From Leucothrix arctica (lineage in GTDB: Bacteria > Pseudomonadota > Gammaproteobacteria > Thiotrichales > Thiotrichaceae): DNA of 64,000 bases. Shown here in pieces: positions 1-64,000 of this stretch. Each line of letters begins with the position of its first letter. Position 1 is the stretch's first letter. Under the pieces are notes generated by a model. The model saw only the letters and a list, made by a program, of their open reading frames with translations, was not told where the DNA came from and did not search any database. A program made the position numbers and the translations under genes. Location: contig NZ_QGKL01000042.1 in the NCBI RefSeq assembly GCF_003172895.1, positions 620,001 to 684,000 on the forward strand, written 5' to 3'.

Positions 1-129
1 GAAGAGCTTAAAGCAGAACGTCTTGTAGAGTTCACACAGCAAAGTGATATTTTTGAACGTCTATCTAAACGCCTTGGTACTAGCGTGCGTTCAGCGTTAA
101 ATTCCGCGCAAGATTTTAAATTGAATTAA
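1..129 (+). CDS. C-terminal end of an unrecognised protein (5' truncated by window)
   Basis: The first frame is open from base 1 to a TAA at 127-129 and gives 42 residues, rich in charged and helical residues (EELKAERLVEF near the start, ending DFKLN). The start lies outside the window. I do not recognise the family. A clear intrinsic terminator follows 29 bases after the stop, which supports this being the real 3' end of a transcribed gene. Confidence 0.6.
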   Translation, partial: EELKAERLVEFTQQSDIFERLSKRLGTSVRSALNSAQDFKLN

Positions 130-157
130 TTGCTGTGTAGAAATATGAAGTAGCAAG

Positions 158-192
158 AAAATGGCAGCGTAGATTTACGGTGCCATTTTTGT
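158..192 (+). terminator. Intrinsic terminator after the first partial gene
   Basis: The stem AAAATGGCA / TGCCATTTT continues inward as CGTA/TACG around a 4-base loop, with one G-G mismatch, and is followed by a run of T. It sits just after the stop at 129. Confidence 0.8.
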
Positions 193-269
193 TTGTATGG
201 AATGAATGAGAGTTTGGGAAGATACCTCGAAATAAAATATTTAACATAATATTAATTATGCGAAGTTAT

Positions 270-662
270 TTATTGTGCGCTGTTTAATTGATTAACAAGC
301 CACTGGCATGCTGCATCTTTAGACCCGTGCTTCTTCAACAGTGCGCGGCGCTCATTACGCGGACGCATATCAAACGATTCTTTGATTTCTTCCCAATGTT
401 GATGTTCAACATTAGACTTTTGTTGATACTCCGTAGCCTTAGTAGCAACTTCTTCACGCTCAATGATATTTGGAAGATCAAGAATATCAGCGTCGTCATT
501 TAGAGTTGCAGAAAGCAGAATAATATTGACTAGTCTGTGCCTACCGATCTTTACTGTAGGTATGTACTCACGCTTGACCCAGCCAGTCACAACACCTTCG
601 GAAACACCAACGCACTCTGCAAACTGTGCCACTGTCATCACCGGAGCAAACAAATTTCTCAT
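270..662 (-). CDS. Cox/excisionase-like small DNA-binding regulator
   Basis: The protein has 130 residues with an N-terminal helix-turn-helix (about residues 8-40): TVAQFAECVGVSEG followed by the wing-like PTVKIGRHRL. This pattern recalls P2 Cox-type and excisionase (MerR-like) proteins, which act as phage repressors and directionality factors. The rest is charged and helical with no recognised domain. The start is ATG at 662, preceded by AGGA about 9 bases upstream. An in-frame GTG at 701 lacks a ribosome site and would overlap the putative operators. Palindromes upstream suggest autoregulation. The neighbours (a frameshifted fragment and repeats) point to a decayed integrated element. The family is inferred from motif shape only. 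Confidence 0.6.
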   Translation of the reverse strand: MRNLFAPVMTVAQFAECVGVSEGVVTGWVKREYIPTVKIGRHRLVNIILLSATLNDDADILDLPNIIEREEVATKATEYQQKSNVEHQHWEEIKESFDMRPRNERRALLKKHGSKDAACQWLVNQLNSAQ

Positions 663-702
663 ATCTAAGTCCTGAGTCAAAAACAGCACTATAAAGTACA
701 CT

Positions 703-790
703 GCACTAACAAAGTACCAACAAAGGACAAAAGGAATAAAACAGGTAGTATAACGGTACAGTAAATTATGACTATGTACTAACAGAGTAC
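703..790. promoter_or_regulatory. Three phased palindromic operator candidates upstream of the Cox-like gene
   Basis: GCACT-aacaa-AGTAC lies at 703-717, GTAGT-ataac-GGTAC (degenerate) at 745-759, and GTACT-aacag-AGTAC (perfect) at 776-790. Starts are 42 and 31 bases apart, close to four and three helical turns, so the sites would face the same side of the DNA. They lie 41 to 128 bases upstream of the Cox-like start, as expected for autoregulation. Confidence 0.5.
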
Positions 791-824
791 TAGTTATGGT
801 CTAATTTAAGTAATCTATTAAGAC

Positions 825-1003
825 GTGTTACAGGAACGTCTAGGACTTGCTTTTACAGTTGGTGCGCGCGGCATTCTGCCCAGCGCTGCACCAAACACCG
901 TAGTATTAGTTATCAAGGTGGTAGCAGTAAAATAACGAGCACTTATATGGAACTGGTAGACAGACTGGAAAAACAGCTTAGGGAGAATGCTGCGCAGCGT
1001 TAA
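825..1003 (+). pseudogene. Frameshifted remnant of an unknown gene
   Basis: Two overlapping open stretches look like pieces of one protein. One frame reads LQERLGLAFTVGARGILPSA from 828 and stops at 935. A second frame stays open to a TAA at 1001-1003 and ends with an amphipathic helix (YMELVDRLEKQL). The switch probably lies between about 890 and 905. There is no start codon with a ribosome site. It is probably part of the same relic as the Cox-like gene. No family is recognised. Confidence 0.35.
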
Positions 1004-1009
1004 ACGTAT

Positions 1010-1133
1010 GGGGTTTCACCCCTTACAACCCCAATGGTTGTTAGACATCGCATAATTAGCCCTATGCAAAATCGGCCGCAGGTCTAACCATTATCCTTGC
1101 GGCCGAAGTTACATAAAGCATCCGCATTATGCG
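1010..1133. repeat. Cluster of hairpins, including a nested inverted repeat
   Basis: GGGG-tttca-CCCC is at 1010-1022 and ACAACC-ccaat-GGTTGT at 1025-1041. A nested structure spans 1049-1133: outer arms CGCATAAT (1049-1056) and ATTATGCG (1126-1133), inner arms TCGGCCGCA (1072-1080) and TGCGGCCGA (1098-1106) around a 17-base loop. The inner arms are GC-rich in otherwise AT-rich DNA. No T run follows, so it is not an ordinary terminator. Possible roles are a single-strand origin or packaging structure of the decayed element, or a structured RNA. Confidence 0.6.
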
Positions 1134-2039
1134 TAGTTTAATATAGCTAGGTGTATGCCTTAAATACTGACCATAAAGGCGTAACAATCGTATTGAAACA
1201 ACAATAAAGAACGTACTCTATATTGATTTAAGTCAGACACTTAGCTGTTATTAATGAGAAATCACTTTCTATAATGAGACACGCTAGTTACCAGAAAATC
1301 AATACACTTAAGATAACCTTATTAGTCAGACAATTAAATCGTATGATATTGATAAGTAAGTATTTATAAGTCCAGACTAATCAAAACAAGTAATACAGAA
1401 GAACTCGTAACAGCGAATGAAAATTGATAACTCAATGACTACTGTGTTTATTTCACTGGCAAATGAAAGAACTTACTTATTAATGCGTTAGAGGCATCTA
1501 CTAATAAGAAACTAGCTAAAACAAATGGCCCAACCCAAGCAGCGATCACACGGAAGCATTTTAGAGTTCACTTCAGCCACAGGGGTTCAGAAAAATATAG
1601 AGCACCGCCCTAACCCTATATTTCGGATTCACGGTAAAAACACATCAAACTGCAAAACTAACTAGCTTTGAGTTAAAGTAAAATAGCTGAATAATCAATC
1701 AAAAAAGATACTAAATCACGAAAAAACTTAAAATAAAGACAAAAAATAGAGCAATAGTGCTCTTGTGTGTGGATTTCAGCACTTTTTCACCATGTATAAT
1801 AGGTGAAAAATACTCCCAAAAAGAAATATAACCCCTCTATTATCTACATAATGGCTTATTTTTTATATATTTAAAGCCATAAACTTCATCTTTAAGCTAC
1901 AAAGCCCCAGATTTAACCACCAAAAGTTTGTCCAAATAATTCATTAAAACGTAATTTAATAAAATTTAGACAAATTGTTAATTAAAATTTTTAATTAAAA
2001 CACATAATTAACCATTGATTTTTAGCGTAACTCGCTACT
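1134..2039. other. Long AT-rich region without a gene
   Basis: No open frame here has both a plausible start and a protein-like composition; the longest with an ATG are about 25 residues. Inverted repeats are AAATATAG/CTATATTT at 1593-1600/1616-1623 and TTTTTCACC/GGTGAAAAA at 1783-1791/1802-1810 (9 perfect pairs, 10-base spacer). The last 100 bases are extremely AT-rich. It probably contains decayed DNA plus the far upstream regulatory region of the gene at 2277. Confidence 0.5.
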
Positions 2040-2055
2040 TGTGAAACGAATCACA
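2040..2055 (+). promoter_or_regulatory. Perfect CRP-type binding site
   Basis: TGTGA-AACGAA-TCACA is an exact match to the CRP core TGTGA-N6-TCACA. An AT-rich -10-like stretch (TATTAATAAT, about 2079-2088) puts the box centre near -42 to -47, close to a class II activation position. It would drive the glycosidase-like pair starting at 2277 with a leader of about 180 bases. Confidence 0.6.
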
Positions 2056-2181
2056 CCTACTTTTGACCCGCAAGGGCTTATTAATAATGGTTAATACTTC
2101 TACCCCTAAAGCAAGCAATATTAGTCAACTCCATTCATCCTACATTTAGTCAATTTCATCTAAAATTTTAAGTAATAACAA

Positions 2182-2276
2182 TAAGGAAGGACTGAGCCCA
2201 GAACTCAGCCGACTGAGTCTAGATGTCATGGGGGAAATATGACGATCTAGAACTAGACATTAAGGGATGATAAAAA
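2182..2276 (+). promoter_or_regulatory. Structured 5' leader of the first glycosidase-like gene
   Basis: CTGAG (2192-2196) can pair with CTCAG (2204-2208), and the same CTCAG can pair with CTGAG (2213-2217), so the two hairpins exclude each other. They are followed by a strong stem, TCTAGAT-GTCAT (2218-2229) with ATGAC-g-ATCTAGA (2239-2251): 12 pairs with one bulged base. The ribosome site AAGGG (2262-2266) lies just after it and 10 bases before the GTG start. Confidence 0.45.
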
Positions 2277-4580
2277 GTGAAAAAATTAATAAGGAAATCA
2301 GCATGGACTTGCTTATTTGCACTTTCCATGAATACAGCCGCAGCAGCACCATTAGTAAATTTTGGCTCGCCGCTCGGAATAAATACCAATGAAGCATTGG
2401 AAAATAACACCAGCCTACCTTTCGTAAATCTATTTAAATTATCAATGCCGTTTGATGAAGCACGCCCATGGTTTACTAAAGGACACGTACAGTATGATCA
2501 AAATGGCTGGCCTAAGCTGTTAAACGGTGGTCAAGCTGGCACTCGCTTCTTAAACCAGATCGACCCACAAGCACTACCAAAAGGTGTTTATACCGTAAAA
2601 TACGATGGCCAAGGCCGCATTCGTTATGGTGGTAGTGTCAAAGTTGTTAGTCGTGGACAAGGTGTTGACCTAATCACAATGACGCCAATGAGTGATAAGA
2701 AGATCACTGCCACATTGACTATCGACTCATCAAACCCAAGAAATTATGTACGTAATATTCGTATTTTGCTTCCTGGTGGTATCTGCGCGGACAATCCATT
2801 ACGTAGTGTTTCTACAGCTCGTCAGTGCCGTGGTAACTATCAATCATTTGCTGATAATTACAATCACATCACGTTCAACCCTGACTACTTAAACTTCATG
2901 AAAGACTTTAAAGTCTTACGTTTCATGAATATGGCAGGTATTACTCGAAATAACCTATCACAGTGGACTAAGCGCCCTAACCTTAATCAATCCACCTGGG
3001 GCGGTAAAGAAGGTCGTCGTGGTGTACCACTTGAAATCATGGTGAAGCTTTCAAACAAGTTAAATATTGATCCTTGGTTCAGCATTCCTCATAACGCTAA
3101 TAATGACTTCATCAAACGCTATGCATTATATGTGCGTAGTAACTTGAAGCCTCACTTAAAGGCATATGTTGAGTACAGTAACGAAACTTGGAACGATGTA
3201 TTTGTTCCTCAAGCAGAACACATGAAGCAAACAGGTACTCGCTACAAGTTGGATACAGACCGACGCGTTGCAGGTGCTAAATACTACTCACTACAAAGCA
3301 CCCGTATCTTTAAGATGTGGGAGCAAATGTTTGGTGGCAAAGAACGCTTAGTGCGCGTAATGGGTGGTCTAACGAGTGATATGAATCTATCTCATACCAT
3401 CTTAGGTTACCGTGATGCATACAAAAATGTTGATGCACTAGCAGTTGCACCTTACTTCTATGTAAGCCAAGAGCGCATGAAGAGCATTCGTAGCGTAGGA
3501 CAAGTTTTCCAACAGCTTGAAGCTAAAGACAACCGCTATTCAATTGCTAACACACTAAAAAATGTAGGCCAACAAGCTGAAATCGCTAAAAGTTACGGTG
3601 TAGATTTGATCGCTTACGAAGGTGGTCAACATTTTGTACAAAGTAAAACACACTCAGTTACTGAAGGTGCGACTCCATACCTTATACAAGCCAATCGTCA
3701 CCCGCACATGGCAACGCTTTATACCCGTCTATTACAAGGCTGGAAAAAAGCCGGTGGTAAGTTATTCGTTGCATTCTCTGCACCACGTCCATACACATGG
3801 CACGGTAGCTGGGGAATCAAAGAGTATATTAACCAACCGATGCACAAAGCGCCTAAGTATCGTGCGTTAATCGGTTTTGCAAAAGGTCATAAATGCTGGT
3901 GGGCTGCGTGCAACTCAACAAGTATTAAGCGCTTACCAAAGCCAATCAATGTCGCTCAAAAAATCTATAGTGGAGATTCTCCTGACTTTGAAAAGCCATT
4001 ATCTGTAAAGATCCGTAAACAGGGTCATGCGAGAAATGGCATTCAGTTAGCAGCACAGAACAACATGCGCCGCGTAATCAACGGTACGATTCACGGTGGT
4101 CGTGACTTAGCAGGCTCATGGCGTTCAAGCTGGGATGATAAGAACCTTTATGTGAAGGTTAATATTGTTGATGACCGTTTAGTAAAAGACTCCGCTAAAC
4201 CTTGGGCAGATGACTCTATCGAAATCTACATTGATGCTGATGGCAGCCGTAAGAGTCGCTACGATGGCTGGAATGACTTTCAGCTAACGTATCGCATGGA
4301 TGATCAGAAGTTGACTGTAGGTGGTCGTACGCCTCCTCACAAGATATATGCTATTCAACATAAGATGATCAAAGTGGCTAATGGCTATCAACTTGAAACA
4401 ACTATCCCGTGGACAACGCTTAACGTTAAACCTAAGCATGGTCACCGCGTAGGCTTTGATATCCAGGTTAACGATGATGACAGTGGTGATCAACGTGATG
4501 CAAAATTGGCTTGGAATGCTAAAACAGATCAGGCTTGGAAAAATCCAAGAATGTTCGGAGAGCTTGTTTTAAGTAATTAA
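2277..4580 (+). CDS. Secreted clan-A glycosidase-like protein with C-terminal CBM9-like domain (paralogue 1)
   Basis: The protein has 767 residues. The start is GTG with AAGGG 10 bases upstream, and a signal peptide follows with likely cleavage after about residue 24 (TAAAA/P). The body looks like a (beta/alpha)8 hydrolase of the GH-A type: YSNETWN carries an Asn-Glu pair (E303) as candidate acid/base, and AYEGGQH (E448) is a candidate nucleophile. Paired cysteines (GGIC...C and CWWAAC) suggest disulfides. From about residue 580 a CBM9-like domain carries DDSIEIYIDADGSR (near 645-658). It would act outside the cytoplasm on a polysaccharide; substrate unknown. It is followed 93 bases later by paralogue 2, probably co-transcribed. 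Enzyme class is inferred from residue patterns only. Confidence 0.75.
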   Translation: MKKLIRKSAWTCLFALSMNTAAAAPLVNFGSPLGINTNEALENNTSLPFVNLFKLSMPFDEARPWFTKGHVQYDQNGWPKLLNGGQAGTRFLNQIDPQALPKGVYTVKYDGQGRIRYGGSVKVVSRGQGVDLITMTPMSDKKITATLTIDSSNPRNYVRNIRILLPGGICADNPLRSVSTARQCRGNYQSFADNYNHITFNPDYLNFMKDFKVLRFMNMAGITRNNLSQWTKRPNLNQSTWGGKEGRRGVPLEIMVKLSNKLNIDPWFSIPHNANNDFIKRYALYVRSNLKPHLKAYVEYSNETWNDVFVPQAEHMKQTGTRYKLDTDRRVAGAKYYSLQSTRIFKMWEQMFGGKERLVRVMGGLTSDMNLSHTILGYRDAYKNVDALAVAPYFYVSQERMKSIRSVGQVFQQLEAKDNRYSIANTLKNVGQQAEIAKSYGVDLIAYEGGQHFVQSKTHSVTEGATPYLIQANRHPHMATLYTRLLQGWKKAGGKLFVAFSAPRPYTWHGSWGIKEYINQPMHKAPKYRALIGFAKGHKCWWAACNSTSIKRLPKPINVAQKIYSGDSPDFEKPLSVKIRKQGHARNGIQLAAQNNMRRVINGTIHGGRDLAGSWRSSWDDKNLYVKVNIVDDRLVKDSAKPWADDSIEIYIDADGSRKSRYDGWNDFQLTYRMDDQKLTVGGRTPPHKIYAIQHKMIKVANGYQLETTIPWTTLNVKPKHGHRVGFDIQVNDDDSGDQRDAKLAWNAKTDQAWKNPRMFGELVLSN

Positions 4581-4673
4581 ATGTATCATGATTATTTCAT
4601 TTGGCTGGGCGGAACTTAATAGGTACCGTTCAGTCATATTGGCACCCGTATAAGCAAAATAACACCAAGGTGT

Positions 4674-7004
4674 ATGAAAGTGATCACTCACAATAAAAGC
4701 TTTAGAAAACTATTTATTCTTTTATGTTTTACTCTTTGTTCGGCGCCAGCTCTCTCTGAGCAAGCACGGCAAGCACCCGTTTTTGTTAATCAAGCATCAC
4801 CTCTAGGTATGAATACCAACGAGGCGATGGAAGTTGACTCAAGCCTTCCCTTTGTTGACCTTTTCCGCTTCTCACTACCATTTGAAGCCGCTCGCCCTTG
4901 GTTGACTAAAGGTAAGATTGATTACGATAAAGACGGATGGCCAAGCAACCTTAATGGTGGGCAAGCGGGTACACGCTTTCTAAGCCACATTCCTGCTGAA
5001 GCGTTACCGAAAGGAGTTTACACGGTGCGTTACGAAGGTGAAGGCGAAATGCGTTATGGTGGAAGCGCAAAGTTAATAAAGCGCTTACCAGGTAAAGATC
5101 TTATTCGTTTTGAACCACTGGCTGATAAGACAATTACAGCCACACTATTCATTGATAAAAGTAACCCTAAAAATTATATTCGTAATATTCGAGTATTGAT
5201 GGCGGGTGGCATTTGCATCAATAACCCTTTCAAGCGCGTTGATACTGCTGAGCAATGTCCTGGCCAACCATTTTTGTCTTTCGCTGATCATCACCGACAA
5301 GTCATGTTCAATCCTGACTACCTAGATTTCATGAAGGACTTCAAAGTCGTTCGCTTCATGAACATGTCAGGCATTACTCGTAACAACATTAAACATTGGC
5401 GTGACCGCCCTAGTTTGACAAGCGCGACATGGGGTGGCCCTGAGGGTGTTCGTGGCGTACCGATTGAAATTATGGTCGAACTGGCTAACCAGCTCAATAT
5501 TAGCCCATGGTTTAACGTGCCACACATGGCCGATGATCAATTCATTTCTAGCTTTGCACGTTACGTAAACCAATACCTAAAACCAAACCTAAAAGTCTAT
5601 CTTGAGTACACGAACGAAGCGTGGAACTCTGTATTTGTCCCGCAAGCTGAACACATGAAGCAACAAGGTGTTCGTCAAAAGTTAGACAAAGACCGTCGTA
5701 TTGCAGGTTTTAAATACTACTCAAAGCAAAGTGTCCATATATTTAGACTATGGGAAAACGCGTTTAATGGCAGCAGTCGCTTAGTCCGCATCATGGGTGG
5801 TTTTACCACTGATCCAAGCATGACCGAGACTATTCTCGCTTATAAAAAAGCGTATCAATACGTTGATGCACTGGCCATAGCACCCTATTTTTATATTGAT
5901 CAAAAGCAACTCCCGCTGATTAAAAGCGTCAATGATGTTTTTACCATGATGTCAGCTGCTGACAACCGCTATTCCATTGATAACTTGATGAAAATCATTC
6001 GTAATCAAGCTGAAGTAACAAAGGCTTACGGTGTCGATTTAATTGCTTATGAAGGTGGTCAGCATTTGGTTGACCATTCGACACACAAGTTAACGGAAGG
6101 CGCGACACCCTTTTTGGTTGCTGCTAACCGTGACCCGCGTATGGCACGCGAGTACTACCGTTTTTTGAGTGCTTGGAAAGCGGTTGGTGGTCATTTGTTC
6201 GTTGCTTTCTCTGCACCGCGCCCATTCACTTGGCATGGCAGCTGGGGGATTAAAGAATACATCAATCAGGCGAATACTGAGACACCAAAGTACCGAGCTT
6301 TAATGGCATTTAACCGTGGCGAGCGCTGTTGGTGGGCTGCTTGTGAAACGAGCCAACAAGTTCGCCTACCTAAGCCTGCATTTATTCCACAACACTTAGT
6401 GACTGGACTGGCTCCGACGACACCTAAGCCAATGTCTCTAGGCATAAAACGTCAATCAGCGGGCTTACACGGCGCTAAAGCTCACCGACTTGATAAGCTC
6501 ATTAAAGGGACGATTAATAGTGGCAATGACTTGTCAGCTATTTGGCGTGCAGGTTGGGATAAAACCGGATTGCACTTTTGGGTGGGGATTGAAGACGATA
6601 AGCATATCAAAGATTCCGAACAAGCTTGGGCTGATGACTCCATTGAAATTTATATCGATGCAGATGGTAGCCGCCAGAAAACCTATGATGGTGTCAATGA
6701 CTTTCAGCTGACGTTTAGAATGAATGACCCAACAATAGGAATTGGTGGCAACTCCCCGAAAAAAGATACAAAACAGATTCGTAGCAAGATGGTTAAAACA
6801 CCAACAGGCTACCGTCTAGAAGCGACAATACCGTGGACATTTTTAAATATACAACCTAAAGCTGGTGCGCGCTTAGGTTTTGAAATTGAAGTAAACGATG
6901 ATGACAATAGCCACCAACGTGATGCGAAGATCTCATGGAATGCAACTATGGATCAGGCTTGGAAAAACCCTCAACTGTTCGGAGAGTTGATCCTAGAAAA
7001 CTAA
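4674..7004 (+). CDS. Secreted clan-A glycosidase-like protein with C-terminal CBM9-like domain (paralogue 2)
   Basis: The protein has 776 residues and is homologous to paralogue 1 along its full length. The N-terminal signal segment ends near ALS/EQ (about residue 28). The candidate acid/base is E315 in YTNEAWN and the candidate nucleophile E460 in AYEGGQH. The CWWAAC motif and the CBM9-like DDSIEIYIDADGSR are also conserved. AAGG lies only 3 bases before the ATG, while an in-frame GTG at 4680 has better spacing, so the true start may be two codons later. It ends 27 bases before the convergent acpH gene and has no clear terminator. The tandem pair suggests duplication followed by specialisation. 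Function is inferred. Confidence 0.75.
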   Translation: MKVITHNKSFRKLFILLCFTLCSAPALSEQARQAPVFVNQASPLGMNTNEAMEVDSSLPFVDLFRFSLPFEAARPWLTKGKIDYDKDGWPSNLNGGQAGTRFLSHIPAEALPKGVYTVRYEGEGEMRYGGSAKLIKRLPGKDLIRFEPLADKTITATLFIDKSNPKNYIRNIRVLMAGGICINNPFKRVDTAEQCPGQPFLSFADHHRQVMFNPDYLDFMKDFKVVRFMNMSGITRNNIKHWRDRPSLTSATWGGPEGVRGVPIEIMVELANQLNISPWFNVPHMADDQFISSFARYVNQYLKPNLKVYLEYTNEAWNSVFVPQAEHMKQQGVRQKLDKDRRIAGFKYYSKQSVHIFRLWENAFNGSSRLVRIMGGFTTDPSMTETILAYKKAYQYVDALAIAPYFYIDQKQLPLIKSVNDVFTMMSAADNRYSIDNLMKIIRNQAEVTKAYGVDLIAYEGGQHLVDHSTHKLTEGATPFLVAANRDPRMAREYYRFLSAWKAVGGHLFVAFSAPRPFTWHGSWGIKEYINQANTETPKYRALMAFNRGERCWWAACETSQQVRLPKPAFIPQHLVTGLAPTTPKPMSLGIKRQSAGLHGAKAHRLDKLIKGTINSGNDLSAIWRAGWDKTGLHFWVGIEDDKHIKDSEQAWADDSIEIYIDADGSRQKTYDGVNDFQLTFRMNDPTIGIGGNSPKKDTKQIRSKMVKTPTGYRLEATIPWTFLNIQPKAGARLGFEIEVNDDDNSHQRDAKISWNATMDQAWKNPQLFGELILEN

Positions 7005-7031
7005 CCAGAAGGGCTATCGATTAAAAGCCAG

Positions 7032-7643
7032 TTAAAAAACTTCACACAGTACCTTTGCACGACTTTCAATATTTTGCGCTCTAATATGAGCGCAAAGTTC
7101 TGGAAAAAAATCATGAAAAGTCTCTTCAATAAGATGATAAAGCTGTAAAACTTCGCCGTATGATTGATCTAAGTGATTATCAAAACGCATTCGGTTACTG
7201 ATCGCTATAAGCGTTTTTTCAACAGCTTCGACCCCAACATAACTTGCTAGCCAATCATGCTTAGATATTTCGCGCAAACGATGACTCATCGTTGTCGGCA
7301 TGTACCTTTCAGCAGCAGCTAACTGAGTATAACTAAGCGCAGTAAAAACACGTAGATCTTCATCATGATACCTATCCCATGACTTTGCTAACATATGGTC
7401 ATACGCCACATCGATAATAATGGGCACAAAGCGGCGATAACTTGGGTCAAACTCACGTTTTAACCCAAGTATCAAAGGGTGATTATCGGTGAACTTATCT
7501 GTTGCTTGGTGGTTTTTTATTCCATCCAAGATGCCCTGCGGTTGCTCCGCAAGATTTACATGCTTAAGGAAATCCGCCATTATATTGCCGGTTTTCGATA
7601 AACACTCATCTTGAGAAAGGTAAAGGTGCGCTAGATAGTTCAT
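7032..7643 (-). CDS. acpH: Acyl carrier protein phosphodiesterase (AcpH family)
   Basis: The protein has 203 residues, close to the roughly 193 of E. coli AcpH. It begins MNYLAHLYLSQ and has GNIMADFLKH, both typical of the AcpH/DUF479 family. AcpH removes the 4'-phosphopantetheine arm from holo-ACP in the cytoplasm. The family is an HD-type metallo-phosphodiesterase; conserved His and Asp residues are visible at H6, D24 and in FTDNHP. The gene starts 12 bases after the DHH gene stops and probably shares its transcript. Confidence 0.8.
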   Translation of the reverse strand: MNYLAHLYLSQDECLSKTGNIMADFLKHVNLAEQPQGILDGIKNHQATDKFTDNHPLILGLKREFDPSYRRFVPIIIDVAYDHMLAKSWDRYHDEDLRVFTALSYTQLAAAERYMPTTMSHRLREISKHDWLASYVGVEAVEKTLIAISNRMRFDNHLDQSYGEVLQLYHLIEETFHDFFPELCAHIRAQNIESRAKVLCEVF

Positions 7644-7654
7644 AGATTAATTAC

Positions 7655-8629
7655 TTAGCTCTTATGGCTTTTATAAAAAGTGTCTAACGTCTCAATAAAC
7701 AACGGTAGTTGATCTTCTGGCAGCTCATTAATACCTGCTGCAGCTTTGCGTCCACCCCCTGTTGGAAACTGTCGAACAATCTCATCTGCACCCGTTTTAT
7801 TGTTTAACGGTGCGCGAACGCTTACTAGGTAAGTTCCATTATTACGTTTTGTGATTACCGCATGGGCTCGGTCCGGAAACTTGTTTGCTAAGTCATTACC
7901 GAACACACCACTGACGCGACGTGCCCAAGCTTCGTCTGGCAACATAAACACAGCACTAATGTCTGTCTCATGAATTGACGGTGCTTGCTCAGCAGCAGCC
8001 ATATCCTGAATATAACCTTGCTCTAGTTTCTCAAATGTTTCTTTACCCTGCTTGAAGAACTCAAACGGACTCGCGTAATCTTTCATTGCTAAGTACAACT
8101 CAGCAGGTGAAAAATGCAAGTCATCAACCGTTGCACCGTAACCGTTGTAATTCATGTAGATGCCAAGCTTTTCTAATTGATCAGCTTGCTCATCAGTCAA
8201 ACCTGACACCTTACTTAAGGTAGCACCAATCTTTTTCAGGTTATCGCCAAATGCGCCAACAATAGCCCAATGCTGGTACTTACCTTCAAGTGCTTGGTTA
8301 ACCAATGTACTAGTACAGCAATCAGCAGCAGTATTGATATGTGTTGTAAGGTTTTCGTGAGTTATTAACTCATCACCCGCAAAGTGGTGATCAAAATAAC
8401 TAACACTAGCACCGGTTTCTAAGACTTTAAGTAGGCCATCGCGGTTACTGTCCAGAGAAATATCTAAAACAGTCACCTTATCTTCTGAAGAAGCGTCTAC
8501 TCGAGAAAGAAGTTTAATATCGCGTTTAACACCTGTAACCAGTTCACTATCTACTGGGTGTGCGTTACGTAATTGCAGCAACGCACAGATACCATCTGCG
8601 TCACCATTAAAAACATCAATGTACTTCAT
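7655..8629 (-). CDS. DHH family phosphoesterase
   Basis: The protein has 324 residues. The N-terminal NGDADG (about residues 9-14) and FDHH (about 79-82) are metal-binding DHH signatures. The C-terminal GGGRKAAAG (about 292-300) is the DHHA1 substrate-binding motif. Relatives are RecJ/NrnA-type exonucleases and cyclic-dinucleotide or oligoribonucleotide phosphodiesterases. This stand-alone form lacks the extra RecJ domains, and its substrate cannot be read from sequence. It lies between the aminotransferase gene (31 bases upstream) and acpH. I am confident of the family, not of the substrate. Confidence 0.75.
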   Translation of the reverse strand: MKYIDVFNGDADGICALLQLRNAHPVDSELVTGVKRDIKLLSRVDASSEDKVTVLDISLDSNRDGLLKVLETGASVSYFDHHFAGDELITHENLTTHINTAADCCTSTLVNQALEGKYQHWAIVGAFGDNLKKIGATLSKVSGLTDEQADQLEKLGIYMNYNGYGATVDDLHFSPAELYLAMKDYASPFEFFKQGKETFEKLEQGYIQDMAAAEQAPSIHETDISAVFMLPDEAWARRVSGVFGNDLANKFPDRAHAVITKRNNGTYLVSVRAPLNNKTGADEIVRQFPTGGGRKAAAGINELPEDQLPLFIETLDTFYKSHKS

Positions 8630-8660
8630 TTAGCGGATCCTGAATTTTATTTTGGCTGAA

Positions 8661-9932
8661 TTATGACATTACTTGTCGCACTGTAGCTAGTTTTATGCAA
8701 ACAATCAGAACACTGAGTGCAACTTTAAGCTCGTTCGTAGGGGGAAAGCTTGGTGCTATACGAATATTGCAGTCCTTTGGATCTTTTCCATATGGAAACG
8801 GTGCGCCTGCGCCAGTTAGCACCACACCAGCCTCTGAAGACATTGCGATCACTGTCTTCGCTAAGTTTGGCTGTGTATCCAAAGATACGAAATAACCACC
8901 CTCAGGCTTTGTCCATGTTGCGTATTGACTGTCTAGTTCATTGTTTAATTCAGTCAACACTAAGTCAAACTTAGGCGCTAATATCGCACGATGCTTAGCC
9001 ATATGGGCATACGTCGCGTCCATATTAGGCAGTAGCTTTACGGTACGAAGTTGGTTCACTTTATCTGCACCAATGGTAGTAACACCCAACAATTTCTCAA
9101 AATTCTTAAGGTTGTCCTCAGTACTACTCAAAAAACTAATACCAGAACCGGCATGAGTGACTTTAGACGTCGATGCAAACTGCCAAACACTATCTTCCGT
9201 ACCGTGTGCTTTACAACGCTCAAAAATATTCGCTAGTTGTTTAAAATCTTCAATCAAGTCGTGAACAGCATATGCGTTATCCCACATGACTCTGAAACTA
9301 CTGTTGGCAATTTTTCCCAGTGCTGCGATACGATCAACCACGTCATCTGAGTAAGTTGCGCCACTAGGATTAGAGTACTTAGGCACACACCAGATACCAA
9401 TAATGTCGCTATCAGCTTTGATTAATGCTTCAACTTGATCCATATCAGGACCATTCTCATCCATATCAACATTGATCATTTCAATGCCTAAGTTTTCAGT
9501 AATGGAAAAGTGACGATCATAGCCAGGGACAGGACATAACATTTTAGGCGCTTTTAACTCACCCCATGCAGTGTCTTTACCACGACAGCCGTAGAGATAG
9601 TTATTTAACATGACCATATACATAATGTTTAGACTACTGTTACCTACCGACATCGTCTGCGCGACTTCAGTTCCTAATAAATCAGCACCCAGCTGTCTTG
9701 CACTGATAATTCCACGCAAGCCACCGTAGTTACGAGTATCAACACCCGCTGAATCAATAAACTCACCGTCTAAAATACCATCTAGAGAGTCAGATAGATC
9801 TAATTGCTCTGAGGAAGGCTTACCACGAGTTAGGTCGAGACTGAGGTTTTGAGATTTTAAACTCTCATATTCTGCGGTGAGCGTTTGCTCTAGCTGCTTA
9901 AGTGCTTCTGGGGTTGCATTATTTAGTGACAT
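8661..9932 (-). CDS. Aspartate aminotransferase, type Ic (fold-type I PLP enzyme)
   Basis: The protein has 423 residues. The beginning LSLDLTRGKPS and the region GLRGIISARQLGADLLG are typical of the type Ic aspartate aminotransferase subgroup (AspT/AspB-4 like). The PLP lysine is in STSKVTHAGSGISF (about residue 253). It is expected to interconvert aspartate and 2-oxoglutarate with oxaloacetate and glutamate in the cytoplasm. The last residues (IKLATVRQVMS) are ordinary. It is divergent from rep, 167 bases away. No good ribosome site precedes the ATG. Family assignment is strong; substrate preference is by family. Confidence 0.8.
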   Translation of the reverse strand: MSLNNATPEALKQLEQTLTAEYESLKSQNLSLDLTRGKPSSEQLDLSDSLDGILDGEFIDSAGVDTRNYGGLRGIISARQLGADLLGTEVAQTMSVGNSSLNIMYMVMLNNYLYGCRGKDTAWGELKAPKMLCPVPGYDRHFSITENLGIEMINVDMDENGPDMDQVEALIKADSDIIGIWCVPKYSNPSGATYSDDVVDRIAALGKIANSSFRVMWDNAYAVHDLIEDFKQLANIFERCKAHGTEDSVWQFASTSKVTHAGSGISFLSSTEDNLKNFEKLLGVTTIGADKVNQLRTVKLLPNMDATYAHMAKHRAILAPKFDLVLTELNNELDSQYATWTKPEGGYFVSLDTQPNLAKTVIAMSSEAGVVLTGAGAPFPYGKDPKDCNIRIAPSFPPTNELKVALSVLIVCIKLATVRQVMS

Positions 9933-10041
9933 GAGTTGGTAAAGTACTCTTAATTAAGTTAAACAAAAAGCCAATGCATCCAAGATAATCCCTATAGTTA
10001 AACATCACAATAAGAATTTAGAATAGATAACAGCTCTGCTA

Positions 10042-10069
10042 TTATGAGGACATACAAAATGTCTATAAT
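10042..10069 (+). promoter_or_regulatory. Promoter of rep with a palindrome in the spacer
   Basis: TTATGA (10042-10047), a 16-base spacer and a perfect TATAAT (10064-10069) lie 30 bases before the rep ATG. The spacer contains the palindrome GACAT-acaaa-ATGTC (10049-10063), which could be a repressor site covering the promoter. Confidence 0.5.
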
Positions 10070-10099
10070 CGCACTCCTACTCGGGTAGAAAACTTCTAA

Positions 10100-12109
10100 A
10101 TGCCAGGCTTAAATCCACAACAACAAGCAGCTGTTGAACACATCGGCACTCCTTTACTCGTTTTAGCGGGCGCAGGGACTGGAAAAACACGCGTAATCAC
10201 TGAAAAAATCGCATGGTTAATCCGTAATGCAGGGGTAAAAGGTAAGCAAATCGCTGCCATTACCTTTACTAACAAAGCCTCACGCGAGATGAAGGAACGT
10301 GCAACTCAGCTATTGAGCAAAGATGAAGCGCGTGGCCTAACCGTTGCGACATTTCATAACTTAGGCTTACAAGTTATTCGTAAGGAATACAAAGCCCTCG
10401 GTTATAAGTCCGGATTTAGTATTTTAGACGCACAAGACACCGATACCATTATCAAAGAACTGATGATGCGTGGCGGCGAAGAAATGGCTGAGCCAGAAGA
10501 AGATTTCCGATGGGTTATCTCACGCTGGAAAAATGACTTCGTCTCCCCTATGCAAGCCTTTGAACAAGCGATGACACCGAACGACTTGTTAGCGGCAAAA
10601 GTATACCAACGCTACCAACGACAATTAAAAGCGTATAACGCCTTAGATTTTGATGATCTGATAGTATTGCCTGTGCAATTGTTTGATAGCAACCCTGAAA
10701 TATTAAGTCAGTGGCAAAACAAGCTTCAATACCTGTTGGTCGATGAGTACCAAGACACCAACAACTGTCAGTACCGACTCGTTCGCCAACTAGCCGGTGT
10801 CCGTGCCGAATTAACCGTGGTTGGTGACGATGACCAATCTATCTACGCATGGCGTGGGGCCAAGCCTGAGAACATCAACCAGCTGCGTAGTGATTACCCG
10901 AACTTAAAACTCGTCAAGCTAGAGCAAAACTATCGCTCAACATCCAGCATTCTAGACAGTGCTAACTACATGATCTCCAACAACCCTCACTTGTTTGACA
11001 AAAAGCTGTGGAGTGCGCTAGGTCATGGAGAAAAGATACGCATAATCCCCTGCCGTACCGCTGAGCACGAGATAGAGCGAGTTGTTGGCGAGATCATGAA
11101 ATACAACTTTCGTGATAAAGCAGAACATAAAGACTTCGCGATTCTCTATCGAAGCAACCACCAAAGTCGTTTGTTTGAGCGCTACCTAAGACAAAATAAT
11201 ATTCCGTATAAGATCAGTGGCGGTACATCATTTTTCTCCCGTGCGGAAGTTAAAGACACCCTCTCCTATATTCGTCTGATCAGCAACACGGCGGATGATG
11301 CAGCCTTCCTACGCGTAGTGAATACCCCTAAGCGTGAGATCGGTGCAACCACCATGGAAAAGCTAGGCGACTATGCAAATAATCGTGGTATTAGTTTGTT
11401 TGCAGCCTCTACAGAAATGGGTTTAGCTACGCAACTAACAGAGCGCGGTCGTCAGCGCCTAGCGACGTTTAGCCAATGGATAAATGAAGTCGCATTTGCC
11501 GCACGAGAGATGGAACCACACAAAGTAGTCGAGCGAGTCATCAGTGATATCGATTATTTAGATTGGATGCACACCACCAGTAGCTCACCGAAAATGGCCG
11601 AGCGACGCATGGAAAACGTGCAAGAAGTTATCGACTGGATTAAGCGCTTGCATAACGAAGGCGAAGGTAAGCACCAAGACTTGGCCGATATCGTGGCACA
11701 CATGAGCTTGATGGATATCTTAGAGCGCAACCAAGAAGACGACGATGAAGATGCAGTCAGTCTTATGACCCTACACACATCAAAAGGACTAGAGTTTCCT
11801 TACGTGTTTCTGGTGGGCGCGGAAGAAGAAATACTGCCTCACGCTAACTCGATGGAAGATGGCGGTTTAGAAGAAGAGCGTCGCCTTGCCTACGTAGGTA
11901 TTACCCGTGCTCAAAGACACCTGACCATTACCTTTGCAAAAACACGTAACAAGTTTGGTGAAAAGATTACCTGTGACCCTAGCCGCTTCTTAGATGAGCT
12001 ACCAGAAGAACACATCGAATGGGAAGACCGCACCACGGTATCACCTGAGAAACAAAAGGAAACGGCAAAAAGTTTCATTAACAACTTACAAGACATGCTT
12101 GACGACTAA
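10100..12109 (+). CDS. rep: ATP-dependent DNA helicase Rep
   Basis: The protein has 669 residues, against 673 in E. coli Rep. It begins with the Q motif LNPQQQAAVEH, then Walker A AGAGTGKTR (about 22-30), motif II VDEYQDTN, motif III VVGDDDQSIYAWRGA, LEQNYRS, and C-terminal motifs LMTLHTSKGLEF and RLAYVGITRAQ. This superfamily 1A 3'-5' helicase removes proteins ahead of the replication fork. Rep is preferred over UvrD on length and on the LNPQQ start. It is probably translationally coupled to the decarboxylase gene, which begins two bases after its stop. Confidence 0.9.
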   Translation: MPGLNPQQQAAVEHIGTPLLVLAGAGTGKTRVITEKIAWLIRNAGVKGKQIAAITFTNKASREMKERATQLLSKDEARGLTVATFHNLGLQVIRKEYKALGYKSGFSILDAQDTDTIIKELMMRGGEEMAEPEEDFRWVISRWKNDFVSPMQAFEQAMTPNDLLAAKVYQRYQRQLKAYNALDFDDLIVLPVQLFDSNPEILSQWQNKLQYLLVDEYQDTNNCQYRLVRQLAGVRAELTVVGDDDQSIYAWRGAKPENINQLRSDYPNLKLVKLEQNYRSTSSILDSANYMISNNPHLFDKKLWSALGHGEKIRIIPCRTAEHEIERVVGEIMKYNFRDKAEHKDFAILYRSNHQSRLFERYLRQNNIPYKISGGTSFFSRAEVKDTLSYIRLISNTADDAAFLRVVNTPKREIGATTMEKLGDYANNRGISLFAASTEMGLATQLTERGRQRLATFSQWINEVAFAAREMEPHKVVERVISDIDYLDWMHTTSSSPKMAERRMENVQEVIDWIKRLHNEGEGKHQDLADIVAHMSLMDILERNQEDDDEDAVSLMTLHTSKGLEFPYVFLVGAEEEILPHANSMEDGGLEEERRLAYVGITRAQRHLTITFAKTRNKFGEKITCDPSRFLDELPEEHIEWEDRTTVSPEKQKETAKSFINNLQDMLDD

Positions 12110-12111
12110 CA

Positions 12112-13521
12112 ATGATTAAAAATGATAGACAACTCATGCTTCAAACAGCTGAGCTACTCATCGAGTATTTATCAGAAAATGATAACGCTGACGTAGCTAT
12201 TAGTGAGTACTTAAGCGCTGACGACTTACAGCAATGTTTGAATCTCACGTTAGATGATGAAAGCGTCTCGCACGACCGCATCATCGACGATATTAAACAA
12301 TACCTTCGCTACTGCACGCGTACTAGTCACCCTCACTTCATGAAGCAACTCTTCTCTGGCAGTACCAGCGCAGCGATTGCAGGTGACTGGGTAACGACGG
12401 TCACTAATACTGCCGCTCACACCTACCAAGTAGCTCCCGTGGCGACACTCATGGAAGAAACACTGATTACTAAGCTTAATGAGTTAGTAGGCTTTGAGAG
12501 TGGCGACGGCATCATGGTCACCGGCGGCAGCAATGCAAACCTTGTGGGCATCTATTGTGGCTTACATAAACGCTGGCCTGACATAAAACAAGAAGGCTTT
12601 CGCGGCCAGCAGCCAGTCATATATGTGTCAGACCAATGTCATTACTCCTATGAAAAAGCCGTATTTACTCTCGGTATAGGTACAAACAACCTACGCAAAG
12701 TAAACACTGACGAACAAAACCGCATAGACCCAGAAGCGCTTCGATTGGCGATCATTGAAGACCTGAAACTCGGCAAGCACCCTTACTGTATTGGTGCTAC
12801 CTCCGGTACTACGGTAGCGGGTTCATTTGACCCGTTAGAAGCACTAGCAGATCTGGCTGATGAGTTTGGCCTTTGGCTACACGTTGATGCAGCCTGGGGA
12901 GGCCCAGTGCTGTTTAGTGAAACACACAAGCATCTTATGAGAGGGGTTGAGCGTGCCGACTCTGTCACATGGGACGCACACAAATTTATGTCACTCCCCT
13001 TAATTTGCTCAGCTATTTTAGTGCGTGAGCATGGCATATTAGAGTCAGCATGTAGTGGTGGTGGCCAGGCCTACTTATTTCATGAAGATGAAAACTCAGA
13101 CCATAACTACGGCAAAAAATCACTCCAGTGTGGCCGTCACGTAGACTCACTCAAACTATGGCTAGACTGGCGTTATAAAGGTACACACGGTTACCGCGAT
13201 CAACTCGATAAATCGATGCAACTTGCTCAGTACTTTGTTCAACAAGTTAACGCACACGAGCAATTAGAAATGATACTCGAGCCAGACTATCTAAACCTAT
13301 TTTTCCGTTTTGTACCCGACGCAACAATCGATGCAACTAACCGCGACCAGCTCAACCTAGACATACTCACCAAGATGAAAGAAAACGGCAGCTTCTATAT
13401 CGACTATGCGACCGTTAAAGATCAACTTGGCATTCGTTTAGTGTTGGTCAACAACCGTATTGAAACGTCACATTTAGACAGTTTGCTTGATGAAATCGTG
13501 GATATCGGTAATCAAACCTAA
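12112..13521 (+). CDS. Pyridoxal-phosphate dependent group II decarboxylase
   Basis: The protein has 469 residues. HVDAAWGG carries the PLP-ring aspartate, and TWDAHKFM (about residue 290) carries the Schiff-base lysine of group II decarboxylases (glutamate, cysteine sulfinate, diaminobutyrate and aspartate types). MKQLFSGSTSAAIAGDW and VTGGSNANLVG are typical substrate and cofactor segments. The amino acid cannot be decided; cysteine sulfinate or aspartate are possible. It starts two bases after rep with no obvious ribosome site, which suggests coupling. A functional link with rep is not expected. No terminator follows clearly. Confidence 0.75.
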   Translation: MIKNDRQLMLQTAELLIEYLSENDNADVAISEYLSADDLQQCLNLTLDDESVSHDRIIDDIKQYLRYCTRTSHPHFMKQLFSGSTSAAIAGDWVTTVTNTAAHTYQVAPVATLMEETLITKLNELVGFESGDGIMVTGGSNANLVGIYCGLHKRWPDIKQEGFRGQQPVIYVSDQCHYSYEKAVFTLGIGTNNLRKVNTDEQNRIDPEALRLAIIEDLKLGKHPYCIGATSGTTVAGSFDPLEALADLADEFGLWLHVDAAWGGPVLFSETHKHLMRGVERADSVTWDAHKFMSLPLICSAILVREHGILESACSGGGQAYLFHEDENSDHNYGKKSLQCGRHVDSLKLWLDWRYKGTHGYRDQLDKSMQLAQYFVQQVNAHEQLEMILEPDYLNLFFRFVPDATIDATNRDQLNLDILTKMKENGSFYIDYATVKDQLGIRLVLVNNRIETSHLDSLLDEIVDIGNQT

Positions 13522-13620
13522 GAAGACATCACTGAACAAAATCATTAGCATAAGTACAATCTAAACACTTAAAAATTACGTACTGTTTGTATTAACCCAT
13601 TATTGTTAGGAAGTACTGCC

Positions 13621-14865
13621 ATGCCTCGTCAAAAAGTCACGTTCACCAACAACCTTGGAATCGAACTAGCAGGGTCATTAGAAACACCTAAGGATGACAC
13701 TCCTATTCGCAGCTATGCACTATTTGCTCACTGCTTTACTTGCGGTAAAGATATTGCAGCAGCTTCTCGCGTTGCACGCGCACTGACTAAGCACGGAATT
13801 GCAGTATTGCGCTTCGACTTTACGGGTTTAGGAAATAGCGACGGTGACTTTGCAAATACACACTTTTCATCCAATATTGACGACCTCGTTTCAGCTTATG
13901 AAATGCTTGAACGTAACTACCGCGCACCACAGCTAATTATTGGACATAGCTTAGGTGGCACAGCGGTACTTGGCTCTGCACACAAAATGCCTCAGATAAA
14001 AGCAGTCGTTACCATTGGCTCACCTGCCACTGCTGACCATGTAGAGCACTTATTTACGTGCCCTACTGACGAAATGGAAAAGGATGCTGACGTAGAGATC
14101 AACCTAGGCATTAGAAAGTTTAATGTGCGCAGACAGATGCTGGACGAGCTACGCAAGCATGATGATGTGAGTTACATCAGCAAGTTAAACTTACCGATTA
14201 TGGTATTTCATTCGCCGATTGATACAGTTGTGTCGGTCAATGAAGCAAGTAAGATATTCCAAGCAGCGAAGCACCCGAAAAGCTTTGTCTCTTTAGATGA
14301 CGCTGACCATCTACTAAGCTCAGCTAAAGATGCAGAATATGTCGCACAGACGCTTGCTAGCTGGGCAGATCGTTACTTAGACGAAGTACCTAGCGCAGAT
14401 GTCGTCGCTGATAATGCGGTGGCGCGTGTAAAGGCGCTAAAGCACGGTGATGTGCTAATTACCGAAAAAGATAAGAAGTTTTTACGTGGCTTGTACTCGG
14501 ATGATCATCAGATATTGTCGGATGAACCAAAAAGCATGGGTGGCAGAAACTTAGGCCCTACCCCTTATGATTTACTGCTAATGGCACTTGGCTCTTGCAC
14601 ATCTATGACGATTCGTATGTATGCTAATCATAAGAAAATCCCTCTAGAAGATGTGAATGTGACGTTGAATCATGAGCGTATTCATACAGATGATTGCGCT
14701 GACTGCGAAGGCGAAAGCGGCAAGATTGAGCGTATTACGCGTGATGTTGAATTGAAGGGTGATTTGACGGATGCACAGCGTAAGCGACTGATTGAAATTG
14801 CAGATCGTTGTCCAGTGCATCGTACGCTTGAGGGTGACTTGGTAATTAGGACTCGCGAGGGATAA
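13621..14865 (+). CDS. Alpha/beta hydrolase-OsmC fusion protein
   Basis: The protein has 414 residues. ATG at 13621 is chosen because AGGAAG lies about 9 bases upstream; an in-frame TTG at 13603 has no such site. Residues about 1-255 are an alpha/beta hydrolase with nucleophile elbow GHSLGG and late DADH. From about 275 an OsmC/Ohr-like domain carries GSCTSM and DRCPVHRTLEG, with the two cysteines used in OsmC peroxidase chemistry. This fusion is known in many proteobacteria; it is thought to link ester hydrolysis to thiol-dependent peroxide handling, substrate unknown. A strong hairpin follows the stop. Confidence 0.8.
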   Translation: MPRQKVTFTNNLGIELAGSLETPKDDTPIRSYALFAHCFTCGKDIAAASRVARALTKHGIAVLRFDFTGLGNSDGDFANTHFSSNIDDLVSAYEMLERNYRAPQLIIGHSLGGTAVLGSAHKMPQIKAVVTIGSPATADHVEHLFTCPTDEMEKDADVEINLGIRKFNVRRQMLDELRKHDDVSYISKLNLPIMVFHSPIDTVVSVNEASKIFQAAKHPKSFVSLDDADHLLSSAKDAEYVAQTLASWADRYLDEVPSADVVADNAVARVKALKHGDVLITEKDKKFLRGLYSDDHQILSDEPKSMGGRNLGPTPYDLLLMALGSCTSMTIRMYANHKKIPLEDVNVTLNHERIHTDDCADCEGESGKIERITRDVELKGDLTDAQRKRLIEIADRCPVHRTLEGDLVIRTREG

Positions 14866-14899
14866 GTTTGTTGTTAGTTAAAACTTGATTCCGTATAGT

Positions 14900-14939
14900 T
14901 CTGTTAGAAATTCAATCATTTCATTGGATTTCTAACAGA
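14900..14939. repeat. Long near-perfect hairpin
   Basis: TCTGTTAGAAAT (14900-14911) is the exact reverse complement of ATTTCTAACAGA (14928-14939). Inside, a T-G wobble and CAAT/ATTG extend the stem to 17 pairs around the 6-base loop catttc. No T run follows, so a factor-independent terminator is doubtful. It may stabilise the 3' end of the upstream mRNA. Confidence 0.6.
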
Positions 14940-15014
14940 GCAGAATTGCTTAAGTCAAACCTAGGGAATCCGAGCGAACATAAAGTTATGCTGCTAATTA
15001 AGCCTTATACTTAG

Positions 15015-15494
15015 ATGAAAAATTTAGTAAAAATAATTTCAGTTGATGTTAAGAGCACTTATGCTCGCCAACTAGAGAAAATCCTCAAAGAGTGGGTTCC
15101 CGACTACTTTATTGAAGATTTCCATGGCCCTACTTTTCTATGCCATCCAGCGTCTGATTCTTTTGAAATATTAGTGATATTAGAAAATGAAATCTGTGTG
15201 GGTGGAGCGCTCATATCAGAGTCCGTTGTCTTTAATGAATTCCTCTCACCAGAGCATTCAGATGTTTCAAAGAAGCTACAAAATACAGGTTATAAAAACT
15301 TTTGTTATTTTTCTGTGCAGGAAGATAACCGTGGTAAAGGCTATGGAAAACTAGTGATTCAGCATCTTGTGAAAAGTAACGCTAAATACTGGCTCACCTG
15401 TTCGCCGCACTTATCCAACTTCTATATTAAAAATGGTTTTGATATAGCGCTTAAGGCGTGTAAATCAAGTAACTCGATTTTGACTTTTAAATAA
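15015..15494 (+). CDS. GNAT-family N-acetyltransferase
   Basis: The protein has 159 residues. The acetyl-CoA pyrophosphate loop is visible as EDNRGKGYGKLVIQHL (about residues 108-123), followed by the C-terminal LSNFYIKNGFDI typical of GNAT enzymes. There is no signal peptide, so it is cytoplasmic. The acceptor is unknown. The start is ATG at 15015; the upstream ribosome site is weak. It stands alone between the hydrolase-OsmC gene and the amidase gene. Confidence 0.65.
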   Translation: MKNLVKIISVDVKSTYARQLEKILKEWVPDYFIEDFHGPTFLCHPASDSFEILVILENEICVGGALISESVVFNEFLSPEHSDVSKKLQNTGYKNFCYFSVQEDNRGKGYGKLVIQHLVKSNAKYWLTCSPHLSNFYIKNGFDIALKACKSSNSILTFK

Positions 15495-15625
15495 GCCATT
15501 ACAAACCAGCCAATTTAGATTACATTCATTTAACAGTAAGCCTGTATTCATTTCCCATAAAGGTTCAGCTTCCTATATTGAAGCCATATCACACTATATG
15601 TTGATGACACATCACGGACCGATAC

Positions 15626-16252
15626 TTGAAAAACAATCCCACAAAAAACACGGCGCTCTGGCTGTCACTTTTAGTAATAGCAACATCCTTAGTCGCTTGC
15701 CAAAATAACTCAGCGCTGGGCGTAGTTTCAAACTATCACTGGAATAAGCACGGTCTTGTCACCAACAATAACAAGCTCAACTACCACTCTAGATCAATCA
15801 ACAAAATTACCATTCACCACACTGCCACCCAAAACAAAATCGGTGAGAGTGACCTTGAACGACTCAGAAGCGCTAGGCGTTACCATATGCAAGACAGAGG
15901 TTGGGGAGATATCGCTTACCATTATCTGATCGCATCAGACGGTACGATTTACCAAGGCAGAAGCGCAGATTTCGTTGGTGGCAGTTCTACAGACTACGGC
16001 ACAGATAACAATTTATTGATTGCTATGATTGGTAACTTTGAAGTTGAAAATCCCAGTTATCAAGCGCTTGAGTCATTAAAAAATCTAGTCGCCAATCGGG
16101 CGCTTCACTACCGTATTAATCCAGCCAATATAAGTACTCATCGACATCACGCGTCAACGTTATGCCCAGGAGTAAGGTTACAGCACTGGTTTGATCGTGT
16201 CGGTGAAAATGAAATACTTCACAAGCTACAAGAAAAAACATCATTGTTTTAG
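15626..16252 (+). CDS. N-acetylmuramoyl-L-alanine amidase lipoprotein (Amidase_2 type)
   Basis: The protein has 208 residues and a TTG start; no in-frame ATG lies near the N-terminus. A lipoprotein signal ends in SLVAC with lipidated Cys25, so it should be anchored in a membrane facing the periplasm. The Amidase_2/PGRP fold shows the zinc ligand region ITIHHTATQ (about 58-66), YHYLIASDGTIYQGR, and a late HRHH...CPG with further ligands. It cleaves the amide between muramic acid and L-alanine of peptidoglycan. The next gene is also a wall-lytic enzyme. Confidence 0.8.
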   Translation: MKNNPTKNTALWLSLLVIATSLVACQNNSALGVVSNYHWNKHGLVTNNNKLNYHSRSINKITIHHTATQNKIGESDLERLRSARRYHMQDRGWGDIAYHYLIASDGTIYQGRSADFVGGSSTDYGTDNNLLIAMIGNFEVENPSYQALESLKNLVANRALHYRINPANISTHRHHASTLCPGVRLQHWFDRVGENEILHKLQEKTSLF

Positions 16253-16465
16253 TCTTAAATCTGCTAGAAAATCCTCAGCATTGCACAGCAATAGACTAAT
16301 TATTCATTTGTAGGAATTCATCAGGTGAAGTAGCTAAAAACTGCCTAATGTAAACGATTGTTATAGCGGTCACGCTGCTAACTCAGGAACCTTGACTCTG
16401 TTAAAGTGGTCCGAGACTCAAGATCCACACATCACTCATTATATTCATCAATAAAAAGGCTAACG

Positions 16466-17650
16466 ATGAGACATATCACCTCAGCCCTTCTCCTAAGCGG
16501 TTCACTACTCAGCGGCTCTGCGCTTGCGGAGTGTCAAAATACGGGCAACTTCCAGCAATGGTTGAATAGCTTTAAGCATCAAGCCACCGCATCTGGCATC
16601 CCTGCTAACCTAGTCAATAATGCCCTTCACAATATTCAATACGACCCTAGTGTGATTGAGCTAGACCGCTCTCAAAATACGGTGTCTCAAACCTTCCTCC
16701 AATACGCGGCCAATAAAGCGAATAGTTACCGCTTAACTAACGGTCAAAGAAAGATGCGCGAAGACCGTCCACTGTTTCAACGCATTGAAAGACAGTTTGG
16801 GGTTCCTGCTCCAGTCTTAACCGCATACTGGGCGCTAGAGTCTGACTTTGGAAATGTCACCGGTAATGTACAAACACTTCGTGCACTCGCCACTTTAGCC
16901 TATGACTGCCGCCGTGGCAGCTTTTTTCATAATGAGTTAATGCATGCCTTACGACTAATTCAAAGGGGCGATATAAAGGTTCCTGAGATGATGGGTGCTT
17001 GGGCCGGGGAATTGGGCCAGTTACAATTTATTCCTTCAAGTTATAACAAACACGCAGTGGATTATGATGGTGATGGTCGTCGTGATTTGATTCATTCACG
17101 TGCAGATGCGTTAGCCTCAGCTGCAAGCCTGCTACGACAATATGGTTGGCAATCACGTCAACCTTGGTTAGTAGAGGTCAAAGTCCCAGTACAAATGAAT
17201 TGGGCATTAGCACGTCTTGGTAAAAAGCTACCTGTCGCACAGTGGGCAAAACAAGGGGTTACTGACGTCTCTGGTCGACCACTAAGAACGTCTGGCAATG
17301 CCGCTTTATTATTACCCATGGGACGTAATGGCCCTGCTTTTCTAGCCTACCCAAACTTTGACGTTATGTTGCGCTGGAATAAATCAACCGTTTACTCAAC
17401 CAGTGCTGCCTACCTTGCCTCTCGCTATGCCGGTGCGGGACAAGTGCGTTATGGGAATGCACCGATACAAGTGTTAAGTGTCGCTCAAGTCAAACAATTG
17501 CAAAGTAAATTACGAGCCCGTGGTCTACGGGTGACTAAAATTGACGGCATCATTGGTGAAGAGACACGAAGAGCTGTGCGCTTGGTACAGCAGCAGATGA
17601 GATTACCTGCGGATGGTTACCCTGATTTAACGTTTTTTCAAAAGCTGTAA
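16466..17650 (+). CDS. Lytic murein transglycosylase, MltB family, with peptidoglycan-binding domain
   Basis: The protein has 394 residues. ATG at 16466 is chosen because AAAAAGG lies 6 bases upstream and the signal peptide then starts at once (cleavage near ALA/E, residue 22). An in-frame GTG at 16406 would add 20 implausible residues. The SLT_2 domain (about 25-320) shows YWALESDFG with the catalytic glutamate, and ELGQLQFIPSSY. The C-terminal 60 residues (VKQLQSKLRARG, IGEETRRAVR) are a PG_binding_1 domain. There is no lipobox, unlike E. coli MltB, so it is probably soluble in the periplasm. It makes 1,6-anhydro-muropeptides, the substrates of AmpD. Confidence 0.85.
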   Translation: MRHITSALLLSGSLLSGSALAECQNTGNFQQWLNSFKHQATASGIPANLVNNALHNIQYDPSVIELDRSQNTVSQTFLQYAANKANSYRLTNGQRKMREDRPLFQRIERQFGVPAPVLTAYWALESDFGNVTGNVQTLRALATLAYDCRRGSFFHNELMHALRLIQRGDIKVPEMMGAWAGELGQLQFIPSSYNKHAVDYDGDGRRDLIHSRADALASAASLLRQYGWQSRQPWLVEVKVPVQMNWALARLGKKLPVAQWAKQGVTDVSGRPLRTSGNAALLLPMGRNGPAFLAYPNFDVMLRWNKSTVYSTSAAYLASRYAGAGQVRYGNAPIQVLSVAQVKQLQSKLRARGLRVTKIDGIIGEETRRAVRLVQQQMRLPADGYPDLTFFQKL

Positions 17651-17684
17651 TATAAAAAACACACTGTACAGCTATTTACAATAC

Positions 17685-17698
17685 AATGTATATACATT
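17685..17698. promoter_or_regulatory. Perfect 14-base palindrome upstream of the histone-H1-like gene
   Basis: AATGTATATACATT is a perfect palindrome 36 bases before the H1-like ATG, in the position expected for the core promoter. It could be a regulator site or part of the -10 region. Confidence 0.4.
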
Positions 17699-17733
17699 AT
17701 ATTTGCTTTTCAAATTACTAAGGAAATAAAGAA

Positions 17734-18003
17734 ATGTCTAAAATTACAATGAAAGAAGCAGAGAAAAAAGCCGTTAAGTTAGCGACTAAAGTAGTAAAAG
17801 AAGTCGGCGTAAAGAAAGCTGATGCGAAGAAAGCAGTAAAGAAAGCATCAAAAGCAGCCGTTAAGCTAGTGAAGAAAGGGTCGAAGAAAAAAGCAGCTAA
17901 AAAAGCAACTAAAGCAGTGCTTAAGCAAGTTAAAAAAACAGCAAAAAAGAAAGCTGCAAAAAAAGCAGCTAAGAAAGCAGTTAAGAAAAGTACTAAAAAA
18001 TAA
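17734..18003 (+). CDS. Histone H1-like lysine/alanine-rich DNA-binding protein
   Basis: The protein has 89 residues, nearly half of them lysine, in repeated KKAAKKA and KKAVKKA units from about residue 26 to the end. The N-terminus (SKITMKEAEKKAVKLATK) is less repetitive. Such proteins resemble eukaryotic H1 tails and bacterial H1-like or AlgP-like proteins that bind DNA without sequence preference and condense the nucleoid. AGGA lies about 10 bases before the ATG. The antisense frame encodes a Phe/Ala-rich hydrophobic ORF, an artefact of the lysine codons. A strong terminator follows. Role inferred from composition. Confidence 0.75.
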   Translation: MSKITMKEAEKKAVKLATKVVKEVGVKKADAKKAVKKASKAAVKLVKKGSKKKAAKKATKAVLKQVKKTAKKKAAKKAAKKAVKKSTKK

Positions 18004-18019
18004 TCTGCGCAATGCAAAG

Positions 18020-18065
18020 ACGCCTCAACCCTTTTTTTCGTAGGGTCGAGGCGTAGTTCCTTTTG
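18020..18065 (+). terminator. Intrinsic terminator after the histone-H1-like gene
   Basis: ACGCCTC-A-ACCCT and AGGGT-C-GAGGCGT form a stem of 12 pairs with one mismatch, followed by the T-rich agttccttttg. Confidence 0.8.
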
Positions 18066-18110
18066 CTTTATACTTCTTCACTTTGAAGCTCAAACCTTAG
18101 GATAATGTTC

Positions 18111-18317
18111 ATGGATAGCGATACTAGGACAGTAAGTGATAAGAAAAAGAAACGTAAAACAAATAAAGAAGCACAACTGGTTATTCGACTCGATACCGAA
18201 CAGAGAAAACGCTTCATTGATGCCTGCCAAGACATAGATAGCTCAGCATCACGTGAGTTAAGAGGTTTTATTAAGAAGTTTCTTAAGCACTACGAAAAAG
18301 GCGAGTTCGATGATTAA
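18111..18317 (+). CDS. Small ribbon-helix-helix-like protein
   Basis: The protein has 68 residues: a basic N-terminal tail (KKKKRK), then QLVIRLDTEQRKRFIDACQ and SASRELRGFIKKFL. The strand followed by two helices is the ribbon-helix-helix pattern of MetJ/Arc-type regulators. ATG at 18111 is chosen because AGGA (18099-18102) is 8 bases upstream; the ATG at 18105 is too close. No toxin partner adjoins, so it is more likely a lone regulator than an antitoxin. The target is unknown. Confidence 0.6.
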   Translation: MDSDTRTVSDKKKKRKTNKEAQLVIRLDTEQRKRFIDACQDIDSSASRELRGFIKKFLKHYEKGEFDD

Positions 18318-18526
18318 AATCTCACAAATATAATAAAATAATACTTAGTGTTTGTTTTATAACTACTTAGTCGTATACCTGTCTTATAGTAAACGTGAAT
18401 TGTCACACCATATTCATATTCCACACCTTTACAACCTATACACTACCTTTTGAAATTTGAATATGTTCAGAGGTATCCCCCTATTCCTGAACTATACTCA
18501 CATTTACTCACAAAAATTATCCTTTG

Positions 18527-18562
18527 AACTCACTACAATTGCATAAACTGTCATAGTGAGTT
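18527..18562 (+). promoter_or_regulatory. Inverted repeat in the ppk1 upstream region
   Basis: AACTCACTA (18527-18535) and TAGTGAGTT (18554-18562) are exact inverted repeats 18 bases apart, ending 38 bases before the ppk1 ATG. A PhoB half-site-like CTGTCATA lies inside (18548-18555), but the second half is not convincing. A second small inverted repeat, GTGA-attg-TCAC, is at 18395-18406. The rest of 18318-18600 shows nothing else. Confidence 0.4.
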
Positions 18563-18600
18563 TTTAGGAAAGATGTAATAAAAATGAGAAAGGAATCAAC

Positions 18601-20751
18601 ATGAATGAACCTGTGACAAAGAGGCTTGAAGACCTCAAATCCGAATTTCTCACCTCCAGAGAATTAAGCTGGTTGTCTTTCAATGCACGCGTGCTACAGG
18701 AAGCTGACGACCCATCGGTTCCAGTCATCCAACGCCTTCGTTATCTAGGTATATTTTCTAATAACCTTGATGAATTTTTTCGAGTTCGAGTCGCGGAAGT
18801 ACGTCGCTTGATCTCTTTAAGTAAGTCAAAAGATAAAGAGAAATACACTTCTTTATTAAAAGAAATCCAACGAGAAGTCGCAAGGTTTCAGAGTAAATTT
18901 GATATAACCTACAAAGCGGTTCTGAAGGAGCTCGGCCGACGTCATATCTATCTTATTAATGAGATGCAGCTTTCTGATACGCAAGCACAGTTTGTAAAAG
19001 ATTACTTTCGTAAAACGGTACTACCAGAGCTAGAGCCCATTTTCCTAACAGAGAACATTGAACTTACTGGGTTGACTGACGAATTGATCTACCTTGCGGT
19101 AGAGATTAGTTCTAAAAACAAGCACCATCATGCTTTAGTTAAGGTTCCTACTGATCGGCTTCCTCGATTTGTACAGATTCCAAACCTAAAAAAGCGTGGC
19201 GGTAAAGTATTTATCGTTCTAGAAAATATCATTCGTTTTTGTATGCCTGAGGTATTCAGAGGTGTCATCACGATAGACGACACAAAGTCCTATACTATTA
19301 AGTTCTCACGAGATGCAGAGCTGCTAGAAATAGATGCGGGTCTAGGTGAAAGCTTTATAGAAAAAATGGCGACTAGCTTGAAGGCTAGAAGTACTGCTGA
19401 AGCCGTGCGATTTGTTTACGACAGTGAAATGCCAGACACACTATTAGACCTTTTAAAGAAACGCTTCAAGCTCGGTCGTTACGACAGCTTGTTGGCAGGT
19501 GGTCGCTACCACAACTCTAAAGACTTATTGAGCTTCCCAAATGTTGGGCCAAAATACCTAGAGTTCACTCCTTTACCGACGTTACAAGTCTCTGCTATCG
19601 AAAATCAAAAAGGCAGTATTTTCTCTATAATACGTAAAAAAGATGTACTGCTTTATTACCCTTATCATTCGTTTGATGTAGTAACAGACTTGCTTAAAAC
19701 GGCAGCACTAGATCCTAAAGTGACGTGCATCAAAATATGTCTTTATCGCGCTGCAAAAAACTCACGCGTCTGTGATGCGTTAAGTAACGCAGTCCAAAAC
19801 GGCAAGCGTGTGCTAGCAGTGGTTGAATTACAGGCGCGCTTTGACGAAGAGGCAAATATCAGCTGGGCTCAACAACTTGCTGATGCTGGTGTTGAAGTGA
19901 AGTTTGGTGTGCCAGGCTTAAAAGTTCACAGTAAGTTATTACTTATCGAGCGGACTGAAAATGGCCAACGACGTTATTATAGTCATGTGGGTACGGGAAA
20001 CTTTAATGAAAAAACAGCGCGCTTGTATACTGATTTTTCTCTGTTAACATATCAGCAAGAGATAGGGAAAGACCTGTACAACGTATTTGATTTCCTTCGT
20101 TATAACTACAAAAGACCAAACTATAAGCACTTACTAGTATCACCCCATACTAGTCGACCAAAAATCACTGCTTTAATTGAGCAAGAAATTACAAATGCCC
20201 GAGCGGGCAAGTTTGCGGCAATCATAATAAAGTGCAATAGTCTTGTAGATCACGACATTAATATGCTGTTGTACGAAGCAAGCAAAGCGGGTGTAAAAAT
20301 TAAGGTGATTGTTCGCGGGATGACTTCTCTCAAACCTAACTTACCCGGCCTTTCTGAGAATATCGAAGCCATTAGCATTGTTGACCGTTTCCTTGAGCAC
20401 CCAAGAGTCTTTGTGTTTCATAACGGGGGTAAGCCAAGCTACTTTATTGGTTCTGCTGACTTGATGACACGGAACCTGGATTATCGAGTGGAAGCGTTAT
20501 GCCCGATCCTAGACCCTGATCACCAGAAAACGCTTCAGGACATTCTTGATCTTCAGTGGAATGATAATACTAAGGCGCGAGTGATCGATGCTGAGCAGTC
20601 AAATAAGTTTGCTCCTCGACGTAGTCGCTCACGTATTCGCTCTCAAGAAGCGATACACAAGTATTTGGATACAGGTGTACTACCCAGTATGCCTAAATCA
20701 GAGATGACTCATCCCCCGAAAACGAAGCCTAAACGTTCTTCTAAAAAATAG
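18601..20751 (+). CDS. ppk1: Polyphosphate kinase 1
   Basis: The protein has 716 residues, against 688 in E. coli. The N-domain begins SRELSWLSFNARVLQEA, and NLDEFFRVRVAEV is the classic PPK1 signature. The catalytic half has GLKVHSKLLLIER and SHVGTGNFNEKTARLYTDF, PLD-like motifs with the active histidines. It reversibly makes inorganic polyphosphate from ATP at the inner membrane face. The last 35 residues are a basic, proline-rich tail (KTKPKRSSKK), longer than usual. AAGGAA precedes the ATG. No ppx gene follows. Confidence 0.92.
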   Translation: MNEPVTKRLEDLKSEFLTSRELSWLSFNARVLQEADDPSVPVIQRLRYLGIFSNNLDEFFRVRVAEVRRLISLSKSKDKEKYTSLLKEIQREVARFQSKFDITYKAVLKELGRRHIYLINEMQLSDTQAQFVKDYFRKTVLPELEPIFLTENIELTGLTDELIYLAVEISSKNKHHHALVKVPTDRLPRFVQIPNLKKRGGKVFIVLENIIRFCMPEVFRGVITIDDTKSYTIKFSRDAELLEIDAGLGESFIEKMATSLKARSTAEAVRFVYDSEMPDTLLDLLKKRFKLGRYDSLLAGGRYHNSKDLLSFPNVGPKYLEFTPLPTLQVSAIENQKGSIFSIIRKKDVLLYYPYHSFDVVTDLLKTAALDPKVTCIKICLYRAAKNSRVCDALSNAVQNGKRVLAVVELQARFDEEANISWAQQLADAGVEVKFGVPGLKVHSKLLLIERTENGQRRYYSHVGTGNFNEKTARLYTDFSLLTYQQEIGKDLYNVFDFLRYNYKRPNYKHLLVSPHTSRPKITALIEQEITNARAGKFAAIIIKCNSLVDHDINMLLYEASKAGVKIKVIVRGMTSLKPNLPGLSENIEAISIVDRFLEHPRVFVFHNGGKPSYFIGSADLMTRNLDYRVEALCPILDPDHQKTLQDILDLQWNDNTKARVIDAEQSNKFAPRRSRSRIRSQEAIHKYLDTGVLPSMPKSEMTHPPKTKPKRSSKK

Positions 20752-20767
20752 AGCATTACTGCTTAGT

Positions 20768-20802
20768 AAAGAAAAGCGCAGAGTATGTTTTTACTCTGCG
20801 CT
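20768..20802 (-). terminator. Intrinsic terminator of the MYG1-like gene
   Basis: AGCGCAGAGTA (20775-20785) and TACTCTGCGCT (20792-20802) give 11 perfect pairs with a 6-base loop. On the minus strand the stem is followed by TTTTC and TTT. It lies just after the MYG1-like stop and may also serve the convergent ppk1. Confidence 0.75.
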
Positions 20803-20815
20803 CATTAGCAATTGC

Positions 20816-21685
20816 TTATGCTTCAAGCGCCATAGCAGCCATCTTCATCGTACTTTCAAGTGACTCTGCACCCGCAATAAACAAACCGTTATGACAGAAC
20901 ATCGCATCATCAAGACCCGTTACTTCTTTAAGCGCGTCATCAGAAAGTCCAGCCCATGCGCTAGGCAGTGGTTTTCTATCTTCAAAAGAGCCTGGCTCTA
21001 CTGGGACAGTTTGAACTCGCCACTGACCCGTAGATGACGGGTATACAACGTATAATGCGACTTCAGATAGCTTATGTACCGTTCTTTTCCACGGTGTGTA
21101 TTGCTCTAAAACAATCACTCTTGGATCAGCCGCCTCTTCAATCGCTTTAGCCACAATTGCTTTAGCACTGATACCACCATTAGCGGATGCAATAAATCGT
21201 GTTAACACACGCGATGCGAAGCTAACTGCTTCATCAAAACACTCATCAAAATGACTGTCTTCTTGCCACGTTGGATTGAACATTGAAATAGTTTGACTAA
21301 GGCTAATGCCTTGAGCAACACCCACAACATGGCCACAGTCGATCGCATCAATTTCTGATACTAAACTGCCTTCAACAGAGTCAGCGACTTCTTGGTTACC
21401 ATCACACAACTCCAAGCCATATTTTTTCCAAATCAGTCCAAATGAAGAGTATGGAATACCATTTTCACGCTCACCCGCACCGCCACGTTGGTGATGGTCA
21501 AAACGGCCTGCTTCTGGATCATATTCCCCACCTACATCAATCACGATATCGGCTTTACTGATCAGTTCTGGCTTACGGGTACGTACCAGCTCAAAGGCTG
21601 GCAATATGCTTTTAAGTGCTGCAACGCTAAACACGTCGTCTGCATGAAAGTTACCGTTGTGAGTGACTACTGTTTTCATATTCAT
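20816..21685 (-). CDS. MYG1 family protein (UPF0160, DHH-like nuclease)
   Basis: The protein has 289 residues from ATG 21685 (an ATG two codons later, 21679, is equally possible). THNGNFHADDVF, VIDVGGEYD and FDHHQRGG are the MYG1 signatures, with DHH-type metal ligands. Eukaryotic MYG1 is an RNA exonuclease in nucleus and mitochondria; bacterial members are little studied. The frame stays open upstream to 21814 through a run of nine C and into the end of pgpA, but that extension lacks similarity and a ribosome site. It lies downstream of pgpA on the same strand. Confidence 0.75.
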   Translation of the reverse strand: MNMKTVVTHNGNFHADDVFSVAALKSILPAFELVRTRKPELISKADIVIDVGGEYDPEAGRFDHHQRGGAGERENGIPYSSFGLIWKKYGLELCDGNQEVADSVEGSLVSEIDAIDCGHVVGVAQGISLSQTISMFNPTWQEDSHFDECFDEAVSFASRVLTRFIASANGGISAKAIVAKAIEEAADPRVIVLEQYTPWKRTVHKLSEVALYVVYPSSTGQWRVQTVPVEPGSFEDRKPLPSAWAGLSDDALKEVTGLDDAMFCHNGLFIAGAESLESTMKMAAMALEA

Positions 21686-21707
21686 TGAATGTCTTATAGC
21701 TTTATTA

Positions 21708-21716
21708 GGGGGGGGG
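21708..21716. repeat. Homopolymer of nine G (nine C on the coding strand) upstream of the MYG1-like start
   Basis: Nine consecutive G lie 23 bases upstream of the MYG1-like ATG, within the open extension of its frame. Such tracts slip during replication and are prone to sequencing error. No comparably long G or C run was noticed elsewhere in the window. Confidence 0.9.
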
Positions 21717-21791
21717 TATAACGTAATATTACTCATAAAAGCAGCATATTCGCTATACACAAATATTTGAAATGACTTAGAAGAAACAGGT

Positions 21792-22286
21792 TTAAGCGAT
21801 GAAGTACGCGGCAATCTGCATGATTAACAATGCGATAAATCCTGCAATAATGTCATCTAACATAATGCCCAAGCCGCCTTCCACTTTTTGGTCAGCCCAC
21901 TTAATCGGCCACGGCTTCCAGATATCTAAGATACGGAACAGTACAAAACCAATGATGATCCACATCCACCCTGCAGGCGCGGCAATCATGGTGATGAAGT
22001 AACCTGCAAACTCATCCCAAACAATGCCTCCGTGATCATGCACACCTAACATTTCAGAAGAGCGGCCACATAACCAAATACCGACTGCACAAACCACTGC
22101 GACCATTAGGCAATAGCTCACTATATCTAGTGACTGAAATAACAAATACAGCGGCACTGCGGCAAGCGTACCAAAAGTACCCGGAGCGAATGGCGCTAAG
22201 CCGCTACCAAATCCAAATGCTAAAAAGTGGATAGGTGAACTGAGGACCGCCTTATTCAGCTCTTTTTGTGGAATTACTTTATTCAT
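21792..22286 (-). CDS. pgpA: Phosphatidylglycerophosphatase A
   Basis: The protein has 164 residues, against 172 in E. coli. FGSGLAPFAPGTFGT (about 26-40), VWDEFAGYF and DDIIAGFIA are conserved PgpA motifs with acidic catalytic residues. Several hydrophobic segments make it an inner-membrane protein. It dephosphorylates phosphatidylglycerol phosphate to phosphatidylglycerol. Its ATG overlaps the thiL stop as TAATG, so the two are translationally coupled, as in E. coli. Confidence 0.9.
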   Translation of the reverse strand: MNKVIPQKELNKAVLSSPIHFLAFGFGSGLAPFAPGTFGTLAAVPLYLLFQSLDIVSYCLMVAVVCAVGIWLCGRSSEMLGVHDHGGIVWDEFAGYFITMIAAPAGWMWIIIGFVLFRILDIWKPWPIKWADQKVEGGLGIMLDDIIAGFIALLIMQIAAYFIA

Positions 22287-23269
22287 TAGAAGTGTTGAAA
22301 CCCGCTAGCTGTTAATGGATGACCATGCTGGTCTTTAATAATGCCTGTTTGTGCGTTTAATTGCCCGATACGATGACAAGGCAAGCCATGGGCTGTCATT
22401 TCTGCCTGTAGTTTCTCACAGAGCGCCTGAGGTACGCTGAATAGCAATTCATAGTCATCGCCACCACTCAATGCATAAGCTAATGCTTTCTCATGACCAA
22501 ACAGCAACTTTGACTGATCTGATAATGGGATCTCGTCTGTATTAAGTTCTGCGCCTAACTGCGATGCTTTTAAAATATGGGATAGATCTTGGAGTAAGCC
22601 ATCAGACACATCAATACATGCATTAGCATAATTGCGAATGACGCGACTTTCAACGAGGCGCGCAGTGGGACGGTTTAGCTGTGACAGGCAATATTCACGT
22701 GCCTCGGATTGTGCTTTGTCTGTTTTGACCGGGCTTTGAACGAGCAAGTCATCGCTATTAAAATGTACCGCTAAACCCGCGGCACCATCGCCTAGTGTTG
22801 ACGTAGTGAATAAAACATCCCCTGCTTTAGCTGTACTACGCTTAAGCGCTTTTCCTGACGCTACTTCACCCATGATCTGAATACTTAGCGTTTGTGGACC
22901 TCGAGTGGTATCGCCACCGATAAGATCGACACCATACTCAGCCGCTGCAGCTTTCAAGCCTTTTGAAAAGGATTGCAGCCATGCTTCATCGTATTCAGGG
23001 AGTGTCAGCGCTAAGGTAAACCATTTTGATTCTGCGCCCATCGCAGCAATGTCACTAATATTTACGGCCAGTGCTTTGTAAGCAACGTCTTCAATATTGG
23101 AATCAACAGGATAATGTACGCCTGAAACTAGTGTATCAACCGATACCACAAGACTGTGGTTTAGGCTTAAGTTAGTGAGAGCAGCGTCATCACCAATACC
23201 TAACGCGACACTAGAGGACTGCGCAGGCCAATCAAAATAACGGGCAATTAAATCAAACTCACCCGCCAT
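22286..23269 (-). CDS. thiL: Thiamine-monophosphate kinase
   Basis: The protein has 327 residues from ATG 23269, chosen because family members start GEFDLIARYF; an in-frame TTG lies ten codons upstream at 23299. GIGDDAAL, SVDTLVSGVHYP, GGDTTRG, TLGDGAAG and SGGDDYELLF are AIR-synthase/ThiL ATP and metal motifs. It phosphorylates thiamine phosphate to thiamine diphosphate in the cytoplasm. It sits in the usual nusB-thiL-pgpA order, 78 bases after nusB. Confidence 0.9.
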   Translation of the reverse strand: MAGEFDLIARYFDWPAQSSSVALGIGDDAALTNLSLNHSLVVSVDTLVSGVHYPVDSNIEDVAYKALAVNISDIAAMGAESKWFTLALTLPEYDEAWLQSFSKGLKAAAAEYGVDLIGGDTTRGPQTLSIQIMGEVASGKALKRSTAKAGDVLFTTSTLGDGAAGLAVHFNSDDLLVQSPVKTDKAQSEAREYCLSQLNRPTARLVESRVIRNYANACIDVSDGLLQDLSHILKASQLGAELNTDEIPLSDQSKLLFGHEKALAYALSGGDDYELLFSVPQALCEKLQAEMTAHGLPCHRIGQLNAQTGIIKDQHGHPLTASGFQHF

Positions 23270-23347
23270 TATATCGTCTCTTAGCTGTGTACTGAGCAAT
23301 TAACTGAGTTACTCACTGCTTCAATAACTGAGCAGTTAAGCGCTCAA

Positions 23348-23812
23348 TCAAGAATTGCCGGCTTCCAAAGTACGAATCTGCTTTGACAACTTATCCAGCA
23401 TGCCATTCACAAACTTATGAGCTTGCTCTGCACCAAATTTCTTAGTCAAATTAACGTACTCGTTAATGATGACACGGAAAGGTACTTCAATATGGTTAGT
23501 TAACTCAGTTGTAGAAAGACGCAAAGCAGCTAACTCAATCTGATCTAACTGGTCAATACCACGGTCCAATAATGGAGTGAATGTTGCGTCGATCTCTTCA
23601 TGGTTTTCAATCACGTAACGAACAAGGCCTTGGAAGTAGGCAGCGTCACACTTACGGAAATCCTTAGAAAGATCACGGTCATCTTGAAGGGCTAGATAGA
23701 TATCCTGATAACTATTCTTGGTCATCTGCCATTGATATACAGCAATCAATGCAAGCTTACGAGCAAGTTGTTTTTGGGTAATCTGTAGTTTTTCGTTACT
23801 TAAATCAGTCAT
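23348..23812 (-). CDS. nusB: Transcription antitermination factor NusB
   Basis: The protein has 154 residues. It is all-helical, with ARKLALIAVYQW near the start and the conserved tail FRVIINEYVNLTKKFG followed by HKFVNGMLDKL. NusB joins NusE (S10) to bind boxA RNA in rRNA antitermination. It is downstream of ribE by 68 bases. In most gammaproteobacteria ribH (often also ribBA) lies between ribE and nusB; both are absent here. Confidence 0.92.
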   Translation of the reverse strand: MTDLSNEKLQITQKQLARKLALIAVYQWQMTKNSYQDIYLALQDDRDLSKDFRKCDAAYFQGLVRYVIENHEEIDATFTPLLDRGIDQLDQIELAALRLSTTELTNHIEVPFRVIINEYVNLTKKFGAEQAHKFVNGMLDKLSKQIRTLEAGNS

Positions 23813-23880
23813 TGGATTTCTTAATCAGGGGAACCATTGCTAAGTATTATAAACACTTAGCGCCATTTTTTCTTTAGGAG

Positions 23881-24498
23881 CTAGTCTTCAGTACTAATTG
23901 CCGCTTTATCGCCTAATAACAAGCGCTCTAAGTAACGTGCAATCTGATCAACCTCAAGGTTAACCTTTGTGCCTGCTTGATAGTTACCAATAATTGTTTC
24001 TTGAATTGTATGTGGCACGATATTGATTTCAAAATCACAGCCATTAACACGGTTAACCGTTAGGCTTGTACCATCAATAGTGATCGAACCTTTTGCAGCA
24101 ACATACTTTGCCAGTGCCGCTGGTGTACGCACCTTGAACCATTCCGAACGACCATCATCACGGCGCTCAATAACTTCACCCAAACCATCAACATGACCAC
24201 TGACTAAGTGACCACCTAAATGAGTTTCTAAGGTTAGTGCTTTTTCAAGATTAACCGGAGACCCAAGGGCTAAATCACCCAAAGATGTAAGAGACAACGT
24301 CTCTTTTGACACATCAGCAGTGAAGCTTGTTTCGGTTAGTTTTACAGCGGTCAGACACACACCATTTACAGCGATGCTATCACCTAGCACAACATTAGAT
24401 AATTCAAGCTTACCCGTTGCTATAGTTAGCTCAACATCTCCACCCTTTGGGGTAAGTGTTTCGACGGTGCCTTTTGATTGAATAATTCCAGTAAACAT
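23881..24498 (-). CDS. ribE: Riboflavin synthase alpha subunit
   Basis: The protein has 205 residues. It begins MFTGIIQSKG, the standard start, and contains two lumazine-binding repeats: VNGVCLTA in the first, GHLVSGHVDG and IDGTSLTVNRV in the second. It dismutates two 6,7-dimethyl-8-ribityllumazine molecules to riboflavin in the cytoplasm. It starts three bases after the ribD stop, so the genes are coupled. Confidence 0.92.
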   Translation of the reverse strand: MFTGIIQSKGTVETLTPKGGDVELTIATGKLELSNVVLGDSIAVNGVCLTAVKLTETSFTADVSKETLSLTSLGDLALGSPVNLEKALTLETHLGGHLVSGHVDGLGEVIERRDDGRSEWFKVRTPAALAKYVAAKGSITIDGTSLTVNRVNGCDFEINIVPHTIQETIIGNYQAGTKVNLEVDQIARYLERLLLGDKAAISTED

Positions 24499-24501
24499 GG
24501 T

Positions 24502-25689
24502 CTAAACCTGCGTCTGTTCAAGGGCGGCTATGATACGCCAATCATCACCAATTGCACGAATATCCTGAATTTTCAGGTTAATTCTCTGTTGCATGGTGGT
24601 CAAATTTGGGAGATTAAAAGCACCCATCGCGTCACTACCTAACAAATGTGGCGCCATATACAATAATAACTCGTCGGCCAAACCTGCTTCTAGCAAGTTC
24701 CCGCAAAGCTTTGAGCCTGCTTCGGTGTGTACTTCGTTTATCTCACGGTTAGCTAGGTCTTTTAATACTTCAACTAACGATATAGTGCCGTTAGCATCCT
24801 TTTCAACAACAACGACCTCAGCACCCGCTTGAACTAAAGCTGAAATCTTATCGGCTGTTACGCTAGCAGCTTTGTCTATAGTGGTCTTGTTCGTTGCTTC
24901 ATCGATCATAACTGCACTTCCACTCACCGCAGTGTAAATAAGTGTCTTACCCGATAACGATAATATCTTAGCAGATGGTGGGCAGCGCAGTTGAGTATCT
25001 AAGATAACACGCGTTGGCTGCCTGACTTCACCTTCGATATCTAACTCAATGGCGGTAAGGCGAACGGTTAATGAAGGGTCATCAGCTAGTACAGTACCGA
25101 TACCCGTCAAAATCGCATCACATTTAGCACGATAAAACTGTACATCTTTACGGGCACTTTCGCCTGTAATCCACTTACTTTCACCTGAGGCAAGTGCTGT
25201 ACGTCCATCTAAACTAGTCGCCATTTTAACTCTAACAAAGGGCAAACCCTGCTCCATCCGTTTTATAAACCCAGGATTTAACGCACGAGACTCCGCTTCT
25301 AAAACACCACTAGTGACTTTAATACCTGCATCTTTCAGACGCTTAATGCCACGACCCGCAACGCGAGGATTAGGGTCTTGCATAGCAATAACAACTTCTG
25401 ATACGCCTGCTTTCACTAATGCATCTGAACATGGTGGTGTTCTACCAGTGTGTGAGCAAGGCTCTAAAGTAACGTAAGCAGTAGCACCAACAGGTGATTC
25501 GGATAAATTTTGTAGGGCGTCAATTTCGGCATGTGGTTGCCCTGCTCGACGGTGATAACCTTCGGCAATGACATTACCATTTTTAACAATGGCACAACCC
25601 ACTCGGGGGTTTGGGTGCGTTGTGTACTGACCACGCTTCGCAAGTTGAATGGCTCGGACCATGTACTGCAAGTGTCGAATGTCAGTCAT
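24502..25689 (-). CDS. ribD: Bifunctional riboflavin biosynthesis protein RibD (deaminase/reductase)
   Basis: The protein has 395 residues, against about 367 in E. coli. The N-terminal deaminase has HAEIDAL and PCSHTGRTPPC, the zinc ligands. The reductase half begins near residue 150 with RVKMATSLDGRTAL and has GIGTVLADDPSLTVR. The extra length is an insert rich in Ala and Thr around 255-280. It carries out two successive steps from the GTP-derived pyrimidine. It starts one base after the nrdR stop. Confidence 0.92.
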   Translation of the reverse strand: MTDIRHLQYMVRAIQLAKRGQYTTHPNPRVGCAIVKNGNVIAEGYHRRAGQPHAEIDALQNLSESPVGATAYVTLEPCSHTGRTPPCSDALVKAGVSEVVIAMQDPNPRVAGRGIKRLKDAGIKVTSGVLEAESRALNPGFIKRMEQGLPFVRVKMATSLDGRTALASGESKWITGESARKDVQFYRAKCDAILTGIGTVLADDPSLTVRLTAIELDIEGEVRQPTRVILDTQLRCPPSAKILSLSGKTLIYTAVSGSAVMIDEATNKTTIDKAASVTADKISALVQAGAEVVVVEKDANGTISLVEVLKDLANREINEVHTEAGSKLCGNLLEAGLADELLLYMAPHLLGSDAMGAFNLPNLTTMQQRINLKIQDIRAIGDDWRIIAALEQTQV

Positions 25690-25690
25690 A

Positions 25691-26161
25691 TTAACTCTTT
25701 TGGGTAGCTGCTTTACTTTCCATCAAGTTAATCGTTTTGACAAACTCGTCTATATCACTAAAGCTGCGATAAACCGATGCAAAACGGATAAAGGCTACGC
25801 CATCTAACTCACGCAACTCATCCATCACTCGCTCGCCTATCCACTGCGACTCTACTTCACGTAAGCCACTGCTTAATATTTTCTTCTTAATCTGTTGAAT
25901 CGCCCGATCAATACTATCCATACTGACCGGACGTTTTTCTAACGCTAGCATCATCCCTGCGCGTATTTTGTCCACGTTAAACGCTTCCCCTACGCCATCG
26001 CTTTTTGAAACACGTGGCATATTAAGGTCGGCATACTCATAGGTTGTGAAACGCTCATCGCAGCTACCGCATTTACGGCGTCTACGAACCTGATCTCCAT
26101 CAGGGCCTAAGCGTGAGTCAACAACTCGAGTATCTGTGGCACTACAAAAGGGACAATGCAT
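25691..26161 (-). CDS. nrdR: Transcriptional repressor NrdR
   Basis: The protein has 156 residues. The zinc ribbon at the N-terminus has CPFC (3-6) and CGSC (31-34), followed by an ATP-cone domain ([14 protein letters not shown]...). NrdR senses ATP/dATP and represses ribonucleotide reductase genes. It lies 9 bases downstream of glyA and one base before ribD, matching the common glyA-nrdR-ribD order. Confidence 0.93.
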
Positions 26162-26170
26162 TCGCTTAAC

Positions 26171-27427
26171 TTACTCTGCGTAAACTGGAAGACGCTTACA
26201 AACTGCACTTACTTTAGCTTTAACAGCGTCAGTAACAGTTTGGTCATCAATATTTTCTAAGATATCGCAAATCCAGTTAGTCAGATCAATACACTCTTGC
26301 TCTTTAAAGCCACGTGTAGTGATTGCAGGCGTACCAATACGAATTCCGCTAGTCACGAATGGAGACTGTGGGTCATTGGGTACAGAGTTCTTGTTTACTG
26401 TAATGTGAGCATTGCCTAGTGCAGCGTCAGCAACCTTACCCGTCAGTCCCTTATCAATCAGATCAAGTAGGAACAAGTGGTTATCAGTACCACCAGAAAC
26501 GATGTTAAAACCACGTTCGATGAATGTATTAGCCATTGCTTGAGCGTTCTTAACCACTTGCTTTTGGTAAGTGGTAAACTCAGGCTCCATCGCTTCTTTG
26601 AATGAAACCGCTTTAGCAGCGATAACGTGCATCAAAGGACCACCCTGTGTACCAGGGAATACCGCAGAGTTAAGCTTCTTCTCAATCTCTGGGTTAGCTT
26701 TAGCTAGGATGATTCCACCACGTGGACCACGTAACGTCTTGTGAGTTGTTGACGTCGTAACATCAGCAATCTGTACAGGGGATGGGTAAACACCTGCTGC
26801 AACTAGACCAGCAACGTGAGCCATATCAACAAACAAAATTGCGCCAATTTTGTCCGAAATGTCACGGAAACGCTGCCAATCCATAATACGAGAATACGCA
26901 GAGAAACCAGCAATGATCATCTTAGGCTTATGCTCAAGCGCTAGTGCTTCAACTTGATCATAATCTACTTCGCCAGTCTCATTATTTAGACCATACTGAA
27001 CTGCGTTGTAAACCTTACCAGAGAAGCTTACGTGTGAACCGTGAGTCAAGTGACCACCGTCAGACAAGCTCATTCCTAAGACTGTGTCACCTGGATTAAG
27101 TAGTGCCATGTAAACAGAAAGGTTTGCAGACGAACCTGAATGAGGCTGTACGTTTGCGTAGTCAGCGCCAAACAAATCTTTCGCACGTTGAACAGCTAAG
27201 CTTTCAGCAACATCAACAAACTCACAACCACCGTAGTAGCGCTTTGAAGGATAGCCTTCTGCGTATTTATTAGTAAGTACAGAGCCTTGCGCTTCCATTA
27301 CACGAGGGCTTGTGTAGTTTTCTGACGCGATTAGTTCGATGTGGTCTTCTTGGCGCTGTGCTTCATCAGCAAGCGACTCAAATAACTCGGCATCATAGTC
27401 GGCAATATTCATATCAATGTTAAACAC
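26171..27427 (-). CDS. glyA: Serine hydroxymethyltransferase
   Basis: The protein has 418 residues. The PLP lysine is in [15 protein letters not shown] (about residue 231), and [16 protein letters not shown] is diagnostic. It interconverts serine and glycine with tetrahydrofolate. The start is GTG at 27427, supported by AAGGAAT with 9-base spacing; an ATG five codons later is too far from it. It is the first gene of the run glyA-nrdR-ribD-ribE-nusB-thiL-pgpA. Confidence 0.95.
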
Positions 27428-27565
27428 GTTTACTATTCCTTTTAGCTAAAGCTACGGCAATTCTAAAAACTGGTATGGGGTCATTTCTGCAATACGATTA
27501 CAGAGCTGTATAGTGTATCGGAAACCCGAATTTCATAGCTAGCAAAATCTCCCCATTCCGGTCGA

Positions 27566-29053
27566 TTACATCATACCATTGAACTCTTTTGCATCATCTC
27601 GCAGAGTTTTACGGTTGATATCGTAAACGAGACCTAGCAGTAAGTTCTTTTGCTTTCGGTATTCAGCATCCCTTGGAGGATAATATTGATACAGACCACG
27701 AGCTAGTTTGTAATCCCATTTAAAGTTTTTCATATACGGGAATCGATCAGGCTGTTTTTGGTAAATACGATCAAACGGTGTATCAGGCAACGGCTTAAAA
27801 CGCGATAGACGAATTCGGTCTAAGTACTTTTCATGTTTTTTAATAAACTCAACGGTGAGACGCAAGTCCTCAGCCGTTTCACCGGGAAAACTCTGCATCA
27901 TTGATGTTCTGACACTGATCCCTGCATCATAAGCATTCTTTAAAAATTCACCCGCCTCCTCTACTTTTGTGCCTTTTTTCATTGTATCTAATAACACTTG
28001 GCTTCCTGACTCCAAACCAAAAGAAATCCGTGTCAGACCCGCTTTCTTAGCAGCAAATAAACTCTCCCGATCAAGCCCATTATCACCTAGGTGATTCACA
28101 TGTACGGTACCTATCCATCTAGCCCCGGGTACTGTTTTCTGCATATTATTTATTAAGCCATACCAAACATCTAAGTCCGAATTTAATTTTATATCGAGAA
28201 AAATAAAGTCACTACTACTGTGGATATTAGACTGAACACGCAGCTCATCGAGTACTGCATCTAAGCCTCGTGAACGGAATGTGCGACCATTTGCTGACAC
28301 AACATCACCACAGAAAGTGCAGGCTCCCCAACTACATCCTCGACCGGACATAATTGGAACAATCTTGTGTGGATACTTCTGCCAAGGAAAATCTGTAAAA
28401 TCAGGCGCTGGTAAACGATTTAACTGCTGTAATGGGAGTAATGGTTGTACTTCGGTGTTTTGCCTAATGGTAAACACACCTTCATGATCAGATAGATCTT
28501 TACCCGCAAGCATATCCTTGACAATATCAACCAGCTCAAACTCTACCTCACCACCAACGATAGCATTGATACCCTCTAAGCCAAGCCATTGCTTTGTAAC
28601 ACGATCAAGATTAAAGAATGGCCCACCTAGAAGAACAGGTACTCCCTGTTTTTTAGCTTTTTCCCCAATAATCTTACACATCTCAAAATGATCTAAATAA
28701 GCCGATATTAGAATTGCTGAAGGCTTTTTCTCTATTGCCTTGTCTAATTCGGAAAGCATTTTAGGGTGCGGTTTAGTATTTCGCTTTGCAAGTTGCTCCC
28801 TTAGAAAGTCTCGGGATAAGCGCATAACAGGGTTGCCTGAAAAATACAGTCGCCGCATCAGCTGATCTTTCCACGTCTCAGGGTTATCTCGTGTAAAGGC
28901 AGGAACACCAAGGGCTAACGGACTCAATAACTCAACGTTATAGTGGGCCTGTCGCAAACTTTTTATTAGATAACCGACGGCTAGCGTTGGGTATGCTGCA
29001 AAGTTATTAAGATCTACGAATAGAATATTACTGGTTTGAGTTTTATTTTCCAT
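27566..29053 (-). CDS. B12-binding domain radical SAM protein of unknown substrate
   Basis: The protein has 495 residues. Residues about 10-190 look like a cobalamin-binding Rossmann domain (FVDLNNFAAYPTLAVGYL, LISAYLDHFEM, VLLGGPFF). The radical SAM cluster is GRGCSWGACTFCGD (about 237-250, cysteines spaced C-x4-C-x2-C), followed by FLDIKLNSDL and SFGLESGSQ. Such enzymes methylate or rearrange unreactive carbons in lipids, hopanoids, cofactors or natural products. No biosynthetic partner adjoins. An FNR-like box and a -10 very close to the ATG lie upstream. Substrate unknown. Confidence 0.7.
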   Translation of the reverse strand: MENKTQTSNILFVDLNNFAAYPTLAVGYLIKSLRQAHYNVELLSPLALGVPAFTRDNPETWKDQLMRRLYFSGNPVMRLSRDFLREQLAKRNTKPHPKMLSELDKAIEKKPSAILISAYLDHFEMCKIIGEKAKKQGVPVLLGGPFFNLDRVTKQWLGLEGINAIVGGEVEFELVDIVKDMLAGKDLSDHEGVFTIRQNTEVQPLLPLQQLNRLPAPDFTDFPWQKYPHKIVPIMSGRGCSWGACTFCGDVVSANGRTFRSRGLDAVLDELRVQSNIHSSSDFIFLDIKLNSDLDVWYGLINNMQKTVPGARWIGTVHVNHLGDNGLDRESLFAAKKAGLTRISFGLESGSQVLLDTMKKGTKVEEAGEFLKNAYDAGISVRTSMMQSFPGETAEDLRLTVEFIKKHEKYLDRIRLSRFKPLPDTPFDRIYQKQPDRFPYMKNFKWDYKLARGLYQYYPPRDAEYRKQKNLLLGLVYDINRKTLRDDAKEFNGMM

Positions 29054-29059
29054 GCCCTA

Positions 29060-29120
29060 TTTATAGGACATAATTTAGATAAAAGTAGCATCGACATAAC
29101 AAATAATTGATCAATATCAT
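29060..29120 (-). promoter_or_regulatory. FNR/ANR-like box and -10 element upstream of the radical SAM gene
   Basis: TTGAT-CAAT-ATCAT (29107-29120) matches the FNR consensus TTGAT-N4-ATCAA except for the last base. On the minus strand TATAAA (29065-29060) is 6 bases from the ATG, placing transcription start at or next to the start codon. The FNR box centre is then about 60 bases upstream, near the class I activation position. The -35 (CTACTT) is poor, as expected for an activator-dependent promoter. Confidence 0.4.
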
Positions 29121-29147
29121 TTATCGATGTCACTAGTAAAACGCTAA

Positions 29148-29837
29148 TTATTTAAGTGATAAGTTTATTGATTGAATCACTGACAAAGGCTGCTTGGCTT
29201 GAGTAATTGGACGGCCAACTACAATGTAGTTAACACCAACAGCTTTGGCTGCTTCAGGCGTCATAATACGCTGCTGATCTCCCTGATCAGAACCAGTAGG
29301 ACGAATACCGGGTGTTATGAGCAAGAATTCATCTTTATGTTCTGCACGAAGCATCTCTGCTTCTTGAGCGGAGCAAACGACACCCGATAATCCGTGGTTA
29401 GCCGTTAAAGCCGCAAGACGCTTTACTTGATGCTCAGGCTCCCCAGACACACCTGTAGCTTCAAGTTGTATTTGATTCATAGACGTGAGTACTGTGACGG
29501 CAATAAGCAAAGGTGGCTTATCATAAGTACTTAACGCATTAGCTGCAGCATCTAACATCACTGGGCCGCCACTTGCATGAACATTAATCATCCAAACACC
29601 TAGGTCGGCAGCACTTTGGCACGCACCTGCAACAGTATTAGGAATATCATGAAACTTAAGATCCAAAAATACTTTATAACCTGCTGCAACTAATGTTTTT
29701 ACGAATTCTGGGCCTGATGCAACGTAGAGTTGTAGACCTACTTTTAAAATACAATCGTTTGGAGAAAGTGGCTCAATAAACTCAAGCGCTTGTTTAGCCG
29801 TTGGGAAATCCAACGCAATAATTAACATACTAGACAT
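29148..29837 (-). CDS. pyrF: Orotidine 5'-phosphate decarboxylase
   Basis: The protein has 229 residues. LIIALDFPTAK at the start and LDLKFHDIPNTVAGA (catalytic Lys/Asp region) are PyrF signatures; GIRP and GRPI near the end bind phosphate. It carries out the last step of UMP synthesis. AGGA lies 8 bases before the ATG. It starts 15 bases after lapB, the normal order. Confidence 0.93.
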   Translation of the reverse strand: MSSMLIIALDFPTAKQALEFIEPLSPNDCILKVGLQLYVASGPEFVKTLVAAGYKVFLDLKFHDIPNTVAGACQSAADLGVWMINVHASGGPVMLDAAANALSTYDKPPLLIAVTVLTSMNQIQLEATGVSGEPEHQVKRLAALTANHGLSGVVCSAQEAEMLRAEHKDEFLLITPGIRPTGSDQGDQQRIMTPEAAKAVGVNYIVVGRPITQAKQPLSVIQSINLSLK

Positions 29838-29852
29838 AAGTTATTCCTAAAA

Positions 29853-30986
29853 CTAAACGTGGGCAACTTCGTCCCAGTGGTTACACGCTGGACAGCGCCA
29901 TAAAAAATCGTGCATTTTATATCCACAGTGAAGGCACTGAAAACCTGGCTGGCTAGATAGGTATTTACCCATAGCACTATCAATGAGTTTCAGCGGTTCA
30001 TTATCACTGTCTTGTGCTTGATACACAGTCACTGCTTTACTAATTGTACGCACGTTTAATTGGCGAGTAGTCAATACCTCAGGTAGACGCTCTGCAACAA
30101 CCTCATTTGGGCCATGCTCGATCGCTAAGCGTAAAGCGAACTCAAGTACTTTCACATCAGAGGATGTTTCGAATAACTGAAACAGCTGGCCTTGTAAATC
30201 GCCAATAATATTAGCTTCAGTATAGGCCTTTACCATTGAGGGATAGATCATAGCCAACAATTGAGGCGCTATTTTAGCCACCTCTAAATACAAGCTACTT
30301 GCAGCAAAGTGCTCATGTTGCATTAATTGAACATCAGCTTGAAGAATCTTAATTCGATTGGAGTTTGGAGCAGATTCTGAGGCTTTACTTAAAAGCTCAT
30401 TAACTTGTTGAATATGTCCTGTCTGGAGCGCTTGTTCGGCAAGCTCGCAGTAATAGTTAGCAATTAAATGACTAACATCTTCGCTAGCTGACAATTGAGT
30501 GACTTCAATTGCCTTTTCCCACTCTTGTGTCTGCTCGTAAATATTACGTAACGCTTTTCTAGCGTCAACATCACTAGGGTTTGTTTGCAACAATTCGGTA
30601 AAAACACTTTCAGCCCTATCCATCATACCTGCAGCAAGGAAGTCTTTACCTAGTGCAAGCATAGTTATGGTTTTTTGTTCGCGACTGAGCGATGCTCTAC
30701 CAATTAGATTTTGATGAACACTTAAGGCTCGATCTACTTCACCACGATTACGAAATAGATTTCCCAACAAAAGATAAGTTTCTGCTGTGTACTCGTCGAT
30801 TTCTGGACGATTAAGGAATACATCCAGTGCTTTATCGGGTTGCTCATCTAAAAGGAAATTTACACCTTTTACAAAATTATCAGAAAGCTGACGCTTTTCA
30901 GGCGATTGTTTTTTGAGACTTTTTCCTGATGCTCGCCAACCCGAGTAAAATGCTAGAGGCAACAGTAAAAATAGTAACTCAATCAT
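29853..30986 (-). CDS. lapB: Lipopolysaccharide assembly protein LapB
   Basis: The protein has 377 residues (389 in E. coli). It has an N-terminal membrane anchor (LLFLLLPLAFYSGW), a long series of TPR helices, and a C-terminal rubredoxin-like metal site with CLHCGYK and CPACNHW. LapB regulates LpxC degradation by FtsH and so LPS amount. The usual upstream partner lapA (DUF1049) is absent: only 40 bases separate lapB from ihfB. Confidence 0.88.
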   Translation of the reverse strand: MIELLFLLLPLAFYSGWRASGKSLKKQSPEKRQLSDNFVKGVNFLLDEQPDKALDVFLNRPEIDEYTAETYLLLGNLFRNRGEVDRALSVHQNLIGRASLSREQKTITMLALGKDFLAAGMMDRAESVFTELLQTNPSDVDARKALRNIYEQTQEWEKAIEVTQLSASEDVSHLIANYYCELAEQALQTGHIQQVNELLSKASESAPNSNRIKILQADVQLMQHEHFAASSLYLEVAKIAPQLLAMIYPSMVKAYTEANIIGDLQGQLFQLFETSSDVKVLEFALRLAIEHGPNEVVAERLPEVLTTRQLNVRTISKAVTVYQAQDSDNEPLKLIDSAMGKYLSSQPGFQCLHCGYKMHDFLWRCPACNHWDEVAHV

Positions 30987-31026
30987 GAGTAGCTCTTCTC
31001 AATAACAACAGCGCTAAAAGCAATAT

Positions 31027-31335
31027 CTATTGTTCAGTAATCGGAAAGGTTTCTTTAGAGGCATCTACACGGTCACGCAGTGCTTTACCTGGCTTAAAGT
31101 GAGGAACGTACTTAGGCGACAAATCTACTGTCTCACCTGTTTTAGGGTTACGTCCACGACGTGCTGCGCGGTAGTGTAAAGAGAAGCTACCAAACCCTCT
31201 GATTTCGATACGACTTCCTGACGATAGAGTATCACTCATTTGTTCTAGTAATATTTTAACGGATAGCTCTACATCACGACCACTTAAGTGGCTCTGTTTT
31301 CTAGAAAGAATATCAATAATTTCGGATTTAGTCAT
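31027..31335 (-). CDS. ihfB: Integration host factor beta subunit
   Basis: The protein has 102 residues. [36 protein letters not shown] (the DNA-intercalating arm) and [11 protein letters not shown] identify the beta subunit, which lies downstream of rpsA as usual. With IhfA it bends DNA sharply at specific sites. A terminator lies between rpsA and ihfB, so ihfB may have its own promoter. Confidence 0.92.
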
Positions 31336-31423
31336 TGCTCTGTGTTCCTCGTTCTTGTTCGATGGGAGTTTACTACGACTCCTAAAAAAATAATAGAGAG
31401 AAATCTATTAAGATCTTGAATTT

Positions 31424-31465
31424 AAATAAAAAAAGCCTGATACACATGTGCGCATCAGGCTTTTT
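31424..31465 (-). terminator. Intrinsic terminator of rpsA
   Basis: AAAAAGCCTGAT (31430-31441) and ATCAGGCTTTTT (31454-31465) are exact inverted repeats with a 12-base loop, followed on the minus strand by a T run. Confidence 0.85.
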
Positions 31466-31528
31466 ATAGCAGACTAATTGGTCCGTAAACCAACTAGCTT
31501 AAGCTTTCTTTACAGAGAAAATCTGTAA

Positions 31529-33193
31529 TTACTCACCCATCTGCTCTTTGAAGATATCACCAAGTGAAGTACCTGAAGAAGAGCGATTACTATACTCTTT
31601 CATTACTTCAGCTTCATCAGCAAAGTCTTTCGCTTTGATAGATAGGTTCATCATGCGTGTCTTACGATCAACGCCCATGAACTTAGCTTCAACTGCTTCG
31701 CCAACTTTCAAGATAGTGCTTGCATCTTCAACACGGTCACGAGAAAGCTCAGAAGCGCGTAGAGATCCTTCAATACCATCGCCAAGGTCAACTTTAGCCA
31801 TCTTAGGAGTCACTTCAGTGATTGTTCCTTTAACGATTGTGCCCTTAGGGTTAGCAGCTAGGTAAGCAGAGAATGGGTCTTGATCCATTTGCTTGATACC
31901 TAGAGAAATACGTTCACGCTCTGGATCTACAGCAAGAACGATTGCTTCAACTTCGTCGCCCTTCTTGTAATCACGTACAGCTTCTTCACCTTGAACATTC
32001 CAAGAGATATCAGAAAGATGTACTAGACCGTCGATGCCGCCATCTAGACCGATAAAGATACCGAAGTCAGTGATTGACTTGATGTTACCTTTAACGATGT
32101 CGTTCTTGTTGAATGACTTAGCAAACTCATCCCATGGATTAGCTTTACACTGCTTCATACCAAGAGAGATACGACGACGTTCTGCGTCGATATCCAAGAT
32201 CATTACTTCAACTTCATCGCCTAGTGTAACGACTTTAGATGGGTTAACGTTCTTGTTAGTCCAGTCCATTTCAGAAACGTGAACAAGACCTTCAACACCA
32301 TCTTCGATCTCTACGAAACAACCGTAGTCAGTCAAGTTGCTCACCTTACCGAATAAACGAGTGTTTACAGGGTAACGACGAACAAGGTCCTGCCATGGAT
32401 CTTCACCCAATTGCTTAAGACCTAGTGATACACGGCTCTTCTCTTTGTCGAACTTAAGGATCTTAACGTCAACTTCATCACCCATCTGGATGATTTCTGA
32501 AGGATGCTTAACACGCTTCCAAGCCATATCAGTGATATGTAGAAGACCGTCAATTCCGCCCAAGTCGATGAAAGCACCGTAGTCGGTCAGGTTCTTGACG
32601 ATACCTTTAACTACCTTACCTTCAGCTAGTGTCTCAAGAAGTGCATCACGCTCAGCGCTGTACTCTTCTTCAACAACCGCACGACGAGAAACAACTACGT
32701 TGTTACGACGCTGGTCTAGCTTGATAAGTTTAAATTCTAGCTCTTTTCCTTCTAGGTAAGTCGTGTCGCGTACAGGACGCACATCAACCAATGACCCAGG
32801 TAGGAAAGCACGGATATCACCAAGCTCAACGGTGAAACCACCTTTAACTTTACCGCTGATGATACCAGTAATAATTTCGTCATTTTCGAGTGCTTCTTCC
32901 AACACTTCCCAAGCACGTAAACGGCGAGCTTTTTCACGAGACAATTTAGTCTCACCAAAGCCGTCTTCAACGCTTTCCAATGCAACTTCAACAACATCGC
33001 CTTTTACAACGGTAATTTCACCGGCTTCGTTTTTGAATTGCTCAGCAGGAATAACGCCTTCTGACTTTAGGCCTGCACTAACCGTTACAAAATCTGGAGT
33101 TACTTCAACAACTGTTGCGTTGACTAAAGAACCTGGCGTCATTTCAATAAACGTCAAACTCTCTTCAAATAACTCTGCAAAACTTTCGCTCAT
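31529..33193 (-). CDS. rpsA: 30S ribosomal protein S1
   Basis: The protein has 554 residues, against 557 in E. coli. The start is [12 protein letters not shown] at 33193, with AAGG 9 bases upstream; an in-frame extension to 33226 is not family-like. Six S1/OB repeats follow, with recurring GLVHVSEM or GLLHITDM and RRISLGMKQ motifs. S1 unfolds and docks mRNA on the 30S subunit. The leader contains a long-range helix that may serve autogenous control. Confidence 0.95.
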
Positions 33194-33223
33194 GGTATAA
33201 AACCTTAAATATATAAACGACAG

Positions 33224-33335
33224 CACCCTGCTAACGTCGGGTTAAGTTAATTTTCAAACTCATTATTAAGCTTGAAAATAGACTAAGTAAAGTTACTAAA
33301 TAGCTGATATAAATATCGTTTTTGCTAACAGGGTG
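33224..33335 (-). promoter_or_regulatory. Possible S1 autoregulatory leader structure
   Basis: On the minus strand, CACCCTGTTAGC (from 33335) can pair fully with GTTAGCAGGGTG (to 33224), giving 12 pairs with two G-U wobbles. It closes an 88-base AT-rich loop 30 bases before the rpsA ATG. Known gammaproteobacterial rpsA leaders fold into hairpins that S1 recognises. Confidence 0.4.
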
Positions 33336-33357
33336 TTAGTAACTCTAATGTTCTTTT

Positions 33358-34029
33358 TCAGTGAGACTTATAGAAAGACAGAATCTTGGCAACAACCTCT
33401 TCGATAGACAAATCACTAGTATCTATCTCATGTGCGTCCTTTGCAGGGCGTAATGGAGAGTGCTTTCGATTCATGTCACGCGCATCGCGTTCTTGTATAT
33501 CACTGATTAGGCTGGCGAGATTATCATTAAGCTCATGATCTTTCAACTGTTTTAAACGTCTTTGGGCGCGAACTTCTGCGCTCGCTGTGAGGTATATTTT
33601 TAAAGTCGCATTAGGAAAAACAACCGTCCCCATATCACGACCATCAGCAACAAGCCCTGGTAATTGGGCAAAGTCACGTTGACGCTGAAGTAACGCTTCT
33701 CTTACTGAGATAACTGCGGCAACTTTTGATGCTGCATCACCTGCTTTTTCACTACGTATAGATTGACTAACATCAACGCCATCAAGTAACGCCAAAACAA
33801 TATTATTATCTTGTGCTTCAAAAGTGACAGGTAAGTTACGAGCGATCTCAGCAAGACCAACTTCATCATCAAAAGAACAAGCATTTTGAATCGCTGCAAA
33901 GGCGACTAGACGATAGAGGGCGCCACTATCTAGAATAGTCCAGCCCATTTCTTTGGCAATGCGTTGCGCAATAGTGCCTTTACCAGAACCAGCGGGACCA
34001 TCGATTGTTATAACAGGGGTATTACTCAT
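33358..34029 (-). CDS. cmk: Cytidylate kinase
   Basis: The protein has 223 residues from ATG 34029 (MSNTPVITIDGP); an in-frame TTG three codons earlier is less likely. The P-loop is GPAGSGKGT; LVADGRDMGTVVFP and RDARD are CMP-kinase motifs. It phosphorylates CMP and dCMP. It precedes rpsA as in most gammaproteobacteria, but aroA, the usual upstream neighbour, is replaced by a FimV-like gene. Confidence 0.93.
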   Translation of the reverse strand: MSNTPVITIDGPAGSGKGTIAQRIAKEMGWTILDSGALYRLVAFAAIQNACSFDDEVGLAEIARNLPVTFEAQDNNIVLALLDGVDVSQSIRSEKAGDAASKVAAVISVREALLQRQRDFAQLPGLVADGRDMGTVVFPNATLKIYLTASAEVRAQRRLKQLKDHELNDNLASLISDIQERDARDMNRKHSPLRPAKDAHEIDTSDLSIEEVVAKILSFYKSH

Positions 34030-34109
34030 CACTACCAAGCTTCACTTAAATCTAATTAGGTAAATTATGCCTTGTTTGAAGACAACTAACCAACCCTATC
34101 ACTTCAGAC

Positions 34110-35378
34110 TTATGCAGCCTGCTTCATCAATCTGTTTGCTTGACGCTGCTGAAGCTCGCTACCACCTTCGATAACTTCTTCTAAAACTGATTTTGCAGAC
34201 TCAAAATCTGACACTTCTAAATAGGCTTTCGCCATATCTAACTTAAGGTCCATTTCGAGACTACCTTCATCAAACATTTTATAGACATTTTCTTCTGGCT
34301 CACTAACTGCTGATTGACTAAAGCCTCTTTCTAAAGATGAATCATCACTCTCTAGTAAATCATCGTAACTGTTTTCAGGTAGAGCCACCTTCTCATCGGC
34401 AACTATACTTACACCATCTGTTTCTTTACGGCGAGTCGACAATAGCGCAACTAGTATTAGGGACAATAGTGCTCCACCAGCAACCATACTCCAGATAGGT
34501 AGTTTAAATCTATCGTTAAACATAACAATACTGTTATTACCCTCAGCATCACCAAAATAATGAACACCAGGCTGAGCATCATCAATTAGAGCATTAAGTT
34601 GCTCATTCTCTTGAGTCAACTGCGCAATAGTTCTATCTGCTTGTTTCTGTATTTCACGGTTATCTGAAAGATCTGACTGAGCCGCTTCAAGCTGAGTCTT
34701 CAGATTTAGTGTTTCATTTCTCACATCATCAAGCTGCTGCTGTAGTGCTTCAACCTGAGATAGGTCTGCAGGCGACAGCGGTGCACCCTGATTATTCTTC
34801 AGAAGCTTGGTCACTCTAATTATCTCTGAATCAAGTAGTCTCAACTGTTCATCAGATTGCTTACTCTGGTTTTCCAATAAAGAGACTCGTTGAATTAACC
34901 TTGCATTTTCTCGCTTCAGGCCAGCAACCTGAGCAATCAAACTTGTTCGCTCTGCCTCTAAAAAGACTAATCGATCTTGAACACCTAACTTATTAGTATC
35001 CGCTTTTGCAGGTGTAATTTTCAGTGTATTGGCGAGCTTCGCTATAGATGCATCATCCGGAGTAACGAATGTTGACTCATCTTTTAACCAGTCATTGCCG
35101 GGTAGCGATAAAAGTGCATTTCGTCTCAGCAGATTCATATTTCCGCGGACAAAAGCTTGTGGGTTTTTTTCAACAATTTCGACCATCAAACCCATTGGGG
35201 AACGCTTAGGTCCGACATAATATCGATTAACAATTTTACTCAAGGTATCGTTGGAGCGCACAGGCCCATACGCCTGGTCTGCAATAGCAGCTCCAGAATA
35301 AAACGTTAAACTTGATATAATCAGTGCAGCAGAAAGCTTACTGACATTAGAAGAAACCCGATTTGATGACGATATCAT
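34110..35378 (-). CDS. FimV-like protein B (LysM-like N-domain, coiled coil, one TM, C-terminal TPR)
   Basis: The protein has 422 residues. A signal segment (SKLSAALIISSLTFYSGAA) is followed by a FimV-type N-terminal domain: AYGPVRSNDTLSKIVNRYY, NPQAF, NLLRRNALLSLP. A coiled coil runs from about 140 to 265, one membrane helix from about 290 to 313 (SMVAGGALLSLILVALL), and the C-terminus has the FimV TPR motif MDLKLDMAKAYLEVSDFESA. FimV/HubP-type proteins organise poles and promote type IV pilus function. It follows FimV-like A after a terminator, so it is probably transcribed separately. Confidence 0.75.
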   Translation of the reverse strand: MISSSNRVSSNVSKLSAALIISSLTFYSGAAIADQAYGPVRSNDTLSKIVNRYYVGPKRSPMGLMVEIVEKNPQAFVRGNMNLLRRNALLSLPGNDWLKDESTFVTPDDASIAKLANTLKITPAKADTNKLGVQDRLVFLEAERTSLIAQVAGLKRENARLIQRVSLLENQSKQSDEQLRLLDSEIIRVTKLLKNNQGAPLSPADLSQVEALQQQLDDVRNETLNLKTQLEAAQSDLSDNREIQKQADRTIAQLTQENEQLNALIDDAQPGVHYFGDAEGNNSIVMFNDRFKLPIWSMVAGGALLSLILVALLSTRRKETDGVSIVADEKVALPENSYDDLLESDDSSLERGFSQSAVSEPEENVYKMFDEGSLEMDLKLDMAKAYLEVSDFESAKSVLEEVIEGGSELQQRQANRLMKQAA

Positions 35379-35477
35379 TATTTTTATACTCCAGCTAATG
35401 CTGAAGATCCGCCAGTAAAATCAAATACAGATCACCTGTGGAGCGAATCTTCCCCAGAGATAATGTATCACTCAAAA

Positions 35478-35507
35478 AATTCACACCCATCAAAAAAACG
35501 ATGGGTG
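35478..35507 (-). terminator. Intrinsic terminator after FimV-like A
   Basis: CACCCATC (35484-35491) and GATGGGTG (35500-35507) form 8 pairs around an A-rich loop. On the minus strand the stem is followed by TGAATTTTTT. It ends the roadblock/GTPase operon. Confidence 0.75.
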
Positions 35508-35518
35508 GTATTAAAAAA

Positions 35519-37249
35519 TCACCCTGCTAAACGTGACATTAACAATTCAGCTGAAGTTTTCTGCTGAGCGGTACCTTCCAGTAGAACTTCATGTAATAAC
35601 TCATTCGCTGCTTGGCTATCGGCCAACTCAATATAAGCCTCAGCCATTACAAGCTTTAGCTCTGAATCATCACTATTTGATGACTTAGATACTTCTGACT
35701 CTGATTGAACAGCAGGCTCATTACCTAGCTCCCCAGTCATTGATGGGTCAAGAATAGCAACTCGAGAAGGGTCTCGACGAGGCGGTACTCTTAGTGCCTC
35801 TACATCTTGATCTCTAGCATCTAAGTTACCAGCTTTAAATACTACGTCTTCCATACCAGTCGCGTTGGAGCCAACTGCTGGTATAGATTTATTTCGACGA
35901 CCTAAAATCACCATAAATGCAGCTAACCCAAGTGCTAACATCGCTAGAAGAGCACTCCATGTAGGCAAGGTAACTGAACGATTAAAAAACCCTACATTAC
36001 TGCTTTCAATTGAATCGTCACTAATTTCTGCTATCACACTTTCTTCAGGCAAGAGTCCGTCAGTAACCAATGGATCTACTTCCATCATAGAATCCATATC
36101 ACCAACGGGTGCAGCTGACGCCATCAACTCATTAACAAGCTCATCATTCTGAGACTTAAGTTCTTTTACTTCTTCTTGGTAAATAGCAATTTGCTGATTT
36201 AGATCAGCAATTGTTTTATTCGCCTCAATATTTACAGCATTACTACTAACACTAGTCGTCGCAACGACAGGAGCCGGAATTGCTTCTAACTGTTTTTCAA
36301 GATCCGTAACCGAGGCTTTCAACAACGCAATTTCTTGATCTTTTTCTACAATTAACGCAGTACTTTTATCAAGACTTTGTTTAGTTAGCTCAGCCGCTAT
36401 AAGTGCAACAGACTGTTGACTAGAACCCTGTTTGAGTGACGATGCCGACTCAACAGACTCAGTAAGTGATTCTTTTGATAGCGCTAGTGCATCATTAGCA
36501 GCTTTCAACTCAGTCTTGAGATCTGCTTCAGATGATCGTGTTACTTCAAGCAACGCCTTTAACTCAGACTCTGTGGATACAGCCTCTTCTAGCTTGACCT
36601 TTAAATCATCTAATACTTCTTGAGCTTCAACCAACTGGTCTTTTGCTGCTTCACGCTCTCCTCTCACCTTATTAAGGTTACTTTCTAAAGAAGCTAGGGA
36701 AGTATCATTACCCAGTGAAGTAGGTGCTGTATCGACAACTTTTTCAGTAACTTCTGAGAGACGAGCTTGTGCATTCTCAAAACGTACTTTCCAACTAGAT
36801 AACTCGGCTTGAGTACGCGACAAACTAATCTTTAGGTCATCACTTTCTTTATTCGCTAATCTTAAACTTTCTTGGACCGTAACTAATCGCATTCTCGACT
36901 GAACAGGCACTGGTGCAACAGGAACATTGACTACCTGCCCCCCCGTTGAACGACGAATACTATTATCATCAGGAAGGACAAGTTCAACACCCTGCTTAAG
37001 CAAGCCCATATTATTATTGATGAACGACTCCGGATTTAACCGGAATATTTCACGCATAATAACAATGTCGGAATGCGGACTGACAAGGTAGTTTTCACTC
37101 ACGATTTTACTGAGTGTCTCGCCCGGAGCGATTGGACCGTAGTTACTATCAGCCTGCGATACTGCGCTAGCAAATAGTGTTAAGCCTATCGCTGCCGACA
37201 ACGCACGAGGTTTCAATTGTAATATCAGTGAATGAGTACGATTAGTCAT
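35519..37249 (-). CDS. fimV: FimV-like protein A (LysM-like N-domain, long coiled coil, one TM, C-terminal TPR)
   Basis: The protein has 576 residues from ATG 37249; an in-frame TTG at 37261 overlaps the previous stop. After the signal peptide (cleavage near SQA/D) comes the FimV core NYGPIAPGETLSKIVSENY and MGLLKQGVELVLPD. A long Glu/Ser/Leu-rich coiled coil spans about 120-395, a membrane helix lies near 425-447 (WSALLAMLALGLAAFMVI), and the FimV C-terminal TPR (LKLVMAEAYIELADSQAA) ends the protein. It is shorter than Pseudomonas FimV (over 900). It is the last gene of the GTPase/roadblock operon, so it may be the polar landmark on which that module acts. Confidence 0.78.
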   Translation of the reverse strand: MTNRTHSLILQLKPRALSAAIGLTLFASAVSQADSNYGPIAPGETLSKIVSENYLVSPHSDIVIMREIFRLNPESFINNNMGLLKQGVELVLPDDNSIRRSTGGQVVNVPVAPVPVQSRMRLVTVQESLRLANKESDDLKISLSRTQAELSSWKVRFENAQARLSEVTEKVVDTAPTSLGNDTSLASLESNLNKVRGEREAAKDQLVEAQEVLDDLKVKLEEAVSTESELKALLEVTRSSEADLKTELKAANDALALSKESLTESVESASSLKQGSSQQSVALIAAELTKQSLDKSTALIVEKDQEIALLKASVTDLEKQLEAIPAPVVATTSVSSNAVNIEANKTIADLNQQIAIYQEEVKELKSQNDELVNELMASAAPVGDMDSMMEVDPLVTDGLLPEESVIAEISDDSIESSNVGFFNRSVTLPTWSALLAMLALGLAAFMVILGRRNKSIPAVGSNATGMEDVVFKAGNLDARDQDVEALRVPPRRDPSRVAILDPSMTGELGNEPAVQSESEVSKSSNSDDSELKLVMAEAYIELADSQAANELLHEVLLEGTAQQKTSAELLMSRLAG

Positions 37250-37257
37250 GAGAAATC

Positions 37258-37620
37258 TCAAAGAATCTTAGCAATACTTTCAGCAGCACGTTTAACATCT
37301 AAAAAGATTAAGCCTAAACGAGCATTGGGCTTAGCAAGCACCGTTACAACGGCCTCGTTTCCAGCATGTGTCATCAAAATATAACCGTGATCACCTTTGA
37401 TAAGCACTTGCTCTAGTGTACCACGAGCAAGTTCTTGAGCTGTACGATCACCTAGAGACAACATAGCAGCACTCATCGCACCGACTCTATCTTCATCCAT
37501 TGCAGCAGGCAGTAGTGCAGCCATCATTAGGCCATCCTTAGATAAAACTGCTGATGCTTCAATGTCCGCTGTTGATCCATTGAGGTCGCTTAAGATCGAA
37601 TTTAACATTTCTGCGCGCAT
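37258..37620 (-). CDS. Roadblock/LC7 domain protein
   Basis: The protein has 120 residues and is a single roadblock/LC7 domain: an N-terminal helix (EMLNSILSDLNGS), strand EASAVLSKDGLMMAALLP, helix VGAMSAAMLSLGDRTAQEL, then LEQVLIKGDHGYILMTHAG and a C-terminal helix. It resembles MglB and the CvnB proteins of conservons, which bind small Ras-like GTPases and can act as activating proteins. A matching GTPase gene lies two genes upstream in the same operon. It ends right at the start of FimV-like A. Confidence 0.82.
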   Translation of the reverse strand: MRAEMLNSILSDLNGSTADIEASAVLSKDGLMMAALLPAAMDEDRVGAMSAAMLSLGDRTAQELARGTLEQVLIKGDHGYILMTHAGNEAVVTVLAKPNARLGLIFLDVKRAAESIAKIL

Positions 37621-37644
37621 GCGTTTACTCCCGTAAAATGTATT

Positions 37645-38304
37645 TTAGTTTTTTAATGTTATGGAACTGTTTGAGCCGTAACGTCGTTCTAAAGCCCAAA
37701 TTAGTTGTGTGAATGCCGACTGGTTTAACTGCGGCATTCCACCAATAATCAAAGTGAATCGATCTTTGCCGATATATAATGGCCAAAAGCCAATCTCACT
37801 ATTTCCAGCAGCATCGATCAAACCCCATGCTCGCTGACTGTAGCCCAAATTACCTTTAAGCACATCTTTGTGCCTTTTATAAATAGCCGTCAAACTAGCA
37901 CTTAACGCTGCCAGCTCTTCCGCTGCTTCATGAGGAAAGCCTGAACTTCCCAGATACAAGCCTTGCCCTTCCGCCAAAACTGCCCGCCCATCACTCGATA
38001 GACTTTGCAACAAACCAGGCAGTAGACTTTCCAAGCTACCAGAGGGTGCTACCTCGGTATTTTTCTGACCAGCAATGAAGCCAGCATCTTGTAGTAGTTG
38101 AATAAACTCTAGCGTTTCGGTCTCATCATTTAACCCACTCAACGCTTGAGCAGCAGCCAAGTTAAACACGGGTGTTTCATCGACCGTTAACAAACGCTTT
38201 ATGAACTCACGGCCAAAACCATCAGAATCATCTTGAACAGAATAAAAACTCCCACCAGGCGTTACGCTCAAGTATAAGTCTTCACTTGAAATAAAATCAC
38301 TCAT
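37645..38304 (-). CDS. Protein with roadblock-like C-terminal half, unknown function
   Basis: The protein has 219 residues. Residues 1-80 (ISSEDLYLSVTPGGSFYSV, LIQLLQDAGFI) may be a small winged-helix-like domain. From about 90 the pattern GRAVLAEGQGLYLGSSGF, HEAAEELAALSASLTAIY and RFTLIIGGMP fits a divergent roadblock/LC7 fold. Its ATG overlaps the GTPase stop by 4 bases (ATGA), so the two are coupled and likely act together. I infer a second, asymmetric GTPase partner. Confidence 0.6.
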   Translation of the reverse strand: MSDFISSEDLYLSVTPGGSFYSVQDDSDGFGREFIKRLLTVDETPVFNLAAAQALSGLNDETETLEFIQLLQDAGFIAGQKNTEVAPSGSLESLLPGLLQSLSSDGRAVLAEGQGLYLGSSGFPHEAAEELAALSASLTAIYKRHKDVLKGNLGYSQRAWGLIDAAGNSEIGFWPLYIGKDRFTLIIGGMPQLNQSAFTQLIWALERRYGSNSSITLKN

Positions 38305-38846
38305 AATATTTCAGCTCCAGGGGCTAATGACATCAACATCGCCTGCATTAACATAGAGACATCTTCACGCTTTCGTGCGTCAACCTCAAAGACAGGTGCT
38401 GTAATTTTTAACTGATCTAACCAGTCGCGATAATCCTGCACATTGGGTACACGGTGTGTATCCATACGTGTGACACCAACAACTAGCTGCTGTGCTTCAA
38501 TGAAGTCACGAAAGGCGTGTGTATAAAATTTCAAATCTTGCTGAGGGTCTTTGCGGGAGTTGTCAATTAACAACACTAGGCCAATGCCGCCTTCCGTCAA
38601 AATATCCCACATAAAGCTAAAGCGCTCTTGGCCCGGAGTACCATATAAATGGACGCGTTCCGTATCACCCAGTTTGATCATGCCGTAATCCATAGCAACC
38701 GTAGTTGACTCTTTACGTGCACGCGTCATGTCTGATGCTTGCTCATCTGTCGTGACAATTTCAATATCACTGATTGAGCGAATGGCCGTTGTCTTGCCTG
38801 AACCAACCGGCCCTGTAAAAATTATTTTCTTATTCGCAGTACTCAT
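38301..38846 (-). CDS. Small Ras-like GTPase of the MglA/CvnD type
   Basis: The protein has 181 residues. Walker A is GPVGSGKTT (12-20), switch I lies around KESTTVAMDYG, G3 is YGTPGQERFSFMWD with a DxxG-like variant, and G4 is VTRMD in place of NKxD. The sequence between (GIGLVLLIDNSRKDP) matches the ATP/GTP-binding proteins of conservons and the wider MglA-like group. It lacks a C-terminal lipid motif, so it is soluble. Genes on both sides encode its likely partners: the receiver/winged-helix-like protein and two roadblock-type proteins. Confidence 0.82.
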   Translation of the reverse strand: MSTANKKIIFTGPVGSGKTTAIRSISDIEIVTTDEQASDMTRARKESTTVAMDYGMIKLGDTERVHLYGTPGQERFSFMWDILTEGGIGLVLLIDNSRKDPQQDLKFYTHAFRDFIEAQQLVVGVTRMDTHRVPNVQDYRDWLDQLKITAPVFEVDARKREDVSMLMQAMLMSLAPGAEIL

Positions 38847-38852
38847 TTTTCC

Positions 38853-40178
38853 TTAACCCCCAACCAAACGTTTAAGTAAACGCGAGAACAAACCACGAGG
38901 GGCTTCGGCTTTACGAGTTGTAGATTGCTTCTTAATCAATTTTTCAGGATCCATTTCGATCAAACCGAGGGTATTAGCCGCATTGTAAAAAGAGAAAACA
39001 TAACGTTGAGGAACATTTAGGGTCTTGGCCACATCAAAAGCATTCATTCCCTGAGCTGCCCATTGCGCTGCGATCGGCATTATATGCGGAAACAATGCGA
39101 CACGCGTCATACTTGGCCAATGTTTTAACCCAACCACTTTGTTAGGGTCTAAATCCCTAGGCAGTAAGCCATGAGCAGAGAGTAAAGCACTAGTCCAAAC
39201 AAATGACTCAAGGTCATATAATGAAGTACTTTGATTCGATATCAGCTCATTAAGCTCGTGAATTTCAGGTGTACTCAGAATATGCATCTTACCGCCATCA
39301 CCTGAATTACAGTCTCGGATCAGTGCTATAAAATCAGGACCATCGATTGACACCGTACAGAAAATTCGGTGAATTTCAGGCAGTACAAATATTTTTGCTT
39401 GAGGGAAGTTAAGCAACACGCCTTGCTGGCATTGCCTTGCTAACCTAACGGCATCTTTGACACTAGAGATGAAGAAACTCTCTTCTGCCTGCATGCTCAC
39501 AAGATTTGCAGAAACATCAAAATCAGGTAAATCACCACATAACTCGACCCAACGCTGTGCTTGTTGCTGATCGGTTAAACTAGTCTTTACAGGCATACTT
39601 GGTTCTACATTTTTTTCGACTGGCAAATTAACTGGGGATTGTTTGACCGACTGAGTGTCATAGTCGACAGCTTTAGTCTCTTCAACAACTTCTGCTTTGT
39701 TAACTAACGGGACACTAACAAGTACTTCCGCTTTTTTTATCACTGGACGCTGTAATGACACAGGCTTCTCAGCAACAAAAGACTCGATGTTTTTTGCAAT
39801 TTTCTGATTACTTAACTTCTCGATAGCCTCATCACTAACATCTACTTTAAGCAATGCTCTGACGGACGCTGCTGCATCCAATAATGAGCGACTTGTTAAA
39901 GGCTTTGGCAACCAAATGACGTTATCGAGAGAAACTTCAGAAATAGATAAAATAATGGCGGGCTTCTGCCATTCTTGGTACTCACTTTCGTAACGCTGAC
40001 GGGCAGGCGGAAAGTCGTAATCGATAATAAGTACATTAGCTTCAACTTGAGAGTCAACACAACGAAAAGTATGCTGCCCAAGCTTAGCAAAAAAGAAATC
40101 CAGAACGGCTCTATTATGTGTACCCACATCCTCTAGGCAAACACGCAAAGCAGAGTTCTGCTGTGATTGATCTATCAT
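38853..40178 (-). CDS. Receiver-like and winged-helix-like protein of the GTPase operon
   Basis: The protein has 441 residues. The N-terminus (about 10-120) has the strand order of a response-regulator receiver: VLIIDYDFP, PAIILSIS and WLPKPL followed by a helix, but acidic residues are not in full canonical position, so it may be a pseudo-receiver. A Val/Lys/Glu-rich linker covers about 120-200. The C-terminus (about 360-415) has AFDVAKTLNVPQRYVFSFYNAANTLG in two parts, a helix-turn-helix-like unit, and a basic tail. It is six bases from the GTPase gene. It may fill the position of conservon CvnC. Function inferred. Confidence 0.55.
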   Translation of the reverse strand: MIDQSQQNSALRVCLEDVGTHNRAVLDFFFAKLGQHTFRCVDSQVEANVLIIDYDFPPARQRYESEYQEWQKPAIILSISEVSLDNVIWLPKPLTSRSLLDAAASVRALLKVDVSDEAIEKLSNQKIAKNIESFVAEKPVSLQRPVIKKAEVLVSVPLVNKAEVVEETKAVDYDTQSVKQSPVNLPVEKNVEPSMPVKTSLTDQQQAQRWVELCGDLPDFDVSANLVSMQAEESFFISSVKDAVRLARQCQQGVLLNFPQAKIFVLPEIHRIFCTVSIDGPDFIALIRDCNSGDGGKMHILSTPEIHELNELISNQSTSLYDLESFVWTSALLSAHGLLPRDLDPNKVVGLKHWPSMTRVALFPHIMPIAAQWAAQGMNAFDVAKTLNVPQRYVFSFYNAANTLGLIEMDPEKLIKKQSTTRKAEAPRGLFSRLLKRLVGG

Positions 40179-40188
40179 TGAGTTTTTG

Positions 40189-40884
40189 TCACCCTTCCTT
40201 GGTATTTGACAATTTCCAGTCAGGACTCAGTTCTCGGCCTTGCTCCATCAGTAAAGCCAACAAACGTTCCTTACTCTCGTAATCTTTTGTATAACTGTAG
40301 ACTCTTAACAGCTCTTCTTCAGTACGAGAATCCCCTTCTGGATTCAACATTTCTTGTTCCAGTAACTCTTGCGCGACTTCAAGCTGCCCATACTCTAGGC
40401 AATCAACGGCTTCTTGATAATGACTAGTATAGCTACTTGACGCTTTAGTACTCAGGGATAATAAAGGTAATCCTTTTGAGACCAAACCTATCGACAACAC
40501 TGACCCTTCAATAAAGCGGTCATTGTAAGATTCGTCATAACCTTTCTCCAGCCAATTGGAAAAAAAGTCCTGCTCTTCTTTGACTAAGTGCGCTTGTACT
40601 CGACTATAAACCATTTGACGAAGTTTTAAGCCATTATCCTTAAGGGCTATAAATAAGTCTTGTAAGGCACCAGAAAGATGACCTTGGTCTTGATTGATTA
40701 AGATACGTTGTACCTGTACTCGTAAATCAAGCGGGTAACGTTTTACGTGGTGAGCCAAATAGCGTCGATTAGCATCTGTTGAGTCATTAGCACCCAACTG
40801 CAAAACTTTTAGGCCTTCTAAACTAAAAATAGCAGGTAGCTTATATGCGTTCGACGAATCCGAACTTGTATGGTTTACACTCAT
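40189..40884 (-). CDS. TPR-like protein, first gene of the GTPase/FimV operon
   Basis: The protein has 231 residues, no signal peptide and no membrane segment. It is predominantly helical. The C-terminal part (YQEAVDCLEYGQLEVAQELL, RVYSYTKDYESKERLLALL) resembles paired TPR-like helices such as those at FimV/FimL-type C-termini. I do not recognise the family. It begins the operon, 10 bases before the receiver-like gene, and is divergent from the bactofilin gene. Confidence 0.55.
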   Translation of the reverse strand: MSVNHTSSDSSNAYKLPAIFSLEGLKVLQLGANDSTDANRRYLAHHVKRYPLDLRVQVQRILINQDQGHLSGALQDLFIALKDNGLKLRQMVYSRVQAHLVKEEQDFFSNWLEKGYDESYNDRFIEGSVLSIGLVSKGLPLLSLSTKASSSYTSHYQEAVDCLEYGQLEVAQELLEQEMLNPEGDSRTEEELLRVYSYTKDYESKERLLALLMEQGRELSPDWKLSNTKEG

Positions 40885-41212
40885 AAAATGTTAGTACCCA
40901 AAATCCAGTTTGACACTCAAGGAGTTACGGAATTAAGGCGTAGACTTTATAAGAAAGATGAATAAAAAGATATACGGTAGATTAAACTTTATAAAGATTG
41001 TGCCAGAAAGCACTTTTGATGATATGTATCTTATATCTATACAAAAATTCTATGACTTCGATAATATAAATATCATAGCCATCAGTGAAGTAAATCATTG
41101 TAATAAAAAATATTCAGGGGATATACTAACATCGCTACTCAACATTCTCTTGAATTTAATTCCCCCTCAACCTTATTAAATTCATAACTAAGTTCCGAAG
41201 GTCTCAGAGCAT
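40885..41212. other. Intergenic region between the GTPase operon and the bactofilin gene
   Basis: This 328-base divergent region should hold promoters for both sides. A 73-codon frame at 40958-41179 has no ribosome site and an AT-driven, Ile/Asn-rich composition, so I do not call it a gene. No clear repeat or operator was seen. Confidence 0.4.
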
Positions 41213-41608
41213 ATGTTTGGAAAAAAAACCAAGTCTTTACCCCCTGTACAGCCGCGTCGTGTCGCATCACAACTGGAAGAAGATATCAAACTTGTGGGAG
41301 ATCTTTCTTTTTCAGGATTGCTACAATTAAAAGGCAATGTTTACGGCAATATCATTTCCCCGCCTGACTCTGAAGCAACCCTACTGATTGAAGAAGGCGC
41401 TACGGTAACTGGGGAGATTCGTGTTCCGTACATCCAGATCAAGGGTAAAGTCACGGGAAATGTATTTGCAAGTCATCGCATTAGCATCAAAACAGGCTCT
41501 ACAGTCATCGGTGATGTTCATTACAACGACATCGAGTTGGACCAAGGTGCACATCTATCCGGACATCTCATATCCATGAAGGAAGCTAAAGAAGAACTAA
41601 AAAGCTAA
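41213..41608 (+). CDS. Bactofilin (polymer-forming cytoskeletal protein)
   Basis: The protein has 131 residues. A short disordered N-terminus (TKSLPPVQPRRVAS) is followed by the DUF583 beta-helix with regular hydrophobic/Gly periodicity: GDLSFSGLLQLKGNVYGNI, TVTGEIRVPYIQIKGKVTGN, GSTVIGDVHYNDIELDQGAH. Bactofilins polymerise without nucleotide and position cell-wall enzymes and, in Myxococcus, polarity factors including a small GTPase pathway. That makes its place next to the GTPase operon notable. The stop overlaps the convergent ampD stop. Confidence 0.85.
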   Translation: MFGKKTKSLPPVQPRRVASQLEEDIKLVGDLSFSGLLQLKGNVYGNIISPPDSEATLLIEEGATVTGEIRVPYIQIKGKVTGNVFASHRISIKTGSTVIGDVHYNDIELDQGAHLSGHLISMKEAKEELKS

Positions 41609-42186
41609 CGACAGACCTCGGCTTTAGCAGGCAAGTCAACACCTAATGGCTCTGCCACCTTTTCCCACTTAAAGTACGGCCCTGGATCTGTTTTGCGACC
41701 CGGTGAAATATCTTCGTGACCCGTTATAGCACCAATTGCCAAGCCTTTATAAGTATCCTGCAAGGCTGGCACCAACACATTTAGCGAGTGATATTGCTCA
41801 TCACAAAATGCCTGATTATCCGTACCCTCTAGCTCTATACCAATCGAGAAGTCATTACACACTTCCCTACCTTGATAACTAGAAATTCCTGCATGCCATG
41901 CACGCTTATGGAAAGGTACGTATTGAACAATGTCGCCATTACGCCGAATTAAGACATGGCTAGACACACGAAGATGATTTATTTCAGCAAAAAACGGGTG
42001 CTCATCAGGACAAAGACAATTTGTAAATAACTGACTTATATGTTCGCTACCAAACTGCTCTGGCGGAAGAGATATATTGTGAACAACGATTAAGCTAATG
42101 TCGTTTTCATCTGTACGATCATCATGATTAGGCGACGCCAGAAAATTGACACCCTCTATCAAGCCCGTTTTTTTAGAGATTTGCAT
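41605..42186 (-). CDS. ampD: 1,6-anhydro-N-acetylmuramyl-L-alanine amidase AmpD
   Basis: The protein has 193 residues from ATG 42186; an in-frame GTG two codons earlier is possible. IVVHNISLPPEQFG, RVSSHVLIRRNGDIVQYVP, RAWHAG and GHEDISPGRKTDPGPYF are AmpD signatures with zinc ligands His and Asp. There is no signal peptide, so it is the cytoplasmic recycling enzyme that removes the peptide from anhydro-muropeptides. It may control an AmpR-type beta-lactamase circuit, but none is seen here. Confidence 0.9.
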   Translation of the reverse strand: MQISKKTGLIEGVNFLASPNHDDRTDENDISLIVVHNISLPPEQFGSEHISQLFTNCLCPDEHPFFAEINHLRVSSHVLIRRNGDIVQYVPFHKRAWHAGISSYQGREVCNDFSIGIELEGTDNQAFCDEQYHSLNVLVPALQDTYKGLAIGAITGHEDISPGRKTDPGPYFKWEKVAEPLGVDLPAKAEVCR

Positions 42187-42213
42187 ATTCACCCAACCAA
42201 ATTATTTTTATTA

Positions 42214-42249
42214 GAAAAAATTGGCTCAAACTAAAATAGGATGAGCCAA
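42214..42249 (-). terminator. Intrinsic terminator of the vWA operon
   Basis: TTGGCTCA (42221-42228) and TGAGCCAA (42242-42249) form 8 pairs and are followed on the minus strand by six T. It lies about 150 bases beyond the last vWA operon gene and before ampD. Confidence 0.75.
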
Positions 42250-42399
42250 AAGTACTGCTAGATTGGGGAGCCTTTAGAATAAATCCGCCACCACAATTTG
42301 ACAAGTAATTCATAGATACATTGCTAAAGATTAACTTTTCCTTAATGTTCGGCCAAAGAAACCACAATTAGCACGCTCAACTAGCCATTAAAAGTAAAA

Positions 42400-42786
42400 T
42401 TAAAAACTAATGACCTTCCACCCCTTTGACTTAACAGTACCGTCAGAAAGCAATATTCTCTCTTTAGCTGGATACTTTGCATAACGATCTAAGCTTGCAT
42501 CTGTCATACGACCAAAAGCAGTACGAAAAATCACTGACTGCGCCTTCAGCTTTGATAGCTCACCTAACAATGCCTTATCAGTCCCTATCACAACCGTTTT
42601 GTAACGAGAACCCGACTCGAAATCATCAATCCAGTCACTCACCTCGCTGAATTTCGTTTTCATAGCGTATGAGGTATCAACCACAACCAAGACTTCAGGC
42701 TTATTTTGACTTAGGTAAAAGTGAGCGCCTGCCCAAGCAGAGCCATGTAATACCAAAAATAACGCAAAAACCTTAATTAGCTTCAT
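42400..42786 (-). CDS. Exported small protein with a degenerate vWA-like domain
   Basis: The protein has 128 residues. The N-terminal hydrophobic signal (VFALFLVLHGSAWAGA) suggests export. VLVVVDTSYAMKTKF resembles the first vWA/MIDAS strand (DxSxS changed to DTSYA), and RILLSDGT resembles the later strand with its aspartate. It is very short for a vWA domain. It begins 6 bases after the larger vWA lipoprotein gene, so they are co-expressed and perhaps partners. Not a recognised family. Confidence 0.6.
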   Translation of the reverse strand: MKLIKVFALFLVLHGSAWAGAHFYLSQNKPEVLVVVDTSYAMKTKFSEVSDWIDDFESGSRYKTVVIGTDKALLGELSKLKAQSVIFRTAFGRMTDASLDRYAKYPAKERILLSDGTVKSKGWKVISF

Positions 42787-42792
42787 CAGCGA

Positions 42793-44487
42793 CTACATCT
42801 CCGAATTCAATAAATTACCGATACGATATGAAGCAGAGCCTGAACTTGACTCAACGTATGCGCCTTCCGCTAAAGCGGCCATTGCTTTGAGATCAGTATC
42901 TTGGCCATTAACTTCATAGGCAATCGTATGCACTGGAATGCCTGACCACTCTAAAGACTTTTCAATGTCCTCAAAGGTCAAACCACGATTGGTTGAGCCG
43001 TCTGACAATAGGAAAATAACTTTCTTATGATCTGGGCTGGTCTTTCCATACTCTAATAGAAGCTCAGCTGCGACCATTACCGCGTCATTAGTCGCTGTTT
43101 TACCACCTGTTTGTAAGCGGCCAATTGCACCGTTAAACAACGCTTTTTGCTGAACATCGAATGGGCGCACAAACAAGTCAACATTCACCTTTTCGCTGTA
43201 TGTCACTAATCCAATCGAGTTATTTGAGCTAATTAAGTCAGATGACTCAACAAGTGCCTTTCTCAAGTTTTTAATACGAGTCCCTTCCATTGAGCCAGAG
43301 ACATCAGCAACGAAGACTGCAGCAACAGGACGACCACCTGACTTTTTCTGCTTCCAGAGTTTTTGAGCCTGACCAATGATGGTGCCATCAATAATTCTGT
43401 ATGACGTTTCACTAGCCGACTGGCCAAAACCAAAACGCTTAGCTAGAGACTGTTGTGATTCAATAAACTTCGCAAACAAAGCCAATACTTCACGTTCAGC
43501 AGGGTCGGCTTCAGGCGTCGCATACAATGGGCTGTTATGTGGAACACCAAAAGGTACGAATTCATAATCGTTCATACCTGTTACATTCACCCATGATTGG
43601 TGCTCCATCACTAATGCATCCAGAACCCCACTGCCTTGAGCAGCATCACGCATTTGAATCGTATTTTGCGCAACAAACGGTACACCTGCCTGAAAAGCTT
43701 CAAAAGCACTCGCGACGTCTGGTGATAACATTTGTGACTCATCACCTTCAGCAAAGGAATTAAGGATGGTCAACAGGAAGTTAAGACCCGTACTTGACTG
43801 GTAAGGGTTGGTGTACCCCATCGCAAAACTACCGCTACTTACGTTAGTCAGTAGCTTTGAAACATCTAACTTGCCATCGGTCGTGATCATATCTATTTTA
43901 GATTTTTTAACGACGATACCGGCAGTGTTAGGCGCGGTTACATCAGCGATTGAAACAAGCGGTACACCATTGGCATTAAGTAAGTCACCCCACAAGGTAT
44001 TACTCGGTGAGAAAGCATCGGGCATATAACGGCGCGCTTGCATGAACTGCGCACCGAGACCTGACGCCATTTTACGAACAGCTATCTTCGCTCGCTTACC
44101 ATTAGCGATACGATTATTTTGGTTATTGAAGGCGGTGGCTAATTCAACGTAGAAACCATCACGGCCTGTTCCTGCTTTTTCAGAAGAAGTAAATATTTCA
44201 ACCGCTTCTGTCGAGTTATCATCACGTGCGTTTAGCGTCATCGGATACTCAGCTAAGTCAGGCAGCATCGATAACAAATTAGTTTGCGTTAATTGAATAT
44301 TGGCACGTACTTGATTCTCTCTGTAGCTAGGCTCAATAGTTTCAGCAACCAGCTTATGAATTGATTCAGCGGCTTTTTCAGCCGAGTCAACGACAACATC
44401 ACACGCAGTCAACACTAGTGCAGCAGTAGAGGCCATGATTAGAACGTTTACTTTTTTTATTATTGTTTTATTGAATAACTGTGACAT
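42793..44487 (-). CDS. Lipoprotein with solute-binding-like domain and C-terminal vWA domain
   Basis: The protein has 564 residues. The lipobox LTAC gives Cys29. Residues about 80-330 resemble a periplasmic solute-binding fold of the SBP_bac_11 type (GIVVKKSKIDMITTDGK, FAMGYTNPYQSSTGLNFL). The vWA domain spans about 388-560 with MIDAS motifs DVSGSM (D395, S397, S399), GGKTATND and LLSDGST. This two-domain architecture is annotated in other bacteria; its role at the envelope is unclear, perhaps ligand sensing coupled to metal-dependent protein assembly. It is flanked by a membrane coiled-coil protein and a small vWA-like protein. Confidence 0.75.
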   Translation of the reverse strand: MSQLFNKTIIKKVNVLIMASTAALVLTACDVVVDSAEKAAESIHKLVAETIEPSYRENQVRANIQLTQTNLLSMLPDLAEYPMTLNARDDNSTEAVEIFTSSEKAGTGRDGFYVELATAFNNQNNRIANGKRAKIAVRKMASGLGAQFMQARRYMPDAFSPSNTLWGDLLNANGVPLVSIADVTAPNTAGIVVKKSKIDMITTDGKLDVSKLLTNVSSGSFAMGYTNPYQSSTGLNFLLTILNSFAEGDESQMLSPDVASAFEAFQAGVPFVAQNTIQMRDAAQGSGVLDALVMEHQSWVNVTGMNDYEFVPFGVPHNSPLYATPEADPAEREVLALFAKFIESQQSLAKRFGFGQSASETSYRIIDGTIIGQAQKLWKQKKSGGRPVAAVFVADVSGSMEGTRIKNLRKALVESSDLISSNNSIGLVTYSEKVNVDLFVRPFDVQQKALFNGAIGRLQTGGKTATNDAVMVAAELLLEYGKTSPDHKKVIFLLSDGSTNRGLTFEDIEKSLEWSGIPVHTIAYEVNGQDTDLKAMAALAEGAYVESSSGSASYRIGNLLNSEM

Positions 44488-44529
44488 TTTTCTATCCTGT
44501 ATTTTTAGGAAGTACCTGCAACCGTTAGA

Positions 44530-45243
44530 TTAACGACCGCTTTTATTTGCAATTTGCGCCAATGCAACTAGCCGAGCTAAGGCGTCAGTGCGCTCATAGT
44601 CACTAAATGATCGAATATTGGCAATCTCGACAGCTGTTTCAGTAAGAGAGTGAAACATTTTGTTATTTTCTTCAAATAAACCATCGAGGCGCTGCTGCTG
44701 ATTACTCAATAACTCATTTTGCTTTTCATGGCGCGCTTGCTGCTGTGTATTTTCAACATCATTAGCTTGTCTATGATTTCTAGACAGTGTTGATAAGCTA
44801 TGACCAACTGCAACAACGTCAGCAAGGTTTTGAATAGCATGCTTCTGAACGGAACGTGCAGCGCCTAAGTAAGTAGTGGGCACACTAGCTTTACCGAAGA
44901 AGCGCGTTTCAACCACCGAATGATAGTCGTCGATGATATCGGTCAGTAAAGTAACCTGACGTTTACCTTCATTTAAGCCAAGCGCTTCAAGATCCGCGCT
45001 AATTGTATTTAAGCGTTGACGCATCTCCTCATGCTCACTTGCCTCACGCTCTGCCAACCATTCAACATCGTCAGCATTTGAATACCCTGCCATGCGATAT
45101 AGCACAGGTACTGACAGTACAGACACCAAGCCAATAACAGCATAAATCCCTATAGCAATAATGTTCCCTTGAAACCACCAAAAGAAAGCACCGAATGAGA
45201 TTAATGAGAGTAATAGTGCAATATAAGTATAGCGTTTAATCAT
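44530..45243 (-). CDS. Membrane-anchored coiled-coil protein, first gene of the vWA operon
   Basis: The protein has 237 residues. Two membrane helices lie at about 7-27 and 30-50 (LLLSLISFGAFFWWF, IIAIGIYAVIGLVSVLSV), followed by a long helical soluble part (EEMRQRLNTISADLEAL, QNELLSNQQQRLDGLFEEN). There is some resemblance to XpaC/TelA-associated proteins that accompany vWA genes, but I cannot confirm the family. It stands 42 bases upstream of the vWA lipoprotein gene. Confidence 0.6.
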   Translation of the reverse strand: MIKRYTYIALLLSLISFGAFFWWFQGNIIAIGIYAVIGLVSVLSVPVLYRMAGYSNADDVEWLAEREASEHEEMRQRLNTISADLEALGLNEGKRQVTLLTDIIDDYHSVVETRFFGKASVPTTYLGAARSVQKHAIQNLADVVAVGHSLSTLSRNHRQANDVENTQQQARHEKQNELLSNQQQRLDGLFEENNKMFHSLTETAVEIANIRSFSDYERTDALARLVALAQIANKSGR

Positions 45244-45622
45244 GGATAAAGTGTCTCACGTTATCGAGTAACTGTCATTGTGACATGCGTAATGTACAGC
45301 ACCGCACATGCAACTAAAAAGCCCTCATCATCACTAACCGTTTGTGGCGCTATTTTACGGTATTTTTCTAGTTCAATAAACGGTGCAACTTAAGTGGTTG
45401 ATATACAGTGCATTTTGATACTGGTTATTTTTTAATCAATTCGCTGAAAGCCTTATAAACAAAGGCTCTAGCCTACCTTAAATGATACTGCTAACAGAGT
45501 TATCCACAGCTTCTGTGGACAAGCTTATTATTTTTTTAAGTCAAGTGATACACGGTGTTTTTTCATCTAAAATAAAAACTATTAATCTTGCAGTAAGGTT
45601 TTATCTATGTTGAAAACAACAT
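45244..45622. other. Intergenic region with a perfect DnaA box and an inverted second box
   Basis: In this 379-base gap TTATCCACA (45500-45508) is an exact DnaA box. The opposite strand carries TTGTCCACA (45522-45514), so the two form the inverted repeat TCCACAG-ctt-CTGTGGA. No gene is visible. The remainder is AT-rich, with the promoter of the vWA operon expected near 45250-45300. Confidence 0.55.
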
Positions 45623-46462
45623 CTAATCAACAATTAAACTCATAGTATGTATTTCACCTACCGCAAGCTTTTTACCCTGTGTTACTCCCGTTTCTACACA
45701 TAACATTTTCAGGTAACTATCATCCGACATATCCGTCATCGATTTTGAAAGCTCCGCACCTGGGTTCCATACAATAATACTGTCATGCCCTGCTGATTCG
45801 ATATTAACTGTATTATCACCTTCAACAATCGTCAAATATTTAGCTGGATTAAAATGAATACGATCAGTTCTTTCTGGAAATCTATAAGGCACGGGCGTCG
45901 TACCAATTGCCCAATCGTTCACCTTATCCGTGTAGTCTCCGGTCATACCCACTAGCTCAACCCTATTAATGTCATCAACTGCGAAGTAAGTATGTAGTGC
46001 TGTACTGAACTCAAAAGCATCATCTCCAACATTCGTCGTCGTCAATGACATAGACAAAGTCTTTCCAACGCAAATCGCCACTGAGACAGTCGCTTTTCCA
46101 AAAAAACCTTCACCAATAGTGTCTGCTAAAGATAAAACTAACTCAGTACAATCGTCTTTTTCAGTCGCACTAATCAACTCCCAAACACGCTCTCTTGCAT
46201 AGCCGTGCATTTGATAACCTTCATTTAAGCCACCAAACCATGGCCAGCAAATAGGCACACCACCGCGGATTGCCCTTTTCCCATCTCTAATGCTTGAATC
46301 GCTGACGTATAAACGTTCTCGCTGGACGTGCTTCGGGATAAAACTCAGCATGTGTGCACCGAATAATGCTATTTCAGCAGTAGCAAACTGATTATCAATC
46401 ATCAGTGTTTTTAACATACCGGGTTGTTGCTGGTAGCTAATAGACGACGGTAGAGAAAGCAT
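45623..46462 (-). CDS. D-hexose-6-phosphate mutarotase (YeaD-like)
   Basis: The protein has 279 residues. The aldose-1-epimerase-like fold is shown by GAHMLSFIPK, IRGGVPICWPWFG, MHGYARERVWEL (active-site His) and LHTYFAVDDI. It interconverts the anomers of glucose 6-phosphate and related sugars in the cytoplasm. It stands alone between two unrelated operons. Confidence 0.85.
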   Translation of the reverse strand: MLSLPSSISYQQQPGMLKTLMIDNQFATAEIALFGAHMLSFIPKHVQRERLYVSDSSIRDGKRAIRGGVPICWPWFGGLNEGYQMHGYARERVWELISATEKDDCTELVLSLADTIGEGFFGKATVSVAICVGKTLSMSLTTTNVGDDAFEFSTALHTYFAVDDINRVELVGMTGDYTDKVNDWAIGTTPVPYRFPERTDRIHFNPAKYLTIVEGDNTVNIESAGHDSIIVWNPGAELSKSMTDMSDDSYLKMLCVETGVTQGKKLAVGEIHTMSLIVD

Positions 46463-46544
46463 AGATATACCTTATAATTTTTTAATTATGACTGAGTGTC
46501 GCTAGCGACTGAGTTAATCGCAATAGCGTTTCTATAATCAATAA

Positions 46545-46579
46545 AAAGCGCCCTAAATACTCAGTACTTAGGGCGCTTT
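46545..46579 (-). terminator. Intrinsic terminator of ygiQ
   Basis: AAAGCGCCCTAA (46545-46556) and TTAGGGCGCTTT (46568-46579) are exact inverted repeats. A T run follows on the minus strand. Confidence 0.85.
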
Positions 46580-46588
46580 AAATATCAG

Positions 46589-48817
46589 CTAGGTTCGTTT
46601 ACCAGACGCTGGTGGCCTAGGCCCTTTACCGCCTCGTCCTCCACGTCCATCCTTACCTTTAACTGGCCCTTTACTGCCGGGTGATTTTACGCGAATACGA
46701 TGATGTAAATCGCTACCACTACCACCTGTAGACTTAGAGCGTGGCTTTGAAGGATCCCAAGCAGGCACAAGACAACTCTTCTTATTACCAATCAACTCTT
46801 CACGACCCATGCTCTTTAGCGCTTGGCGAATGACTGGCCAGTTTTCTGGTGCATGGTAACGCAAGAATGCTTTATGCAAACGACGCTGTCCCGGGTCACG
46901 AACAGTACCTACAAGCTCTGATGTAACTCGATCAACCTTTTTCAACGGGTTGACGCCGGCGTGATACATCGCAGAAGCAAGCGCACCCGGTGTTGGCAAA
47001 AATGCTTGCACTTGATCTGGACGGAAATTACTTTCCTTCAACCAAAGCGCCAAGTTCAACATATCTTCATCCGTCGTACCCGGATGAGCAGAGATGAAGT
47101 AAGGAATCAAGTATTGTTCTTTGCCCGCTTCCTCTGAGTACTTATCAAACAACTGCTTGAATCGGTTATAACTACCTATACCCGGCTTCATCATTTTAGC
47201 CAATGGTGCAGCTTCAGTATGCTCAGGTGCAATCTTCAAGTAACCACCAACATGATGCGTCACTAGTTCTTTCACGTACTCAGGGTCTTGAACTGCCAAG
47301 TCATACCGCAAACCAGATGCGATAAAGACTCTTTTTATGCCCGGTAATTCACGTGCTCGCTTATAGACATTAATCAACGGCTTATGATTGGTATCTAGAT
47401 TGCTGCAGATACCTGGGAATACACAGGATAAACGTCGGCAAGATGCTTCGATTTTTTTACTCTTACACTGCAAACGATACATGTTTGCAGTCGGGCCACC
47501 AAGGTCTGAAATATTTCCAGTAAAGCCAGGTACATTATCGCGAATCGTCTCAACTTCACGAATAATTGAATCTTCAGAACGACTCTGGATAATTCGACCT
47601 TCATGCTCTGTAATAGAGCAGAACGTACAACCACCAAAACAACCACGCATGATGTTCACTGAGAACTTAATCATGTTGTAAGCAGGGTTTATAGAGTCGC
47701 CATAAGCTGTATGAGGTTTACGGGTATACGGAAACTCAAACATCTTATCAAACTCAGACATAGTGAGCGGAATTGGTGGCGGGTTAAGCCATACATCTCG
47801 CTTACCATGGCGCTGAACTAGCGATCGGGCATTCCCTGGGTTTGTTTCTAAGTGAAATACTCGCGAAGTGTGAGCGTACAAATACTTATCTTCAACCACC
47901 TGATCATAAGACGGCACACGAATAACACTGGTATCACGGTCAATATTCTTAGGACGATGATCAAAGAAAACAACTTGCTTAGCACCTTCGTTTTCTTTCT
48001 CAATTTTAGTCACAGCATCTGTATTGCTTTTTTCGCAATCATTCTGCTTAGTCGTATCCACATACGGATCAGCGACTGGATGATCTAAGTGAGTTGGCTC
48101 ATCAATACTCGTTGAGTCAATAACCGTCCAGCCCTCAGGAATACCTTGACGCATAAACGCAGTACCACGAAGATCAGTGATCTCTGTGATTTTATCACCA
48201 CTAGCCAAGCGATGTGCCACATCAACAATCGCACGCTCAGCATTTCCATACACCAACAGGTCTGCTTTTGAATCCACCAGAATAGAACGACGTACTTTCC
48301 CTGACCAATAGTCATACTGTGCGATACGACGCAAACTCGCTTCGATTCCGCCAATAACAACTGGAATACCTTTATAAGCTTCTTTCGCTCGTTGTGAATA
48401 TACAATCGTTGCACGATCTGGGCGCTTACCCGCAACACCACCGTCAGTATAAGCATCATCTGAGCGACGTTTACGATCCGAAGTATAGTGATTCACCATC
48501 GAATCCATATTACCTGACGCTACTCCGAAGAACAGGTTCGGCTTGCCTAAACGCTGGAAGTCGTCAACATTGTGCCAATTTGGCTGTGCGATGATTCCAA
48601 CACGGAAGCCTTGAGACTCAAGTAGTCGACCAATGATCGCCATACCGAAGCTAGGATGATCAACATAAGCGTCACCCGTTAAGATAATAATATCGCACGA
48701 GTCCCAGCCTAGAACATCCATCTCTTCACGAGTCATAGGAAGTTGAGTAGCAGGTCCAAATTTGTGGGGCCAAAATTTACGGTGCGAAAATATGTCGCGA
48801 GCATCAGGTGTATTCAT
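46589..48817 (-). CDS. ygiQ: YgiQ family radical SAM protein
   Basis: The protein has 742 residues from ATG 48817, where similarity to YgiQ begins ([23 protein letters not shown] in two parts). An open extension to 48895 is unlike the family. The N-terminal UPF0313 domain has [13 protein letters not shown]. The radical SAM site is [13 protein letters not shown] (C-x3-C-x2-C). The C-terminal 60 residues are a Gly/Lys/Arg-rich tail. It is conserved in bacteria but its reaction is unproven. A TATAAT six bases before the ATG suggests a leaderless mRNA. Confidence 0.85.
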
Positions 48818-48823
48818 CGCGCG

Positions 48824-48851
48824 ATTATAGCGGTTTCGCCACATTAAACAA
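48824..48851 (-). promoter_or_regulatory. Sigma-70 promoter of ygiQ with predicted leaderless start
   Basis: On the minus strand TTGTTT (48851-48846), a 16-base spacer and TATAAT (48829-48824) are followed after CGCGCG by ATG. The expected transcription start, 7 bases beyond the -10, is the A of the start codon. Confidence 0.5.
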
Positions 48852-48916
48852 ATAACCTGAGAGAAAACAATAAGGTTCTTTTTAAATAAAGGCATAGATA
48901 GCCCATTTCACACACA

Positions 48917-48956
48917 ATAAAAAAAGGCCATGGAGCGAAAATTCACATGGCCTTTT
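48917..48956 (-). terminator. Intrinsic terminator of the SulP gene
   Basis: AAAAGGCCATG (48922-48932) and CATGGCCTTTT (48946-48956) are exact inverted repeats with a 13-base loop, followed on the minus strand by seven or more T. Confidence 0.85.
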
Positions 48957-48978
48957 CATTTTTCACACAGATGAAGCG

Positions 48979-50562
48979 TTAGTGGCTAGCAGCACCTGAT
49001 TTTTTACTACGCATTGCATATGCGTCTATTTCTTTTGACGTAAGTCCGGCAGCAACTGCATAGACTGGGTCTTCTACAACATTCACTTCTACCAAATCAC
49101 CCGCCTTATTTAATAGTAGACGGCATTCTGGACTAAGGTGTACCAAGTGAAGGCGCTTACCGGCTTTCTCGAAGCGCTCAGCCAGCTGATCAATAGCCTC
49201 TAATGCTGAGTGATCTGCCACCCGTGAACGTTTGAAATCGATGATAACGTCTTGCGCATCTTCATTCGGCTGAAATAACTCTTGGAAGTTATGAATAGAT
49301 GCGAAGAAGATCGGACCAATCAGCTCATAAACAGTATTACCACCATCGTTTGTAAACTTCTGAACACGGATTTTCTTCGCGTGCTCCCAAGCAAATACCA
49401 ACGCTGACAAAATAACACCCAAAATAACGGCTACCGCAAGATCAGCAAATACTGTCACGATCATTACAATACCCGTAATGATTAGATCAAGATGAGGAAC
49501 GCGACCAAATAAACGCAAGCTTGACCATTTGAATGTTCCGATAACAACCATAAACATAACGCCAATCAATACAGCAACTGGGATTTGTTCAATTAATGGT
49601 GCGCCCAACAGGATGATTGCCAATAGCGCGAGTGCAGCAGTGATACCAGACAAACGCCCTGAACCACCTGAGTTGATGTTGATAATACTTTGACCAACCA
49701 TCGCACAACCACCCATTCCACCGAAAAGGCCTGTGACGAAGTTAGCTAAACCTTGAGCCATACTTTCACGGTTTGCTTGACCACGAGTTTCAGTTAACGC
49801 ATCGACTAAGTTAAGTGTTAGCAAACTCTCGATCAAACCAACTAGCGCCATAATGATGGCATATGGAAGAACGATCCAAAGTGTTTCTAATGTAAATGGC
49901 ACTGAAGGAATGTGGAACTTTGGCAAGTCTCCAGCAACGGATGAAATATCACCCACCGTTCGTGTATCTAGGTTAAACAGGTAAACGGCAACACTTAACG
50001 CAACAATCGCAACCAGCGTTGAAGGGACAGCTTTAGTCAGCTTCGGCAAGTACTGAATGATTGCCATGGTCGCAACAACCAACACTAACATAATAATAAG
50101 CGGTGTGCCTTGAATCCACTGATATACACCATCAGCATCTTTGATTTGGAATTGCTTCATCTGAGCGAGGAATATTACCAAAGCCAGACCGTTAACAAAC
50201 CCTAAGAACACAGAGTAAGGTACGAGTCGGATAAACTTACCTAACTGGAAAGCACCAAAGATAATTTGCAAGATACCCATCAATACAACAGCAGCAAATA
50301 GATATTCAACACCATGCTGAGCAACTAAACTGACTAGTACAACAGCGATCGCACCCGTTGCACCAGAAATCATTCCTGGGCGCCCACCAAATACCGAGGT
50401 CACAAGACCAATGATAAATGCGGCATACAAACCTAATAAGGGATCAACTTGAGCTACAAGAGCGAAAGCGACGGCTTCAGGCACTAAAGCAAGTGCCACT
50501 GTAAGACCGGAAAGAACATCGTCTTTTGGGCTTAGAGGAGAGAGTTGTTTCAGAAAAGACAT
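48979..50562 (-). CDS. SulP family anion transporter
   Basis: The protein has 527 residues with about 12-14 membrane segments. VALALVPEAVAFALVAQVDPLLGLYAAF (in parts) is the SulP core. GGMGGCAMVGQSIININSGGSGRLSG lies in the middle (about 280-305). A cytoplasmic STAS domain occupies about 425-510 (VIDFKRSRVADHSALEAI). SulP proteins import sulfate, bicarbonate or other anions, usually with Na+ or H+. The anion cannot be told from sequence. It is divergent from paralogue 3. Confidence 0.85.
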   Translation of the reverse strand: MSFLKQLSPLSPKDDVLSGLTVALALVPEAVAFALVAQVDPLLGLYAAFIIGLVTSVFGGRPGMISGATGAIAVVLVSLVAQHGVEYLFAAVVLMGILQIIFGAFQLGKFIRLVPYSVFLGFVNGLALVIFLAQMKQFQIKDADGVYQWIQGTPLIIMLVLVVATMAIIQYLPKLTKAVPSTLVAIVALSVAVYLFNLDTRTVGDISSVAGDLPKFHIPSVPFTLETLWIVLPYAIIMALVGLIESLLTLNLVDALTETRGQANRESMAQGLANFVTGLFGGMGGCAMVGQSIININSGGSGRLSGITAALALLAIILLGAPLIEQIPVAVLIGVMFMVVIGTFKWSSLRLFGRVPHLDLIITGIVMIVTVFADLAVAVILGVILSALVFAWEHAKKIRVQKFTNDGGNTVYELIGPIFFASIHNFQELFQPNEDAQDVIIDFKRSRVADHSALEAIDQLAERFEKAGKRLHLVHLSPECRLLLNKAGDLVEVNVVEDPVYAVAAGLTSKEIDAYAMRSKKSGAASH

Positions 50563-50778
50563 TAGATAGCTGACTAAGAATTTAAAGGTGGGGATTTTTA
50601 CACATCAGGCCCGCCTCGGCTATGAATAAATCCTTTAATATTAAATAGTTTACCCATAAACGATGCCATACATAAGCCAACCTATTTTGAACTTTACCTA
50701 CTGCACCGCTAGATTATATAAACGGTGAGCCTATCTATTACAACTACCGCATAAATTTTATCAATGTAAGCTATATTA

Positions 50779-50819
50779 ACTCCAAATATATTGACTCTCA
50801 CTCCAAAGGTGAATATATA
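50779..50819 (+). promoter_or_regulatory. Sigma-70 promoter of paralogue 3 with phased direct repeats
   Basis: TTGACT (50791-50796), 17 bases, TATATA (50814-50819). Two copies of ACTCCAAA at 50779-50786 and 50800-50807 are exactly 21 bases apart (two helical turns) and overlap the promoter, so they may be a regulator site. The transcript would have a leader of about 105 bases. The rest of 50563-50930 shows only a small CACCG/CGGTG inverted repeat at 50704-50727. Confidence 0.55.
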
Positions 50820-50930
50820 GTATGTAAATTATGTATTTATGGTAACGAATCCCCCGATTTAATCTGACAATACAATATAGGAAAGCGAAGCTAGTTCCCG
50901 AAGTTTAGCCTTACAACTTGAAGTACCCTC

Positions 50931-52826
50931 ATGAAAAATAATTATCAAAAAAGTATCAGTGCGCTGATATTTTTTACAATAACGCTTGCCTCTTTTGGAG
51001 CTAATGCTTTCACTGGTAACCGTACCTCTCCACTAGGTATCAACACCAATGAGACCATGGATATGGACTCCAGTGTTCCGTTTATAAACCTATTTAAATT
51101 AGCACTCCCCTTTGAAGAAGCTAGACCTTGGCTCACCAAGGGCAGCATTCAGTATGATGACAATGGCTGGCCGAAAAACCTCAATGGAGGCTTTGCTGGA
51201 ACTCGTTTTATTGGCGGCTACCCTGCTGACAGCATCCCAAGTGCGGTTTATAACGTTTTTTATGAAGGTCAGGGTAAGATACGCTACGGTGTTGATGCGA
51301 AATTAGTAAGAAGACTTCCTGGGCGAGACCTGATAGAAATTAGACCAGGCAAAAATAAAAAAATCAGTGCATCGCTAACAATTATCGAAACCAACCCCAA
51401 TAATCACTTGCGTAATATTCGCATATTGATGCCGGGTGGGATTTGCAAAGGCAATCCATTTCGCAAGGTAAGCAAAAAGAAAGACTGTGGGCCCAGTAAT
51501 CCTTATCAGTCATTCGCGCAACACCATGAAGAACTGGTATTTAATCCAGAGTACTTAAACTTCATGAAAGACTTCCGCGTAATTCGCCTGATGAACATGT
51601 CAGGCATTACACGTAACCCATTAGGTATGTGGGAAAATCGTCCAAAAACAGAACAAGCAACTTGGGGGGGTAAAGAAGGCGTACGCGGAGCACCCCTTGA
51701 AGTTATGGTCAAGCTAGCCAACCTAACGGGTGCTGACCCATGGTTTAGCTTACCTCACCGCGCTAACAACGATTTTATACAGAAATATGCAGAGTATGTG
51801 AGTGCAAACCTAAACCCTGACCTCAAAGCCTATATTGAATACAGCAATGAAACTTGGAACGGTGTTTTCTCGCAAACACATCACATGCAAAATATGGGTG
51901 AGCGTCTAGGGCTAGACGAACACGTTATATATCGTGGTTTAAAGTATTACTCTAAACGTAGCGTTGAGATATTCAAACTATGGGAAACCGCATTTGAAGG
52001 CAATAACAGACTTGTCCGCGTAATGGGTGGCATGACGACCAACCTACCTATGTCTCATATGATTTTAGGTTATGAAGAAGCCTTTAAACATGTTGACGCT
52101 TTGGCCATTGCACCTTATTTTCACGCTAGTCAAAAAGCACAGAAACGCATTGATAGTCTAGATGAAGTATTTGCGCTGATGCGTTCTAAGAAAAATCGCT
52201 ACTCGGTTACAAATACCTTAAAAATGGTAACACAACAAAACCGTATTGCTGCAAAGTATGGGGTTGATTTGATAGCCTATGAAGGCGGACAACACCTAGT
52301 TGCTTACAAAACACATAGTGTCGATGACTCTTCTAATAAATACCTAATCCAAGCAAATAAAGATGAACGAATGGCTAAGCTTTATTTTGAGTTTTTGGAA
52401 GGCTGGAAGAAAGCAGGCGGAAAGCTATTTATCGCGTTCTCTGCGCCTCGCCACTTCAGCTGGATTGGTAGCTGGGGGATCAAAGAACATATTGCTCAAG
52501 ATGCTTCTGAAGCACCCAAATACCGTGCACTAATGTACTTCCAGAAAACCAATAAGTGCTGGTGGTATGCATGCTCAAACTCGGGCCATGTAGCACGAAA
52601 GAGCAAACCTAAGCATAACCCAGGAACTTATGTAATGAATCGCCGCTTTAAACCAGGCGTACCAACAATAAATAAATCTAAGCACCTATTGAAAGCATCA
52701 GCTACATCCACTGACTTGAAAAGACCAGTAGTACAGCGTGCTACATGGAACAACCCGAGTAGCGCCGAAGCAAATGCGATCAACCAATTATTAAATGACC
52801 CTTCTGCTCCTAACGCATGGGAATAA
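50931..52826 (+). CDS. Secreted clan-A glycosidase-like protein without CBM9 domain (paralogue 3)
   Basis: The protein has 631 residues. The signal peptide cleaves near GANA/FT (residue 27). The catalytic-type body matches paralogues 1 and 2, with E307 in YSNETWN and E451 in AYEGGQH, and CWWYAC near 540. After about residue 555 it has a low-complexity Lys/Pro/Ser tail in place of the CBM9-like domain, ending NDPSAPNAWE. It was either never fused or lost the domain; the reading frame is intact. The alkyltransferase-like gene begins 16 bases after its stop and may be co-transcribed. Confidence 0.75.
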   Translation: MKNNYQKSISALIFFTITLASFGANAFTGNRTSPLGINTNETMDMDSSVPFINLFKLALPFEEARPWLTKGSIQYDDNGWPKNLNGGFAGTRFIGGYPADSIPSAVYNVFYEGQGKIRYGVDAKLVRRLPGRDLIEIRPGKNKKISASLTIIETNPNNHLRNIRILMPGGICKGNPFRKVSKKKDCGPSNPYQSFAQHHEELVFNPEYLNFMKDFRVIRLMNMSGITRNPLGMWENRPKTEQATWGGKEGVRGAPLEVMVKLANLTGADPWFSLPHRANNDFIQKYAEYVSANLNPDLKAYIEYSNETWNGVFSQTHHMQNMGERLGLDEHVIYRGLKYYSKRSVEIFKLWETAFEGNNRLVRVMGGMTTNLPMSHMILGYEEAFKHVDALAIAPYFHASQKAQKRIDSLDEVFALMRSKKNRYSVTNTLKMVTQQNRIAAKYGVDLIAYEGGQHLVAYKTHSVDDSSNKYLIQANKDERMAKLYFEFLEGWKKAGGKLFIAFSAPRHFSWIGSWGIKEHIAQDASEAPKYRALMYFQKTNKCWWYACSNSGHVARKSKPKHNPGTYVMNRRFKPGVPTINKSKHLLKASATSTDLKRPVVQRATWNNPSSAEANAINQLLNDPSAPNAWE

Positions 52827-52842
52827 GATTAGTTAGATTTAA

Positions 52843-53184
52843 ATGAATGAGTTTCGATCAAAATTTGACCCTAAAATACATCATGTAGTCGCTAATATAC
52901 CTAGTGGCTGCGTGATGTCTTACGGCGATATTGCAAGAAAAGCGGGCTTTCCTAGGCATTCACGCATGGTGAGTAAAGCCATGTTTCGCTGCAGTTATGA
53001 CTTGCCTTGGCACAGAGTCATTAAATCAGACGCTACTTTGGCGTTTCCGCAGGACAGCAACACTTACAATAAACAAAAAAAGCTACTTGAGAGTGAAGGC
53101 TGTCAGTTACTAAACGGTAAAGTCATACCTACTAACAAAGACGTTGAGGAAGATCTCGACAAACTTATCTGGGGTTTTGAATAA
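52843..53184 (+). CDS. Alkyltransferase-like protein (ATL)
   Basis: The protein has 113 residues with the O6-alkylguanine-DNA alkyltransferase C-terminal fold: VANIPSGCVMSYGDIARKAG, then LPWHRVIKSD, where the methyl-accepting Cys of PCHRV is replaced by Trp. Such ATL proteins (YbaZ/Atl1) bind alkylated guanines, flip the base out and mark the lesion for nucleotide excision repair without repairing it. It lies directly after an unrelated secreted protein gene. Confidence 0.85.
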   Translation: MNEFRSKFDPKIHHVVANIPSGCVMSYGDIARKAGFPRHSRMVSKAMFRCSYDLPWHRVIKSDATLAFPQDSNTYNKQKKLLESEGCQLLNGKVIPTNKDVEEDLDKLIWGFE

Positions 53185-53189
53185 AGAAC

Positions 53190-53537
53190 TTAGTAAGCGT
53201 GATATACCGATGGTTTTTTTGCTAAATCACCAAGAATACTTTCCAAGAAAACACGAACATTATCTTTAGTGCGACCACCGAACCGAACACCAATACCATG
53301 CTTGCCACTTGAGTCTTTAGGTGACATCCAAACCACATCACCCGGAATCGCGAAGCGTTTACCTACCGAGTCAATTTTAAGAGAAAGAATGACTTGATCA
53401 CCTAACTTGTAAGGCTTGTCAGCTACGGCATACAAACCACCGCCTCGAATGAAAGGCATGTAGTTAGCGTGAAGTGCGGCTTTATCTTTAAGTGTAACAG
53501 AGACGACGTTGCGTACTGTTGGATCCTGTTGTTCCAT
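53190..53537 (-). CDS. pilZ: Type IV pilus assembly protein PilZ
   Basis: The protein has 115 residues, very close in pattern to Pseudomonas PilZ: VSVTLKDKAALHANYMPFI, YKLGDQVILSLKI and GVRFGGRTKDNVRVFLESIL. Like that PilZ it lacks the RxxxR c-di-GMP motif, so it should act by protein contact in pilus assembly. It is the last gene of mltG-tmk-holB-pilZ; the usual downstream tatD is replaced by the convergent ATL gene. Confidence 0.9.
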   Translation of the reverse strand: MEQQDPTVRNVVSVTLKDKAALHANYMPFIRGGGLYAVADKPYKLGDQVILSLKIDSVGKRFAIPGDVVWMSPKDSSGKHGIGVRFGGRTKDNVRVFLESILGDLAKKPSVYHAY

Positions 53538-53570
53538 AATGTTTATCTTTTTATTGTTATTCGCTTTAAA

Positions 53571-54533
53571 TTATAGAGCCTGTCTGTGCCATAAAACTAA
53601 CATGTTTTCAGTATACAGAAGAGTATTTAACGATGTATGGACATGTTGTTTTAATTCAAGCAACCCATCTCGCAACTGCCAAAGCGCTTGAGGCGTTGCT
53701 TTCATGTGTTTTTGTAAGTGCGGCGTAATCACGTCTTTTTTAATATCATCCGACTGATAGAGCCCTTTAATCATCAACTCCACCCACTGTAGCTGCCAAT
53801 CAATTAAATCTTGCTTAGGTGATTTTTCCCAATTTTTAGCGGCACTTACAAGGGATAAACTCCCTCTAAGTAATTTTAAGATGTCACCCGCAAACTGCTT
53901 ACGAACAGCCAAGCGCTCATCCTGATCTAAGGTTCTAGCAAGCAAAGGCTTACCAAGACTCGCTGCTAACAAATCATCAACAGAGTGCGTTAACTCTTGA
54001 GTACTTAACCACTCAGAGGCTTGCTCTAGAGTCGGCTGTGGTAAGTGTAGTAACTGGCAACGGCTTTTAATGGTAGGCAATAGTTCAGATGGGTTTGAGC
54101 TTACAAGCAGTAATACGGTACGTTCTGGTGGCTCTTCAAGCGTCTTGAGTAGACTATTTGAAGCGTTAATATTTAAACGCTCAACAGGAGAAAGTAGCAC
54201 TACACGACTTCCTTGATAGCTACGACTTAAGTGAACGAAATCATTTAGGGTCCGAATTTGATCAACGACAATTTGGGTCTTTTTTTCACCTAGACCGATA
54301 AAGGTATAATCAGGGTGCGAGCCCGCTTTAAAAATATGACAACTCTGACAAACACCACAGGCAAAACCAGTTTCATCACGAGACTCACACAGTAATGACT
54401 GCGCCAAGGTTAGAGCAAAATCATGCTTACCCGTATGTTCAGGCCCCGCTAACAAAATAGCATGAGGCATATTGCCCTGCCCGACGACTCTTTTTAACGT
54501 ATCCCAGCTTTTTTGCTGCCAAGGATAAATCAC
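53571..54533 (-). CDS. holB: DNA polymerase III delta' subunit
   Basis: The protein has 320 residues. It has a clamp-loader AAA+ fold with ILLAGPEHTGKHDFAL (a degenerate P-loop), zinc-binding cysteines (CESRDETGFACGVCQSC) and LLKTLEEPPERTVLLLVSS. It is part of the tau/delta/delta' clamp loader. Its start overlaps the tmk stop by 4 bases (ATGA). Confidence 0.92.
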   Translation of the reverse strand: MIYPWQQKSWDTLKRVVGQGNMPHAILLAGPEHTGKHDFALTLAQSLLCESRDETGFACGVCQSCHIFKAGSHPDYTFIGLGEKKTQIVVDQIRTLNDFVHLSRSYQGSRVVLLSPVERLNINASNSLLKTLEEPPERTVLLLVSSNPSELLPTIKSRCQLLHLPQPTLEQASEWLSTQELTHSVDDLLAASLGKPLLARTLDQDERLAVRKQFAGDILKLLRGSLSLVSAAKNWEKSPKQDLIDWQLQWVELMIKGLYQSDDIKKDVITPHLQKHMKATPQALWQLRDGLLELKQHVHTSLNTLLYTENMLVLWHRQAL

Positions 54534-55168
54534 CCTGCATTCTCAAGTAAAACAGCCACGGCTTTGTCTAACTGTTGCTGAACATTTTCTATAGACTGCT
54601 CAGCATCAATCAATTCAAAACGTGTCGCTTCAGCATCTGCACGATCAAGATAGCATTGTCTAATTTTCTCAAAGAAACTCGCTTCTTCTTGTTCAATTCT
54701 GTCTGCTGCACTTCTAGCTTTAGCACGAGATAAACCAACAGCCACTGGTAGATCAAACAATAGCGTTTTATCTATTTTAAAATCACCAAGCACCCAAGAT
54801 TCTAAACGCCTGATACGTTCCATATCAATAGAGCGTCCACCACCTTGATAGGCATAGCTAGCATCAGTAAATCGATCACACAAAACCCACTGACCACCTT
54901 GTAAGGCCGGCAATATTTTATACTGGTAATGCTCAGCTCTAGAGGCAAACATCAACAGCAGCTCAGTATCAGAGTGCATCGCTGGTAGATCGGGATCTAA
55001 AAGCACGTTACGAATATGCTCACCAACCTCAGTTCCACCAGGCTCACGGGTAACAACAACATCTTTACCAGCAGCTTCTAGTAGTTGCTTAACGTATTGA
55101 ACGTTACTACTTTTACCTGCGCCTTCTATACCTTCAAAGGTGAGAAACAAGCCTTTCTTAGTACTCAT
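54530..55168 (-). CDS. tmk: Thymidylate kinase
   Basis: The protein has 212 residues. P-loop FEGIEGAGKSS, the TREPGGT motif and DRFTDASYAYQGGGR with lid residues are all present. It phosphorylates dTMP to dTDP. Its ATG overlaps the mltG stop and its stop overlaps holB, so three genes are coupled. Confidence 0.94.
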   Translation of the reverse strand: MSTKKGLFLTFEGIEGAGKSSNVQYVKQLLEAAGKDVVVTREPGGTEVGEHIRNVLLDPDLPAMHSDTELLLMFASRAEHYQYKILPALQGGQWVLCDRFTDASYAYQGGGRSIDMERIRRLESWVLGDFKIDKTLLFDLPVAVGLSRAKARSAADRIEQEEASFFEKIRQCYLDRADAEATRFELIDAEQSIENVQQQLDKAVAVLLENAG

Positions 55169-56196
55169 TTGTCACCCTGATACGCTTTAGCATTACCACG
55201 AAGCTGATACTTAACAACTGCTCGCTTGTGATCTCTGTAACTATTACTAAATTGTGACGTGCCATCACCGCGAGCAACAAAGTACAACGCTTTCGTGTCT
55301 TCAGGGTGCAATACCGCATCAATTGCTTCAGCACTTGGCGTTGCAATAGGTGTTGGAGTCAAGCCAGTTCGAGTATAAGTGTTAAACGGGTGTTTTCGCC
55401 TAAGGTCGGACTTACGAATATTTCCCTTAAATCGATCGCCCATGCTGTAAATGACTGTAGGATCAGTCTGAAGCATCATGCCCTTACGTAATCGATTGTG
55501 AAATACTTGAGCAATAAACGGGCGCTCTTCTGGAACCCCAGTTTCTTTTTCAACAATTGAAGCCAAAATCAGTGCTTCATAAGGTGACTTTAAAGGTACT
55601 GAAGGATCTCGCCCTTCCCACTCTGTATTGAGGTATTTAACCATTGCAGCGTGACTACGCTTTAAAAATTCTAGATCAGTCGTACCACGAGGATAATTAT
55701 AAGTATCAGGGAAAAACCAACCTTCTGGTTTTTTAAACTTAGAGCCTATCTTAGTCATAATGTCAGCATAATCTTCATCAGTTAGCGTCTGCACTAGATT
55801 AGGATCAGCTTTAATATTTTTGACGAGATCTTTATAAGTGTAGCCTTCGATAATACTACTGTTGTAACTAATCGTTTTTCCAGACGTGAAACGATCGAGC
55901 ACCTGCTGTGCTGTCATCCCCGCCTCTAATGGAAACTCACCTGCTTTAATTTTTGTGTCTTGCTTGGTGATTTTAGCTAACACTTGGAACTGCCAAGCTG
56001 GCTTAATAATATCTTGTTTTTCAAGCTCTAAAGCGACACGCTTAATGCTGCTTCCTTTAGCAATAAGGAAGCTTTTAGGAGCAGACTCACTTACCGTTTG
56101 CTTTGTGAACTTCTCGTATTCAATATAACCATATCCACCAACAGCGATTGCTGAAAGTAAAAGTAGTATAAAAAATGTTTTAAAAACTGCTTTCAT
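55165..56196 (-). CDS. mltG: Endolytic transglycosylase MltG
   Basis: The protein has 343 residues. An N-terminal membrane anchor (FFILLLLSAIAVGGYGYI) is followed by a LysM-like part and the YceG domain with LASIVEKETGVPEERP (catalytic Glu) and QTDPTVIYSMGD. It cuts nascent glycan strands at the inner membrane and sets their length. pabC, often found between fabF and mltG, is absent. Confidence 0.93.
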   Translation of the reverse strand: MKAVFKTFFILLLLSAIAVGGYGYIEYEKFTKQTVSESAPKSFLIAKGSSIKRVALELEKQDIIKPAWQFQVLAKITKQDTKIKAGEFPLEAGMTAQQVLDRFTSGKTISYNSSIIEGYTYKDLVKNIKADPNLVQTLTDEDYADIMTKIGSKFKKPEGWFFPDTYNYPRGTTDLEFLKRSHAAMVKYLNTEWEGRDPSVPLKSPYEALILASIVEKETGVPEERPFIAQVFHNRLRKGMMLQTDPTVIYSMGDRFKGNIRKSDLRRKHPFNTYTRTGLTPTPIATPSAEAIDAVLHPEDTKALYFVARGDGTSQFSNSYRDHKRAVVKYQLRGNAKAYQGDK

Positions 56197-56232
56197 CTTT
56201 CTGTCTCGCTTGCCAATTCAATAGTTGGAACG

Positions 56233-57477
56233 TTAGATCTTTTTAAAGATCAACGTCCCATTAGTGCCGCCAAAACCAAAAGAGTTGCTCATGACAACAT
56301 TGATTTCAGCATCACGTGCTGTGTTTGCAACATAATCAAGATCACAACCTTCGCCAGGGTTATCAAGATTAATGGTTGGAGGGAGTATTTGATCTCTAAG
56401 CGCAAGAATACTGAATATAGCTTCAATACCACCCGCTGCACCGAGTAAATGTCCCGTCATAGACTTAGTAGAGCTAACAGCGACTTTATTTGCGTAATCG
56501 CCTAACGCTAATTTTAGTGCCATCGTTTCAGCGACATCGCCCGCAGGCGTCGATGTTCCATGAGCGTTAATATAATCAATGTCTTCAGGATTCAAGCCTG
56601 CATCTTTCAGCGCATTTTTAACACAGCGTGCAGCGCCTTCACCATTTTTAGATGGAGAGGTCATATGAAAAGCGTCGCTACTCATACCAAAACCAACTAA
56701 CTCACAGTAAATTTCTGCACCACGTGCCTTTGCTGTTTCATATTCTTCGAGTACTAATACACCTGCACCATCACCAAGTACAAAACCATCACGGTCTTTA
56801 TCCCACGGACGACTTGCTGCGGTAGGGTCATCATTTCGAGTAGAGAGTGCACGTGCAGCAGCAAAACCACCGATACCTAGTGGCGAAGTCGCCATTTCAG
56901 CACCACCTGCTAACATCACATCGGCATCACCATAACTAATCATGCGCGCTGCATCGCCAACACTGTGTGTAGCAGTTGCACAGGCAGAGACTGGGGACAT
57001 GTTGTGGTTTTTTAGTCCATGCATGATTGATAAGTTTCCCGCAACCATGTTCACGATACTACTTGGAACAAAGAAAGGAGAAATTTTGCGCGGCCCACCG
57101 TCACGGTAAGCATTTAAATTCTTTTCGATGGTAGTAATACCACCAATACCAGAACCTACGATCACACCAATACTTTCGGCATTCTCTTCAGTTACGATAA
57201 TACCTGAGTCAGTCAACGCATCAGTACCTGCACCGATACCATAATGGATAAAAGGATCCATTTTACGTTGATCTTTAGGCTTAATGTATTCATCAGCGTT
57301 AAAGTCTTTTATATTTCCAGCAATTTTTACACTGAATTCACTAGTGTCAAACAAATCAGGGCTGATTAAGTTTATTCCGCTATTTCCAGCGGTAATGTTT
57401 CCCCAAGCTGTTGTTATTTTTGAACCAACAGGTGAAACAATACCAAGCCCAGTAACCACTACACGACGTTTAGACAT
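56233..57477 (-). CDS. fabF: Beta-ketoacyl-ACP synthase II
   Basis: The protein has 414 residues. The catalytic triad is in SACATATHS (Cys), [11 protein letters not shown] (His) and [15 protein letters not shown] (His, with the preceding Lys). KASII condenses acyl-ACP with malonyl-ACP during elongation and controls temperature-dependent cis-vaccenate formation. It is downstream of acpP, with a terminator between. Confidence 0.94.
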
Positions 57478-57548
57478 GATGAAATACCCTATAAAGCTTC
57501 ATAATATTTACAAAAAAATAAATATATCTACATAATCCAGTTACACAA

Positions 57549-57577
57549 AAACCGCAGTTTACGTGAATAAACTGCGG
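57549..57577 (-). terminator. Intrinsic terminator or attenuator after acpP
   Basis: CCGCAGTTTA (57552-57561) and TAAACTGCGG (57568-57577) are exact inverted repeats with a 6-base loop. The minus strand continues TTTTTG. It lies between acpP and fabF and could let acpP be made in excess. Confidence 0.75.
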
Positions 57578-57594
57578 CTTATTTGAATCTGGTA

Positions 57595-57831
57595 TTAACC
57601 TTGCTGCGAGTTAATATAATCAATAGCTAGTTGAACAGTAGTGATTTTCTCAGCATCTTCGTCAGCAATTTCAGTGCCGAATTCTTCTTCTAGTGCCATT
57701 ACAAGCTCAACAGTATCTAGTGAATCCGCGCCTAAATCATCGACGAAAGATGCAGTATTAACTACTTCTGCTTCATCAACACCTAACTGCTCAACAACAA
57801 CATTCTTAACGCGCTTTTCAATATCACTCAT
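57595..57831 (-). CDS. acpP: Acyl carrier protein
   Basis: The protein has 78 residues, acidic and helical. The phosphopantetheine serine is in [19 protein letters not shown] (Ser37). It carries all fatty-acid intermediates. AAGGAAG precedes the ATG. It lies between fabG and fabF as usual. Confidence 0.96.
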
Positions 57832-57914
57832 GATATTTCTTCCTTATTTAAAAAACATAATATGCGTACTATTATAATCAAAATAGAGTACACAAGCTAC
57901 AAAGCAATATGGCA

Positions 57915-58670
57915 TCACGCCATGTGCATACCGCCATTAATATGCAAGGTTTCACCCGTTACATAGTTCCCCATATCAGACGCCAAAAACAGTACTGCAT
58001 TCGCAATATCTTCTGGCTGTCCAAGCTGGCCTAATGGAATCGTTGAGGACATGGCATTACGCTGATCTTCAGATAGCGCTTTTGTCATATCCGTATCTAT
58101 AAAGCCCGGAGCGACGACATTCACGGTAATACCACGTGAACCGATTTCTCGAGCTAATGACTTAGAAAAACCTACGATACCAGCTTTCGCTGCTGCATAG
58201 TTGCATTGACCTGCATTTCCCGTCGCACCAACCACTGATGCTATTGAAATAATACGGCCACTACGTGCCTTCATCATGCCTCTTAAACATGCTTTGCTCA
58301 AACGAAATACTGAACTCAAGTTGGTATTGATAATATCATCCCACTCATCGTCTTTCATTCGCATTAACAAATTATCACGCGTGATACCTGCATTATTAAC
58401 AAGTATCTCAATTGCGCCATGCTCGTCATTAATATTTTTTAACAAAGCAGCAATAGACTCAGGGTCAGATACATTTAATAACTTACCCGAACCATTGATA
58501 CCTGCAGCCGCAAAGTACTCTGAAATTGCAGCAGCACCCTTATCAGATGTTGCAGTACCAATTACTAGTGCGCCAGCAGCACCTAGTTTCTCAGCAATCG
58601 ACCGACCGATACCGCGACTAGCGCCAGTAACTAATACAACTTTACCATCAAGCATTTTATCAAAAATCAT
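57915..58670 (-). CDS. fabG: 3-oxoacyl-ACP reductase
   Basis: The protein has 251 residues of the short-chain dehydrogenase family: TGASRGIGRSIAEKLG for NADPH, NNAGITRDNLLMRMKDDEW, catalytic Ser in ISIASVVG and YAAAKAG. It reduces beta-ketoacyl-ACP. It starts 3 bases after fabD, so the two are coupled. Confidence 0.95.
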   Translation of the reverse strand: MIFDKMLDGKVVLVTGASRGIGRSIAEKLGAAGALVIGTATSDKGAAAISEYFAAAGINGSGKLLNVSDPESIAALLKNINDEHGAIEILVNNAGITRDNLLMRMKDDEWDDIINTNLSSVFRLSKACLRGMMKARSGRIISIASVVGATGNAGQCNYAAAKAGIVGFSKSLAREIGSRGITVNVVAPGFIDTDMTKALSEDQRNAMSSTIPLGQLGQPEDIANAVLFLASDMGNYVTGETLHINGGMHMA

Positions 58671-58673
58671 TCT

Positions 58674-59612
58674 TTATTCCTGCGTCGCTGCTAGTGCTTT
58701 TTCTAATGAAGCTTGGTCATTCACCATCAAATTACCCAGCTTTCTATTAATTCTTCTGTTTAAACCGAAGAGAACTTTACCCGGTCCAAACTCGATTATG
58801 GTGTCAGCGCCCTGAGTTTCAAGTGCTTGAATAGTTTCCACCCAACGTACTGGCTTGAAAAGTTGCTCAGCCATTGCCTCGCGAGCACCATCTAAAGAGG
58901 CCGACGTTGCTGCACTCACGTTATGATAAACTGGAACAATACCCTGTTTAAATGTCGCTGCCGTTAAAGCTTCAGCCATATTAACGCTAATACCCTTTAA
59001 TAGGCTACAGTGAGAAGGCACACTCATTGCTAACTTTATAACACGCTTAGCACCCATTTCAGTCATAACTTCTAATGCGCGATCTACCGCTTCGGCATGA
59101 CCACCGATAACCGTTTGCTCTGGCGAGTTAAAGTTAACAGCCTCGACAACAGAATCTGCCGTTGAAGCCGTAGTACAGCCTTCAACCACTTGATCCGCAG
59201 TCAGACCAAGAATAGCCGCCATCCCACCAGTACCTTCTGGAACTGCACCCTGCATAAGACTAGAGCGCGTGCCAACCAATGCAGCAGCAACTTTAAAGCC
59301 TAATGTGTCGCTAGCGACTAAAGCACTGTACTCACCTAGACTATGACCGGCCATAGCACTTGGCATTGCACCACCCTGCTGCTGCCACACGCGCCACACA
59401 GACACACCCGCCGCTAACATCAATGGCTGCGTGATCTCTGTTTGACTCAGTAACTCCTCAGGACCGGCTGTAACAATCTCCCAAAGGTCTTTACCTAACA
59501 CATCTGACGCTTGTTCAAATGTTTGTTTAACGATAGGGAAACTTGACGACAAATCATCAACCATACCTAGAGACTGTGAGCCTTGGCCCGGGAAAACTGC
59601 TGCGAAATTCAT
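58674..59612 (-). CDS. fabD: Malonyl-CoA:ACP transacylase
   Basis: The protein has 312 residues. FPGQGSQSLGM and the active serine in AGHSLGEYSALV identify it; SVPSHCSLL holds the second catalytic residue. It moves malonyl from CoA to ACP. It opens the cluster here: plsX and fabH, usually just upstream, are replaced by infA on the other strand. Confidence 0.95.
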   Translation of the reverse strand: MNFAAVFPGQGSQSLGMVDDLSSSFPIVKQTFEQASDVLGKDLWEIVTAGPEELLSQTEITQPLMLAAGVSVWRVWQQQGGAMPSAMAGHSLGEYSALVASDTLGFKVAAALVGTRSSLMQGAVPEGTGGMAAILGLTADQVVEGCTTASTADSVVEAVNFNSPEQTVIGGHAEAVDRALEVMTEMGAKRVIKLAMSVPSHCSLLKGISVNMAEALTAATFKQGIVPVYHNVSAATSASLDGAREAMAEQLFKPVRWVETIQALETQGADTIIEFGPGKVLFGLNRRINRKLGNLMVNDQASLEKALAATQE

Positions 59613-59777
59613 GCACTAGTACCTGCGCTTAAAATGTGTGGGCGAATCATACATAGATGAAGCTAATATATCCAACACCTATACCTAGACTTTTCATTAC
59701 GCAATCAATTACCCCTGTGTAATGTCTGGTTATTGTAGAACAATACTCAAATAAACACCCCAATATAGAGAAATGAC

Positions 59778-59805
59778 TTGTGTAATCAAGCAGGTGGTGG
59801 ATAAT
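59778..59805 (+). promoter_or_regulatory. Candidate promoter of infA
   Basis: TTGTGT (59778-59783), a 16-base spacer and GATAAT (59800-59805). A further TATACT at 59831-59836 lies only 7 bases before the ATG and is less likely to be used because GGAA (59837-59840) can serve as ribosome site. Confidence 0.3.
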
Positions 59806-59843
59806 ACGCCGCTCTATACTCTATAGCAATTATACTGGAACAC

Positions 59844-60062
59844 ATGGCTAAAGAAGAAAATATCGAAATGGAAGGTACTGTCATTGAGACACTACCAAAC
59901 ACAACTTTCAGAGTTGAATTAGAAAACGGACATGTTGTGAATGCACACATTTCTGGTCGTATGCGTAAGAACTACATCCGTATACTAACGGGTGACTCGG
60001 TAACGGTTCAGTTGACACCATACGACTTAACCAAAGGTAGAATCACTTACCGTAGTAAATAG
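59844..60062 (+). CDS. infA: Translation initiation factor IF-1
   Basis: The protein has 72 residues, exactly the usual length, and is a single S1-like OB fold: [49 protein letters not shown]-1 binds the ribosomal A site during initiation. It is convergent with clpA, as in many gammaproteobacteria. Confidence 0.95.
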
Positions 60063-60113
60063 TTTGCATCTATGTAGTCAGCTTAGTTTCTGATTATCAA
60101 ATACCAAACACTA

Positions 60114-60150
60114 AAAAGCCCGCTACTTATTTACTAAGTAGCGGGCTTTT
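60114..60150. terminator. Bidirectional intrinsic terminator between infA and clpA
   Basis: AAAAGCCCGCTACTTA (60114-60129) pairs almost perfectly with TAAGTAGCGGGCTTTT (60135-60150) around a 5-base loop, with A/T runs on both sides. Confidence 0.9.
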
Positions 60151-60175
60151 CTGTATCTGAGCACTTACTCAGGTG

Positions 60176-62464
60176 TTAAGCAGGCTCAGCTTCCGTTTCA
60201 AAATTCAAAACAAGCTTATCACCCTTCTCTGTAATTCGAACTAGACCACCCTTAACAAGGCTTCCGAATAAGATCTCATCAGCTAAAGGTCGTTTAATGT
60301 TTTCTTGAATAACACGCTCCATAGGACGCGCGCCCATTTTAACATCATAGCCTTTGTTCGCTAACCATCGCTTAGCCTTATCATCTACCACCAAGCTAAC
60401 TTTCTTTTCATCCAACTGCACTTCCAGTCGAATTAAGAACTTATCAACGATTGACGTGATGACCGACTCCGGTAATGGATTGAACTGAACAACAGCGTCC
60501 AAACGATTACGAAACTCCGGTGTAAACGTAGATTCAATCGCCTTAGTAGTATCCAAAGAATGATCTTGCTGCGTGAAGCCCATTGAGCTACGACTGATAT
60601 CTTGTGCGCCCGCATTACTAGTCATAATCAATATAACGTTACGGAAATCAACACTACGGCCATTACTATCAGTCAAAGACCCGTTATCCATAACCTGTAG
60701 CAACAAGTTAAACACATCCGGATGAGCCTTCTCAACTTCATCTAAAAGCAGTACCGCATGTGGGTTTTTGTTAACAGCATCGGTTAACAAGCCACCTTCG
60801 TCATAACCAATATAACCAGGAGGCGCACCAATCAAACGAGAAACAGTATGACGCTCCATGTACTCAGACATATCAAATCGCAATAGCTTGATACCAAGAT
60901 GCTCAGATAACTGCTTCGTTACCTCAGTCTTACCAACACCCGTCGGACCTGCAAATAGGAACGAACCAATTGGCTTATGGTCATCTCGCAAGCCTGAACG
61001 CGCCATTTTAATAGCCGTGACAATCTGCTTGATTGATTCATCTTGCCCAAACACAACGCGCTGAAGATTTTCTTCAAGCTTTTTAAGCACATCCATATCA
61101 GAACTAGAAACAGCCTTAGGTGGAATACGTGCTATTTTCGCTACGATTGATTCAATATCACTAACGTTGATTGTTTTCTTACGTGACGCTTTTGGCTGTA
61201 ACTGGCGATGAGCACCTGCTTCATCAATGATATCGATTGCCTTATCAGGCAAGCGACGATCAGTAATATAACGTGCAGACAACTCTACCGCTGTTTCAAG
61301 TGCAGGCATGGTATATTTAACATCATGATACTCTTCAAAGCGCGACTTCAAACCCTTAAGGATTTTAATTGTCTCTGGAACAGACGGCTCATTCACATCA
61401 ATCTTTTGGAAGCGTCGAGCAAGTGCACGATCCTTCTCAAAGATACTATGATATTCCTGATACGTTGTAGAACCCATGCACTTCAATTCACCTGACGCCA
61501 ACACTGGCTTAATCAAGTTTGAAGCATCCATCGTTCCACCAGACGTTGCACCTGCGCCAATGATGATATGTATTTCATCAATAAACAGAACCGCATGATC
61601 TTCATCGCGAATTTGATTGAGCACTGCTTTTAAGCGCTTTTCAAAATCACCACGATATTTAGTACCAGCAACCAACGCACCCAAATCTAATGAATAGATC
61701 GTTGCATCAGCCAATACTTCTGGAACTTCTTTATCAACAATACGCTTTGCCAGACCTTCAGCGATAGCAGTCTTACCCACACCCGCTTCACCAACCAACA
61801 AAGGATTATTTTTACGGCGACGACAAAGCACTTGAATAGCTCGTTCAACTTCTTCATCACGACCGATTAGAGGATCAATCTTACCCTCTGCCGCAACCTG
61901 ATTTAGATTGCTTGCAAAACGCTCCAGTGGACTAGCTTTCGCTTCATCCTCTGAAAATTCTTGCTCATCTCTATTAGTATCCGCATCACTTTGATCCTCT
62001 TCCACTGAAAGATTGTCAAAAGAAATATCTTCTTCTTTGTGGATACCATGAGAAATAAAGTTAACAAGGTCCAAACGAGTCATCTCTTGCTTAGCAAGAT
62101 AATAAACCGCATGTGATTCTGTTTCGCCAAAAATGGCTACAAGAATACTATCACCTGTTACTTCTTCTTTAGCCGACGCTTGAACATGGTATACCGCACG
62201 CTGTAAAACGCGCTGAAAGCCGATTGTAGGACGACTTTCTCGTCCATCATCTTCCACTAAGATCGGTGTACTTTCTTCAATGTGACTTTCTAGATCTTGC
62301 TGCAGTAATGGAATATTAATACCACACGCTCGCAAGGTATCTGCTGCCGAAGGGTTCTTTGTCATCGCCAATAGTAAATGTTCCACAGTCACAAATTCGT
62401 GATGCTTCTCATTGGCTTCCCTAAATAGGCTATTTATCGAGTATTCAACTTCTGGACTCAGCAT
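60176..62464 (-). CDS. clpA: ATP-dependent Clp protease ATP-binding subunit ClpA
   Basis: The protein has 762 residues (758 in E. coli). The N-domain begins [14 protein letters not shown]. There are two AAA+ modules: [13 protein letters not shown] with VLFIDEIH, and [13 protein letters not shown] with [13 protein letters not shown]. It unfolds substrates for ClpP. It is 12 bases downstream of its adaptor gene clpS. Confidence 0.95.
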
Positions 62465-62476
62465 AACTTAGTCTCC

Positions 62477-62797
62477 TTAGGCCTCTTCCATGGTACATAA
62501 CAAAGGGTGCTGGGACTCACGAGCATGCTCGTTCACCATAACGACTTTGGTTTCTGCAATCTCCCTAGTGAAGACTCCACAAACGCCTTTGCCTTTTTGG
62601 TGCACGTTTAGCATGACTCGTGTAGAAGCCTCATGATCAAGACTAAAGAACACCATTAGTACCTCCACGACGAACTCCATAGGAGTAAAGTCGTCATTCA
62701 CTAGTATAACGCTATAACGCTTTGGTTCTTTAACTTCTGGGCGGGATTCCTCTACCGCCAAACCAGAATCGTCATCTATCTCATGCTTATCTGCCAT
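62477..62797 (-). CDS. clpS: ATP-dependent Clp protease adaptor ClpS
   Basis: The protein has 106 residues. [20 protein letters not shown] and the C-terminal [17 protein letters not shown] are ClpS signatures; the N-terminal tail is acidic. It binds N-degron substrates and passes them to ClpA. It follows icd directly; cspD, often found between, is missing. Confidence 0.95.
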
Positions 62798-62825
62798 CGT
62801 TCTTCCCAGCTCTCCGGAACTTTAT

Positions 62826-64000
62826 TTACATATTATCGATAATGCGATCACCGAACTCTGCAGTTGTTTGAACTATTGCATCATCCATTTCGTTCGCAAA
62901 ATCGAAGGTTACTGTTTTTGCGGTTATAGCGCCAGAAATACCTTTTACTACAAGGTCAGCAGCTTCTAACCAGCCCATGTGGCGCAACATCATTTCAGCA
63001 GACAGAACAATAGACCCAGGATTTGCTATATTTTGCCCAGCAATCATAGGTGCAGTTCCGTGAGTAGCTTCAAATACAGCTATATTGTCAGACAAGTTAG
63101 CACCTGGTGCGATACCGATACCACCAACCTGAGCTGCTAGCGCATCTGAGATGTAATCACCATTCAAGTTCAGTGTAGCAACAACTGAGTACTTCTCAGG
63201 ATATAACAAGATATTCTGTAAGAACGCATCTGCAATCACATCATTAAGGATGATATCTTTACCAGTATTGGGGTTCTTAAAGGATAACCAAGGCCCACCG
63301 TCTAATAATGTCGCACCAAATTCTTTAACAGCAAGATCAACACCCCAAGCCTTGAATCCACCTTCAGTGAATTTCATTATATTGCCTTTGTGTACTATTG
63401 TAACAACTTCACGGTCATTATCGATAGCATACTGAAAAGCCTTACGCACTAAACGCTCTGTTCCTTCTCTAGAAACCGGCTTTACACCAATACCTGAAGT
63501 CTCCGGGAAACGAATCTTAGTGACACCCATTTCTTCTTGAAGGAATTTAATAACTTTCTCAGCTTCTGGTGTACCTTGCTCCCACTCAATACCTGCATAG
63601 ATATCTTCTGAGTTTTCACGGAAGATCATCATATTAGTTTGAGTCGGGTCTTTCAGTGGGCTCGGCGTACCTTCATAATAACGTACAGGGCGTAGACAAG
63701 TATAAAGATCCAACGTTTGACGAATCGTTACATTTAAAGAGCGCATACCGCCGCCAACAGGCGTAGTAAGTGGTCCTTTAATAGAAACAACATAATCTTT
63801 AATGACATCCAACGTCTCTTCAGGTAACCAAGTGTCACCACCGTATAGATTATTTGCCTTCTCACCCGCAAAAATCTCCATCCATTCGATCTTGCGATTG
63901 CCGCCATATGCTTTTGCTATAGAAGCGTCAATTACCTTCTTCATAACAGGGGTAACATCAGCACCGATTCCATCACCCTCTATAAAAGGAATAACGGGGT
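62826..64000 (-). CDS. icd: Isocitrate dehydrogenase (NADP type), start beyond window
   Basis: The frame is open to the window edge, giving 391 residues; the reading upstream of the internal Met at 63944 ([10 protein letters not shown]) is the true N-terminal region, so only about 20-30 residues are missing. [34 protein letters not shown] (the phosphorylation and substrate loop) and [11 protein letters not shown] are typical of the bacterial NADP-dependent TCA enzyme. It lies 28 bases upstream of clpS. Confidence 0.94.

What the first reader, a model, noticed from the sequence alone, without database searches (positions are those of the whole stretch)
35519..40884. Conservon-like GTPase/roadblock operon joined to a FimV protein in a gammaproteobacterium
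Six tightly packed minus-strand genes (gaps of 10, 6, -4, 24 and 8 bases, then a terminator) encode a TPR-like protein, a receiver-like plus winged-helix-like protein, a Ras-like GTPase with altered G4 (TRMD), a protein with a roadblock-like tail, a roadblock/LC7 protein and FimV-like A. GTPase, roadblock and winged-helix proteins together are the core of actinobacterial conservons (CvnB-C-D), where CvnA is a histidine kinase. Here the sensor is absent and a polar-landmark/pilus-type protein is present. This could be a polarity switch that couples a GTPase cycle to FimV and type IV pili or gliding.
Basis: partly seen in the sequence, partly recalled or inferred. Interest (0 to 1): 0.78.

Follow-up and report, generated by a model that had tools for sequence, protein, structure and literature searches.

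The report
Small-GTPase switch operon with mini-FimV
A family of bacteria related to Leucothrix carries an operon that joins a Ras-like molecular switch and its roadblock partners to a shortened form of FimV, a protein that marks cell poles and helps place pili, so two polarity systems that are normally studied apart may here work as one device.

Summary
The six genes are real and the linkage is conserved, but they are not a conservon. Genes B-C-D-E match a described kind, the "Group 3 MglA" system of beta/gamma-proteobacteria: receiver/winged-helix protein, GTPase, two roadblock proteins. (1) The first gene (A) ends in a TPR unit that resembles the internal TPR of canonical FimV (hhalign 96%, E 2e-9). 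(2) The last gene (F) is a mini-FimV without that TPR; a second mini-FimV (G) follows past the terminator. (3) Of 63 genomes of the family (8 genera), 55 have the operon-type A; a mini-FimV follows E on the same strand in 42 of 49 assessable loci, in 7 of 8 genera. (4) A paralogue of A sits beside another mini-FimV, without the GTPase, at 15 of 15 assessable loci. Outside the family A-B-C-D-E occurs without the mini-FimV (0 of 11 assessable loci). Roadblock identity is confirmed for D (structure) and E (sequence). Most likely this is a GTPase switch whose TPR protein and mini-FimV dock it at the envelope to control polar type IV pili; docking and pilus control are inferred. Known kind, new variant.

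The parts
40189..40884 (-). Gene A, 231 aa: N-terminal helical domain (about 36-120) plus C-terminal TPR unit (about 155-214) resembling the internal TPR of canonical FimV
   Evidence: No Pfam/NCBIfam match; AlphaFold model all-helical, pLDDT 74.6, pTM 0.47; hhalign C-term vs FimV internal TPR 96.2%, E 2.1e-9, N-term 2%, 20 column-shuffled controls at most 0.86%; whole-alignment comparison 95.4%
38853..40178 (-). Gene B, 441 aa: receiver-like N-terminus, variable linker, winged-helix-like C-terminus; the partner protein of Group 3 MglA systems
   Evidence: Alignment A2: conserved ends, variable linker. D55 in 103 of 103 ungapped rows, position 53 D in 94 and N in 9 of 103, K92 in 101 of 106 (126 rows in all); the acidic pair at 16/17 is not conserved. 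Architecture as described in PMC4316618. Fold not predicted here
38301..38846 (-). Gene C, 181 aa: MglA-family small GTPase with Group 3 motifs (GPVGSGKT, TT, GTPGQ, TRMD, DAR)
37645..38304 (-). Gene D, 219 aa: N-terminal part (1-85; winged-helix-like by its secondary structure only) plus roadblock domain (88-211)
37258..37620 (-). Gene E, 120 aa: roadblock/LC7 (MglB-type) protein with a DG pair
35519..37261 (-). Gene F, 580 aa (TTG start; ATG start at 37249 gives 576 aa): mini-FimV with signal-like N-terminus (by eye), LysM-like FimV_core, coiled coil, one hydrophobic segment (by eye), FimV_Cterm; no internal TPR seen
   Evidence: FimV_core 33.1 bits, below cut-off; FimV_Cterm 32.8 bits, above; linkage
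35484..35507 (-). Terminator-like hairpin with T run after F
34110..35378 (-). Gene G, 422 aa: second mini-FimV, 140 bases downstream of F beyond the terminator; tandem pair seen only in the window's genus
   Evidence: FimV_Cterm 49.9 bits; ABCDEVV in the 5 assessable genomes of genus g1 and in no other genus; F and G copies form separate groups

Best explanation
It is a Group 3 MglA small-GTPase switch whose output side is built from FimV parts. Shown: gene identities, roadblock folds, Group 3 motifs, a FimV-like TPR in A, and conserved linkage to a mini-FimV. Inferred: C cycles between GTP and GDP. E, perhaps with D, acts as GAP or co-regulator, as MglB and MglB/RomY do for MglA. B, with its receiver and winged helix, takes the place of the GEF-like CvnC of conservons or of RomR and passes in the signal (in many relatives perhaps supplied by the PAS and PhnD-like proteins). 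C-GTP engages A, a TPR effector analogous to SgmX. A and the mini-FimV (F) together make up much of the domain set of one FimV: F anchors to peptidoglycan through LysM and shows a FimV C-terminal domain in the cytoplasm, and A supplies the missing TPR. The GTP state would thus decide whether pilus-associated proteins are gathered at a FimV-marked site (cell pole, or tip/division site of a filament), controlling polar type IV pili and surface movement or attachment.
For: A mini-FimV follows E in 42 of 49 assessable loci, 7 of 8 genera; 41 of the 42 are also matched by NCBIfam's FimV_Cterm at E <= 1e-5 on the same contig, G015 by my own profile only. An A paralogue lies beside another mini-FimV at 15 of 15 assessable loci (L090 and L176-L192; 3 more are cut by contig ends). 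A's C-terminus resembles the FimV internal TPR, and in 51 of 59 genomes the best non-A match of the A profile is the canonical FimV frame. Group 3 motifs. D and E are roadblock proteins. Four PilT-family genes over cut-off in the genome; PilT family in 29 of 30 A-bearing genomes given. Literature: MglA-GTP binds the TPR protein SgmX to promote pili (PMC7519303, passages); RomY stimulates MglB's GAP activity (PMC9481161, abstract); a mutation in an orphan MglB of Snodgrassella, whose MglA is Group 3, gives flares at the colony edge on soft agar, taken as altered pilus motility (PMC11112851, abstract and passages); MfpD acts as GAP and MfpC as likely GEF in a conservon (PMC13343842, passages); Pseudomonas FimV has an internal second TPR (PMC12918733, passages).
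Against: No interaction, localisation or motility datum for any of these proteins. Genome G034 (97% complete) has the operon with mini-FimV (L167) but no PilT-family match at E <= 1e-100. No A-negative genomes were compared for PilT, and 5 of 14 control genomes, E. coli included, also match over the cut-off. The reciprocal search with the FimV-TPR profile did not recover A in 10 genomes at E <= 0.05, so the homology is distant; A's C-terminus also resembles the FimV C-terminal domain (91.5%), and generic TPR proteins match A weakly (CTPR 3.5e-4, PilF 0.012). Cocleimonas-like genomes (0 of 6) and one of 8 assessable g7 genomes keep A-E without the mini-FimV there; 8 of 63 genomes lack an operon-type A match altogether (completeness 58-92%). 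Outside the family the mini-FimV is absent (0 of 11 complete loci with at least 4.6 kb after E). Variants exist with A, B, D, E but no GTPase match (L234, L235).
Confidence: 0.5

Rival explanations
1. The output is transcriptional: the receiver/winged-helix protein B binds DNA under control of C, D and E, and the mini-FimV only places the complex in the envelope or is one of its targets.
For: B's C-terminal winged helix was read by Wuichet and Sogaard-Andersen as a sign of transcription control; the receiver keeps the Asp and Lys positions in most rows; the Cvn8 conservon is a global regulator of specialised-metabolism genes (PMC13343842, passages).
Against: Winged helices are also protein-binding modules (recalled); the acidic pair of a canonical receiver is not conserved; the conserved FimV parts at both ends of the operon are not explained.
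Confidence: 0.22
2. It is a polarity switch for something other than type IV pili: division-site or cell-wall work, holdfast or reproductive-cell formation in these filamentous bacteria.
For: P. putida FimV binds peptidoglycan through LysM, HubP serves many clients, and P. putida FimV is likely not needed for pilus-driven movement (PMC12918733, passages); the operon is kept in G034, where no PilT-family match reached E 1e-100; a bactofilin gene lies divergently upstream of A in the window, L003 and L005.
Against: PilT family in 29 of 30 A-bearing genomes tested, though without A-negative comparison; the one Group 3 phenotype found in print points to pilus-dependent movement.
Confidence: 0.2
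3. The FimV linkage is incidental: mini-FimV genes merely lie next to the operon.
For: Absent in Cocleimonas-like genomes and outside the family; in the window G lies beyond a terminator.
Against: 42 of 49 loci in 7 genera; E and F nearly touch in the window; an independent second A-mini-FimV pair; A itself carries a FimV-like TPR.
Confidence: 0.04

Closest known systems
Group 3 MglA systems of beta/gamma-proteobacteria (Wuichet and Sogaard-Andersen 2014, PMC4316618)
   Same: Receiver/winged-helix partner with variable linker, MglA-type GTPase with GTPGQ, no Lys in G4 and DAR in G5, one or two MglB-type proteins
   Different: The sections read do not mention a gene like A with its FimV-like TPR, a mini-FimV, or the PAS and PhnD-like genes; D fuses a roadblock domain to an extra N-terminal part
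Actinobacterial conservon (CvnA-D, Group 2 MglA)
   Same: GTPase, roadblock protein and an extra partner encoded together
   Different: No histidine kinase found in the operon; different G4 (TRMD, not NxFD); not actinobacterial; FimV parts added
Myxococcus MglA/MglB/RomY with the TPR effector SgmX
   Same: MglA-family switch, roadblock regulator MglB, a TPR protein as candidate effector, type IV pili as candidate output
   Different: Group 1 GTPase with intrinsic Arg finger; SgmX is 1,060 aa and likely cytoplasmic; no FimV link in the passages seen
FimV/HubP polar landmark
   Same: F and G have a LysM-like core, one hydrophobic segment and a FimV C-terminal domain; A's TPR resembles FimV's internal TPR
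   Different: F and G are 580 and 422 aa and lack the internal TPR and most of the acidic region; the genome also has a canonical 1039-aa fimV between genes that read as truA and asd by eye

Membership tests
Group 3 MglA system | GTPase with GTPGQ G3, Thr instead of the intrinsic Arg in G2, G4 lacking Lys, DAR G5 | tested here: met
   of 53 family rows GTPGQER 51 (others GTSGQER, GTPGQQR), no Lys in G4 in 53 of 53; TT in G2 and DAR in G5 in all forms that the call lists (the six commonest: 42 and 32 of 53 rows). Window: TT, GTPGQ, TRMD, DAR
Group 3 MglA system | One or two coupled MglB-type roadblock proteins | tested here: met
   E: (3.4e-16); D: structure match
Group 3 MglA system | Partner with receiver-like N-terminus, variable linker, winged-helix C-terminus | tested here: inconclusive
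   Conserved ends, variable linker and receiver Asp/Lys positions seen; fold not predicted
Group 3 MglA system | Falls in the Group 3 clade of the MglA tree | not tested
   No named Neisseria or Xanthomonas reference sequences were fetched for a tree
Actinobacterial conservon (Group 2) | CvnA-type histidine kinase encoded in the operon | tested here: not met
   None among genes A-G in Pfam and NCBIfam
Actinobacterial conservon (Group 2) | NxFD in G4 | tested here: not met
   TRMD in the window; TRxD or TQxD in 53 of 53 family rows
FimV/HubP landmark (F, G) | FimV C-terminal domain | tested here: met
   32.8 and 49.9 bits against cut-off 30.65
FimV/HubP landmark (F, G) | LysM-like FimV core | tested here: inconclusive
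   33.1 and 36.9 bits, below the cut-off 43.45
FimV/HubP landmark (F, G) | Polar localisation | not testable with these tools
   Needs microscopy
Roadblock/LC7 (D) | Roadblock fold | tested here: met
   29 Foldseek matches at E <= 0.001: MglB, other roadblock chains (Streptomyces, archaeal), Ragulator and one axonemal chain; Z up to 11.8

The most novel reading that the evidence does not exclude
A 'split FimV' polarity switch: the domains of one landmark protein are divided between a GTPase effector (A, with a FimV-like internal TPR) and a dedicated membrane anchor (mini-FimV), so that the GTP state of an MglA-family switch decides when a working landmark is assembled at a cell pole. MglA-type and FimV-type polarity, known from different bacteria, would be one machine here.
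Probability: 0.33. Interest if true: 0.82.

Novelty: new variant of a known kind. Interest (0 to 1): 0.62.

Why it matters
FimV/HubP landmarks and MglA/roadblock switches are two well-studied ways in which rod-shaped bacteria place pili and other machines at poles, but mostly in different lineages (from recall). In the library searched here no paper holds both 'FimV' and 'roadblock', and 3 hold both 'FimV' and 'MglA' (listing only). A conserved operon joining them gives a direct, testable link, and proposes a location and a TPR effector for Group 3 MglA systems, whose output is unknown.

Tried and rejected
Conservon membership: rejected on missing kinase and G4 motif. FimV linkage limited to Leucothrix: this was the first impression from the 80 loci kept (mini-FimV in 3 of 80) and was overturned by the family search. 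FimV linkage across gammaproteobacteria: rejected for the mini-FimV (0 of 11 assessable loci; of 16 such genomes searched, 15 have one FimV_Cterm match over the cut-off, in frames of 796-1235 aa and on another contig than the operon, and 1 has none), kept for the TPR in A. Fold search with A: no Foldseek match at E <= 0.001; VIA-align best Z 8.1, over one helical domain or with very large rmsd, not above what helical repeats give commonly, so A's FimV link rests on sequence profiles only. Reciprocal search with the FimV TPR profile found only one match per genome, in the FimV frame. F and G as one recent duplication: not supported, each copy forms its own group across the genus (quick tree, long branches, weak). 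Promoter scan: 17 found, 17.8 expected, uninformative. A search for Leucothrix/Thiothrix papers with gliding, FimV or pili gave 2 papers (titles and abstract openings seen only). Search for roadblock/small GTPase with Xanthomonas, Neisseria or twitching: 138 papers, 20 listed (listing only), no Group 3 study seen beyond those cited.
Full report
What is there. The six minus-strand genes are present with the stated spacing, and a terminator-like hairpin follows F. I call them A (231 aa), B (441), C (181), D (219), E (120) and F (580), in transcription order from 40884 to 35519. A seventh gene, G (422 aa, 34110-35378), also carries FimV_core and FimV_Cterm matches and lies 140 bases beyond F. The genome is near Leucothrix: the GTPase is 88% identical to that of a Leucothrix MAG and 86% to that of L. 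pacifica, and G029, of the window's genus, has a contig of the same length (191,739) as the L. pacifica record (inference). In the same way genus g2 reads as Cocleimonas (G001, contig of 1,342,712 bases).

Identity of B-C-D-E. C is an MglA-type GTPase. Over 53 family sequences its motifs are GPVG[AS]GKT (53), GTPGQER (51), a G4 without Lys (53), and TT in G2 and DAR in G5 in all forms listed (42 and 32 of the 53 rows). PMC4316618 (abstract and sections 13-16 and 18 read) defines Group 3 MglA systems of beta/gamma-proteobacteria by such motifs together with one or two MglB proteins and a partner with a receiver-like N-terminus, a variable linker and a winged-helix C-terminus. B shows that layout in alignment, with D55 in 103 of 103 and K92 in 101 of 106 ungapped rows of 126, but no conserved acidic pair. 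E is roadblock by sequence. D is roadblock by structure, with an extra N-terminal part. The set is not a conservon: no kinase was found in the operon and the G4 differs.

Gene A. Pfam and NCBIfam do not know it. Its alignment and model (moderate confidence) show two helical parts. The C-terminal part matches the internal TPR of canonical FimV: hhalign 96.2%, E 2.1e-9, over 63 columns, against 2% for the N-terminal part and at most 0.86% for 20 column-shuffled controls; 95.4% for the whole alignment. In the 63-genome search there were 69 non-A matches in 59 genomes; 55 lie in the same open frame as a canonical FimV, and that frame is the best non-A match in 51 of 59 genomes. Limits: A's C-terminus also resembles the FimV C-terminal domain (91.5%); a narrow FimV-TPR profile did not find A in return in 10 genomes; designed and PilF TPRs match A weakly. 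Pseudomonas FimV is reported to have such a second internal TPR, absent from HubP (PMC12918733, passages).

Linkage in the family. Of 63 genomes of the order (all one family, 8 genera) 55 have an operon-type A and 8 do not (completeness 58-92%). Of the 55 loci, 6 are cut off too soon to judge. Of the 49 others, 42 have a mini-FimV downstream of E on the same strand: 19 A-B-C-D-E-PAS-PhnD-V, 2 more of that kind (one with B and C in one frame, one with two PhnD-like matches), 16 A-B-C-D-E-V, and 5 with two mini-FimVs (window's genus only). For 41 of the 42 the NCBIfam FimV_Cterm model also matches on the operon's contig; G015 rests on my own profile. By genus: g1 5/5, g2 0/6, g3 5/5, g4 6/6, g5 2/2, g6 1/1, g7 7/8, g8 16/16. 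Independently, a paralogue of A lies directly before another mini-FimV in g1, g2 and g4: 18 loci, 15 assessable, 15 with the pair. One is in the window's own genome (L090). Operon-type (47) and pair-type (15) mini-FimVs separate in a quick tree (support 97).

Outside the family. In 229 genomes drawn from the class, 25 match the A profile at E <= 1e-10; one match is in a canonical-length FimV frame (G185), leaving 24, of which 2 are from the window's family; a few of the rest are weak or partial (G070, G159). I fetched all 24 loci of the other 22 genomes. Twelve have A-B-C-D-E, several with PAS and PhnD-like genes; none has a mini-FimV, 0 of 11 with at least 4.6 kb after E. Among the 80 loci kept, the A profile matches in 29, D in 38 and mini-FimV in 3; those with A include Zoogloea and Thiodiazotropha. 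So A with its FimV-like TPR is wider, and probably older, and the mini-FimV looks like an addition in this one family. GTPase-less variants occur: A-B-D-E (L234, L235), A-D (L228, L233), and B-E-protoglobin-A-D (L236, L240).

Inputs. The PAS protein (PAS_3 1.3e-17) and the PhnD-like protein (Phosphonate-bd 1.7e-37, without an obvious signal peptide by eye) are candidate sensors. In Leucothrix the pair is detached from the operon: in G000 on contig C19 and in G028 about 1.2 Mb away.

How it may work. M. xanthus MglA-GTP binds the TPR protein SgmX to start pili (PMC7519303, passages); RomY stimulates MglB in what the paper's title calls a bipartite roadblock domain-containing GAP complex (PMC9481161, abstract); in conservons the roadblock protein MfpD is a GAP and MfpC a likely GEF (PMC13343842, passages); and a mutation in an orphan MglB of Snodgrassella, whose MglA is Group 3, gave flares at the colony edge on soft agar, attributed to pili (PMC11112851, passages). 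By analogy C is the switch, E and D regulate it, B brings the signal, A is the effector and F is the envelope anchor. That A plus F cover the main domains of one FimV is shown at the level of domains; that they bind each other is inferred. The PilT family is found in 29 of 30 A-bearing genomes tested (the 22 outside the family and 8 inside it), but G034 has the full operon without such a match, no A-negative genomes were compared, and E. coli among the controls matches too, so the pilus link is weak. P. putida FimV is likely not needed for pilus-driven movement, which also counts against taking pili for granted.

Verdict. A real, conserved module. Its GTPase core is a known kind; the FimV parts at both ends and the family-wide mini-FimV are not in the parts of papers I read, and no paper in the library holds both 'FimV' and 'roadblock' (related searches). 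New variant of a known kind.

Noticed in passing
L091:4656-7945 (G000 contig C22): A second GTPase locus in the same genome: GTPase (51% identical) with an extra C-terminal part that looks roadblock-like by eye, a 213-aa protein that also looks roadblock-like by eye (no Pfam match), a dCache/HAMP membrane protein and a LysM-like protein (by eye).
   Followed up: partly
window 41213-41608 (+): A bactofilin gene lies divergently upstream of A, also in L003 and L005. From recall, a bactofilin works with the MglA-family GTPase SofG in Myxococcus polarity.
   Followed up: no
L268:3284-4500 (G000 contig C19); L270:4056-5287: The PAS and PhnD-like pair that sits inside the operon in many relatives is detached in Leucothrix but kept as a pair.
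   Followed up: partly
L236:159-4293 and L240:8319-11666: A GTPase-less variant: B-like, E-like, protoglobin (Pfam 4.6e-21 in L236), A and D in a row, in genomes G138 and G265; an oxygen or gas sensor may feed the same parts.
   Followed up: partly
L234, L235: A-B-D-E operons with no GTPase match in the fetched stretch.
   Followed up: no
L017:11864-12235: A free CZB (chemoreceptor zinc-binding) domain protein follows E in Thiodiazotropha.
   Followed up: no
L012:9332-12782 and similar Marinobacter-type loci: A different Group 3-like layout: B, C, a 445-aa protein that by eye reads as an ABC-type ATPase fused to a phosphatase-like part, a 135-aa protein without Pfam match, then E.
   Followed up: no
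G000:C38:69851-73110: Three PilT-family genes in tandem, and a fourth on contig C2.
   Followed up: no
L149:5629-7617: B and C in one open frame, with GTSGQ in place of GTPGQ; fits physical contact of B and C, or an assembly error.
   Followed up: no
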